Source: a virus. From it: a stretch of 37,953 nt of DNA. Positions 1 to 37,953 of this stretch are shown here, piece by piece. Location of the stretch: positions 1 through 37,953 of the IMG/VR virus record IMGVR_UViG_3300031812_000133; one strand, written 5' to 3'. The stretch's first letter is position 1. Every line of letters begins with the position of its first letter. The position numbers and the translations under genes are program-made. A model generated the notes under the pieces. That model ran no database searches. It was given only the letters and a program-made list of their open reading frames with translations, and was not told the origin of the DNA.

Positions 1-119
1 AGAAGCGGCGCGCGCATGGGTCATTGCTCATCATGCGAAAGACTTGTCGCCGCCGATCAGCGAGGACGTGATGGCGGCCTACACCAACGCCGTTTTGATC
101 GCCGACTGCTTCGGCGTCG
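1..119. repeat. Left copy of 119-bp terminal direct repeat
   Basis: Bases 1-119 are identical to 37835-37953. The reading frame of the gene crossing the ends is preserved when the copies are merged, so this is one locus read twice: a circular (or circularly permuted) assembly overlap. A uniform odd length like 119 suggests an assembler k-mer overlap rather than a biological terminal repeat, but the sequence alone cannot exclude the latter. Confidence 0.95.
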
Positions 120-496
120 GCGGCCGGCACGGCGTATCAGGTGCTGGCACCACGCGGCATCCCGCTTTTGTCGGGCTCGGCCGCGGCAGGAAGCACGCTG
201 CCGACGGCGCCGCGTGGTCTGCGGCTATTCGAGATGCCGTCGATGCCGCCCCCGGCTGTTTTCGGCCCGGTGGCGGTGGCACCACGTCGCTGTTTTTCGC
301 GGCAGGGAATGTTCTGATTTGCCCCGGAGCGGCGATCATCCCGCACGCTTGGCAGCGGACGATCGCGCGAGAGGGCTTGCGCCGATCTGTCGGCCTGGAC
401 CCGTGGTTTCCGGAGCTGAGCGGGTACATCTTGGCTGGTCCAGACAACTGTGCCGACTGGGCGAGGGTGGTCGAGTACCTTGCCCTGAGCGGTTAA
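2..496 (+). CDS. Hypothetical protein, 3' part of gene spanning the circle junction
   Basis: This is the C-terminal part of a gene that starts at 37698. Joined through the terminal repeat it gives a 210-residue protein ending with TAA at 494-496. I do not recognise a family. Visible features are a basic, alanine-rich N-terminus (on the other fragment), a glycine-rich stretch with FRPGGGGTTSLFF, and a hydrophobic segment NVLICPGAAIIP. It is the last member of the accessory run that begins near 32 kb, follows the 37198 gene by two bases, and precedes the DNA methyltransferase, so it is probably co-transcribed with both. An apparent TTG start at 44 is only an in-frame codon inside the longer protein. 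Confidence 0.85.
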   Translation, partial: EAARAWVIAHHAKDLSPPISEDVMAAYTNAVLIADCFGVGGRHGVSGAGTTRHPAFVGLGRGRKHAADGAAWSAAIRDAVDAAPGCFRPGGGGTTSLFFAAGNVLICPGAAIIPHAWQRTIAREGLRRSVGLDPWFPELSGYILAGPDNCADWARVVEYLALSG

Positions 497-539
497 TCGG
501 GGGCGATTTCGGTGCGCGCAGCGCTCAGGGATGCTGCTT

Positions 540-1508
540 ATGTACCGACAGATTCGTTGCTTCGACCTGTTTTGCGGGGCTGGCGGCAGTTCACGCGGGG
601 CGTCGATGGCCGGAGCCCAGATCGTCGGGGGCGTGGACTACTGGAAGCTCGCCGCAGACACGTTCCAGCGCAACTACCGCGATGCGGCCATCTGGAATGC
701 ACGGGCCGAGGACATTGACCCGCAAGATATTGCAGCCCGGCTCGGCACGGTTGATCTTCTGATTGCGTCCCCCGAGTGCACGAGCCACAGCGTCGCCAAG
801 GGAAGTGCCCCGCGATCCGAGATCAGCCGTGAAACTGCGTTTCAGGTCGTCCGTTATGCGCGGGCCCTTCGGCCGCGCTGGATCGTCGTGGAAAACGTCC
901 CGCAAATGATGCGATGGTCTCGCTTCGGCCAATGGATTGAGGAACTGAAGGGCTTAGGATATCAGACGCAGTACAGCGTGCTGGATGCGCAGGATTATGG
1001 CGTTCCACAATCGAGGAAACGCCTGTTCGTTGTGTGCGACACGCAAGCACTGCCGGCCCTACCAGCGCCAATCCAGAGGCCAGCGCCGACGGCGGCGGAT
1101 ATTCTGGGGACGGGAGAAGATCGCAATCATCCATGGCCGATGCGGCCAGTCTGCGCAGGAAGGCTGGCCAGGACCACCATGGAAAGGTTCCATCGAGCGG
1201 TGGAGACACTCGGCCCGCAGTCGGAGTTTATTCTGGTCTATTACGGAAGCGACGGAGCAGGCGGCTATCAATCCATCGACCGGCCGCTGCGGACAGTTAC
1301 GACCATCGACCGGTTTGCCTACGTTCGACCTGCCGGCCGGGGCCACGAAATGCGAATGCTTCAGCCCCCGGAGCTGGCCGCCGCGATGGGATTCCCGCCA
1401 CGGCACCGATGGGCTCAAAGCAGCCGCCGCGACCGGATCAAGCTGATCGGCAACGCCGTGTGTCCGCCAGTGATGTGTTCGCTCGTCCGCCACCTGATCG
1501 GCTATTGA
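540..1508 (+). CDS. DNA (cytosine-5-)-methyltransferase
   Basis: A 322-residue C5 methyltransferase that would move a methyl group from S-adenosylmethionine to cytosine in DNA. Conserved motifs appear in order: motif I FDLFCGAGG (about 8-16), motif IV with the catalytic Cys as SPEC (C80; the usual PPC is PEC here), motif VI ENV (118-120), motif VIII QSRKR (157-161) and motif X GNAVCPP near the C-terminus. The target-recognition region between VIII and X is short, so it is a compact enzyme. I chose ATG 540 because AGGG at 527-530 is well spaced for it; ATG 531 in frame is too close. No cognate nuclease is adjacent, so an orphan enzyme protecting phage DNA from host restriction is likely. Confidence 0.93.
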   Translation: MYRQIRCFDLFCGAGGSSRGASMAGAQIVGGVDYWKLAADTFQRNYRDAAIWNARAEDIDPQDIAARLGTVDLLIASPECTSHSVAKGSAPRSEISRETAFQVVRYARALRPRWIVVENVPQMMRWSRFGQWIEELKGLGYQTQYSVLDAQDYGVPQSRKRLFVVCDTQALPALPAPIQRPAPTAADILGTGEDRNHPWPMRPVCAGRLARTTMERFHRAVETLGPQSEFILVYYGSDGAGGYQSIDRPLRTVTTIDRFAYVRPAGRGHEMRMLQPPELAAAMGFPPRHRWAQSSRRDRIKLIGNAVCPPVMCSLVRHLIGY

Positions 1509-1520
1509 GCTGATCGCCGC

Positions 1521-1610
1521 GTTCCCCCGAGCGGCGATGGTGGGGCTGTGCTATCGGGGGCGCTTGTGGGCGGGCGGACCGCCCAGAGGATCACCAGCCC
1601 GCGTGCTGGC
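1521..1610 (+). ncRNA. Short structured leader element (CCCCCGA family, type II)
   Basis: An 8-bp-class stem CCCCCGA/TCGGGGG encloses a GC-rich loop, then come TGGGCGG/CCGCCCA (7 bp) and CCAGC/GCTGG hairpins. A close relative lies at 37089-37174 with the same order; the last pair of the second stem changes from G-C to G-T there and the loops differ. It sits between a stop codon and the next gene (start 1652), so it could be a terminator plus leader or a regulatory RNA. No T-run follows it. Confidence 0.45.
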
Positions 1611-1651
1611 GGCGCGCCGGCTTGGCCGTGACGACCGGAAGGAGTTGTGTT

Positions 1652-2416
1652 ATGTGTGCTGTCGTCAAAGTAACCGTCCATCGGACCGCGGACTGGGTGC
1701 GTGCGCGCCGGATCGAAACCGGCGCGAACGTGCCAGAAAAGATCGAGGTTCCTGTGCCCGTGGACCAGCTCCCGCGGGAAGTGCGGGAGCTGCTGATCGA
1801 GGCGGGCGGCGGGCAGTATCCGTCGGAGTTCGCGGGCGATTACCGGCAAGACTTTCGCTGGATGTATCGCTCCGATTACCACCACGGGCAGGTGCCGATC
1901 ATCGTGGACGCCGACCAGCCGACGCCCGCGGAGATTGCGGCGGCGATTCTGGCTGCCGACGAGGAGCGCCGGCAGCGAAAGGCGAAGGCTGACGAAGAGG
2001 CCCGGCAGCGCGCCGCACGGGAGCGGGCGCTGGCCGAAGAGTGGGCGCGGCTGCCGCTGGCGCAGCGGGCCAGCGCGGCGGGCGTCTGCATTGCCCGCGA
2101 CCCGCAGACTGGCGCCATGAGCGCCTGCGGGGTACAAGTGTACGATGTGTCGGTGCTGCGGGAGTACGTTCCCGAGGCGCTGGCCGAGGCGGTCCGGGAA
2201 GTCGAGCGGCTGCGCGAAATCGAGCGCGGCAAAGAAGCGATCCAGCATCGCGCTCTGCTGGCTGAGATGCTGGCGCTGGTGCCGCAGGACGCGCTGCGCC
2301 GCGCGCTGAAACTGGCGGCCGCCAGCGGAATCGGCGGCAAGCCGGCGCCCATCGAGGACGTGCGGCGGCAAGTACGAAAGGCGTGCCAGGCGGGAGGCGT
2401 CGATCTGACGCTGTAG
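1652..2416 (+). CDS. Hypothetical coiled-coil protein
   Basis: A 254-residue protein I cannot assign to a family. It starts at ATG 1652 behind a strong GGAAGGAG Shine-Dalgarno (about 1638-1645). The N-terminal third reads like a small globular beta domain (CAVVKVTVHRTADW). Residues of about 100-145 are a charged Glu/Arg/Ala helix (AADEERRQRKAKADEEARQ) likely to form a coiled coil, and the C-terminal half is helical with many Leu and Arg. It lies between the two DNA methyltransferase genes and behind a structured leader element, so an early function is likely. Confidence 0.85.
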   Translation: MCAVVKVTVHRTADWVRARRIETGANVPEKIEVPVPVDQLPREVRELLIEAGGGQYPSEFAGDYRQDFRWMYRSDYHHGQVPIIVDADQPTPAEIAAAILAADEERRQRKAKADEEARQRAARERALAEEWARLPLAQRASAAGVCIARDPQTGAMSACGVQVYDVSVLREYVPEALAEAVREVERLREIERGKEAIQHRALLAEMLALVPQDALRRALKLAAASGIGGKPAPIEDVRRQVRKACQAGGVDLTL

Positions 2417-2437
2417 GCCGCGTGGCGTTTCTTGCGG

Positions 2438-2469
2438 GGCGGCCGCCGCTCGCTTGTGCGGCGGCCGCC
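2438..2469 (+). other. Perfect GC hairpin between genes
   Basis: GCGGCCGCCG and its reverse complement CGGCGGCCGC flank a 10-base loop, giving an 11-bp stem with the outer G-C pair. It follows the stop of the preceding gene by about 20 bases but has no T-run, so it is either a Rho-independent-like mRNA end without a tail or a transcript-stabilising hairpin. Confidence 0.5.
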
Positions 2470-2522
2470 GCCCGTGCTGCAATCATCGGGAGCAAGTGCG
2501 CAGGGCCAGCGGAGTCGGCGGA

Positions 2523-3356
2523 ATGGGTCGCAAGCTGTGTGCGTTTCCGTACTTCGGCGGCAAGTGGTACCAGCTCAACGATATTCTGCCCCTGCTGCCT
2601 GACTGCCACCATTACGTCGAGCCGTTCTGCGGATCGGCGGCCGTGCTGCTCAACCGGCGGCCGGCCCCCATCGAAACCGTTAACGATATCAACGAGGACC
2701 TGGTCACGTTTTTTCGTGTGTTACGGGAAGAGCCGGACGCGCTTGTGGAAGCGCTGCGGCTGACGCCCTACGCCCGGGCCGAGTTGTGGGAATCGCACGC
2801 GGAAATCCTCGATGATTTACCGCCGGTGGAGCGGGCCCGGCGGTTTTTCGTGCGCACCCTTCAGACGCGGGCTGGGCTGGGCGGCGGCGGCCGATACCGG
2901 AACTCGTGGGCGTACGGCGTGACAAGATCGCCGGTTTCACGTTGGCTGTCGCACGTGGAGTCGCTGCACAAGCTGGCCAGGCGCCTGCGGCGCGTGCAAA
3001 TCGAGTGTCGCGACGCGCTGGAAGTGATCGCAGCGTATGACTCACCCGGAACGCTGTTTTTCCTCGACCCGCCGTATGCGTTCGACTGCCGCGAAGACAA
3101 GTCCCGCAGCGTGTATATCGTCGAGTTCTCGGACGAATGCCATCGAAAGCTTGCCGAAGTATTGGCTCGCGTGGTCGGCAAAGTGGCGCTGGCCACGTAC
3201 GAGTCGCCGCTGATGCGCGCGCTATACCCAGAAGACCGGTGGCAGTGGGTCGAATGCGGGCGCCATGTCGTGCGTGCCAGCGCCCACCGCAGCAAGCCGC
3301 GCAAATCCGAGTTCCTCGTGACCAACTACCAGCCGCCGCAGCGATTGCTGGTATGA
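2523..3356 (+). CDS. DNA adenine-N6 methyltransferase (D12/Dam class)
   Basis: A 277-residue D12-class enzyme that methylates N6 of adenine in DNA. It shows PYFGGK (about 9-14) of the FGGK signature, the S-adenosylmethionine-binding VEPFCGSAAV (about 32-41), NDIN (54-57) and the catalytic motif LDPPY (181-185). The length matches a complete Dam-like enzyme. ATG 2523 is preceded by GGAG with an 8-base gap; the frame is open further upstream but without a convincing start. Together with the C5 enzyme at 540 the phage can mark its DNA on two bases, consistent with evasion of host restriction. Confidence 0.95.
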   Translation: MGRKLCAFPYFGGKWYQLNDILPLLPDCHHYVEPFCGSAAVLLNRRPAPIETVNDINEDLVTFFRVLREEPDALVEALRLTPYARAELWESHAEILDDLPPVERARRFFVRTLQTRAGLGGGGRYRNSWAYGVTRSPVSRWLSHVESLHKLARRLRRVQIECRDALEVIAAYDSPGTLFFLDPPYAFDCREDKSRSVYIVEFSDECHRKLAEVLARVVGKVALATYESPLMRALYPEDRWQWVECGRHVVRASAHRSKPRKSEFLVTNYQPPQRLLV

Positions 3357-3390
3357 GGGCGCGCGGATGCGTACACCTGCGGTCGAAGCA

Positions 3391-3419
3391 TTGCACAAGA
3401 ATATGACCGGCTGTATAAT
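3391..3419 (+). promoter_or_regulatory. Sigma70-type promoter upstream of 3474 gene
   Basis: TTGCAC (3391-3396) and a perfect TATAAT (3414-3419) are separated by exactly 17 bases. The next start codon is 55 bases downstream of the -10 element. It would serve the 3474-4680 pair. Confidence 0.75.
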
Positions 3420-3473
3420 CCGCTGGGCGGCGTGGGGCTGCCCGTTTTTCAGGCGATGATTGGAGGCGCTGGG

Positions 3474-4418
3474 ATGACACTGTATGTGATCTTTGGTGCG
3501 CCGGACCCGGAGGCGCAGGCGGCAAGGGAGCTGTGCGAGTCGTGCCGCGTGGCGTACGGTCAGGCCGTGTCGTTTCTGACGGGGCGCGACGTTTCGCCCG
3601 CCGACGCCTACGAGGCGGAAAACTGGCGGTCGCAATTCGGATTGCCGCTGCGGCCGGGGTCGCGCGTGCTGCTGTTCGAGTGTGACGGGGACGGGCTGCG
3701 GAAACATTTTCCGGCAGGCTGTTATGCGGTTCGGCTGGACCACCATCGGCCGCTAGACCGCGGCTGGGGCAAGCCGCCAGCGGAGTTCTGGCCGGCATCG
3801 TCGCTGGGCCAATTGGTGGCGGAACTGGCCCGCGAGGGCTTGCTGCAAGGCGAAGGGCCAGAGGCCGGCGAACTGAAACCTAGCACCAGCACCTGGGACG
3901 CGCAAAGCGGCACGTGGCGCGTCGTCACGCGGCAGGGCACGTGGTGGACCGTCCCGACCGATTACGTGCTCGCAGCAGCCGCCGATCATTGTCTGGCCGC
4001 GGCTTACCGGGGCGAGTGTCCGGGCGTCGAGCCAGATGCCCTGATGGCCTGGCGGATCAAGTCGCGGGCGGAGTTCCAGGGGCGGCCGGCGGAGGCGCTG
4101 ATGGCGGATGTGGAGCGGGCCCGGGAGGCGCTGCGTGCGGCCCCGAAGATCGACCTGGGCGGCGAGCTGGTGGCCGACCTGCGCGGGCAGGTCGTCCCGG
4201 AGCTGCCGGAGGCGGCGGCCCGGGAAGGCGTCGCGTTTCTGGCGACGCCGCCCGTGCGGGCCGGCGAGCGGCGGAAGGTCGTGTTGCAGTGTGCGGGCCC
4301 TGCTGCGCTGGCGGCGTGGCGGCCCTGGGCGACTAGCCAGGGGCTGGTGGACCTTTACGGCGGCGACCCCAGCCGCGGTTTTGCTGGAGGATATTTGCCC
4401 GATGGCGCAAAAGACTAA
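3474..4418 (+). CDS. Hypothetical protein with DHH-like motif
   Basis: A 314-residue protein starting at ATG 3474 with GGAGG seven bases upstream. The N-terminus (LYVIFGAPD) looks like a first beta strand. Residues 83-120 read CYAVRLDHHRPLD...FWPASSLGQLV, which resembles the strand-DHH-(E/S)SSxxQ arrangement of DHH-family phosphoesterases, and ADHCLAAAYRGECPG at about 170-184 could supply a further metal ligand. That assignment is inference from motif shape; I do not see the complete DHH metal set. It is the first gene after a strong promoter and overlaps the XRE gene by 17 bases, so the two are translationally linked. Confidence 0.88.
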   Translation: MTLYVIFGAPDPEAQAARELCESCRVAYGQAVSFLTGRDVSPADAYEAENWRSQFGLPLRPGSRVLLFECDGDGLRKHFPAGCYAVRLDHHRPLDRGWGKPPAEFWPASSLGQLVAELAREGLLQGEGPEAGELKPSTSTWDAQSGTWRVVTRQGTWWTVPTDYVLAAAADHCLAAAYRGECPGVEPDALMAWRIKSRAEFQGRPAEALMADVERAREALRAAPKIDLGGELVADLRGQVVPELPEAAAREGVAFLATPPVRAGERRKVVLQCAGPAALAAWRPWATSQGLVDLYGGDPSRGFAGGYLPDGAKD

Positions 4419-4680
4419 GCCGAAAAAGTCCCGCGTGGGAACCGGTCGGCCGCGGACGCTGCCGCCGAAATATCGCTCCGCGCTGCATGCGACGTTCTGC
4501 CAGCGCTTGCTGGCGGCGCGTCTGGCTGCCGGGCTGACGCAGAAGCAGGCGGCCCAGCGCGCCAATGTGGGCGTGCTGATGTGGTGCTTTTATGAAACCG
4601 GCCGGCGGCAGCCGAGTCTGCGGGCGCTGGAGCGGCTGGCATCGGCCGTCGGCTGCGAGCCGGCCGACCTGCTGCGGTAG
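4402..4680 (+). CDS. XRE-family helix-turn-helix regulator
   Basis: A 92-residue Cro/CI-type DNA-binding protein. A basic N-terminal arm (KTKPKKSRVGTGRPR) leads into a helix-turn-helix domain over about residues 30-90, containing GLTQKQAAQRANVG and YETGRRQPSLRALERLA. No other domain is present, so it would act as a small dimeric regulator. It starts at ATG 4402, 11 bases after GGAGG, overlapping the end of the upstream gene. Its C-terminal pattern SLRALERLASAVGCEPADLL closely matches that of the minus-strand XRE protein at 34223, so the pair may be a Cro/CI-like switch. Confidence 0.88.
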   Translation: MAQKTKPKKSRVGTGRPRTLPPKYRSALHATFCQRLLAARLAAGLTQKQAAQRANVGVLMWCFYETGRRQPSLRALERLASAVGCEPADLLR

Positions 4681-4720
4681 GGGTCGGCGTCGCAATTTTT
4701 TCCGAATGCGGCGGTTCATC

Positions 4721-4748
4721 TTGACGTGTTTCAACCCGCAGTTAAGAT
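4721..4748 (+). promoter_or_regulatory. Candidate sigma70 promoter
   Basis: TTGACG (4721-4726), a 16-base spacer and TAAGAT (4743-4748). Spacing and -35 match the five duplicated promoters near 32-36 kb. It lies just after the XRE gene and faces the replication block. Confidence 0.6.
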
Positions 4749-4797
4749 ATCCGCCGCAGGATGAGTACGACGGAGCATCGGGGGCCGCGGCTCATGG

Positions 4798-5080
4798 ATG
4801 GCAGGCATGACGCCACGAGGGACAGCCGCGCCCCATTTTCGGCGCGTCGATCTATCGGCGCCCCGCTACCGCGGCGATGCCTGGCCGCGGATAGGCCGGC
4901 GTTGGGACAAGCTGGCGGTGGGGCGCTCTTTTTTCGTCTTGTCCGGGGTCGGTCTGGCAGTGGGAAACGCGCATGCCTCCTCGGACCGACCGGCGGCGCA
5001 GGATGGGGCGTCGTGTGACCGGACGTGGCGGCCGCGCCGCCCCGCTGCGTCCGGTCATCTTTTCGCGCTGGGGTTCATCC
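4798..5080 (+). pseudogene. Possible frameshifted small gene (VGxSFFV-type protein)
   Basis: This 400-base gap between genes (4681-5080) is open in frame from 4798 and encodes RRWDKLAVGRSFFV, a motif I associate with small phage proteins whose next part normally reads FFVPG followed by an Arg-rich segment. Here the Arg-rich segment (PPRTDRRRRMGRRVTGR) is in the +1 frame, right after a TTTTTT run. Either the gene is decayed, the assembly has an indel, or a frameshift is used. The reading continues into a terminator, so I treat it as probably broken; the start is uncertain. Confidence 0.3.
5016..5063 (+). terminator. Rho-independent terminator
   Basis: TGACCGGACG (5016-5025) pairs perfectly with CGTCCGGTCA (5048-5057), with an inner GGCGGC/GCCGCC stem, followed by TCTTTT. 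It would end transcripts from the 4721 promoter before the 5081 gene unless it acts as an attenuator. Confidence 0.7.
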
Positions 5081-5512
5081 ATGCCTTCAGTCCGTCGCTC
5101 TCACGTGCCCAGTGGCACGATTCGGCTTGGGGCTGCGGGCGGGCCCGTGCCGGGTCCGCCGCTGCCGCTGGTGCTTGAAATCTGGCGGGATGGGTGGGTC
5201 GTGCTGCGCGCCCCGCCCGATGCCCGGGTGCGTGTGCACGTCGCGCACTGCGTCTGGTCGCCCTATCCGTCGGTGCAGAGGCTTGGCGAGGAGCTGGCCT
5301 GGCTGGAAACGCCCATCTGGGCCAGGCCCGCGATCAAGGTGGTGGCGACCGGGCTTGCGAGGCTCTGCCCAACGGTGGAGGAGTACGCCTGGCGGCAGAT
5401 GGAAACGGGCATCCTATTGCCGGCGCTCGTCGAGTTCCTTCGCTCCCACGTAGTACAAGCGGCCAAACGCCATGAACCGGGTCAACGGGTGGACGCTCGA
5501 CTGGGCGGCTGA
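5081..5512 (+). CDS. Hypothetical protein upstream of the replication ATPase
   Basis: A 143-residue protein of unknown family. It has a Pro/Gly-rich N-terminus, a likely beta hairpin (LVLEIWRDGWVVLRAP) and a helical C-terminal half (EELAWLETPIWARP, EEYAWRQMETGILLPALVEFL). The first ATG after the terminator, 5081, was chosen; its Shine-Dalgarno is weak (GGGG). The gene overlaps the ATPase gene by 41 bases in a different frame, which suggests coupled translation and a related function in DNA replication. Confidence 0.7.
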   Translation: MPSVRRSHVPSGTIRLGAAGGPVPGPPLPLVLEIWRDGWVVLRAPPDARVRVHVAHCVWSPYPSVQRLGEELAWLETPIWARPAIKVVATGLARLCPTVEEYAWRQMETGILLPALVEFLRSHVVQAAKRHEPGQRVDARLGG

Positions 5513-6938
5513 TCGGATCGGTCGCCGCGTCATCTTGCTGTTGCGACATAATGGCCAAGCGGTCGAAAGCCAGCGCTGCGACGTGTTCGACGGGCAGCAG
5601 GTGCGCGACCTGGTGGGCACGTGGTGCCAGCGCTACCGCATCCCGCAGCAGGACTTGGAGGCTGCGCTGACCGCGGCCGCGGCCGAGTGCTTCGCGGCGA
5701 TGCGCTCTGCCAGGCCCGCAGAGCGCCAGTCGCCCCCTCCGGATGCGGCCGCGTCGCTGGGGCTGGCGTGGCCGGACCCGTGGCCCGACCCGGTCGCACT
5801 GGCCGACGTGCTCGACGAGGCGATGCGGTACGTGCAACGGTACGTCTGGCTGACACGCCAGCAGGCGGCGGCCGCCGTGCTGTGGTCGGCCTGGACCTAC
5901 ACCGTCGAGCGGTCGGACGTGGCCCCGATCCTGATCATCAATTCGCCGACGAAGCGCTGCGGCAAGACAACGCTGGTGCGGGTGGTCGCGTCGATGCTGC
6001 CGCGGGTGCTGGCGGCGGTTTCGATTTCGCCGGCGGCCCTGTATCGCGTCGTGGAGCTGGCGCAGCCGACGCTGGTGATCGACGAGGTGGACGCCTTCCT
6101 GGCCGATAGCGAGGAGCTGCGCGGCCTCGTCAACGCTGGCCATACGCGCGATACGGCCTATGTGGTGCGGCTGGACGGGGAAAGCTTGCTGCCGCGCCGG
6201 TTCAGCGTGTTTGGCCCCAAGCTCTTGGCCGGGATCGGTCGGCTGCCCGCGACCATCGAGGACCGGGGCATCATCCTGACCTTGCAGCGCAAGCCGCCCG
6301 GGGCGCACTGCGTGCGACTGGACCGCGACGCCCTGGCCCGAGGGGCGATCCTCGGCCGCAAGCTGCGCCGGTGGTCGCTGGATGAGGGGCAGCGGCTGAA
6401 GCCGACGGACGATCCGCCGTGCCCGGAGGTGCTCAACGACCGGGAGGCGGATTCCTGGCGGCCGCTTTTGGCCCTGGCCGACCTGGCCGGGGCGTGGTGG
6501 AGCCTGACGGCCCGGCAGGCGGCCGTGGCGCTGGCTGGGGCACAGCAGGACGAGCAGGACCTGGCCGTGGCCCTGCTGCGGGACGTGGCGGGGCTGGTCG
6601 CCGATGATGCCCGCTGCCGGTGGACGCCGGCCGACCTGGCCGTGGCCCTGGCCGAGATGGACGACCGCCCATGGCGCGACTACAGGCACGGCCGTCCGAT
6701 CAACGGGTTCCAGGTGTCGAAAACCCTGTCCCAGTTTGGACTTGCGACCAGACGCAGCGATGGGCGGAGGGTGTTTGATGCGGCGGAGCTGCTGGCAGTC
6801 GCCGAGCGGTACGCCCCGGGGGTGTCCGAAAAACGCGCCCCTGGCGCCCCTGTCCAGCGCAAGTTGTTCGAGGGCAACGAGTTACGCAGGGGCGCGTGCG
6901 ATGGCGACTGGGGCGAGTTTGGGGCGGCCTGCGGGTGA
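5472..6938 (+). CDS. DUF3631-type P-loop ATPase, probable replication helicase/primase
   Basis: A 488-residue ATPase. A Walker A variant SPTKRCGKTT lies at about 158-167 and Walker B LVIDEVDAF at about 201-209. The following segment LPATIEDRGIILTLQRK is typical of the DUF3631 region found in phage and mobile-element helicases and primase-associated ATPases. The C-terminal part is helical and may bind DNA. By position, just before a RusA-like resolvase, it is the best replication initiator or helicase candidate in a genome that has no recognisable polymerase. That role is inference; the ATPase fold is well supported. Confidence 0.88.
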   Translation: MNRVNGWTLDWAADRIGRRVILLLRHNGQAVESQRCDVFDGQQVRDLVGTWCQRYRIPQQDLEAALTAAAAECFAAMRSARPAERQSPPPDAAASLGLAWPDPWPDPVALADVLDEAMRYVQRYVWLTRQQAAAAVLWSAWTYTVERSDVAPILIINSPTKRCGKTTLVRVVASMLPRVLAAVSISPAALYRVVELAQPTLVIDEVDAFLADSEELRGLVNAGHTRDTAYVVRLDGESLLPRRFSVFGPKLLAGIGRLPATIEDRGIILTLQRKPPGAHCVRLDRDALARGAILGRKLRRWSLDEGQRLKPTDDPPCPEVLNDREADSWRPLLALADLAGAWWSLTARQAAVALAGAQQDEQDLAVALLRDVAGLVADDARCRWTPADLAVALAEMDDRPWRDYRHGRPINGFQVSKTLSQFGLATRRSDGRRVFDAAELLAVAERYAPGVSEKRAPGAPVQRKLFEGNELRRGACDGDWGEFGAACG

Positions 6939-7000
6939 CGCGCCCCTGAGTAAGTTCTGACGGGCCAACGAGTTGCGACCAACAGGGGCGCGAGGGGCGC
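6830..7000. repeat. Cluster of GGGGCGCG / CGCGCCCC motifs
   Basis: Direct and inverted copies of AGGGGCGCG occur near 6832, 6888, 6940 and twice near 6985. One inverted pair is perfect over 11 bp: CAGGGGCGCGT (6887-6897) and ACGCGCCCCTG (6938-6948). A second repeat, AACGAGTT, precedes the motif near 6876 and 6967. The cluster straddles the end of the ATPase gene, where replication iterons are plausible, but this is inference. Confidence 0.4.
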
Positions 7001-7020
7001 GTTTCCAGGGAGGGGTGGGG

Positions 7021-7509
7021 ATGGCTGCTGGCAGGGACGAGTTGGCGGGGGCGGTGGAGCTGCTGATCGAGGGACCCAAGCCGAAGACGCAAGGGAGCAT
7101 GCGGGCGTTCCCGTTCCGACGCCGTGATGGATCGCTGGGGGTGCGGGTGACGCATGACGGAGGCCGGCAGGTCGAGGACTGGCGGCTGGCGGTGCGGCTG
7201 ATGGCGCGCCAGCAGTGGCAGCGGCCGCCGACGCGCTCACCGGTCAAGCTGGCCGTGCTGATCCACGTCCCGCGGCCGAAATCGCATTATCGCCGCAGCG
7301 GCCTGTCGGCGCAAGGTCGGCGGCAGCGGCGTCCGGGCCGGCTGGCGGGCGACGTGGACAAGCTGCTCCGTGCGGTCTGCGACGCGCTGACCGGCATCGT
7401 GTACGAGGACGACGCCCAGGTGGTCGAGGCGCTGGTGCGCAAGGTGTGGGCGCAGGAGCGAGACGGGACCTGGCGGACGGCGATTTGGATTGCGCCGGCG
7501 GAAGAATGA
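7021..7509 (+). CDS. rusA: RusA-like Holliday junction resolvase
   Basis: A 162-residue endonuclease of the RusA family, which cuts four-way DNA junctions during phage recombination and before packaging. The family signature is clear: GDVDKLLRAVCDAL (about 110-123) followed by VYEDDAQV (127-134), which supplies the acidic metal ligands D111, D113, D121 and D130/D131. The N-terminal strand contains GPKPKTQGSMR and PRPKSHY. ATG 7021 follows a GGGAGGGG Shine-Dalgarno. It lies directly after the ATPase gene and completes the DNA-metabolism block. Confidence 0.85.
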   Translation: MAAGRDELAGAVELLIEGPKPKTQGSMRAFPFRRRDGSLGVRVTHDGGRQVEDWRLAVRLMARQQWQRPPTRSPVKLAVLIHVPRPKSHYRRSGLSAQGRRQRRPGRLAGDVDKLLRAVCDALTGIVYEDDAQVVEALVRKVWAQERDGTWRTAIWIAPAEE

Positions 7510-7590
7510 AACGGGCAGCGTGTATGCCGCAGTGAAAACCGGGGGCATTTATCACGCTGGAGGGGTGGGCAGGCAGTAAATCGTAGCGTC

Positions 7591-7621
7591 TTGCAACGCG
7601 GCGCGCTGCGGTCCTTATAAT
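7591..7621 (+). promoter_or_regulatory. Candidate promoter for the late genes
   Basis: TTGCAA (7591-7596) and a perfect TATAAT (7616-7621) are 19 bases apart, slightly long. The first downstream start is ATG 7650 with GGGAGG in front. The long run of head and tail genes that follows has no other clear promoter until 32 kb. Confidence 0.6.
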
Positions 7622-7649
7622 GGGGCGACACGGACAGGGAGGTCATGTA

Positions 7650-8456
7650 ATGCTCGCAAGGGATGCGATCTATCGGCTGGTGGAAGTCGTCAAGCCGACG
7701 GCGGACGAGGGGGAAGCGGCCACGCTGGCGCATCGGATCGGCGGCCGGCTGCTGCTGGCGGTGAACGAGTCGCGCGGGCTGGGATCGGCCCGCTGGTCGG
7801 CAATCGTCGAAGAAGTCCACGAAATCGCCGCCGATCAGGGCGGGCCGCCGCCGCACGTGGTCGAGGCCGTCTGCGCGCTGGTGCGGTACATGGCGGCCGG
7901 TTTCGTGCTCTTGCTGGCTGTTTCGGCTGCTGCTGTCGCGGCGGAGCATCCCGCGACGATGGACATCCCGCCCGAGTATCGCGCGTGGTTCCGCAACCCG
8001 GACGGGTCGTGCGTCCAATGCAGCATCGGCATGGTGGGCATGTGGAATAACCTGCCGGCTTGGACCTACGTGCTATGGGACACGGAATATGGACCGGCGC
8101 AGCGGGGCGGGTCATGGCCGGGCCGCGTCGCAAAGTACGCCCGCGAGCGCGGCATGAAGCTGTACAACGTCACGGGCACCAGCTACGAGGACACGCGGCC
8201 CTGGATGATCTGGGCGGCGCAGACCGGGCGTTTTGCGGCCATCGGGGCCGGCCGCGCCCATTTTCAGACGCTGTACGGATACGTGCCTGGCGATGCGAAG
8301 CCCTGGAAAGTCTGCAACAATAACAGCACCTGGCGGATCGACGAGTACACGGAAGAGGAGTTTCGGCGACTGCATATGGCGAGCGGGCCGTGGGTCGTGA
8401 TTCCAGACGAGCCGCCGGGCCCGCCGCCGCCGAAAATCGTCGCATGGTGGCAATAG
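7650..8456 (+). CDS. Papain-like (C39-type) protein with internal signal/TM segment
   Basis: A 268-residue protein. Residues 1-80 form a helical domain of unknown role. Residues 81-98 (MAAGFVLLLAVSAAAVAA) look like a signal peptide or membrane anchor. The rest has a Cys in NPDGSCVQCS (C121 or C124), a His in GRAHFQTLYGY (H204) and VCNNNS (N223-225), the order Cys-His-Asn expected of papain-like peptidases. It could cleave wall or envelope peptides during lysis, or be exported for another task. The internal Met81 may be a second start, which would make a short exported form. ATG 7650 follows GGGAGG; ATG 7620 overlaps the promoter and is unlikely. Confidence 0.85.
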   Translation: MLARDAIYRLVEVVKPTADEGEAATLAHRIGGRLLLAVNESRGLGSARWSAIVEEVHEIAADQGGPPPHVVEAVCALVRYMAAGFVLLLAVSAAAVAAEHPATMDIPPEYRAWFRNPDGSCVQCSIGMVGMWNNLPAWTYVLWDTEYGPAQRGGSWPGRVAKYARERGMKLYNVTGTSYEDTRPWMIWAAQTGRFAAIGAGRAHFQTLYGYVPGDAKPWKVCNNNSTWRIDEYTEEEFRRLHMASGPWVVIPDEPPGPPPPKIVAWWQ

Positions 8457-8520
8457 GGCAGGCCCGCGCTGGCGGCCGCCAGGTGGCCAGCAGCGAGCCC
8501 AAACGCAGGGAGGGCGAACG

Positions 8521-9531
8521 ATGAGCGCGATCTGGGCGCCCATGCTGGTATTGGCGGCCGCGAGCCAGCCGGAGGGCCGCGACGTGCCGCCGGCCGCAGT
8601 GGCCGAGATTCTGCGGCGTGGGGCCATGGTGGAGCACGTCGCGGGGACCCAAGGGGTCGAGGACGAGGGGACGCTGGCCTTCGTCGAGGCGGTCGCGCCG
8701 CCGCCAGACGACAGTCACAAGTGGTTTTTCTCGCTGGTGGTGACGCGCGGCTGTCCGTGGTGCGAAAAAATGCGGGCCGATTTCGCGTCGAGTCCGTATC
8801 TCAGGCCGTGGGTGAACGTCAAAGAGCCCAAGGAGTCGTGGGCGCACTGGCAAGTCTTCCAGTACGAGGACGAGTCGCAAAAGTGGCGGTGGAAGGGGCT
8901 CGCGCTGAAACAGTTCCCGGTGCTGATCGTGCAGCCGCCGCTGAACCGGGCGTTTGGCGACCCGGCCACAGTGGTGTACCTGCGCCAAGGCTACCTGGAG
9001 CCGCAGAAGCTCGATCAGGAAATCCGGGCGGCAATCCGGGCGTACACGAAAAAAGTCGCGCCGCAGTATCGCGCCTGGAAGCAGACGCAGCAAAGCAAAG
9101 AGCATGAGCAGGGGCTGGCCAAGGGCGGTATCGGCCAAGCCAGCGACGGGCAGCCCAGCGGTGCGACCGGTCAGACGGAAGGCGGCGGCTGGCGTCCGCC
9201 GGCCACGCCGCCGTCCCCCTTGCCGGAGCCCACGATCCCTTTTCAGGTGCCGCCGATGCCCAGTCCCCCGCCGAGTCCAAGCGGTCCGGCGACGGACGCC
9301 CTGGCATCGCTGATCGTGGCCCTGCTGCGCAACATGCTGCCCAGCACGCAGACGGTGCTGCTGCTGCTGCTGACGCTGAGCAACGTCTGGATGCTGTACC
9401 GCGATCTCGCGAAGCAAAGCGGCGTCCGAATGCTGATCGACGACCAGACAGCGGACCGGATCGTGGCCCTCGTCCGCAAGGTGGCGGGTGGATCGGGCGG
9501 GCAGCCGCCGCCGTCGCCGCCTTCTGCGTAA
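8521..9531 (+). CDS. Membrane-anchored thioredoxin-fold protein
   Basis: A 336-residue protein with a short hydrophobic N-terminus, possibly a signal peptide (WAPMLVLAAAS). A thioredoxin-like core has strand FFSLVVTRG followed by the redox motif CPWC (C78-C81), and FPVLIVQPP carries a Pro in the place of the cis-proline loop. A long Pro/Gly/Ser-rich linker (about 190-260) leads to a transmembrane helix (about 277-293, TVLLLLLTLSNVWMLY) and a short tail. It would reduce or form disulfides at the cell envelope; the phage purpose is unknown. The GGGAGGG Shine-Dalgarno supports ATG 8521. Confidence 0.85.
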   Translation: MSAIWAPMLVLAAASQPEGRDVPPAAVAEILRRGAMVEHVAGTQGVEDEGTLAFVEAVAPPPDDSHKWFFSLVVTRGCPWCEKMRADFASSPYLRPWVNVKEPKESWAHWQVFQYEDESQKWRWKGLALKQFPVLIVQPPLNRAFGDPATVVYLRQGYLEPQKLDQEIRAAIRAYTKKVAPQYRAWKQTQQSKEHEQGLAKGGIGQASDGQPSGATGQTEGGGWRPPATPPSPLPEPTIPFQVPPMPSPPPSPSGPATDALASLIVALLRNMLPSTQTVLLLLLTLSNVWMLYRDLAKQSGVRMLIDDQTADRIVALVRKVAGGSGGQPPPSPPSA

Positions 9532-9545
9532 GCGCGTGGCAGTGG

Positions 9546-9647
9546 ATGACCTGGTGGCTGTGGCTGCCGATGCGCCTGGAAGCGCTGGCCTGGGCGCTCG
9601 TGGCAATTCTGGCCCTGTACGTGCTGGTGCGTTTGATTCGTGGCTGA
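9546..9647 (+). CDS. Small membrane protein, 33 residues
   Basis: The short reading frame encodes a Trp-rich start (MTWWLWLPMRLEALAW) and a single hydrophobic helix (ALVAILALYVLVRLI) ending in Arg-Gly. It fills the gap between the thioredoxin-fold and 9664 genes. One helix with a basic end is compatible with a holin-like or membrane-regulator peptide, which is inference. The Shine-Dalgarno is weak, so the call is moderate. Confidence 0.5.
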   Translation: MTWWLWLPMRLEALAWALVAILALYVLVRLIRG

Positions 9648-9663
9648 ACATGGAGGACGGATC

Positions 9664-10374
9664 GTGACCGAGGAGCGGCGGCAATTCCTGGCGGCGTTGA
9701 TCGACGATGTGCGGACGAAATGGGAGCGATGGCTGGATCAGCCCACGGCGTCTTTGGTGCCCGATCATCCGTTGCATCGCGCGCTGACGCTGCTGGCGGA
9801 GCAAGCGGAAATGGTCGTCCCGGAGCGGGCAGAGCCCATCGAGCGATTGATCGAGCAGTTTGCCGAGGTGTGGCGAGAGTTCTTGCGCGATCAGGACCTG
9901 CTGGGCGACCCGTCGCTGCTTCCGCCGCCGGAGCTCTGGCACGCCCTAGGTCGCGTCGTGGAGCACCAGACGCAGGCCCAGCTTCCGGCCCTGAAGTCTG
10001 TCGAACCGATTGAGGAGCTGCTGCGGCAAAACGTGCCGCGGTACCAAATCTGTCTGATCTACGGGTTTCTGGATGAGTACGGGAACCCGGATTACGTGAA
10101 ACTGGCCGAGGAAATCTCACGGCCGGGGACGCACACCGGGCCCGGGTGGATCGCGCCGGTCAATCGCCATATTCTCGAGCTGCGCCGCAAGATGACCGAG
10201 TCCGCGTCGCAGCTCAAAGCGAAGGCGGAGCGACTGGCACAGCCGCGGCCGCCGGAGCTGGTGGCCATGACCGAGGCGGACGACGATCAGTCAGAGACGG
10301 ACGCAGCCGCCGCAGCGCAGGAGGACGTGCCATCTGCCGCGGAAGCCCAAGCAGGACGCAAGCGGCGGCGATAG
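9664..10374 (+). CDS. Hypothetical protein preceding terminase genes
   Basis: A 236-residue, mostly helical, acidic protein of unknown family starting at GTG 9664, seven bases after GGAGG. The N-terminal half has amphipathic helices (ERRQFLAALIDDVRTKWERW). The middle segment PRYQICLIYGFLDEYGNPDY ends in HTGPGWIAPVN and is the most family-like part. The C-terminus is low-complexity and basic (AQAGRKRRR). It stands immediately before the small terminase and may overlap it, so a packaging or regulatory role is possible but not shown. Confidence 0.82.
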   Translation: MTEERRQFLAALIDDVRTKWERWLDQPTASLVPDHPLHRALTLLAEQAEMVVPERAEPIERLIEQFAEVWREFLRDQDLLGDPSLLPPPELWHALGRVVEHQTQAQLPALKSVEPIEELLRQNVPRYQICLIYGFLDEYGNPDYVKLAEEISRPGTHTGPGWIAPVNRHILELRRKMTESASQLKAKAERLAQPRPPELVAMTEADDDQSETDAAAAAQEDVPSAAEAQAGRKRRR

Positions 10375-10444
10375 GCCGCGCCAGCCCAGACGCAAGGCGA
10401 AGCGCAAAGACAACGGGGGCGCTGGTCCACCGCCGGCGCTCACG

Positions 10445-10855
10445 GTGCGCGACTACCCGCACCTACTGGCCGCATGGGCGAAAGGCCGCGGTTTGACGGC
10501 GATAGCGGCGCAGTATGGCGTGTCGCGGTCGAGTGTGTGGCGGCATTTGTGCCGAGCGCGGGCCCTGTACCGCGAAGAAGTGCGGCGGTCGCTGGCCGAT
10601 TTTTTCTACGAGCTCACCACGCTGCGCCGGACGCTTTGGGAAGCGCTGGACGATCCGGAGGCGAACCGCGCGGCCCTGGCGCAGGCGCTGGTGAAGGCGA
10701 TCACGCTGGAGCTGGAGCTGGTGCGGGAGCTGACGGCCCGCGAGGCGGCCGACGCGGCGTTTCGCGTCGCGGGCGCCGAGCCGCACGCCCTGGCTGCGGA
10801 GGCGGCATCGCGGCTATTGCGGTTACTCGATGCCAAAGCACGGTCCAAAGATTGA
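10445..10855 (+). CDS. Terminase small subunit candidate
   Basis: A helical protein with a helix-turn-helix near the N-terminus (LTAIAAQYGVSRSSVWRHL), followed by long helices, adjacent to and overlapping the large terminase gene by 26 bases. This is the usual position and shape of a small terminase, which recognises the packaging site. From GTG 10445 it has 136 residues, but no good Shine-Dalgarno precedes that codon. The frame is open upstream and GGAGG at 10320-10324 stands nine bases before CTG 10334, which would add 37 residues rich in Lys and Arg. The true start may therefore be the CTG. Confidence 0.72.
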   Translation: MRDYPHLLAAWAKGRGLTAIAAQYGVSRSSVWRHLCRARALYREEVRRSLADFFYELTTLRRTLWEALDDPEANRAALAQALVKAITLELELVRELTAREAADAAFRVAGAEPHALAAEAASRLLRLLDAKARSKD

Positions 10856-12401
10856 GCGAGCCGCGCAGCTCGTGCTGGGCGATACGTGGCTGACGGAGTA
10901 CGCAGCCCGCAGCCGCGAGCTGGCCTATTTCACCTTCCGGCCGCGCCCCAACCGGCCGGAATTGGGCGACGAGCAGGAAGCGTTTGTTGAATCACGCGAC
11001 GTGGTGGCGTTTTTCATCGCGGGCAACGGGTCGGGAAAAACCGAGGCGGCCGCGGCCAAGTGCGCACGATTCCTGCTGGCACGTCAGCCGCCGCCGAGGC
11101 GTGACACGCCCTTCTGGATTCTCACGGAAACGATGCACGTGGCCGGCGAGGTGCTGTGGAAAGAAAAGCTGCTCGGGCGCGGCCACCTGCCGCCGTCCGA
11201 AATCGACTGGGCGCGGGTGAGCTGGCACGAGAAAAAAGCCAATCATCCGCGGATGGTGCCGCTATTGCCCTGGCCCGCGTCCCGAGGAGGCAGCGACGCG
11301 AAAAACTGGATGATCGAGTTCAAATCGTTTGAGATGGGCCGTCGCGCCTTGCAAGGCGCGTCCATCGGCGGCTTCTGGTTCTCCGAGCAGTTCCCGGCCG
11401 ACCTGTTCACCGAAGTGCTCGTGCGTTGCCGCGACTACCTTTTTCCGGGCGGGCAGTTCGCGGAGTTTACGCCGCTCGACCCGGACCTGTGCGTCTGGCT
11501 GGAGCGGATCATGGAGGAGCCGCCGCCGGGCTGGGGATTCTACCGGGGCAACACCGAGTGCAACCGCGAAAACCTGGCACCTGGGGCCATCGAGGCGTTT
11601 CTGGCCACCACGCCCGAAGAGCTGAAAGAAACGCGGCTGCGTGGCGTGCTGGCATCGTTCGAGGGAGCGATTTATCCGAGCTTCAACACCAAGCTGCACG
11701 TGATAGACGAGTCCCAGGTGCGCATCCCGCCGGGCTGCTGGCATTTTCTGGGCACGGACTGGGGATCATCGGTCGAGCATCCGCACGTGACCGTCTGGGC
11801 GGCGATGGACGGCGCGGGCGACTGGATCGTCTACGACGAGCTGTGGGACTGCGACCAGTCGCGCACGACGTATGACCTGGCGCAGGAAGTGGTGCGACGC
11901 TGCGCGAGCTGGGGCTGGCCTACGTCCGTCGAGCAGGTCGAAGGCCGGGCGGTGCAGCGGATCGTGACGGACGACCCGCACTACGGCGTCAACTACGCCG
12001 ACCCCAGCCGCCCGGGAGAAATCTATAGTTTCGGGAAGTATGGAGTGCCCACGGTCCCGGCATCGAATCGGGTGTACGACGGGATCAACGCGGTGCGCCT
12101 GCTGCTTAAACCGCACCCGGTCACTGGGCGGCCGCGGCTGCGGATTTCGTCGCGCTGTCGTCACCTGATCGAGCAGATGCGCAAGTATCGCTGGCGCAGG
12201 TCGCGCTCGCCGCTGTCCGGCAGTGCGATCAATCCCGCGGTGGCGTCACCTGTGCCGCTGAAGCGCGATGACGACGCCTGCGACGCCCTGCGGTACCTGA
12301 TCGCGTCGTGCGGGATGACCGAAAGCCGGCCCGTCAGTCAGCCGACGCTGACGCCCAGGCCCCGGCGGTCCGCGATCTGGCCCGGCCGCCCGCTACAATA
12401 G
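10830..12401 (+). CDS. terL: Terminase large subunit
   Basis: A 523-residue packaging motor: an ATPase that translocates DNA into the prohead and a nuclease that cuts it. Walker A is AGNGSGKT (64-71) and the Walker B region is GFWFSEQ (about 181-187), with Glu in the catalytic place. The RNase H-like nuclease starts at GTDWGSS (308-314, D310) and ends with KRDDDACDALRYL (about 478-490), which gives the second and third acidic ligands. The length is normal for a full TerL. It overlaps the small subunit gene. The C-terminal tail is Pro/Arg-rich. Confidence 0.95.
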   Translation: MPKHGPKIERAAQLVLGDTWLTEYAARSRELAYFTFRPRPNRPELGDEQEAFVESRDVVAFFIAGNGSGKTEAAAAKCARFLLARQPPPRRDTPFWILTETMHVAGEVLWKEKLLGRGHLPPSEIDWARVSWHEKKANHPRMVPLLPWPASRGGSDAKNWMIEFKSFEMGRRALQGASIGGFWFSEQFPADLFTEVLVRCRDYLFPGGQFAEFTPLDPDLCVWLERIMEEPPPGWGFYRGNTECNRENLAPGAIEAFLATTPEELKETRLRGVLASFEGAIYPSFNTKLHVIDESQVRIPPGCWHFLGTDWGSSVEHPHVTVWAAMDGAGDWIVYDELWDCDQSRTTYDLAQEVVRRCASWGWPTSVEQVEGRAVQRIVTDDPHYGVNYADPSRPGEIYSFGKYGVPTVPASNRVYDGINAVRLLLKPHPVTGRPRLRISSRCRHLIEQMRKYRWRRSRSPLSGSAINPAVASPVPLKRDDDACDALRYLIASCGMTESRPVSQPTLTPRPRRSAIWPGRPLQ

Positions 12402-12426
12402 GGGCAAGGCCAGGGAGGGACGGACG

Positions 12427-13479
12427 ATGCCGCTGCCGCGGTACCTACGAGCGCCCCTGGAGGGGCTGCGGCGCATGGTGCGGGGGATGCGCAAGACGCC
12501 CACGGCCCCGCGCACAAGGGCGGCCAGTTCGCAAAGACGGCCGGGGGCGAAGCAGGCGGGCCCGGGTCGGACGGGCGCCGCGCAGACGGGCCGCCAGGCC
12601 CCGCAGGCGCTCATCCCGGCGGCGCAGCGTGGTGGCGGCGGTAGAGGCGGCCTGGACCTTCAGGTGGGCGATTTGGAGGCCCTGCTGAAGGCCGTGCTGG
12701 ACGAGGGCTGGGGCTCCGAGGCGGACCTGGCCGAGTGGATCGACCGGCTCATCCGGGGCATCCCGCCCCAAGAGGCGCCACCGCCATCCGCGCTGGCCGG
12801 CCAGGCCATGCCCCCGCTGCCCCCAGGTGGACCGACTGGGCCGGGCGGTGCAGGCGGCGGTGGCGCCTGGCCACCCGGAGGCTTTGGAGGGTTTGGTGGG
12901 GCTGGTGGTGGTGGCGGCGGCGGTGGACGCTATCCCCAGCCCCCGGGCGGCGGCCGCGGCGGCGTGCCGGTCAACGTGGACGGGCAGTGGATCACGTTTC
13001 CCGCGAATCATCCCATCGTGACCGCCGAAATGGTCCCGGTCAGCAGCTCCAACATCTACAGCATCGGCTACGACAACGACAGTCACACGCTGATGGTGCG
13101 GTTCGTGGGCCGACATAGCCACAAGGACAATTCCCGCCGGCCCGGGTCGATCTATGCCTATTTTCACGTGCCGGCCCGGCGATTCCTGCAATTCCTGGAT
13201 GCGGCCAGCAAGGGGAAGTGGCTCTGGGACAACGTCCGCATCCGTGGCACGATCAGTGGCCATCGGTACGATTACGCCCTCGTGGGCATCGAGGCCGGCT
13301 ACGTGCCGCGAAAGGCCACGCTGACCCCGCTGGGCGAAGCGTACATCCAGCGGCAAGTGTGGACCGACAAAAGCCGTCTGATTTCCAGCCCATTGCCGGA
13401 GCAGCTCGTCCGGCCGCTGGCCCCAGTACTGCGCCCCGGCCGTCCGCCCAAGGATGGACGCCGCGGCCTAGGAGGATGA
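12427..13479 (+). CDS. KTSC-domain protein with glycine-rich linker
   Basis: A 350-residue protein between terminase and portal. Residues of about 1-75 are basic and disordered (Arg/Pro/Gly). A short helical segment follows (GDLEALLKAVLDEGW...EWIDRLI), then a very Gly/Pro-rich linker at about 115-180. The C-terminal domain, about 200-275, reads VPVSSSNIYSIGYD...LMVRF...GSIYAYFHVPARRFLQFLDAASKGKW, the pattern of the KTSC domain, which often occurs in phage and in proteins linked to lysyl-tRNA synthetase. Its biochemical role is not established. ATG 12427 follows GGGAGGG. Confidence 0.88.
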   Translation: MPLPRYLRAPLEGLRRMVRGMRKTPTAPRTRAASSQRRPGAKQAGPGRTGAAQTGRQAPQALIPAAQRGGGGRGGLDLQVGDLEALLKAVLDEGWGSEADLAEWIDRLIRGIPPQEAPPPSALAGQAMPPLPPGGPTGPGGAGGGGAWPPGGFGGFGGAGGGGGGGGRYPQPPGGGRGGVPVNVDGQWITFPANHPIVTAEMVPVSSSNIYSIGYDNDSHTLMVRFVGRHSHKDNSRRPGSIYAYFHVPARRFLQFLDAASKGKWLWDNVRIRGTISGHRYDYALVGIEAGYVPRKATLTPLGEAYIQRQVWTDKSRLISSPLPEQLVRPLAPVLRPGRPPKDGRRGLGG

Positions 13480-13482
13480 CCG

Positions 13483-14937
13483 ATGCCGATCATTATGGAC
13501 CTGGGACAGCTTCTCGCGGAGCAAGACCCGTCGAAACAGCCGGCCAATGGGCAGATGGTGCTGCCGCACGTCGCGACGTTCGCGGGCATGGCAACGAGTT
13601 TGGCCAAGGTGTACCGCATCGCCGACGAGGCCCTGCTGCACTCGCGCGAGAACGCGCGCGCGATGCGCAACGACCTGGCGATCATGGAATGCGTCGAGGC
13701 GAGGCAGCGCGCCGTGGCCCTCTTGAGCTGGCACATCGAGCATGACCCGTCGGACCCGGTGCAGCGTGCGCTGGCGGCCGACGTGACGCGGTGCCTGGAA
13801 GCGATTCCGCGGTTCACGGCCTATCGCGAAAACCTGCTCCATGCCGTTTTCTACGGGCGCTACGCCGTCGCGCAGCGGTGGCGCTGGCGATACGTGCACT
13901 CGCGGCTGCGCCTCGTGGTCGATGCGTGGCGGCCCGTACACGGCGACAAGATCGTCTATCGCGTGCCAGAGGATGCCGAGGACGAAGCAGACGCCGAAGC
14001 GTGGCAGATCGGGATTCTGGTCGGCTCGGCCTACAAGGCGGGCGATATGGTGGCCGGGCGATGGAAGGTCGAAGCGACCGACCGCGGGCTGGCGTACTTC
14101 CTGGAGCGGTGGGAGCGGCCGCTACTGGCGGTGCACACGCACAGCATCGAGGACGGCGAGTTCGAGGTGCCGTATTCCGCCGACCGGCTGCATGGCGTCG
14201 GCTTGCGCTCGCGCATCTACGCCACCTGGTACCAGAAGCAGGAAACGCTCGCGTGGCTGATGGAGTACATGGAGCGCTCCGCGCTGGGCTTTGAGGTTTG
14301 GTATTACCCATGGGGCAATCCGGCGGCCCGCGCGGCGGTGGTGAAAGCGGCCGAAGAGCGCCGCGCCAACATCAATCAAATCCTGGTCCCCAAGATCATG
14401 GAAGGGGACAGTTTCACCCCGACCTACGACCGCATCGAGCCGTCCATGGCCGGCGCCGAGGCGCTGAAAACGATCATCACGGAATACTTCGGGCATCTGA
14501 TCAAGCGGTACATCATGGGGCAGACGCTGACCAGCGAGGCGGGCTCGACCGGTCTTGGCTCGAACCTGGCCGACATCCATCTGGCAACGTTCCTTCAGAT
14601 CGTCCGGTACGACGCGGTGAACCTGGAGGAAACGATCACGACCGACTTGGTGCGCCCGCTGCTGGCGTTCAATTTCCGGCGCACCGACCTTCCCCTGCGA
14701 TTCAAGATCGACACCGAAAGCGAGGACGCGGCCGAGCGGCTGGATGCCATCGAGCGCGCCGCCAAGCTCGGCCTGCGCATCCGCAGCGAGGACGTGTACC
14801 GCATGGTGGGGCTCACCAAGCCGACCACGCAGGACGAGGTGCTGCGCGGTCCGTACGAACAGCCGGCGGCCGCAGGGGCCGGAAATCCCGGCGATCAGCC
14901 GCCAGGAAGCGGTCCCCCGGAATGGGGAGGCGCTTGA
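13483..14937 (+). CDS. Portal protein (Mu gp29-like, DUF935 type)
   Basis: A 484-residue portal. The dodecameric ring at one vertex is the DNA entry channel and docks terminase and tail. Mu gp29/DUF935-like features include the central clip and stem region and the stretch GQTLTSEAGSTGLGSNLADIH followed by TFLQIVRYDAVNLEETITTDLVRPLLAFNF. The C-terminus is Pro/Gly-rich. ATG 13483 has GGAGG seven bases upstream. Its position after terminase and before the protease fits the head operon order. Confidence 0.88.
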   Translation: MPIIMDLGQLLAEQDPSKQPANGQMVLPHVATFAGMATSLAKVYRIADEALLHSRENARAMRNDLAIMECVEARQRAVALLSWHIEHDPSDPVQRALAADVTRCLEAIPRFTAYRENLLHAVFYGRYAVAQRWRWRYVHSRLRLVVDAWRPVHGDKIVYRVPEDAEDEADAEAWQIGILVGSAYKAGDMVAGRWKVEATDRGLAYFLERWERPLLAVHTHSIEDGEFEVPYSADRLHGVGLRSRIYATWYQKQETLAWLMEYMERSALGFEVWYYPWGNPAARAAVVKAAEERRANINQILVPKIMEGDSFTPTYDRIEPSMAGAEALKTIITEYFGHLIKRYIMGQTLTSEAGSTGLGSNLADIHLATFLQIVRYDAVNLEETITTDLVRPLLAFNFRRTDLPLRFKIDTESEDAAERLDAIERAAKLGLRIRSEDVYRMVGLTKPTTQDEVLRGPYEQPAAAGAGNPGDQPPGSGPPEWGGA

Positions 14938-14991
14938 CGGTGGGGACGATCAAGCGAGAATGCGAGGCGTAGGAGTCTGGAGTCACGGACG

Positions 14992-16500
14992 ATGCCGACG
15001 GCCACCGCCAGCCCGACCGCGACAAGGCAGCGCTGGTACATCCTGCGTGACGTGCCAGTTTTCGCGGAGCACGTCACCAAGGCCCGCAATGGCCGGACGC
15101 TGATCTTCAATCGCGAGAACCTCCAGCGTCTGGCCGAAAGCTGCAACCGCCGCATCCAGCAGACGGGCGATTATGCCGCGGTGACCATCGGACACACGCC
15201 CGACCGGGACGCCTTGGCGGCCGGCGCGACGCCGCCGAAAGTGGTCGGTTTCGCCGGTCCGTTCCGCGTCGGGCGTCTGGGAGAAGGCGAGGACGCCAGG
15301 TGGTGCATCTTTGCCGACCTGCGGATTTTCCCGGAGTTCCGCCACCTGCTGAAGCATTACCCGCGGCGCAGCGCGGAGCTGTGGCTGGTAGGTGATTACG
15401 ACGAAATGTACCTCGACCCGATTGCCCTGCTGGGCGCCGAAACGCCGCGCCTCGACCTGGGGCTCGTATACAGCGCCCAGCGCGCTGGGGTCGTGGTCGA
15501 AAAGTATGCAGCCGCGCATCCCTCGGCGACGAGTACGTGCCTGCCGGCACCCATCGCGGCAAAGGGCGCCGCGCCGGCAACATCGAAACGGGAAGCATAC
15601 GCCATGGCGACGAAGACGATCACAAGTGGGCTCGACGTGGACGAGATCGTGAAGGCGGTGCTGCAAGCCCTTGACGGCCTGGACTGGGTGCAGGCCGCCA
15701 AGCAGAAGGCGCAGGACGACCGAGCCGTCAAGATCGAGCCCGAGGACGAGAAGGACGAAAGCGGGACCCCAGCGCCAGAGGACGCGGCGGCCGGACCTGC
15801 GGAGGAGGAACCGGCACCTGCCGAAGAGGAGACGGCGGACGCGGGAGCGTCCGCTGGCCAGGAAGCGCCGCCTGCGGGACCGGACGCACCCGGCCGCCGC
15901 GCCTCGCCACCCGCCGACCAGCAGCAGGACCAGCAGCAGGACGAAGAGGAGGACAAGGACAAGTCCGAGTCATACGCCGCCGACGATGCCGCGCCGGCCG
16001 AAGCGGTGACGGAGCTGCCGGCCAATGATCCGGTGGCCAAGCTCCGCGCGGCGCTGGAAGCGGCGATGGCGCCGCTGATTCGCCGTCTGGAAATCGTCGA
16101 GTCCCAGCTCCGCGGCGAGGGGGCCAAGCTGCGGGACCTGGAGCGATACGCCCGGATCGAGGCCCTGCGCCGCGAAGGCTACCTGATCGACACGGAAGCA
16201 ACGTTCCAGCGCCTGCGCTACGAGCGCTGCCCGTCGGACAAGGAGTTCGAGCGCTCGCTGGAGCTGTTGCGGTCGCAGGCGGTGCGGGCTCCGGCCGATT
16301 TGCCGATGCCGCCGACGGCGCCGCGCGGCGGTGCGACAGCCATGGGCAACGTGCCCGCAGCCGTCGCGCGTGCCACCGAACAGCAAGCACGCCAAGCGCG
16401 TGAGCTTTGTATGGAAGCGCGCAAGCGCGGTTTGACGCCCGATTATCACAGCACGCTGGCCGCCGTCGTTGCCGGTCGGCCGGAAGTGCGCCTCAAGTGA
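14992..16500 (+). CDS. Fused prohead protease and scaffold (Mu gpI-like)
   Basis: A 502-residue two-part protein. The N-terminal 190 residues resemble phage prohead serine proteases: a His in VTIGHTPD (H68) and the candidate catalytic Ser in YPRRSAELW (S127), followed by DPIALLGAETPRLDLGLVYS. Residues of about 245-325 are very acidic and Glu/Pro/Gln-rich, and the C-terminal part is helical (LRAALEAAMAPLIRRLEIVESQ), typical of scaffold. The protease would cut scaffold and capsid delta regions during head maturation. An internal in-frame ATG at 15604 has its own GGGAAG Shine-Dalgarno, allowing a scaffold-only product. Confidence 0.85.
   Translation: MPTATASPTATRQRWYILRDVPVFAEHVTKARNGRTLIFNRENLQRLAESCNRRIQQTGDYAAVTIGHTPDRDALAAGATPPKVVGFAGPFRVGRLGEGEDARWCIFADLRIFPEFRHLLKHYPRRSAELWLVGDYDEMYLDPIALLGAETPRLDLGLVYSAQRAGVVVEKYAAAHPSATSTCLPAPIAAKGAAPATSKREAYAMATKTITSGLDVDEIVKAVLQALDGLDWVQAAKQKAQDDRAVKIEPEDEKDESGTPAPEDAAAGPAEEEPAPAEEETADAGASAGQEAPPAGPDAPGRRASPPADQQQDQQQDEEEDKDKSESYAADDAAPAEAVTELPANDPVAKLRAALEAAMAPLIRRLEIVESQLRGEGAKLRDLERYARIEALRREGYLIDTEATFQRLRYERCPSDKEFERSLELLRSQAVRAPADLPMPPTAPRGGATAMGNVPAAVARATEQQARQARELCMEARKRGLTPDYHSTLAAVVAGRPEVRLK
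15604..16500 (+). CDS. Possible nested scaffold product
   Basis: The in-frame ATG at 15604 (Met205 of the protease-scaffold protein) lies eight bases after GGGAAG at 15590-15595. It falls exactly between the protease domain and the acidic scaffold region and would give a 298-residue scaffold alone. This nested arrangement is known from lambda C/Nu3. Here it is inferred from start-site sequence and domain boundaries only. Confidence 0.45.
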   Translation: MATKTITSGLDVDEIVKAVLQALDGLDWVQAAKQKAQDDRAVKIEPEDEKDESGTPAPEDAAAGPAEEEPAPAEEETADAGASAGQEAPPAGPDAPGRRASPPADQQQDQQQDEEEDKDKSESYAADDAAPAEAVTELPANDPVAKLRAALEAAMAPLIRRLEIVESQLRGEGAKLRDLERYARIEALRREGYLIDTEATFQRLRYERCPSDKEFERSLELLRSQAVRAPADLPMPPTAPRGGATAMGNVPAAVARATEQQARQARELCMEARKRGLTPDYHSTLAAVVAGRPEVRLK

Positions 16501-16513
16501 TGGAGACCAGGCC

Positions 16514-16924
16514 ATGCCCGAAGGTTTTCAGGGAATTGCCGCCAGCACGATCAACCTGGCACGTTTCGTCAAAAGCACCGCGAACGACTTCGAGTTCGCG
16601 CAGGCCGGGGACAACGACCCCATCGTCGGGATTTCGGGGATCGGCAGTGCGCGTCCGCCCATTCCCGACGTGGCCACGCACGTGGCTGCCGAACCAGGGC
16701 AGAGTTTCCGCATCCATCAAGAGGGCGAGCGCTGCCTGCTGACGGCAGGGGGGACGTTTTCCGCCGGGACGCGACTCAAGTCCGATGCCCAGGGCAGGGG
16801 CGTCGCGATTGCGACCACGGGGACCGTCCGGCAGCGCTACGGCGCCGTGGCCCTCCAAGCGGCGACGGCCGCCGATCAACTCGTCGAAGTGGTGGTGGTG
16901 CTAGGGGTGGAGACGCCGGGGTAA
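16514..16924 (+). CDS. Capsid decoration/stabilisation protein candidate
   Basis: A 136-residue protein between scaffold and major capsid protein. It is rich in Gly, Ala and Val with predicted beta strands (IVGISGIGSARPP, RYGAVALQAATAADQLVEVVVV), like the small DUF2190 or gpD-type proteins that sit on capsid threefold sites. ATG 16514 follows GGAG. I base the role on position, size and composition, not on a firm family match. Confidence 0.75.
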   Translation: MPEGFQGIAASTINLARFVKSTANDFEFAQAGDNDPIVGISGIGSARPPIPDVATHVAAEPGQSFRIHQEGERCLLTAGGTFSAGTRLKSDAQGRGVAIATTGTVRQRYGAVALQAATAADQLVEVVVVLGVETPG

Positions 16925-16974
16925 CGTGAGCGCCGCGACAGTAACACGGACACCTACCGCGAAAGGATGCTACG

Positions 16975-18015
16975 ATGCCTGCTGCTTATCCCAGCGCAAC
17001 CAACGTTTTCGTTCGCGATCATGCCGCGACCCAAGGACTGGTCGTGGACTTTGCGCGCAACCCGACCGAGTTTCCGCTCAATCAATACGTCCAGATCATC
17101 CCGGTGCAAAAGGTCGCCGGGTATTACCTGGAGATGACGGTCGAGGAAGCGGGCCGCATCGTCAACAACGACCTGCGCAACTTTGTGTGGCCCGACGGGA
17201 ACCCGGCGCCCGAAGGCTACACGGGGACCGAGTCGTTCAACTGGAAGGAGTACCGCTGCCAGCGGTACGCCTACCCGGTCACGTTGGGCGATCTGACCGT
17301 CGATCAAGCGACCTGGCCGATCCTCGAAACGCACCGCCGCATTAAGGCGCAGCAAGCCATGACGGCGCGCGTGCAGGCCGTGATGAACGTCGCCCTGTCC
17401 ACCTCGAGCTACCCGTCCAATCACGTGATCGACGTGACGACGCTGCCCGGCAACACGGGCAACTGGGCGGCGGCCACGACCGCCAACGGCAACATCAAGC
17501 GCTCGATCAATACGGCGGTGGCCCGAATCAAGCAGGACACGTTTTCGGCTGTGCGTCGCCAGGACATGGTGCTTGTCGTGAGTCTGGAGCTTGCGCAGGC
17601 GATGGCCGAATCGCAGGAGATCGTGGACTACCTGAAGAGCTCGCCCTATTCCCTGCCCTACCTACAGCAGCAGGCGCCGCAGTTCGTCGAGATGGGCTTG
17701 CCGCCGGTGCTCTATGGCGTGCGCGTGGTGATCGAGGACACCTACAAGGTCACGTCGCGCAAGGGCGTTACGAGCACGGTGCGCTCGCCCGTGCTCCCGA
17801 AGGCCAATGCGCTCTTGGTCTCACGGCCTGGTGGGCTGGAAGGGGTCGCCAACACGCCCAACTTTTCGACGCTGGCCATTTTCGCCCAAGAGGAAATGAC
17901 CGTCGAAAATCTGGAGGACCGGACCAACCGGCGCATCCTGACGCGCGTGGTCGATACCATTGGTGCCGCAGTGCTTGCGCCGGCTAGCGGCGTCCTGTTC
18001 ACTGCGTGCGCCTAG
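16975..18015 (+). CDS. Major capsid protein (HK97-fold candidate)
   Basis: A 346-residue protein that should build the icosahedral shell. It follows protease/scaffold and decoration genes, starts after AAAGGA with a seven-base gap, and has the expected size. An N-terminal arm (about 1-60) leads to a long helix (TWPILETHRRIKAQQAMTARVQAVMN) like the HK97 spine helix. The later segment with DMVLVVSLELAQAMAESQEIVDYL and VLYGVRVVIEDTY matches the A-domain pattern of Mu-like and related major capsid proteins. No N-terminal delta domain of notable length is seen, consistent with a separate scaffold. Confidence 0.85.
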   Translation: MPAAYPSATNVFVRDHAATQGLVVDFARNPTEFPLNQYVQIIPVQKVAGYYLEMTVEEAGRIVNNDLRNFVWPDGNPAPEGYTGTESFNWKEYRCQRYAYPVTLGDLTVDQATWPILETHRRIKAQQAMTARVQAVMNVALSTSSYPSNHVIDVTTLPGNTGNWAAATTANGNIKRSINTAVARIKQDTFSAVRRQDMVLVVSLELAQAMAESQEIVDYLKSSPYSLPYLQQQAPQFVEMGLPPVLYGVRVVIEDTYKVTSRKGVTSTVRSPVLPKANALLVSRPGGLEGVANTPNFSTLAIFAQEEMTVENLEDRTNRRILTRVVDTIGAAVLAPASGVLFTACA

Positions 18016-18022
18016 GTGACCT

Positions 18023-18529
18023 ATGCTCTACTGCGACGCGCCGACGCTGACGCGGTTTTTCGACGAGCGGTCGATTCGGGACCTGCTCTCGGACGACGGC
18101 GCGCCGTACGACGGCGACCTGGCGCTCAATGCCACACTGGAAACGCTGCTGCAAGCGGCCAGCGGTCGGCTGGAGGCGGCCTGCTATTTCGGCGGCCTGT
18201 ACACTGCGGACGACCTGGCGAACTTGCCGGCCAATTCGCAGGCCCTGGCCGCCGAAATCTGCGCGCGACTGGCCATGGCCGCGCTCTTGTCGCGGCGGGC
18301 CAAGGACGCAGAGCTGGCCACGAAGCTCGAGCAGTCGGCCGAGGAATACCTGGGGCAGCTCCGCGACGGCAAGCGGCTTTTCGATCTACCCGCACAGAAA
18401 GCGGCAGGCCACCCCTTCGTGGCGTGGCCGAGTATCCGCTGGCTGACCACGCGCCAGGCCGTCACGGACCGCACGCCGCATTTCTACCCGCGGGCCGCGG
18501 ACCGTCTGCCTGCGGATCGAAGGGGATAA
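18023..18529 (+). CDS. Head-tail connector (Mu gp36-like, DUF1320 type)
   Basis: A 168-residue helical protein directly after the capsid gene. The pattern YCDAPTLTRFFDERSIRDLLSDDG, then ALNATLETLLQAASGRLEAACYFGG and EICARLAMAALLSRR, is that of DUF1320/gp36-like adaptors that bind the portal and close the neck. The size is normal for the family. The start is ATG 18023, seven bases after the capsid stop. Confidence 0.82.
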   Translation: MLYCDAPTLTRFFDERSIRDLLSDDGAPYDGDLALNATLETLLQAASGRLEAACYFGGLYTADDLANLPANSQALAAEICARLAMAALLSRRAKDAELATKLEQSAEEYLGQLRDGKRLFDLPAQKAAGHPFVAWPSIRWLTTRQAVTDRTPHFYPRAADRLPADRRG

Positions 18530-18532
18530 GCA

Positions 18533-19024
18533 ATGCCAGTGGGACCTTTCGCCTATGGGCTGGCGACGGTGAAAGTCGGCTTTGGGGCCAGCGGGGGATT
18601 TCAAACGCTGGGCTACACGCGCAACGGTGTGCAGATCAGCTTGCGGCCGATCATGATCCCGGTCCCCGGAGACGCGGGCGGCGGCGACGGCGGGACGCCC
18701 ATCGACTATCAGTACCTGGGCGAAGAGGGCACGATCCGCGCCGAGCTCACGTCGGTGGACATGGCCGTCTTGGAGTCGCTCAAGGGCATCTGGGCCAAGA
18801 CCGCAGGCGAAGTCGTGGCCCATATCGGCAAGTTCATTTTCGGCCCTGGGAATTACCTGCGCGTGAGCATCGAGACCCCCACGAAAATCCACACGTTCCC
18901 GCGGTGTACGCTGCTCAACGAACCCATCGAGATCACCAAAGGCACGCGGTACGCCGTCCATGTGGTCACGTTCCACGCGCACCCGTACGCCGGCAGCTTG
19001 TACTCCGTCACCAGCGGGAGCTGA
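18533..19024 (+). CDS. Major tail tube protein candidate
   Basis: A 163-residue, beta-rich protein (YGLATVKVGFGASGGFQTLG; LGEEGTIRAELTSVDMAVLESL; KIHTFPRCTLLNEPIEITKG). It lies between the head connector and the frameshifted chaperone pair, the standard place of the tail tube gene in siphoviruses. A single beta sandwich of this size fits a tube monomer. I see no decisive motif, so the call rests mainly on synteny. Confidence 0.75.
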   Translation: MPVGPFAYGLATVKVGFGASGGFQTLGYTRNGVQISLRPIMIPVPGDAGGGDGGTPIDYQYLGEEGTIRAELTSVDMAVLESLKGIWAKTAGEVVAHIGKFIFGPGNYLRVSIETPTKIHTFPRCTLLNEPIEITKGTRYAVHVVTFHAHPYAGSLYSVTSGS

Positions 19025-19030
19025 TGCGTG

Positions 19031-19489
19031 ATGATCGTTGGCCTGATCGCGAAAATCGCGGACTGGTGGCGTCGCATTCGGCCGCCGAGCAAAACAGAGC
19101 GGTACCTGTTCCGGTACTGGGACGGGCGGCGCTTCCGCTGGGCCGACCCGCTGGTCGTCTTCCAGCGCCTCACGCACGACCCCGAGTTCTGCTACGGCAA
19201 TGGCCCGGACGATCCGCGCAGCGAAATCGGTCCGGCCCTGGAGTTTCAGGAGCCGCATTTTTCGCGTCTGGTGGCCGCGGTGCATCGCGCGTTCGGCACG
19301 CACCCGTTCGACGGCCGGTATGGGCTCACCCACGCCGAAGCGCTGCACCTGTTCAGCGGCTTTGTGTATTGGGTCGATGCGCTCATAAAAAAAAACAGCC
19401 GGTCATCGACCTCATCGCCACCTACGGACTCGCAGTGCTCGACCTGCCAGGAGTCGCCAGACGGGACTACGAGCTCACCATCGCCTTGA
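19031..19489 (+). CDS. Tail assembly chaperone, short (G-like) form
   Basis: A 152-residue protein starting at ATG 19031 (GTG 19028 is a possible start three bases earlier). The globular part ends near VYWVDALI, after which the zero frame continues through K-K-N into a Ser/Thr/Pro-rich low-complexity tail (NSRSSTSSPPTDSQ) that looks like out-of-frame sequence. The position between tube and tape measure, and the slippery run at 19387-19396, mark it as the G-like protein that coats the tape measure during tail assembly. Confidence 0.85.
   Translation: MIVGLIAKIADWWRRIRPPSKTERYLFRYWDGRRFRWADPLVVFQRLTHDPEFCYGNGPDDPRSEIGPALEFQEPHFSRLVAAVHRAFGTHPFDGRYGLTHAEALHLFSGFVYWVDALIKKNSRSSTSSPPTDSQCSTCQESPDGTTSSPSP
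19387..19396 (+). promoter_or_regulatory. Programmed -1 ribosomal frameshift site
   Basis: Nine A residues followed by C contain the heptamer A AAA AAC exactly in the zero frame of the 19031 gene. A -1 slip moves into the open frame that ends at 19761. This is the X XXY YYZ form used by tail chaperone genes. Confidence 0.88.
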
Positions 19490-19761
19490 CGCTCTTGGCG
19501 TGGCGCGTCGAACGGCGCAGGGCGTATCGAGTGCTGCTGGGGGCGCGCGGCGCCTTCAGCGCCGACGATGCGTTCTGGAACGTGGCCCTGTATGACACGC
19601 CCGAAGAGGCGCAATTCTGGACGCAGCTCACGGCAAGCCGTCGCGCTGCCGCGGGGGCCACGCGGCCGCCTGTGGCCGACGTGGATTTGGACGACGCCGA
19701 AGCGGCGGCTGCGCAGATGGAGCGCTTCGCGGCCGCGGCGATGCACGCAGCGGGAGGCTAA
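19396..19761 (+). CDS. Frameshift extension of tail chaperone (GT-like, T part)
   Basis: Reading in the -1 frame after the slippery site gives QPVIDLIATYGLAVLDLPG and about 120 residues in all, so the GT-like fusion is about 243 residues. This segment has no start codon or Shine-Dalgarno of its own at its 5' end. It is helical with an acidic C-terminus (VADVDLDDAEAAAAQMERF). In lambda the T part recruits tube protein to the tape measure complex; the same role is inferred here. It ends three bases before the tape measure gene. Confidence 0.88.
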   Translation, partial: QPVIDLIATYGLAVLDLPGVARRDYELTIALTLLAWRVERRRAYRVLLGARGAFSADDAFWNVALYDTPEEAQFWTQLTASRRAAAGATRPPVADVDLDDAEAAAAQMERFAAAAMHAAGG

Positions 19762-19764
19762 GCC

Positions 19765-20700
19765 ATGCCAGCGCCTGCACTAGCTGCCCTGGCTCGCGTG
19801 CTGGCTGGCCTCGCGGTCCGAGCCGGAGCCCCGGCCGCAGGTCGAGCGCTTGCCGCCACCACGGGCGTTGCCGGCACGCGGGCCGCGACGGGCGCGACCG
19901 CCGCCGGCGTGCGCCAGGTGCTGGAAGACACGTCGCTGACCAACGTCCGGCAGATTCTGGCGGCCGTGATGCAAGGCCAGCAGGCCGCCGGACCAGGGCA
20001 GCAGCCGCCACCCCAGCAGCACGGGCGGCAGGCGCCGCCGCAGGCGCCACCACCGCCGCCGCCGCCCCCAGCGCGACCGCCGCTGCCGCCACCACCACCA
20101 CCACCACCACCGCCGCCGCAGCCGCAGGCGCCGGGTCCTGCTGATCTTGCCGACATGCTCAAGCAATTGGGCAGTACGGCCATGTCGGGCACGTCGGATT
20201 TCATCAAGACCTATGCCACATCGCCTGTCGGGATCGCGACCGCGGCTCTGACGTTGCCGATTGCCGCGGAGCGACTGGCAAATAAGTTCGAGCAGCTCGC
20301 GCGGCGCGTTGCGGAGGCGAATGATCAGTTTGCGGAGTTTTCGGGCCAGATTGCCGCATCCAGCGCCAGGCGTCAACTTGCCGAGCGCATGCAGCGTCGC
20401 GACATTGCGCTGGCCACGTCCAGCAGTGCTTCGCTGCTCAATCAACAGCTCGCGACGCTCACACGCGAAGTCACGCCGATCAAAGAAGCGGTCGCCTCAA
20501 CGATGAACTACCTGGCGGCGGGCATGGCGATCCTTGCGCGGGCCGCCGTGCTCTTCGTGAAATTGCAGCCGACGTTCATCTTGTGGCACCGCACGATGCA
20601 GAAGGCCGAGGGCCGCGGAAGCGCCAGGCCCGAGGAAACCCCGCTGCATGATTTCCTGCGTGACGTGCGCGCTGGGCATTTTCGGAACCGCGAACGATGA
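19765..20700 (+). CDS. Short tape measure protein candidate
   Basis: A 311-residue protein immediately after the chaperone pair. Ala-rich helices come first (LARVLAGLAVRAGAPAAG), then a polyproline tract at about 90-125, then long helices (FEQLARRVAEANDQFAEFSG) and a hydrophobic segment near the C-terminus (NYLAAGMAILARAAVLFV). Such helix plus membrane-active segment fits a tape measure. If fully helical its length implies a tail under 50 nm, very short for a siphovirus. ATG 19765 follows GGGAGG. The assignment rests on position and composition. Confidence 0.72.
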   Translation: MPAPALAALARVLAGLAVRAGAPAAGRALAATTGVAGTRAATGATAAGVRQVLEDTSLTNVRQILAAVMQGQQAAGPGQQPPPQQHGRQAPPQAPPPPPPPPARPPLPPPPPPPPPPPQPQAPGPADLADMLKQLGSTAMSGTSDFIKTYATSPVGIATAALTLPIAAERLANKFEQLARRVAEANDQFAEFSGQIAASSARRQLAERMQRRDIALATSSSASLLNQQLATLTREVTPIKEAVASTMNYLAAGMAILARAAVLFVKLQPTFILWHRTMQKAEGRGSARPEETPLHDFLRDVRAGHFRNRER

Positions 20701-22451
20701 CCGACGTGATCTACAACGGCGTGCGCATCAGCAACTGCATCACACGGCAGCTGCGGCAACTGGTGCGCTACGACGAAAGCGGGACCGACCTGCTCGGAAC
20801 CGAAATCCATCTGGTGGTCGAAGGATATATCCACGGCCAGCACAGTCTGTCGTTTCACGGCATCGGCCGCGGCACCTATCGCAACGTGGCGGACGAGTTC
20901 GCGGCCGTGTCGATGGCCCTGTCGCAGCCGCGAAAAGAGCTGCGCGTCTACTGGCGGACCGAAGGCGGCATGGTGCTTGTGATACACGCGGTCCCGGGCA
21001 CCACCGAAAACACGGCCAGCAACACCGACGTGGATCACGGCCCCAAGCCGACGGAGCTGGAAGTGGTGCGCGTCACGCCACGGGCGGTGCTGGTGCGCTG
21101 GGGCGTCAAAACGACGGTCAGTTTCTGCGCCGACAGCCAGCAGGTGCGCGGCCCTGCGAAAATCATCTACAACAAATGGCAAGTCGAGGAAACGCTCAAT
21201 GCCGACTGGTACACCAGCCGGCGCATCACGGGCCGCATCCGATTTTCGGAAGGGCTGACCGCCAAGCATGCGCTGCGCGGGGCCATTACGCCGATTCTGG
21301 AGCAGGGCTTTCGGCGCGAGATGGTGCAATACAGCGTCAGCGAGAGCGGCCTGGAGGCCAGCTACGTCATCGAGGACCGGCAGGTCCACTATTCCGCCCC
21401 GCCGCCCGCAACCGACATGCGCGTCACGCACACAGATTCCAGCAACGACGGCGTGACGTGGCTGAGCAACGTCACCATCGAGCTGACCGGTTCGCCGGCG
21501 GCCAGCCGGCAAGCGCTGCTCCAGCGGCTCGTCGAAATCATGGACCAGCGGACCCGCATCCTGTCGGGCACGGAGCAGCAGCGGAAAAACCTCAAGATCG
21601 AGCATGTGGCGATCACGGAGGAGTTCGGCGAAACGAACCGCGTCCGCGGCGATCTCACGGTCAAATACTTCTACGAAAAGACCTCGGACGTGACCTATAC
21701 GCTGCGCGACCGGCAGATCGGCCAGCCGCTGGAGCTGCGCAGCTACAACCGCACACAAAGCCAGACGCCGCCGCTGTTCGGCGAGCAGCCGCACGGCAAA
21801 CGACGCGATCCCTCGACGCTGTTTCTCTTGGAATGCTACGTGCAGGACCCCTGCTCGACGGTCAAGACCATCGGCCGCAATCAGCCGTCGCGGTCGCAGC
21901 TCTACCAGCCGCAGCAGGACAGCACGTCGCCCTACGTCGAAGAAACGCCCCGCAGTCCAAGCCAGTCACGGCCGCAGCTCAGCTACAATCAGTCGCACGA
22001 GCAGGCGATGTACACGCTGGCAACAGTGCGTGTGACCTTCGACGCAGACTTTGGACGGCCCGTCGTTCCGCTCGGAATCGACCGAGTGAACATCGACGCC
22101 AACCCCGAGGCGCTCGTCGCAAAGCTGGTCCCGACGTTGCACGTGCCCGTCTATCGTCGCATGGTGGATGTGCTGCTGGAGCGCGTCGGGGCGCTGCCCG
22201 AACTGCCGCGCCTCGACCAGGCTATCGTCGAGCGTAACGGGGCCTTTTTCATTCGCAATCGCTGGAAAGTGATTGCGGAGCCGCCGCGGCCGGACCCCAG
22301 CGGATCGCAGCTCGTCATGCGCGTGCGCGTGCTGATCTGGGAAACGCTGCTGGGCACGAACTTGCAGCAGCTCTGGATCGGCACGAACCCGATTGTAAAC
22401 GTCGAGCCCGCGCGGCTGCCGCTCAGCGGCCGCAATCCGCTCAACTTGTAG
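20697..22451 (+). CDS. Tail structural protein, probably distal tail/baseplate
   Basis: A 584-residue protein starting in an ATGA overlap with the tape measure stop. It is beta-rich throughout (VEGYIHGQHSLSFHGIG; GGMVLVIHAVPG; RVRGDLTVKYFY) with a Gln/Ser/Pro-rich linker near residues 390-435. No catalytic motif is seen. Its place directly after the tape measure suggests a distal tail or hub protein. I know similar proteins only as uncharacterised virion components, so the precise role is open. Confidence 0.75.
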   Translation: MTDVIYNGVRISNCITRQLRQLVRYDESGTDLLGTEIHLVVEGYIHGQHSLSFHGIGRGTYRNVADEFAAVSMALSQPRKELRVYWRTEGGMVLVIHAVPGTTENTASNTDVDHGPKPTELEVVRVTPRAVLVRWGVKTTVSFCADSQQVRGPAKIIYNKWQVEETLNADWYTSRRITGRIRFSEGLTAKHALRGAITPILEQGFRREMVQYSVSESGLEASYVIEDRQVHYSAPPPATDMRVTHTDSSNDGVTWLSNVTIELTGSPAASRQALLQRLVEIMDQRTRILSGTEQQRKNLKIEHVAITEEFGETNRVRGDLTVKYFYEKTSDVTYTLRDRQIGQPLELRSYNRTQSQTPPLFGEQPHGKRRDPSTLFLLECYVQDPCSTVKTIGRNQPSRSQLYQPQQDSTSPYVEETPRSPSQSRPQLSYNQSHEQAMYTLATVRVTFDADFGRPVVPLGIDRVNIDANPEALVAKLVPTLHVPVYRRMVDVLLERVGALPELPRLDQAIVERNGAFFIRNRWKVIAEPPRPDPSGSQLVMRVRVLIWETLLGTNLQQLWIGTNPIVNVEPARLPLSGRNPLNL

Positions 22452-22460
22452 GAGACGACG

Positions 22461-24110
22461 ATGGCCCTGATCTATACCCGCCCGCAAGGCGACGGCATTT
22501 TCGACGTGCTGGGCAAGCTGATCGGCGCGATCCAGCAGGCGCACGAATGCTTTCGCACACACGAAACCGGCGGCCACCGCAGCGCGCTCGATCAGTACAA
22601 GACCGACCAGAACTACACCGACGACACGGAGCGCGCTATTGCGCCGATGGTGGACGCGCTCTTCGGGCTCGAAACGGCCACGACGGACTACGCCGAGCGC
22701 GTCCGCCGAATCGCTGGCAGTTATCTGGTCGCGGCTGTCGAGCGCGGCCTCAACCTGGCCAGCAAGTCGCTGGCCCTGCCGGATGCCTTGCGCCTGCTAA
22801 TCCAGGAGATGCGCAAGGACGGGCAGACGGTGAAGCGCGACGCGCCGTTTATCACGACGCCCCAGCTGTTCCACATCGGATACGACGGGTGGCTGTGGGT
22901 CGAGGACGTGGGACCGAATAACGCGATGCGCGAGCGCATGATCGGCGAGACCCTCGACGTGACCTGCGTGTCGCAGCAGCCGGTACGCCTGGAGATTCGC
23001 TCGCGGCGGCCGCTGCTCCCGGCGATGGCGCACAACTGGCCGGGCGGCAGCGGAGCGGCCGTCACCCTCAAGGAAGCGACCGAAACCGACGGCCGGCTGC
23101 TCAACGCAGGTTTTGAGCTTGTGGATTCGACCGGCGCCGCGACCGACTGGTCGGTGGTCGATGGGGCATGGAATCTCCACTGGGAGGTCACGCACTACGA
23201 GGTGCAGTCCGTCATCAAAAGCACGATGACGACCGGCCAGTATCGGCTCAAGTTTCAGCCGCCCAGCGGCGGGCTGCTCGTGACGCGGTGGCTGCGCTAC
23301 GACGCCGACATGGTCGCGGTGCAGGCGGCGCTGCGTGAGTTGCCGGGGCTCGAGCGCGTCGAAGTGACGGAACCCATCGCCGGCGCATGGTACGTCCATT
23401 TCGTCGGAGTTCCCGGAGACCTGGCTCTGCTCACCGTGGACAATCAGACCGACGGTATGTTTTCGATCAACACGATTACCGATGGCTCGACTATGTTCTG
23501 GCGTGGGCGCACGTTGATGGTCTACGGCAACGGTGCGCAAAACCGGCGCATCATGCAGCGCATCGAGCCGGGCACGCTCCAGCCGGGTCAGTTGTATTTC
23601 CTGCTGGCGCGCTTGCGAAAAAGCACCACAACGACCGGCGGCGTGCTGCTTGCCGGCCTGTACGACGCGCTGGACAAGCCAGCCCTGACCCAGCACTTCG
23701 AGGCGGGCGAGTACGTCTGGCCGGTGAACGAAAACGGCGCGCCGATTGACGACGATCTGCTGGTCCCGACGGACCGTTTCAAACCGGTCAAGCTAGCGAC
23801 ATTTCGCGTGCGCGAGACGGACGCAAAACGTCCGATCTATTTCGTCATTAACGTCAAGGACCTGGCAAGCGGCGTGACGTTGTACATTGACGACTTGCTG
23901 CTGGTCGAGGGCGTCGAACTGTATCCGGGCGGCCCGCTGGTCGTGCTGCAAAGCGGCAGCAATTTCCCCGACCTGGGCGCGAGTATGCCGCTGACCATCG
24001 CCGTGGACCACACGCAGGGCAAGTGGCAGAAGTGGTTCGGGCGCCTGTTTGGCGGCCCGCAGCTTCCCTCGCATTCGAGCCCGACGATTCCCGATTCCCT
24101 GATTCCGTAA
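22461..24110 (+). CDS. Tail protein with adhesin-type repeat and CBM-like part
   Basis: A 549-residue virion protein. The N-terminal helical part (about 1-150) should attach it to the tail. Residues of about 215-245 (LLNAGFELVDSTGAATDWSV) look like the start of a carbohydrate-binding jelly roll. The segment from GQYRLKFQPP through AVQAALRELPGLERVEV to YVHFVGVPGDLALLTVDN follows the VQxALExLP...VxFxG...LTVDN repeat that I know from planctomycete surface proteins. Receptor or glycan binding is inferred. GGAGACGACG precedes ATG 22461. Confidence 0.8.
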   Translation: MALIYTRPQGDGIFDVLGKLIGAIQQAHECFRTHETGGHRSALDQYKTDQNYTDDTERAIAPMVDALFGLETATTDYAERVRRIAGSYLVAAVERGLNLASKSLALPDALRLLIQEMRKDGQTVKRDAPFITTPQLFHIGYDGWLWVEDVGPNNAMRERMIGETLDVTCVSQQPVRLEIRSRRPLLPAMAHNWPGGSGAAVTLKEATETDGRLLNAGFELVDSTGAATDWSVVDGAWNLHWEVTHYEVQSVIKSTMTTGQYRLKFQPPSGGLLVTRWLRYDADMVAVQAALRELPGLERVEVTEPIAGAWYVHFVGVPGDLALLTVDNQTDGMFSINTITDGSTMFWRGRTLMVYGNGAQNRRIMQRIEPGTLQPGQLYFLLARLRKSTTTTGGVLLAGLYDALDKPALTQHFEAGEYVWPVNENGAPIDDDLLVPTDRFKPVKLATFRVRETDAKRPIYFVINVKDLASGVTLYIDDLLLVEGVELYPGGPLVVLQSGSNFPDLGASMPLTIAVDHTQGKWQKWFGRLFGGPQLPSHSSPTIPDSLIP

Positions 24111-24113
24111 TCC

Positions 24114-24593
24114 ATGCCCAGCGAATCCGAAATCCTGCAAGGCGTGCTGCGACACTACCGCGAGCGCTCCGGCCTTCCGGCCGATGCGGTCCATCTGGCC
24201 ATCGAGCCCTTGGCCCCGCCCATGATTCCCAAGGGCGGAGGCTACTGGCTGACGGTGGCGCCGGGCACGTCGCATTTTCCGCATGACGAGACCTACGACC
24301 CGGTGACGATCCGCCAAATCCTGGACCTGCACGTGACCGGCTACGTGCGGATGCGCTTGGATCGCCCCGACCGGGAAACGTCGTTGATTCTCGACCCGGA
24401 CCGCGGCGTGGGGAAGGTCAAGCGCCTGATCCTGACGCTGTCGCACGTCGTGATCTATGACGAGTCCGATCTGCCGATCAACGTCACGATTTCGCCGGTC
24501 GGGGCCAGTGCCCCCAGCTATGACCCCGAGCAGGGGATCGGCTGGCTGTCCGTCCAATTTGCCGCGGAGTTCGACTGGTGCCTGCCTTCGTAG
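24114..24593 (+). CDS. Hypothetical tail protein
   Basis: A 159-residue protein in the tail operon with no recognised family. It contains PPMIPKGGGYWLTVAPGTS and beta segments (YVRMRLDRPDRETSLILD; RLILTLSHVVIYDESDLPINVTISP). It ends in FDWCLPS and overlaps the next gene by 16 bases. Translational coupling to the 24578 gene suggests both belong to the same tail substructure. Confidence 0.72.
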   Translation: MPSESEILQGVLRHYRERSGLPADAVHLAIEPLAPPMIPKGGGYWLTVAPGTSHFPHDETYDPVTIRQILDLHVTGYVRMRLDRPDRETSLILDPDRGVGKVKRLILTLSHVVIYDESDLPINVTISPVGASAPSYDPEQGIGWLSVQFAAEFDWCLPS

Positions 24594-26596
24594 CGTGGAA
24601 CGGCCGGGCGCTGCCCATGATCGGGGCATCGCCTGAGCTCCACCAGTGGCTGACGCTGCTTGATTTTCCGGCGGCCGTCTGGCCGACGCGGCCGCGCACT
24701 GCGCCGTTTCCGGGCGCTGTCCACAGTGACCCGCAGTACCCGCACAGCCCGTATCCGCTACCGACCCACCCGCCCGAAGTGCGACTCAATTCGCTGTGGT
24801 GGCCTTCGGGCCTGGGCCGCTGGTCGGTCGGATACTTCGCGATCCCGCCGCAGGACGACCAGGGCGAGTCGCAATCGCCGCTCAAGCAAGCCGAAGCCAG
24901 CCGCGAAATCGGCGTGCTGACGATTGGCGACGGCATCCAAGCGGTGGAGTATTCGCCGATGGTGATCGTGCGCCGCATTGGATTGACCGGCAGCGGCATG
25001 CGCGGCGCAGGATTCCAGCATGGCCCGCTGCAAATCGCCTGCGTTACGGACGTGCGCTATTTCTGGAATCAAATTCCGATCCCGACGCACCGCCTGGCCT
25101 ATGGGATGGACTGGGAGCAGTTTTTCACGGCCCTGCTCATGCCGCTTTTGCGTGACGAAGATTTTGCCAAAGACTGGGCGCAGTATTTCGTGCGCAACTC
25201 CAAGTCAGGGCATCGCACAAAAATCCGACCCGACATCACCTATTACAAGACCGCGACGCTGAGCGTGGGCCAGGCGCTCGACCTGGCCGCGGCGACCATT
25301 GGCGTCTCGCTGCTACTCATGCCGCGGGCGGTCATCGACAAGGAGCCGCAAGACGCCTTCAAGGGCGAAAAAATCGAGTATTCCATCGTGGCGGCCGATT
25401 ACGATGACACGCAGCGCCTGGAAAATCTGCCGCTGCTGTGGAGCGCGGGGATCGGGTTTCGCAGCGAGGGGGGACAATACCCGGACGAACAGATTCCGGT
25501 CCGCGTGCTGTTTCCCTACTCGCACGGCGGCGCGCTGCACGCTGACGGTCGATACTGGGCGAGCGACTGGCAGAACCTTCCGCAGGATGACGAAGAGCCC
25601 ACTGAGGACGAAGACGACGAAGAGGATCAGCAAAGCCAGAGCGGGAATCCAGAAGAGGAGGAGCTGAGACAGCCGGCCATCGAGCAGTCGGACGACCCGC
25701 TGTTTCCCATCGCGGTCTGGTGCACCTACCCGGCCCTGCGCGAGCGCCCGCTGCCGCAGCTCGGCGTGCGTGACCCCGACAACCGCGACGATTTGCTCAA
25801 GGTGGCGGAGCACGTGCAGGAAATCTACAAGCACCGCGCGCGGCAGTGCGCGTGGGGTGCGCTCGTGTACTCAGGCGTGCCGTTCAATCAGGGCATCGAC
25901 TGGCGACGATTCCCGCAGCAGCGCGGATTTTTTGCGGGCGCGCTGTCCCATACGGGATCGGAGGAGTCGTTCTGGCTGCTATTGGGCGTCCTGGGCCCGA
26001 CCGTGGCGCATGGCACGGCCGGCGGCCTGCGCTTGCAAACGCTAGTCCGCGCGCTGCCATCGCCCTACGTGCCGACCATCTGGCCGATCATGCCAGCCGA
26101 AAGTCAGCAGCAGTCGCAAAATCCCGAGAATCAATCGCAGAGCGGGCCGGGAAATGGCGATGACCAGTCACAGGCGCGCCCCGTCCATCGCGTGCGGCCA
26201 TCGGAAATCGTCGCGGCGCAGCTTCTGGAAGGATGGAAGTTCGATCGCTCCAAGAAGCGGACGGCGTACGCCATGGCGCGCCTCGTGTACGACGAAAAAG
26301 GCGACGGCAAATACGTTTCGATGGGCAAAGACAAGGTGCGCGTGTATGACCCGATGGACCTGCGTCACGGCACCAAGCCGAAGGACATCGTGTGGGTGGC
26401 GGTACTGCCGCCCGATACCAGCCGGCTCGTACTGGTCAGCCGTCACGCGGACACGCTGATCGTCCGCACGACGAACCCGATCCCCAACGACGATGGATAT
26501 TACGAGGGGATCATCCAATTCTGGAACGCTCGCAAGAAGCGCTGGGAGGACGGCCCGAGCTGCTTCGTGCTCGATGCCAACGATCCTGGAAGGTAA
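24578..26596 (+). CDS. Large tail structural protein
   Basis: A 672-residue protein starting at GTG 24578 inside the end of the upstream gene. It is beta-rich with many Trp, Tyr and Pro. An acidic, Glu/Gln-rich linker lies at about 330-365 (EEPTEDEDDEEDQQSQSG) and a Gln/Asn/Ser linker at about 508-530, dividing the protein into three parts. No enzyme motif was found. Its size and place, after the distal tail genes and before the fibre-like gene, suggest a baseplate or central fibre component. Confidence 0.75.
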   Translation: MPAFVAWNGRALPMIGASPELHQWLTLLDFPAAVWPTRPRTAPFPGAVHSDPQYPHSPYPLPTHPPEVRLNSLWWPSGLGRWSVGYFAIPPQDDQGESQSPLKQAEASREIGVLTIGDGIQAVEYSPMVIVRRIGLTGSGMRGAGFQHGPLQIACVTDVRYFWNQIPIPTHRLAYGMDWEQFFTALLMPLLRDEDFAKDWAQYFVRNSKSGHRTKIRPDITYYKTATLSVGQALDLAAATIGVSLLLMPRAVIDKEPQDAFKGEKIEYSIVAADYDDTQRLENLPLLWSAGIGFRSEGGQYPDEQIPVRVLFPYSHGGALHADGRYWASDWQNLPQDDEEPTEDEDDEEDQQSQSGNPEEEELRQPAIEQSDDPLFPIAVWCTYPALRERPLPQLGVRDPDNRDDLLKVAEHVQEIYKHRARQCAWGALVYSGVPFNQGIDWRRFPQQRGFFAGALSHTGSEESFWLLLGVLGPTVAHGTAGGLRLQTLVRALPSPYVPTIWPIMPAESQQQSQNPENQSQSGPGNGDDQSQARPVHRVRPSEIVAAQLLEGWKFDRSKKRTAYAMARLVYDEKGDGKYVSMGKDKVRVYDPMDLRHGTKPKDIVWVAVLPPDTSRLVLVSRHADTLIVRTTNPIPNDDGYYEGIIQFWNARKKRWEDGPSCFVLDANDPGR

Positions 26597-26598
26597 GC

Positions 26599-27654
26599 AT
26601 GGCCGAAGATTTCCCGCAGCGGATACTGGCTCGCCCGTTTGGCTGGCACGACGGCAAGCTGATCGTGGCCAGGTCGTGCGCGGCCCCCGACGAAACGGGC
26701 AAGCGGTGGCTGGGAGTCATTGGCAGTGCCAGCGGACAGAGCGGCAAGCCGATTGTGATCGGTACCGAGTGCGAGTTTCCGTCGATGCGCCGGCAGCTCG
26801 GCCGCTGGGTATCCTGGCCGCACGGACAGCGCCCGATCTACGCCATCGCTTGCTGCCAGCACGGATCAAGCGCTGGATCGAGCGGGCCCAGCAGCGGGCC
26901 GAGTTCCGGGCCATCCAGTGGTCCCAGCAGCGGCCCCAGCAGCGGGCCCTCCAGCGGCCCCAGCAGCGGGCCCTCCAGCGGGATGCGCAGCGGCCTGGAG
27001 AGCGGGCCGTCGAGCGGGTTCAGTTCCGGCCCCAGCAGCGGGCCGAGCAGTGGCCCCTCCAGCGGCCCCTCCAGCGGTCCGAGTTCTGGCCCCTCCAGCG
27101 GGCCCAGCAGCGGTCCGTCGAGCGGGCCGCGCGGGGGCTGCCGGCTGTATCCGTGGCGGTTCTACACGTCCGGCGGAGCGCAAATCCTATCGGACCGCGA
27201 GGACTGGATCGTGCGCTGGAAAACGGCGCCGGATTCCTACGCCCAATCGGCCGCCGGGGATCGCTTTGTGGAATGCTGGGGCGAGTATCGCCGCCGGTTC
27301 AAAGTTAGCGTGACCGCAGAGCTGGCAACCGCGCATCGCGGATCGCTGCGCGTGTGGATCGAGGTTTGCGGCGGCGTGGTGACACAGGACGACCCTTATA
27401 TGATCACGATTGATACACCAGACGACCCGCCGCAGTGTCAGTGGAGCTTCGAGGAGTCCGGATCGCGCGAAGCCGAAGTGGACACGGCGATTTGCGGGTG
27501 GGTGGACGAGGAAGACTTGCCGCCGACCGCCGAAGACATCAATCACCCGCCGTCAATCCGCATCCATTGGGAGTATCACCTGCGGTTCGAGGGTCCTGAG
27601 TATTGCAGCCCCGAGAACGCAAGCCGATTGACCTTCACGTTTGAGTGGCTGTAA
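26599..27654 (+). CDS. Tail fibre-like protein with Ser-Ser-Gly-Pro repeats
   Basis: A 351-residue protein. An N-terminal domain of about 85 residues ends in AIACCQHG, a low-complexity block of about 90 residues follows, built of the tetrapeptide Gly-Pro-Ser-Ser with few interruptions (GMRSGLES), and a C-terminal beta domain of about 170 residues begins with GCRLYPWRFY. The four-residue period differs from collagen's Gly-X-Y. A flexible, hydroxyl-rich stalk between two globular ends is the likely design, and its serines are possible glycan sites for the adjacent enzymes. GGAAGG precedes ATG 26599. Confidence 0.83.
   Translation: MAEDFPQRILARPFGWHDGKLIVARSCAAPDETGKRWLGVIGSASGQSGKPIVIGTECEFPSMRRQLGRWVSWPHGQRPIYAIACCQHGSSAGSSGPSSGPSSGPSSGPSSGPSSGPSSGPSSGPSSGMRSGLESGPSSGFSSGPSSGPSSGPSSGPSSGPSSGPSSGPSSGPSSGPRGGCRLYPWRFYTSGGAQILSDREDWIVRWKTAPDSYAQSAAGDRFVECWGEYRRRFKVSVTAELATAHRGSLRVWIEVCGGVVTQDDPYMITIDTPDDPPQCQWSFEESGSREAEVDTAICGWVDEEDLPPTAEDINHPPSIRIHWEYHLRFEGPEYCSPENASRLTFTFEWL
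26863..27132 (+). repeat. DNA encoding tetrapeptide Ser-Ser-Gly-Pro repeats
   Basis: About 20 units of 12 bases. The codons are mixed (agc/tcc/tcg/agt for Ser; ggg/ggc/ggt for Gly; ccc/ccg/cca for Pro), so units differ in DNA while the peptide is nearly constant. That points to selection on the protein rather than very recent slippage. Confidence 0.9.
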
Positions 27655-27657
27655 CCG

Positions 27658-30600
27658 ATGAGAAGCTGTTCGGAAGCGCACTCTGGCATGACGCCGGAGG
27701 AAATGGTGGCCCTGATCGAAGCCGCACCCCCGGGCCCGTGGCCCGAAGGATGGCGCGGCTGGCCGTGCGTGTGTGAAGCGCACCGCATCATGTTCCGCCG
27801 CGAAGCGCAGCGCGTCGCGGCGCTCGTTGATCCGCCGATGGACTGGCAGCAGCCGCGTGGCATCGTGACATGCGGCGGCGGCCTGAAATACTTCCCGGGC
27901 GTGTGGGTGCTGGCGCACGTGCTGCGCGACCTGGGCTGCACGCTGCCGATCCAGGTCTGGTATCTGGGCAGCGCCGAAATGGACCCCGGCATGGCGCGCC
28001 TGCTGGAGCCGCTGGGCGTCCAGTGCGTGGACGCCTTCCAGGTCGCGGAGAAGTACCCGGCCCGCATCTTGTGCGGCTTTGAGGTCAAAATCTACGCGAC
28101 ACTGTTTTCGCCCTTCCAGGAGGTGCTGTTTCTGGACGCGGACAACTTGCCGAACCGCGACCCATCGGACCTGTTTTCATGGCCGCAATACCTGCGCACG
28201 GGCGCGGTGTTCTGGCCCGATTACGCCTGCTGGAAGCTTAAGTCCGACGTGTGGCATATCTGGGGCATGGAAGACATCCTCGAAGACGTGATCGACGATA
28301 CGGCCTTCGAGTCCGGCCAGTACCTGATCGACAAGCGGCGTTGCTGGCGCGAGCTGATGCTGAGCAAGTGGCTCGGCGATCATTCCGACTACGTCTTCGG
28401 CACGGTCTACGGCGACAAGGAATGCTTCCACCTGGCGTGGCGGCGGCTGGGGCGAGAATACGCCATGCCACGGTACGCGCCAGGCTGGGCGGGTCGCTGC
28501 TGCATTGTGCAGCACGATTTCGAGGGCAAGCCGATTTTTTTCCACCGCTGCCAGGACAAGTGGCGCCTGGATGGTCGCAATCGGCTGGAAGGATTGCCGC
28601 ATGAGGACCGGGCCTTCGCGCTGCTCAAAGAGCTGCGGCAGAAGTGGTCGGGCGTCCCTTGGCGGAATAATCACCCGACGCCGCAGGAGCAGGAGCTGAT
28701 CGCGCAGCTCCAGGGCAAGCGGTACATCTACCAGCGCGTCGGGCACGACCAGCGCGTGCTGGTGCTGGAAAAGGACCAGTGGATCACGGAAGGTTCGGCC
28801 GACTGCGAGCGACGCTGGGACGTGCACATCGTGGACGGCGAGCCGGTCCTGACCATCTCGGCGTATGACGGGCCGACGTGCCACCTGCGCCGTGACGAAG
28901 TGGGCATCTGGCGTGGCCGATGGCTGCACCACGAGCGCATGCCGATTGTGCTGGCGCCGACGGACCTTTTCGGAACGCTGGCCTGGCTGCCCCCGCCCGA
29001 CCCGGCCGCGCAACTGACCGACGAGGAACGGGCCGTGTTCCAGTCGGTTGCGGGTCGGCGGTTTTCCTACGAGCGCGTGGGCTACGACCAGCGCCCGATC
29101 AAGCTGGAGCCCGACGGCACGATCAGCGAAGGGGCCGGCGGGATGGAACGCACCTGGCACGTGCGCATCGTCGATGGTGCGCCGGTGCTGACGATCACCG
29201 ATGGCCTGCGTCCGACGTGCCACCTGCGCCGTGGGGACGACGGCCGCTGGCGCGGCCAGTGGCTGCGGCATGAGCGCATGCCGATCCTGCTCAGCCCGAT
29301 TGCGGACGAGGGCGAAGGCGCGGCATCACCCCGGGAGGGCGAGAGCGCCGCATCGCCGCCCAGTGGTGGCAGTTCGGACTCGGAGGACGAGGACGAGGAA
29401 GCGGAAACACTGGCGCGCGGCGACCTGGCCGCGCTGGTGACGGTGGCGGTCGTCAGTTTTCGCCGGTTCGCCTGCCTGGCGGAGCTGCTGCGGTCGATTC
29501 GCGCCCACTACCCGCACCTGCGCGTGATCGTGGCTGATCAGTCGGGGCCAGACGCCCAGACGGACGAGCAGGCGCAGTGGTGCCGCCGGCATCCGCAAGT
29601 GCAGTGGCTTGAGCTGCCCTACGACTGCGGTCTGTCGGCTGCGCGGAATGCGGCCATTGCCCAGGTGCGCACGCCGTATGTGTGGCTGATGGACGACGAT
29701 TTCCTGGTGTTGCCGTGCACGGACGCCATGGCGGCGCTGCACCTGGTGCAGGAAATCAGCGGCGCCGAGCTGGTCGCTGGTCCGGTGTACGACCTGGCCG
29801 CTGGCTGCATGACCGACTGGGCGGCCATGCTCAGCATCGAGCCCGCTGCGCCGCCGGTCGTGAAGGCGAGCACGCCCGGGCCGTGGCGTCGCTCGAAACG
29901 AGGCACGCTGTGGCGGCCCGTCGGGCGGTTTCTGAACTCGCTGATCGCGCGGACCGACGCGCTGCGTCGGGTGCCGTGGCGGGACGATCTAAAAATCCGC
30001 GGCGAGCATCGCGTCCACGTGGCCGATCTGGTGCAGCACGGCGTCCGCTGCATCCAGACGCCGGCCCTGACGCTTGCCCACCAAGCGCAGCGGCGCGGCG
30101 ATGCGACCTACCAGCAGATGCGCTCGCGTGGCGACTGGCACCAAACGCCGCTGTATCGGTTCGCGGGCGATTGGTCCGCGTCGGAGCAGCCGGCGCCACC
30201 GCCATCCCTGGCGCATCCCTGCCGTGGCGTCGTGGTGCTGACGCCTGGCCATACCGGGTCGCGCGTGGTGGCGCGTCTGCTCGATGCGCTGGGCTGGCGG
30301 ATGCCGGAGATGGACGTCGTGTTTGGAGAGTCAGGCAACGTGCGCGCGATCAATCAGCGCCTGCTGCGTGGCCAGCGCGTGCCACCCGAAGAGCTCCGCG
30401 CGCAGGTCGCGGCGTGGCCGCGGCCCTGGTGCATCAAGGACCCGCGGCTGTGCGAGACCCTCGACAGATGGCTGCCGGCGCTGACGGATGACGCCCCGCT
30501 GCTGATCGTGGTGGAGCGCGATCTGGACGCCACACGCGAAAGCTGGCGCCGTCGCGGTGCGTCTTTGGAACGCTTTCAGCGGCGGCTGGAGCGCGTCGAA

Positions 30601-30723
30601 TATCATTGGGTCTACTGGCCCTGGGAACGCCGCCGCGTGGCGTTTGAGACCATCTGCGCGGCCTGGGAACGTATTCCCGAGCCACCGCGGGAAGGCGATC
30701 TGATGAACCGTGGCCAGCCGTGA
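27658..30723 (+). CDS. Multidomain glycosyltransferase-sulfotransferase fusion
   Basis: A 1021-residue enzyme that probably builds and sulfates a glycan. Residues 60-310 resemble MNN1/GT71-like mannosyltransferases, with the metal-binding VLFLDADN (156-163). Two homologous repeats follow (about 353-432 and 467-546), each running YxRVGxDQR...W...CHLRR...WRGxWLxHERMPI, a lectin-like or GT-associated module. After an acidic linker (550-586) comes a GT2 domain (595-800) with VAVVSFRR, CGLSAARNAA and LMDDDF. Residues 856-990 have a sulfotransferase-like P-loop (TPGHTGSRVVARLL) and IKDPRL. It follows the fibre gene and precedes an FkbM methyltransferase, so virion or host-surface glycan modification is inferred. 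Confidence 0.87.
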   Translation: MRSCSEAHSGMTPEEMVALIEAAPPGPWPEGWRGWPCVCEAHRIMFRREAQRVAALVDPPMDWQQPRGIVTCGGGLKYFPGVWVLAHVLRDLGCTLPIQVWYLGSAEMDPGMARLLEPLGVQCVDAFQVAEKYPARILCGFEVKIYATLFSPFQEVLFLDADNLPNRDPSDLFSWPQYLRTGAVFWPDYACWKLKSDVWHIWGMEDILEDVIDDTAFESGQYLIDKRRCWRELMLSKWLGDHSDYVFGTVYGDKECFHLAWRRLGREYAMPRYAPGWAGRCCIVQHDFEGKPIFFHRCQDKWRLDGRNRLEGLPHEDRAFALLKELRQKWSGVPWRNNHPTPQEQELIAQLQGKRYIYQRVGHDQRVLVLEKDQWITEGSADCERRWDVHIVDGEPVLTISAYDGPTCHLRRDEVGIWRGRWLHHERMPIVLAPTDLFGTLAWLPPPDPAAQLTDEERAVFQSVAGRRFSYERVGYDQRPIKLEPDGTISEGAGGMERTWHVRIVDGAPVLTITDGLRPTCHLRRGDDGRWRGQWLRHERMPILLSPIADEGEGAASPREGESAASPPSGGSSDSEDEDEEAETLARGDLAALVTVAVVSFRRFACLAELLRSIRAHYPHLRVIVADQSGPDAQTDEQAQWCRRHPQVQWLELPYDCGLSAARNAAIAQVRTPYVWLMDDDFLVLPCTDAMAALHLVQEISGAELVAGPVYDLAAGCMTDWAAMLSIEPAAPPVVKASTPGPWRRSKRGTLWRPVGRFLNSLIARTDALRRVPWRDDLKIRGEHRVHVADLVQHGVRCIQTPALTLAHQAQRRGDATYQQMRSRGDWHQTPLYRFAGDWSASEQPAPPPSLAHPCRGVVVLTPGHTGSRVVARLLDALGWRMPEMDVVFGESGNVRAINQRLLRGQRVPPEELRAQVAAWPRPWCIKDPRLCETLDRWLPALTDDAPLLIVVERDLDATRESWRRRGASLERFQRRLERVEYHWVYWPWERRRVAFETICAAWERIPEPPREGDLMNRGQP

Positions 30724-30730
30724 GGGAATC

Positions 30731-31546
30731 ATGGACGAAGCGCACCGAACCGACCGACAATCGCTGGAGCAATTCGCCGCCGCGCGCGCTAAGGCCGTCG
30801 GCTATGGGGACGGCGTGTTGTGCCGCGTGCTGGGCGATCTGCTGGCCATCGTGGACCCTGCGGACCTGACCGTCGGGCCGCGGCTGGCGATGGATGGATA
30901 CTGGGAGGCGTGGGTGACGGCCGCCCTGCTGCGGCACCTGCGCCCCGGGATGGCGTGCGTGGACGTAGGGGCGCACGTCGGATACTACACGCTGGCCATG
31001 GCGCGGGCGGTCGGCCCCGAAGGCCGCGTGCTGGCGGTCGAGCCATACCCGATCAGCGCGCGGCGCCTGCGGCAAAACCTGGCCCTGAACGGCTTCCCTT
31101 GGGTCGAGACGGCGCAGGTCGCGGCTTCCGACGCCGCAGGAAGTGCCACGCTGCACGTGCCGCCGTGCAACGTGGGCGGGGCATCGTTACACGGCGCCGA
31201 AACGCCACACTACGCCGAGGAGTGCGAAGTCCCGACCATCGCGCTGGATGACCTGCTGGCCGAGTGGACGCAGCTTGACCTAGTCAAAGTGGACGTGGAG
31301 GGCTGGGAGGGGAAAGTCTGGCAAGGCACCAAGCGCCTGCGGCAGCGGTTCCCGGCGGCCGTGCTGGTCGTGGAGCTCCATGTCGCCCTGGACCGGCGCG
31401 TGGTGGCGGAACTGCTGGCGGAGATCGAGCGCAGCGCCTACGTGCTGCGGCACGTGCGCTACGATGGGACGGTTGGGCCGATCAGCCCCGATGCGATTCT
31501 GTCACGCCCGGAGAGCGGCTGCACGCTGTGGCTGACGCGGCGCTAG
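30731..31546 (+). CDS. FkbM-family methyltransferase
   Basis: A 271-residue S-adenosylmethionine-dependent methyltransferase. Motif I is VDVGAHVGYY (77-86), VLAVEPYP (about 100-107) is the acidic post-I region, and LVKVDVEGWEG (about 184-194) is the FkbM signature. FkbM enzymes methylate hydroxyl groups of sugars or polyketides. Coming seven bases after the glycosyltransferase-sulfotransferase gene, it most likely O-methylates the same glycan. ATG 30731 follows GAGGG; in-frame codons upstream lie inside the previous gene. Confidence 0.9.
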   Translation: MDEAHRTDRQSLEQFAAARAKAVGYGDGVLCRVLGDLLAIVDPADLTVGPRLAMDGYWEAWVTAALLRHLRPGMACVDVGAHVGYYTLAMARAVGPEGRVLAVEPYPISARRLRQNLALNGFPWVETAQVAASDAAGSATLHVPPCNVGGASLHGAETPHYAEECEVPTIALDDLLAEWTQLDLVKVDVEGWEGKVWQGTKRLRQRFPAAVLVVELHVALDRRVVAELLAEIERSAYVLRHVRYDGTVGPISPDAILSRPESGCTLWLTRR

Positions 31547-31559
31547 AGGGGACGCACCG

Positions 31560-31934
31560 ATGGCATGGATGCTGGCGGTGGTGGTGGCGGTGGCCACGCA
31601 CCCGGTCGATGACGTGCTGCGCGACCGCGTGGACGTGATCGAACTCAATCATTACTACAACGACCGCGGCCAGCTGATTTTCGATCAGATCATCTTCTGG
31701 GACTGGTGCCCCACCGCGGGGCGGCTGAAAGTGCGTGCGTGGCGGCTTGTGAAATCGGCCTGGCATCTCCCTGAGCGGGACTGGCAGCGCGGCGGCTGGT
31801 CGGCCCTGTGGCTGGACGGCGACCGGCTGCGGGCGGTCTACGCCGGGGCCTTCCGCGAAACGTGGACGCAGTACGACCCGGAGATCGAGGACCGTCGGCT
31901 CTATGACGTGACACAGCGGCGCAAGCTCCGCTGA
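31560..31934 (+). CDS. Small secreted hypothetical protein
   Basis: A 124-residue protein with a signal-peptide-like N-terminus (MAWMLAVVVAVATHP). The mature part reads VIELNHYYNDRGQLIFDQIIFWDW, VRAWRLVKS and FRETWTQYDPE, a pattern I recall from uncharacterised planctomycete and planctomycete-phage proteins. That recollection has not been checked by search. It ends the late operon, 14 bases after the methyltransferase, and the first duplicated promoter cassette follows. Confidence 0.8.
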   Translation: MAWMLAVVVAVATHPVDDVLRDRVDVIELNHYYNDRGQLIFDQIIFWDWCPTAGRLKVRAWRLVKSAWHLPERDWQRGGWSALWLDGDRLRAVYAGAFRETWTQYDPEIEDRRLYDVTQRRKLR

Positions 31935-31953
31935 CCGCGGCCCGGGGTCGGAC

Positions 31954-32150
31954 TGTCCCATTTCCCAAGTGTCCACCTGACCGCGAACCGCGGATTTTTT
32001 CCAAGATTTTTTCGCCCCGCGGCCGCCCAAGCTCTTGACGAGTATTTGGCGTCCGGTAAAATAAAGGCGTCATCGGTGAGGGACCGATGGCGGCGGCCGC
32101 GGCCGACGCGGCGAAATCAGCGGGCCGGTAAGACCGGCCGGGAGGGTGCG
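31954..32150 (+). promoter_or_regulatory. Promoter-leader cassette A
   Basis: The 216-base gap before the 32151 gene begins with the shared motif TGTCCCATTTCCCAAG, then a short hairpin CCGCG-aac-CGCGG with T6 (terminator-like), a second T-tract one helical turn on, TTGACG (32035-32040), a 16-base spacer and TAAAAT (32057-32062). The leader carries GCGTC/GACGC closing pairs, the hairpin CATCGGT-GAGGG-ACCGATG, and GGCCGGT-aag-ACCGGCC just before GGGAGGG. Confidence 0.85.
32087..32131 (+). CDS. Leader peptide MAAAAADAAKSAGR (cassette A)
   Basis: A 14-codon reading frame with TAA inside the distal hairpin. GAGGG in the loop of the CATCGGT/ACCGATG hairpin is its Shine-Dalgarno, and the ATG is at the 3' end of the stem. 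The first nine codons recur in all five cassettes. Confidence 0.4.
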   Translation: MAAAAADAAKSAGR

Positions 32151-32546
32151 ATGAGCGGCGACGAACTGATTCGGAAGGTTTGCGACCTGGCGGTTGCGGG
32201 GACCTGTTCTCCCAAGGATGGGGGGATCACGATGCTGGGCGATGGCCCAATGTTTCCGCGGGGGCTAAGGATTCACACGCGGTATGAGCACATCGTCCAT
32301 CGTCGCGTGTGGCGCGACGGGCGCTGGGTGCCGATTACGACGCGCAAGCGCGACCGTTCTGGCCGTGTCTTCGCCGGGGAGCTGGTGATCGAATGGGTCG
32401 ATAACTGGGCGATCCAGACGGCCTGCCTGATTCTGGGACCGTTCACCCCAGGCTATCACCCGGTCGAAGTCCGGGATTACGGCGATCTGGTGCGGATTTA
32501 TTTGCCCGACGGTCGGGTGATCGACCGCCCGTCGCCGCGGGCGTAA
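32151..32546 (+). CDS. Accessory paralogue 1 (VWRxGRW family)
   Basis: A 131-residue protein of unknown function. It shares a layout with the genes at 33679, 35269, 32998 and 37198: VWRDGRW near the middle, then a GELVIEW strand, TACLILG, and a C-terminal LPDGRVIDRPSPRA. The pattern suggests a small all-beta domain. ATG 32151 is eight bases after GGGAGG of the leader. It has its own promoter cassette. No enzyme motif, signal peptide or membrane segment is visible. Confidence 0.85.
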   Translation: MSGDELIRKVCDLAVAGTCSPKDGGITMLGDGPMFPRGLRIHTRYEHIVHRRVWRDGRWVPITTRKRDRSGRVFAGELVIEWVDNWAIQTACLILGPFTPGYHPVEVRDYGDLVRIYLPDGRVIDRPSPRA

Positions 32547-32561
32547 CTAGTACGCCGCGGC

Positions 32562-32779
32562 GTGTGCCCCCGAGCGCCGCGGCGGCCAATAGGGCATCGG
32601 GGGCGCTGCCGGCGCGCGGAGCGCCGGGTGACGGCTGGTCCCCTTTTGCGAGTGTGGTACGCCCACGGACGACCGCGTGGAGGCGCCAACGCGACCGTGG
32701 GGGAGGTCCGGGAGGGGAGGAGTCCGGGGCGGGAAATGACCCGCAGTGGGGCGGCGGGGCGCAAGCTTCGCTGCCCCAC
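32562..32779 (+). ncRNA. Long structured RNA element, copy 1
   Basis: This fills most of the 451-base gap between the 32151 and 32998 genes. Stems in order: GCCCCCGA/TCGGGGGC, CCGGCGC/GCGCCGG, GTGG/CCAC, CGCGT/ACGCG, GCGGG/CCCGC and GGGGCGGC/GCTGCCCC. Compared with the copy at 36127, GTGG/CCAC becomes GCAG/CTGC and CGCGT/ACGCG becomes CGCGC/GCGCG, so pairing is kept while sequence changes. No reading frame is conserved through it. It may be a regulatory leader, a terminator complex or a free small RNA. Confidence 0.65.
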
Positions 32780-32800
32780 GGACCGGCCGTTTTTTCATCA

Positions 32801-32997
32801 GTCCCATTTTCGCAAGTGTCCACCTGACCGCGCTCCGCGGATTTTTTCCGAGATTTTTCGCCCCGCGGCGGCCGCAGCTCTTGACGACTATTTGGCACGC
32901 GGTATAATAAAGGCGTCATCGGTGAGGGACCGATGGCGGCGGCCGCGGCCGACGCGGCGAAATCAGCGGGCCGGTGAGACCGGCCGGGGAGGTTGCG
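32801..32997 (+). promoter_or_regulatory. Promoter-leader cassette B
   Basis: Same order as cassette A: GTCCCATTTTCGCAAG motif, CCGCG-ctc-CGCGG plus T6, second T-tract, TTGACG (32881-32886), 16-base spacer, perfect TATAAT (32903-32908), hairpin with GAGGG loop, and GGCCGGT-gag-ACCGGCC before GGGGAGG. Confidence 0.87.
32933..32977 (+). CDS. Leader peptide MAAAAADAAKSAGR (cassette B)
   Basis: Identical peptide to cassette A but ending in TGA, within the distal hairpin. The Shine-Dalgarno GAGGG is in the hairpin loop. Confidence 0.4.
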   Translation: MAAAAADAAKSAGR

Positions 32998-33345
32998 ATG
33001 ACGCGGTATCCATTGAGCAGCGAGAATGCTAAGGCGTGCGAAGCGGCGGCCAGCGGCGAGCGCTTGGGGCGTCCGCACTGGGTCGCAACGGGCGGCAGCG
33101 ACCGCTGCTGCGGAAGCTGGTATATGCTTGTCTGGCGCGACGGGGCGTGGCAACGCTTCGAGCATACGCTAGATCGCCTCTGGCCGGGCGAGGTCATGCT
33201 CTACATTGAGCGTGGCGAGCTGGCCATGGCGTACGTGGCGCTCAATGACGCCGTCGTTCAGATCGAGTTCACCCAGAGCGGCGCAGTTGTCCTGCAACTG
33301 CCCAGCGGCCACGAGCTGACGCGGCCCCTGCCTGCTCTGGACTAG
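32998..33345 (+). CDS. Accessory paralogue 2 (VWRxGxW family, divergent)
   Basis: A 115-residue protein with LVWRDGAWQRF, WPGEVMLYIERGE, MAYVALND and the C-terminal VVLQLPSGHELTRPLP, the same order of elements as paralogues 1, 3 and 4 but more diverged. The N-terminus contains a Cys pair (DRCCGSWY). Driven by cassette B. Function unknown. Confidence 0.82.
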   Translation: MTRYPLSSENAKACEAAASGERLGRPHWVATGGSDRCCGSWYMLVWRDGAWQRFEHTLDRLWPGEVMLYIERGELAMAYVALNDAVVQIEFTQSGAVVLQLPSGHELTRPLPALD

Positions 33346-33363
33346 TCTTCCCCTGCCGACGCC

Positions 33364-33415
33364 GTGTGCCCCCGAGCGGCGGCGGCAGCGCTGAGTTATC
33401 GGGGGATTTTCTTTT
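33364..33415 (+). terminator. CCCCCGA-family hairpin with T-rich tail
   Basis: CCCCCGA (33369-33375) pairs with TCGGGGG (33399-33405), followed by ATTTTCTTTT. It starts with the same GTGTGCCCCCGAGCG as the structured elements but ends as a terminator, 20 bases after the 32998 gene. Confidence 0.7.
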
Positions 33416-33435
33416 GCGCACGAGGCCGGGGGCCT

Positions 33436-33477
33436 GTCGCGGCTGGGGGCAACAGTCCCCAGCCGCGACCGTTTCTT
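33436..33477 (+). terminator. Strong Rho-independent terminator
   Basis: GTCGCGGCTGGGG (33436-33448) pairs perfectly over 13 bp with CCCCAGCCGCGAC (33457-33469), loop GCAACAGT, then GTTTCTT. A close relative is at 34177. With the hairpin at 33364 and cassette C it accounts for the 333-base gap before the 33679 gene. Confidence 0.8.
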
Positions 33478-33482
33478 GCGCC

Positions 33483-33678
33483 TGTCCCATTTCCCAAGTG
33501 TCCACCTTCCGCGTTCCGCGGATTTTTTTCGAGATTTTTCGCCCCGTGGCCGCCGAAGCTCTTGACGAGTATTTGCCACGAGGTAAAATAAAGGCGTCAT
33601 CGGTGAGGGACCGATGGCGGCGGCCGCGGCCGACGCGGCGACAATCAGCGGGCCGGCAGGGCCGGCCGGGAGGGTGCG
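33483..33678 (+). promoter_or_regulatory. Promoter-leader cassette C
   Basis: TGTCCCATTTCCCAAG motif, CCGCG-ttc-CGCGG plus T7, second T-tract, TTGACG (33562-33567), 16-base spacer, TAAAAT (33584-33589), hairpin with GAGGG loop. The distal stem is GGCCGGC-agg-GCCGGCC, a compensatory change from cassettes A and B. Confidence 0.86.
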
Positions 33679-33682
33679 ATGA
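33614..33682 (+). CDS. Leader peptide, 22 residues (cassette C)
   Basis: It starts MAAAAADAATISGPAG. One extra base relative to cassettes A and B changes the frame after DAA, so it reads through the distal hairpin and stops with TGA overlapping the ATG of the main gene (ATGA). This would couple translation of the two. Confidence 0.42.
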   Translation: MAAAAADAATISGPAGPAGRVR

Positions 33683-34140
33683 GCGGGACAACGACAACGA
33701 CGGCGACGGCTGGAATCCCCGAAGACGTGCGGATTGCCTGCGAGATCGCGGGCGCTGAGGCGGCGCCGGTCGGCGACGAAGTCATCATCACGGGCTGCGG
33801 CCGCATCAAATACGGGCGCGTTGGCGAATCGCCGACGCGCTGGTATCGGTACGTGTGGCGCGACGGCCGCTGGCAGAAGGTCGCCCGCACGTTGCGCCAG
33901 GCGGTCGGGCCGGTGCGCCCGGGCGAAGTGCTCGTCGAAGTAGTCGATGGCCGGCCAATTTCGGCCGGTTGTCTGGTGACCGCGAAGGGCTTCGTTCAGC
34001 TTTACGTGCGTGAGGCCGGCCCAAATACGGTTTTTCGGTTCCTTCCCGACGGGCAGATTGTGCCTGAGGCCAGCCCAAATACGATTTATGTGTTCCTTCC
34101 CGACGGGCAGATTCTGATTCGCCCGAACCCGCGGAAGTAA
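33679..34140 (+). CDS. Accessory paralogue 3 (VWRxGRW family)
   Basis: A 153-residue protein. A Thr-rich N-terminus leads to YVWRDGRWQKVARTL, RPGEVLVEVVDG, AGCLVTAKG and LPDGQILIRPNPRK, matching paralogues 1 and 4. Near the C-terminus an 18-residue unit containing NTVFRFLPDGQ is tandemly duplicated (NTIYVFLPDGQ). Translation is probably coupled to the leader peptide through ATGA. A terminator follows at 34177. Confidence 0.85.
   Translation: MSGTTTTTATAGIPEDVRIACEIAGAEAAPVGDEVIITGCGRIKYGRVGESPTRWYRYVWRDGRWQKVARTLRQAVGPVRPGEVLVEVVDGRPISAGCLVTAKGFVQLYVREAGPNTVFRFLPDGQIVPEASPNTIYVFLPDGQILIRPNPRK
34011..34118 (+). repeat. Tandem 54-bp duplication inside paralogue 3
   Basis: Two 54-bp units (34011-34064 and 34065-34118) both contain ttccttcccgacgggcagat and gaggccNgcccaaatacg. 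They are in frame and differ at several positions. Confidence 0.85.
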
Positions 34141-34176
34141 GTTCGGCCACGGCCGCATCGCGGGCCGTCTGGTCGC

Positions 34177-34209
34177 GGCTGGGGGCGACAGTCCCCAGCC
34201 GATTTTTTT
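34177..34209. terminator. Terminator between convergent genes
   Basis: GGCTGGGG (34177-34184) and CCCCAGCC (34193-34200) form a perfect stem with loop GCGACAGT, followed by GA and seven T. It ends the 33679 transcript, and lies 13 bases from the end of the minus-strand XRE gene. Confidence 0.85.
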
Positions 34210-34222
34210 GCGCTGGGGGTTT

Positions 34223-34507
34223 CTAGGGCACCAGATCGGCCGGGGCGCAGCCGACGGCAGCGGCCACCGATGCCAGCATCGGAAGGCTTGGCAGCGTCCG
34301 GCCGCGCTCGTAGGCCGACCAGGCCGCGGCAGTGATACCCGCCGCGGCGGAGGCCTGCTGCAAGGTGAGTCCGGCCGCGATGCGCCGGCCGCGCAGCCGC
34401 TGCGCCAGTATCTGGTGCAGCCGCGACGGATACACGGCCGGCGGACCCTTAGGGCCGCCGACGCCCAGTCGCCGATTGTCGCGTTTGCGGTTGTGCTGTG
34501 CCATCAT
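34223..34507 (-). CDS. XRE-family repressor candidate (only minus-strand gene)
   Basis: A 94-residue protein (93 from the second ATG at 34504, which has AAAGG four bases upstream). A basic N-terminal arm (HNRKRDNRR) precedes a helix-turn-helix domain with GLTLQQASAAAGI and YERGRTLPSLPMLASVAAAVG. It is similar in size and C-terminus (AVGCAPADLV) to the 4402 regulator. Being the sole gene on this strand, and divergent from duplicated promoter-leader sequences, it is a good candidate for a CI-like regulator of the array. That is inference; no operator is proven. Confidence 0.82.
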   Translation of the reverse strand: MMAQHNRKRDNRRLGVGGPKGPPAVYPSRLHQILAQRLRGRRIAAGLTLQQASAAAGITAAAWSAYERGRTLPSLPMLASVAAAVGCAPADLVP

Positions 34508-34516
34508 GCCTTTGGC

Positions 34517-34525
34517 ATTGTATCA
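34517..34525 (-). promoter_or_regulatory. Extended -10 promoter for minus-strand XRE gene
   Basis: On the minus strand TGATACAAT matches an extended -10 (TGnTATAAT). No -35 is visible. The start codon is only nine bases after it, so the mRNA would be leaderless or nearly so, as for lambda cI from PRM. Confidence 0.4.
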
Positions 34526-34547
34526 CCCAGCGCCTGCTGCCGCGGCC

Positions 34548-34818
34548 TGTCCCATTTTCCCAAGTGTCCACCTGACCTGGGCCGCGGATTTTTTTCGAGA
34601 TTTTTTCGCCCCAGGTCGGCCAGTCCCATTTTCCCAAGTGTCGACCTGACCGGGCCGCGGATTTTTTTCCAAGATTTTTCGCCCCGTGGCGGCCGCAGCT
34701 CTTGACGACTATTTGGCACGCGGTATAATAAAGGCGTCATCGGTGAGGGACCGATGGCGGCGGCCGCGGCCGACGCGGCGACAATCAGCGGGCCGGCACG
34801 GCCGGCCGGGAGCGAGCA
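34548..34818 (+). promoter_or_regulatory. Promoter-leader cassette D with doubled upstream block
   Basis: The 311-base gap upstream of the 34819 gene. The GTCCCATTTTCCCAAG block plus T-tracts occurs twice (34548-34622 and 34623-34693). The first copy ends in CCCAGGTC, which pairs with GACCTGGG at its start. Then TTGACG (34702-34707), 16 bases, TATAAT (34724-34729), the GAGGG-loop hairpin and GGCCGGC-acg-GCCGGCC. Confidence 0.86.
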
Positions 34819-34822
34819 ATGA
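34754..34822 (+). CDS. Leader peptide, 22 residues (cassette D)
   Basis: It starts MAAAAADAATISGPAR and ends in TGA that overlaps the ATG of the 34819 gene, as in cassette C. The Shine-Dalgarno GAGGG is in the hairpin loop. Confidence 0.42.
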   Translation: MAAAAADAATISGPARPAGSEQ

Positions 34823-35172
34823 ACGAGATCAGGTTTGATGCGTCATCGGTGCCGTTTGCTTGGGTTTTGCACGCCGCCCGGCTGCGCGGGCGCGTGCTGG
34901 CGTGCGAAGACGCCAGCGATCCGGGCGCCGATCTGGTGCTGCTGCGGCGGTTCGAGCGGCCGATCAAGATCAAACGCAGCGGGTCGGGGCGGGTGAACGA
35001 ACAGTTCGCCCGCCGGCTGCGCGTGAACGTCATCGTCGAGGGCACGGGCGACGGCCAGGTCATCGTCCGCGCCAGCCCACGCAATCTGCGGGCCATCGAG
35101 GCGACGATTCGGGACAAGGCCGGGTGGCGGGAGTTCCTCGAATCGTCGCGGCAGTCGGGCCAGACGTGCTGA
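34819..35172 (+). CDS. Accessory protein, unrelated to the paralogues
   Basis: A 117-residue basic protein of unknown function. It shows RGRVLACEDASDPGADLVLL, then RRFERPIKIKRSGSGRVNEQF, VNVIVEGTGDGQVIVRAS and a C-terminal helix (LRAIEATIRDKAGWREFLES). It lacks the VWRxGRW and LPDG motifs, which shows that one leader cassette type drives unrelated genes. The start is the ATGA overlapping the leader peptide. Confidence 0.82.
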   Translation: MNEIRFDASSVPFAWVLHAARLRGRVLACEDASDPGADLVLLRRFERPIKIKRSGSGRVNEQFARRLRVNVIVEGTGDGQVIVRASPRNLRAIEATIRDKAGWREFLESSRQSGQTC

Positions 35173-35189
35173 CGGTAGGGGCCGATGCC

Positions 35190-35268
35190 GTGTGCCCCCG
35201 AGCGGCGGCGGCCAAAGCGGGGCATCGGGGGCGTTTGCGGCGCACGCAGCGCCGGCCGGGAGGTTTCG
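35190..35268 (+). ncRNA. Truncated structured element before 35269 gene
   Basis: It begins GTGTGCCCCCGAGCG, forms CCCCCGA/TCGGGGG and GGCGC-acgca-GCGCC, then passes directly into GGCCGGGAGG, the Shine-Dalgarno region. It lacks the later stems of the long copies and has no promoter, so the 35269 gene is probably read through from cassette D. Confidence 0.5.
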
Positions 35269-35622
35269 ATGGGCGTCGTTATCCGCGAGCTCTGCGACAT
35301 CGCCTGGACCGAAGCCGATCCTGTCTGCGCGTCGGTGCCCACGCTTGGACATCTGGACGTGAGCACGACCTATGAACGTCGGGTGTGGCGCCGTGGGCGA
35401 TGGCGGCAGTTCGCCGCCGCCGATAACCCAGTCGGACGTGTGCGCGCGGGCGAGATCGTCATCGAGTACACGCAGGGCGCCCCCGTGACTACGGCGTATC
35501 TGATCACGGGCCAGGTGTCCTGTGGCTACGTCCGTCTGGCGGTGCGCCAGACGGAGTCAGGGGCCGTGGCAATCGAGCTGCCGGACGGGCGCGTCATCGA
35601 GCGCCCCGACCCGCGGCAGTGA
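35269..35622 (+). CDS. Accessory paralogue 4 (VWRxGRW family)
   Basis: A 117-residue protein with RRVWRRGRWRQF, RAGEIVIEYTQG, TTAYLITG, AVAIELPDGRVIERPDPRQ. The N-terminus (IRELCDIAWTEADPVCAS) resembles that of paralogue 1 (IRKVCDLAVAGTCS), so these two are the closest pair. GGGAGG lies six bases before ATG 35269. Function unknown; no catalytic motif. Confidence 0.86.
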   Translation: MGVVIRELCDIAWTEADPVCASVPTLGHLDVSTTYERRVWRRGRWRQFAAADNPVGRVRAGEIVIEYTQGAPVTTAYLITGQVSCGYVRLAVRQTESGAVAIELPDGRVIERPDPRQ

Positions 35623-35645
35623 TTCCCAAGGGCCGCTGCCGCGGC

Positions 35646-35845
35646 CTGTCCCATTTTCCCAAGTGTCCACCTGACCGCGCTCCGCGGATTTTTTTCGAGA
35701 TTTTTTCGCCCCGCGGCCGCCGAAGCTCTTGACGAGTATTTGTCCTGCGGTATAATGTAGGCGTCATCGGTGAGGGACCGATGGCGGCGGCCGCGGCCGA
35801 CGCGGCATCAATCAGCGGGCCGGCACGGCCGGCCGGGAGGTTACG
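35646..35845 (+). promoter_or_regulatory. Promoter-leader cassette E
   Basis: TGTCCCATTTTCCCAAG motif, CCGCG-ctc-CGCGG plus T7, second T-tract, TTGACG (35729-35734), 16-base spacer, TATAAT (35751-35756), the GAGGG-loop hairpin and GGCCGGC-acg-GCCGGCC. The leader frame starts at 35781 (MAAAAADAASISG) but runs past the main start because ATGG replaces ATGA. Confidence 0.86.
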
Positions 35846-36091
35846 ATGGCCGACACTCGCACACTCGATCACGTCCTGTATGCTCGCGGGAGCTCCCTTC
35901 CGAAGGGGTGGCGCTGGGGGGCGCAGTTTTCGATCCGCGGCGGGGCAATCGCGGGCCACTACGCCATCCGCAACAGCGATGGCTGCTGCGTTATGGTCGC
36001 CGATTCGGGCGAGTCGGACGCCCCGAGCCCGGCGGCCGCGATTCGCGCCGCCATCGCCGACGGCGTGATTCCGCGGGCCCGCCGCCGGTAA
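35846..36091 (+). CDS. Small accessory protein, 81 residues
   Basis: A small protein of unknown function with a beta-like centre (WGAQFSIRGGAIAGHYAIRN), a Cys pair (DGCCVMVAD) and an Ala-rich C-terminal helix (PAAAIRAAIADGVIP). It starts at ATG 35846 after GGGAGG of cassette E. It does not share the paralogue motifs. A longer reading frame overlapping it from 35781 is most likely the run-on leader peptide. Confidence 0.78.
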   Translation: MADTRTLDHVLYARGSSLPKGWRWGAQFSIRGGAIAGHYAIRNSDGCCVMVADSGESDAPSPAAAIRAAIADGVIPRARRR

Positions 36092-36126
36092 GCGGGCGGA
36101 CCAGTAACCTGGCAGCGGCCGCCGCC

Positions 36127-36347
36127 GTGTGCCCCCGAGCGGCGGCGGTCAAAGCGGGGCATCGGGGGCGTTGCCGGCGCACGAAGCGCCGGGACTTTGG
36201 TCGGCTCCCCTTCCTGCGAGTGCAGCAAGCTGCCGGACGACCGCGCTGAGGCGCCAGCGCGACCGGTGGTGAGGTCCCGGAGAGGTCGGAGCCGGGGCGC
36301 GGGAATTGACCCGCAGTGGGGCGGCAGCGTGCGCGTTGCCTGACCCC
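36127..36347 (+). ncRNA. Long structured RNA element, copy 2
   Basis: This occupies the 325-base gap between the 35846 and 36417 genes. It has the same six stems as the copy at 32562, with GCAG/CTGC and CGCGCT/AGCGCG in place of the copy-1 pairs, and a terminal GGCAGCG-tgcg-CGTTGCC stem closed by GGGG/CCCC. Conserved unpaired blocks include GGCGCC and GACCCGCAGTGGGG. The downstream gene keeps the GGCCGGC/GCCGGCC hairpin before its Shine-Dalgarno, but there is no TTGACG/TATAAT promoter. Confidence 0.65.
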
Positions 36348-36416
36348 TAGGGGCCGACCAATTTTTCGAGAATCGTGTCACATTAGCGGGCCGGCAAGGC
36401 CGGCCGGGAGGGTGCG

Positions 36417-37070
36417 ATGAAGGTATACCAGTACAACGATGGCAAGCAGCCTGGCGGCAGGAGGCCGAGGCTTTATTTGGCGCGGGGCGCCGACGTTGTT
36501 CGGTTCGATGGCCAGGGCATCCCTGGATTCTGCACAATCCAGAGGGAGCACTATACCCCCAACGGCAAGTGGTCGAACACCACATACGAGCTTCTACTCG
36601 CGCCCGGCGTGCGCCCCCTCTATTTCCTTTCGCCGCTGCACGGCTTGTGGGGCGAAGAGTTCGCCACCTGGGGGCAGGTGGCTGCAGAATTAGGGCTACC
36701 GGTGGACGTGGCCCGCGAAATTGTGCGGGCCGAATATCCGAAGACGGCGGAGCGTCTCGACCAGGTCGAGCGCTTTGCGGCGGAAGTTGCGCAAGGCGGG
36801 CAGTCCGTCGAGACCGTCATTGTCTCGTTCGGTGCCCCGACCCGTCGGGAGATGGACAACGGCTATTGGGACCAGCCGAAGTCTGCCAGCACAAGCGACG
36901 GCCGCCAGGTCACAATCGCCCCTGGCCCCGGCTGGTGGGCCGAGCCAGTCGTGATCGAGCCCGAGGGGGCGCGCATCATCTCCTCGCGCCACACGCCCGG
37001 AATGCACGGCGGGTATTGGGCAGTCGAAGTGGCTGTGCCACTACCTTGTCCGAGTCCGCCATCGCAATGA
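36417..37070 (+). CDS. Accessory hypothetical protein, 217 residues
   Basis: A protein of unknown family. The first half has beta segments (LYLARGADVVRFDGQGIPG). A central stretch, ATWGQVAAELGLPVDVAREI, resembles a helix-turn-helix and may bind DNA. A charged helix follows (ERLDQVERFAAEVAQGG), then a Trp/Gly-rich C-terminal part (GPGWWAEPVVIEPEGARII). It starts as ATGA after GGGAGGG in the shared leader. Transcription probably reads through from cassette E. Confidence 0.82.
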   Translation: MKVYQYNDGKQPGGRRPRLYLARGADVVRFDGQGIPGFCTIQREHYTPNGKWSNTTYELLLAPGVRPLYFLSPLHGLWGEEFATWGQVAAELGLPVDVAREIVRAEYPKTAERLDQVERFAAEVAQGGQSVETVIVSFGAPTRREMDNGYWDQPKSASTSDGRQVTIAPGPGWWAEPVVIEPEGARIISSRHTPGMHGGYWAVEVAVPLPCPSPPSQ

Positions 37071-37088
37071 CCTTCCCCCGCCGTCGCC

Positions 37089-37174
37089 GTGTGCCCCCGA
37101 GCGGCGATGGCGGCGCTGACCCATCGTGGGCGCAGTGGGCGGGCGTATCGCCCAGACCATCACCAGCCCAGGTG
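37089..37174 (+). ncRNA. Short structured leader element (CCCCCGA family, type II)
   Basis: The counterpart of 1521-1610. Stem GCCCCCGA/TCGTGGGC has one mismatch, then TGGGCGG/TCGCCCA and CCAGC-ccaggt-GCTGG. GAAAGGAG and ATG 37198 follow directly. Confidence 0.45.
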
Positions 37175-37197
37175 CTGGCTGAAAGGAGACCGCGTCA

Positions 37198-37695
37198 ATG
37201 TGGCGCGAAAGCTTCGTGAGCAATGAGACAGCGGCCCTTTCGAGGGCCGACGTTCAGCACGCCGCGAACGCCGAGTTCCTGCGCCGGGCGTCCGCTATTG
37301 CCGCGAGTCGTACACCCCCGTCGGGGGCGGCTTATTCGGTTCGTGCGGCCGTAAAACACTACGGCCGCCGCGGCAAATGTCTGGAACACTGGGCACGGGC
37401 TGTGTGGCGCCCTCAGTCTGGGCGCTGGCGGTGGCTGTATTTCGGCCACCGCTCGCTAGCCGCCGACAAGCGAAAGGATTACGTGGTGGGCGACGTGTGG
37501 CCTGGCGAGATCGTCGCCCAGTATGAGTTTACGGGCATTCTTACGGGGCCGGCGGCCATCACAGCCGCGTTTCTGGTGCTTGAAAACGGCGATCTTTGCC
37601 CGCTGCGATTTTTATCGCGGCGGGCCGATTTGCGTGTGCAGTTGCCGGGCGGCAAAGTTCTCGTCCTGCCGGCCGTCTTTACGAAATGGAGCTAG
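37198..37695 (+). CDS. Accessory paralogue 5 (VWR...GRW family, longest)
   Basis: A 165-residue protein with an Ala-rich helical N-terminal extension (ADVQHAANAEFLRRASAIAA). The shared domain reads ARAVWRPQSGRWRW, WPGEIVAQYEF, AAFLVLENG and VQLPGGKVLVLP, with a small insertion inside the VWR-GRW motif. AAAGGAG is eight bases before ATG 37198. It is two bases from the gene crossing the circle junction, so the two are co-translated. Function unknown. Confidence 0.83.
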   Translation: MWRESFVSNETAALSRADVQHAANAEFLRRASAIAASRTPPSGAAYSVRAAVKHYGRRGKCLEHWARAVWRPQSGRWRWLYFGHRSLAADKRKDYVVGDVWPGEIVAQYEFTGILTGPAAITAAFLVLENGDLCPLRFLSRRADLRVQLPGGKVLVLPAVFTKWS

Positions 37696-37697
37696 GT

Positions 37698-37953
37698 ATG
37701 CAGCATCTCACAACAAGAAACGCCGCGGAAAAGTATCTGCGGGAGCTGCTGGGTCCGCACAATCGGCGGGCCATTGACGCGCTGCTCAAAGAAACAGCGC
37801 CAGACCGCCACGCGCGGCGCATCATTGCCGCGCGAGAAGCGGCGCGCGCATGGGTCATTGCTCATCATGCGAAAGACTTGTCGCCGCCGATCAGCGAGGA
37901 CGTGATGGCGGCCTACACCAACGCCGTTTTGATCGCCGACTGCTTCGGCGTCG
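37698..37953 (+). CDS. Hypothetical protein, 5' part of gene spanning the circle junction
   Basis: The start is ATG 37698, following the 37198 stop by two bases; a strong Shine-Dalgarno is not evident, fitting coupled translation. The N-terminus is helical and basic (AAEKYLRELLGPHNRRAIDA; RHARRIIAAREAARAWV). It continues at base 120 of the window and ends at 496, for 210 residues in all. No family recognised. Confidence 0.87.
   Translation, partial: MQHLTTRNAAEKYLRELLGPHNRRAIDALLKETAPDRHARRIIAAREAARAWVIAHHAKDLSPPISEDVMAAYTNAVLIADCFGV
37835..37953. repeat. Right copy of 119-bp terminal direct repeat
   Basis: Identical to bases 1-119; see the left copy. Merging the two closes the circle in frame within the junction gene. 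Confidence 0.95.

Follow-up and report, generated by a model that had tools for sequence, protein, structure and literature searches.

A conserved, covarying RNA fold present in two diverged copies in the cassette array of a phage genome

What are the two related elements that lie among the small genes near the end of this phage genome, and do they act as RNA, as DNA or as part of a message? The window, that is, the whole 37,953-nt stretch of DNA analysed here, has identical first and last 119 bases, which indicates that this 38-kb phage genome is complete and either circular or terminally redundant. It encodes the large terminase subunit, a Mu-type portal, RusA and a DUF3631 protein, together with C5 and D12 DNA methyltransferases, glycosyltransferases and an FkbM-type methyltransferase. 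From 31.9 to 37.2 kb small cassettes form an array, and five of them open with a 166-nt repeat carrying a promoter-like TTGACG-N16-TAWAAT (five such sites for 0.6 expected). After this repeat comes a small gene that matches nothing in Pfam and then, often, a stop-proximal element. A sequence-only reading of the window had placed here, twice, a structured RNA of about 220 nt with compensatory base changes. The present analysis indicates that the core of this element is almost certainly a structured noncoding phage RNA, so far unnamed.

The two diverged copies do lie where they had been seen, each preceded by a stop codon and followed by the next small gene. They are the only copies of the core in the window, E1 (168 nt) and E2 (173 nt), and are 74% identical. 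The limits first proposed (32562-32779 and 36127-36347) have to be moved, as they miss the 3' strand of the closing stem P1 and the U-run behind it (Table 1). Furthermore, the unit of about 220 nt is indeed structured but is not a single element: its first ~70 nt form a separate module that is also found where no core follows, and in another phage, L017, the core has no such module.

Table 1. Positions in the window of the core RNA copies, their helices, the upstream modules and the associated genes and promoter-like sites
Feature	Positions	Strand	Basis or remark
Promoter-like TTGACG-N16-TAAAAT, cassette ending in E1	32035-32062	+	promoter pattern scan
Small gene 5' of E1, 131 aa	32151-32546	+	no Pfam or PHROGs family
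H-type pseudoknot 5' of E1: S1 32554-32562/32575-32583, S2 32566-32573/32597-32604	32554-32604	+	pair counts, 18 copies; 7 nt after stop codon
Second hairpin of module 5' of E1 (CCGGCGC..GCGCCGG)	32609-32627	+	sequence, alignment
Core copy E1, 168 nt: P1-closed junction with P2, P3, P4 and P5; U6 after P1 3' strand	32629-32796	+	cmsearch, 156.9 bits
GGCGCC palindrome in 10-nt P2 loop of E1	32682-32687	+	alignment; self-duplex energy
Module without core; S2 runs into T-rich tail	33356-33420	+	repeat match, pair counts
Module without core, just 5' of next gene's ribosome-binding site	35182-35256	+	repeat match, pair counts
Promoter-like TTGACG-N16-TATAAT, cassette ending in E2	35729-35756	+	promoter pattern scan
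Small gene 5' of E2, 81 aa	35846-36091	+	no Pfam or PHROGs family
H-type pseudoknot module 5' of E2	36119-36169	+	alignment, pair counts
Core copy E2, 173 nt; architecture as E1	36195-36367	+	cmsearch, 190.8 bits
P1 of E2, closing stem adjoining U-run: 36196-36210 with 36350-36362	36196-36362	+	6/13 pairs changed on both sides
P2 of E2: P2a 36229-36236/36263-36270, P2b 36242-36248/36255-36261	36229-36270	+	six pairs changed on both sides
GGCGCC palindrome in 10-nt P2 loop of E2	36250-36255	+	alignment; self-duplex energy
P3 of E2: 36274-36280/36292-36298; purine-rich loop AGAGGTCGGAG	36274-36298	+	six-copy alignment
P4 of E2: 36299-36303/36310-36314; invariant stem, AAWYGA-like loop	36299-36314	+	invariance, neither for nor against pairing
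P5 of E2: 36317-36321/36345-36349 and 36323-36330/36333-36340	36317-36349	+	two pairs changed on both sides
Module without core	37081-37155	+	repeat match, pair counts

A consensus structure was derived with RNAalifold from six full copies of the core. P1 closes a junction that carries P2 to P5 and is followed by a run of five or six U. P2 is bulged, and its 10-nt loop reads [U/G]GAGGCGCCA; the GGCGCC within it, already singled out as a conserved loop, is invariant in all core copies and has a calculated self-duplex energy of -11.7 kcal/mol. The terminal stems reported as different but complementary correspond to P1, whose sequence differs among E1, E2 and L017 with complementarity kept. Likewise, the pairing of CGCGT with ACGCG in one copy and of CGCGC with GCGCG in the other is that of P2b, whose variants are CGCGU/ACGCG, CGCGC/GCGCG and CACAC/GUGUG; P2a varies as GCCCACGG/CCGUGGGG, GCUGCCGG/CCGGUGGU and GCUCCCGG/CCGGGAGU. 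Two details of the sequence-only reading are replaced by this fold. The proposed GTGG/CCAC helix (GCAG/CTGC in E2) overlaps the 5' strand of P2, pairs in 75% of cells and is equalled by 173 of 500 shuffles, and GACCCGCAGTGGGG, taken for a loop, is made up of part of the P4 loop, the P4 3' strand and the start of P5. Conservation extends to the sequence of the loops and of the junction segments.

The covariation among further metagenomic homologues that had been asked for as a check was found, within six copies from four phages only. Fifteen of the 56 consensus pairs are changed on both sides (6.0 +/- 1.7 in shuffles, 1-4 in slid structures), a count that comes from few lineages (four phages, all metagenomic) and in which cells overstate independent events. 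Over the six copies, 96.1% of pair cells are formed, versus 34-46% in slid structures. In these pair counts, none of 500 shuffles attained the observed values for four of five measures. By RNAalifold the six copies have a consensus energy of -88.1, where column-shuffled alignments reach -57.0 +/- 4.0. Covariation backs neither the invariant P4 nor a three-pair helix in the 5' junction segment. Between the window and its relative L011 the cores are 93% (E1) and 89% (E2) identical, versus 65% and 66% at four-fold degenerate sites of the genes preceding E1 and E2. We are thus highly confident that the core is a structured RNA under selection.

The search for further copies, in which IMG/VR was scanned with exact core and module patterns, gave six full cores in four metagenomic phages, the window and three others. 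One relative, 3300036768_000895 (L011/L047), holds one E1-type and one E2-type core; a second, 3300044960_000285 (L016/L046), has an E2-type core alone in an array shortened by deletion. The third, 3300043543_000115 (L017), is a different phage which has RusA in common with the window (60% identity over the alignment) and carries, after its full core, one further partial copy (700-749 matches). With a model built from these same six cores, they score 151-191 bits and everything else is background, including weak matches in L048 and L003 and all other matches in the viral contigs scanned with the core patterns. A 20-base P4 pattern gave two matches in the GTDB species genomes, both judged to be chance from their context and model score, and no core was found in 291 genomes of the phylum of one unrelated chance match, which is not known as the host phylum. 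No further core was found in the searched relatives fetched by the neighbouring 124-aa protein, RusA or the L017 integrase, and BLASTN against phage and plasmid records returned short chance matches only.

The module in front of the core is an H-type pseudoknot with a hairpin, ~70 nt in all, near the stop codon (GTGTGCCCCCGAGCG...). It was aligned from 18 copies in three phage lineages (the window group, L014 and L005), and one related phage has seven copies within a part of 8.4 kb. S1 flanks UGUGCYCCCGAG, and S2 pairs GCYCCCGA with UCGGGRGC. Across the 18 copies 94% of cells are paired, and both sides are changed in 19 cells, for which shuffles give 5.1. In L014, one S2 pair goes from C-G to U-A. 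In most copies the pseudoknot begins 7-12 nt after the stop codon. A role in stop-codon read-through was considered and rejected, given that all three stop codons are used and that the post-stop frame is often closed within 0-5 codons.

The core follows the pseudoknot in the 3' UTR of a small gene in three of the four phages, and within the window group this upstream gene is constant, so that a 3' UTR role is possible there. All six full copies end in a T5-T6 tract. Position and U-run would suit a 3' UTR-derived small RNA in these three phages, but not in L017 with its separate promoter-like site. The core, with the pseudoknot, might be a cis-acting element that ends or protects the small-gene mRNA, by keeping exonucleases off it or by acting as a complex terminator, without ever existing as a separate RNA. 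The ordinary terminator-like hairpins that close the other cassettes of the array fit this explanation. It meets its main difficulty in L017, where the core stands alone between a small helix-turn-helix gene and an integrase, with neither a pseudoknot nor a gene directly in front. Directly 5' of this copy lies a promoter-like TTGACA-N14-TATAAA (TTGACA..TGATATAAA) with TG before the second hexamer; the site was read by eye and, with its spacer of 14, did not pass a simple promoter scan. Moreover, most cassettes manage without a core, and the conservation of its loops and junction exceeds what a terminator or stabiliser would need. We consider a purely cis-acting element unlikely, though it deserves serious attention.

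As neither flank is constant across all core copies, a separate RNA is favoured, and the reading we prefer is that of a discrete, trans-acting phage RNA of ~165-175 nt, to which, judging from the sequence comparisons, we give a probability of roughly 55%. In agreement with the view that the element belongs to no nameable family, none of the 4,227 families of Rfam 15 matched the window at the gathering threshold. At E values up to 10, the window showed only sub-threshold chance matches around E1 and E2 and L017 showed none; on the related loci a tRNA fragment elsewhere was the sole match. Restriction of the core to a few metagenomic phages would explain its absence from Rfam. Several known systems are nonetheless instructive. 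Like the core, the candidate RNAs of Weinberg et al. 2010 (PMC2864571) are conserved and covarying and have no known function; unlike them, the core is absent from Rfam 15. IpeX (167 nt), IsrK (217 nt), DicF, c4 and AgvB are phage-encoded RNAs acting on host or phage genes (PMC12197685), and the core resembles them in origin and in its size of up to a few hundred nucleotides. Small RNAs derived from 3' UTRs or prophages mostly use short antisense pairing, whereas the core has a conserved, covarying multi-stem fold. Some small RNAs are released from mRNA 3' regions. Complementarity between the core and the common leader of the array was no better than in shuffles, and no antisense target was found there. 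The pRNA of phi29, about 170 nt long, is likewise a phage-encoded structured RNA of similar size and multimerises by loop pairing, but the core has no match to the Rfam pRNA family, and the large terminase of the window phage is of the ordinary kind and its portal of the Mu type, unlike phi29-type packaging.

Like the core, GOLLD and ROOL are structured noncoding RNAs that are associated with phages or prophages and have no known function. Together with OLE they form homo-oligomers, partly via symmetric (self-complementary) kissing loops (PMC12286853). By analogy, the GGCGCC loop of the core, invariant on a stem (P2) that is free to change its sequence, suggests that the core, too, could form dimers. 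This likeness is a suggestion from one palindromic loop, and the chance occurrence of six palindromic bases in a 10-nt loop would be no great surprise, a matter that six copies cannot decide. GOLLD, ROOL and OLE are several hundred nucleotides long and have other folds. Taken further, the core might assemble itself through this loop into homodimers or larger complexes and so build, during infection, an RNA or ribonucleoprotein particle in the manner of GOLLD and ROOL and far smaller, with the pseudoknot as a second new element that shields the core or releases it from the mRNA; we regard this as a speculative and rather unlikely extension.

The same variability of the flanks disfavours a riboswitch or attenuator acting on the gene downstream. 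The compact junction-type fold, the conserved loops and the U-tract would suit such a function, as would a start codon within about 20 nt of E2 in L011 and L016. A riboswitch would be expected to keep a constant position before related genes, but the downstream genes differ between phages and between copies: E2 precedes a gene for a 217-aa protein in the window and for an unrelated protein in L011 and L016, what comes after E1 is the promoter of the next cassette, and in L017 the integrase is ~200 nt away. With no Rfam riboswitch match either, and no antiterminator common to all copies seen in an unsystematic look, this explanation is improbable.

An element acting as DNA, such as a replication origin, an attachment or packaging site or the end of a mobile cassette, could appear RNA-like through its inverted repeats, and the two copies in a repetitive cassette array, like the L017 copy beside an integrase with its partial second copy, might be seen in this light. 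The make-up of the pair cells speaks for RNA on the plus strand, as those of the six cores comprise 41 GU and no AC, with the reservation that GU pairs were permitted in predicting the plus structure, so that the GU count alone leans towards plus. Single-copy fold z-scores were not decisive between strands. The consensus fold is better on the plus strand (-88.1 versus -71.0 on the minus strand), favourable covariation is found on the plus strand only, and the T-tract and the promoter-like site have the same polarity, all of which makes a DNA-level role very improbable. Finally, a decayed protein gene, which the sequence-only reading had named as the finding that would overturn it, or a functionless by-product of GC-rich repeats is scarcely credible: the region is GC-rich and repetitive and one open frame crosses E1, but the indels are frameshifting and not codon-sized, E2-type copies have stops in every plus-strand frame so that no open reading frame is conserved, the core is more conserved than four-fold sites, and its pairs covary.

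For the discrete phage RNA, the following scheme may be proposed. In the window phage the core would form the 3' end of short transcripts that begin at the small-gene promoter, with the stop-proximal pseudoknot parting it from the coding portion. Transcription would stop at P1 and the U-run; P1 spans 165 nt and is not a classical terminator hairpin. The core would then be released from cassette transcripts by processing or termination at their 3' end, or else arise from its own promoter, as in L017, where it would be transcribed alone. Once folded, possibly as a homodimer via the loop palindrome, it would act in trans through its shape and conserved loops, and its most likely partner would be a host or phage protein or ribonucleoprotein.

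GOLLD and ROOL belong to a small set of structured phage RNAs without known function, and these have turned out to be unusual molecules. The value of the core lies in its covariation-backed fold, in two diverged copies within one genome and in a stand-alone copy with an apparent promoter and terminator; at ~170 nt, it is small enough for in vitro synthesis, probing, imaging and pull-down. The stop-proximal pseudoknot, which is absent from Rfam and shared by three phage lineages, adds another RNA motif not described before; it could show how compact phage operons insulate their genes or stabilise their messages.

The stop-codon-proximal element that lies upstream of the ~170-nt structured RNA (the core), and also occurs without it, is a conserved H-type pseudoknot whose stems covary and which is present in three phage lineages. 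Beyond the window, copies were identified in the related phage L011 (7 copies), in L007, in L016, whose array is shortened, and in L014 and L005 from other lineages. The distance from the stop codon to the pseudoknot is mostly 7-12 nt, and the element is not among the families of Rfam. Directly 3' of one copy lies a terminator-like T-rich tail.

The surrounding small-protein array varies in length among related phages, part of it having been lost by deletion in L016. A WRDGRW-like motif is common to several of its small proteins, for which Pfam gave no match. The sole minus-strand gene noted there encodes an HTH protein, a candidate repressor. In the 166-nt leader repeat, the promoter-like sequence TTGACG-N16-TAWAAT is accompanied by two hairpins: one is the CATCGGTGAGGGACCGATG hairpin, and the other is read as CCGGT-AAG-ACCGG or CCGGC-AAG-GCCGG, a difference that is apparently compensatory. 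Two terminator-like hairpins, nearly identical, each stand 3' of a small gene.

Coordinates of the features in the window and in related or other phages
Feature	Location	Remarks
Small-protein array	window 32151-37692	
HTH protein gene	window 34223-34507 (-)	Pfam HTH_31
Pseudoknot copies	window 32554-32604, 33356-33420, 35182-35256, 36119-36169, 37081-37155	
166-nt repeat	window 31996-32161, 32842-33007, 33523-33688, 34663-34828, 35690-35855	precedes five small genes
Strong terminator-like hairpins	window 33436-33469 and 34172-34201	GTCGCGGCTGGGGGC..CCCAGCCGCGAC
tRNA-like sequence, 61 nt	L011 5831-5891 (-); L016 4960-5020 (-)	Rfam tRNA, 32 bits
Partial second core copy	L017 700-850	P3, P4, enlarged P5

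The tRNA-like sequence of L011 and L016, with a TGC anticodon region, is apparently a truncated tRNA gene and possibly an old attachment site; no such sequence is present in the window. In L017, a different phage, the partial core copy is placed 3' of the first copy's T-run, immediately before the integrase gene. Pairing would be possible between CGACGA, the 3' strand of this partial copy, and the 5' strand of the first copy's P1, so that two alternative 3' halves may compete.
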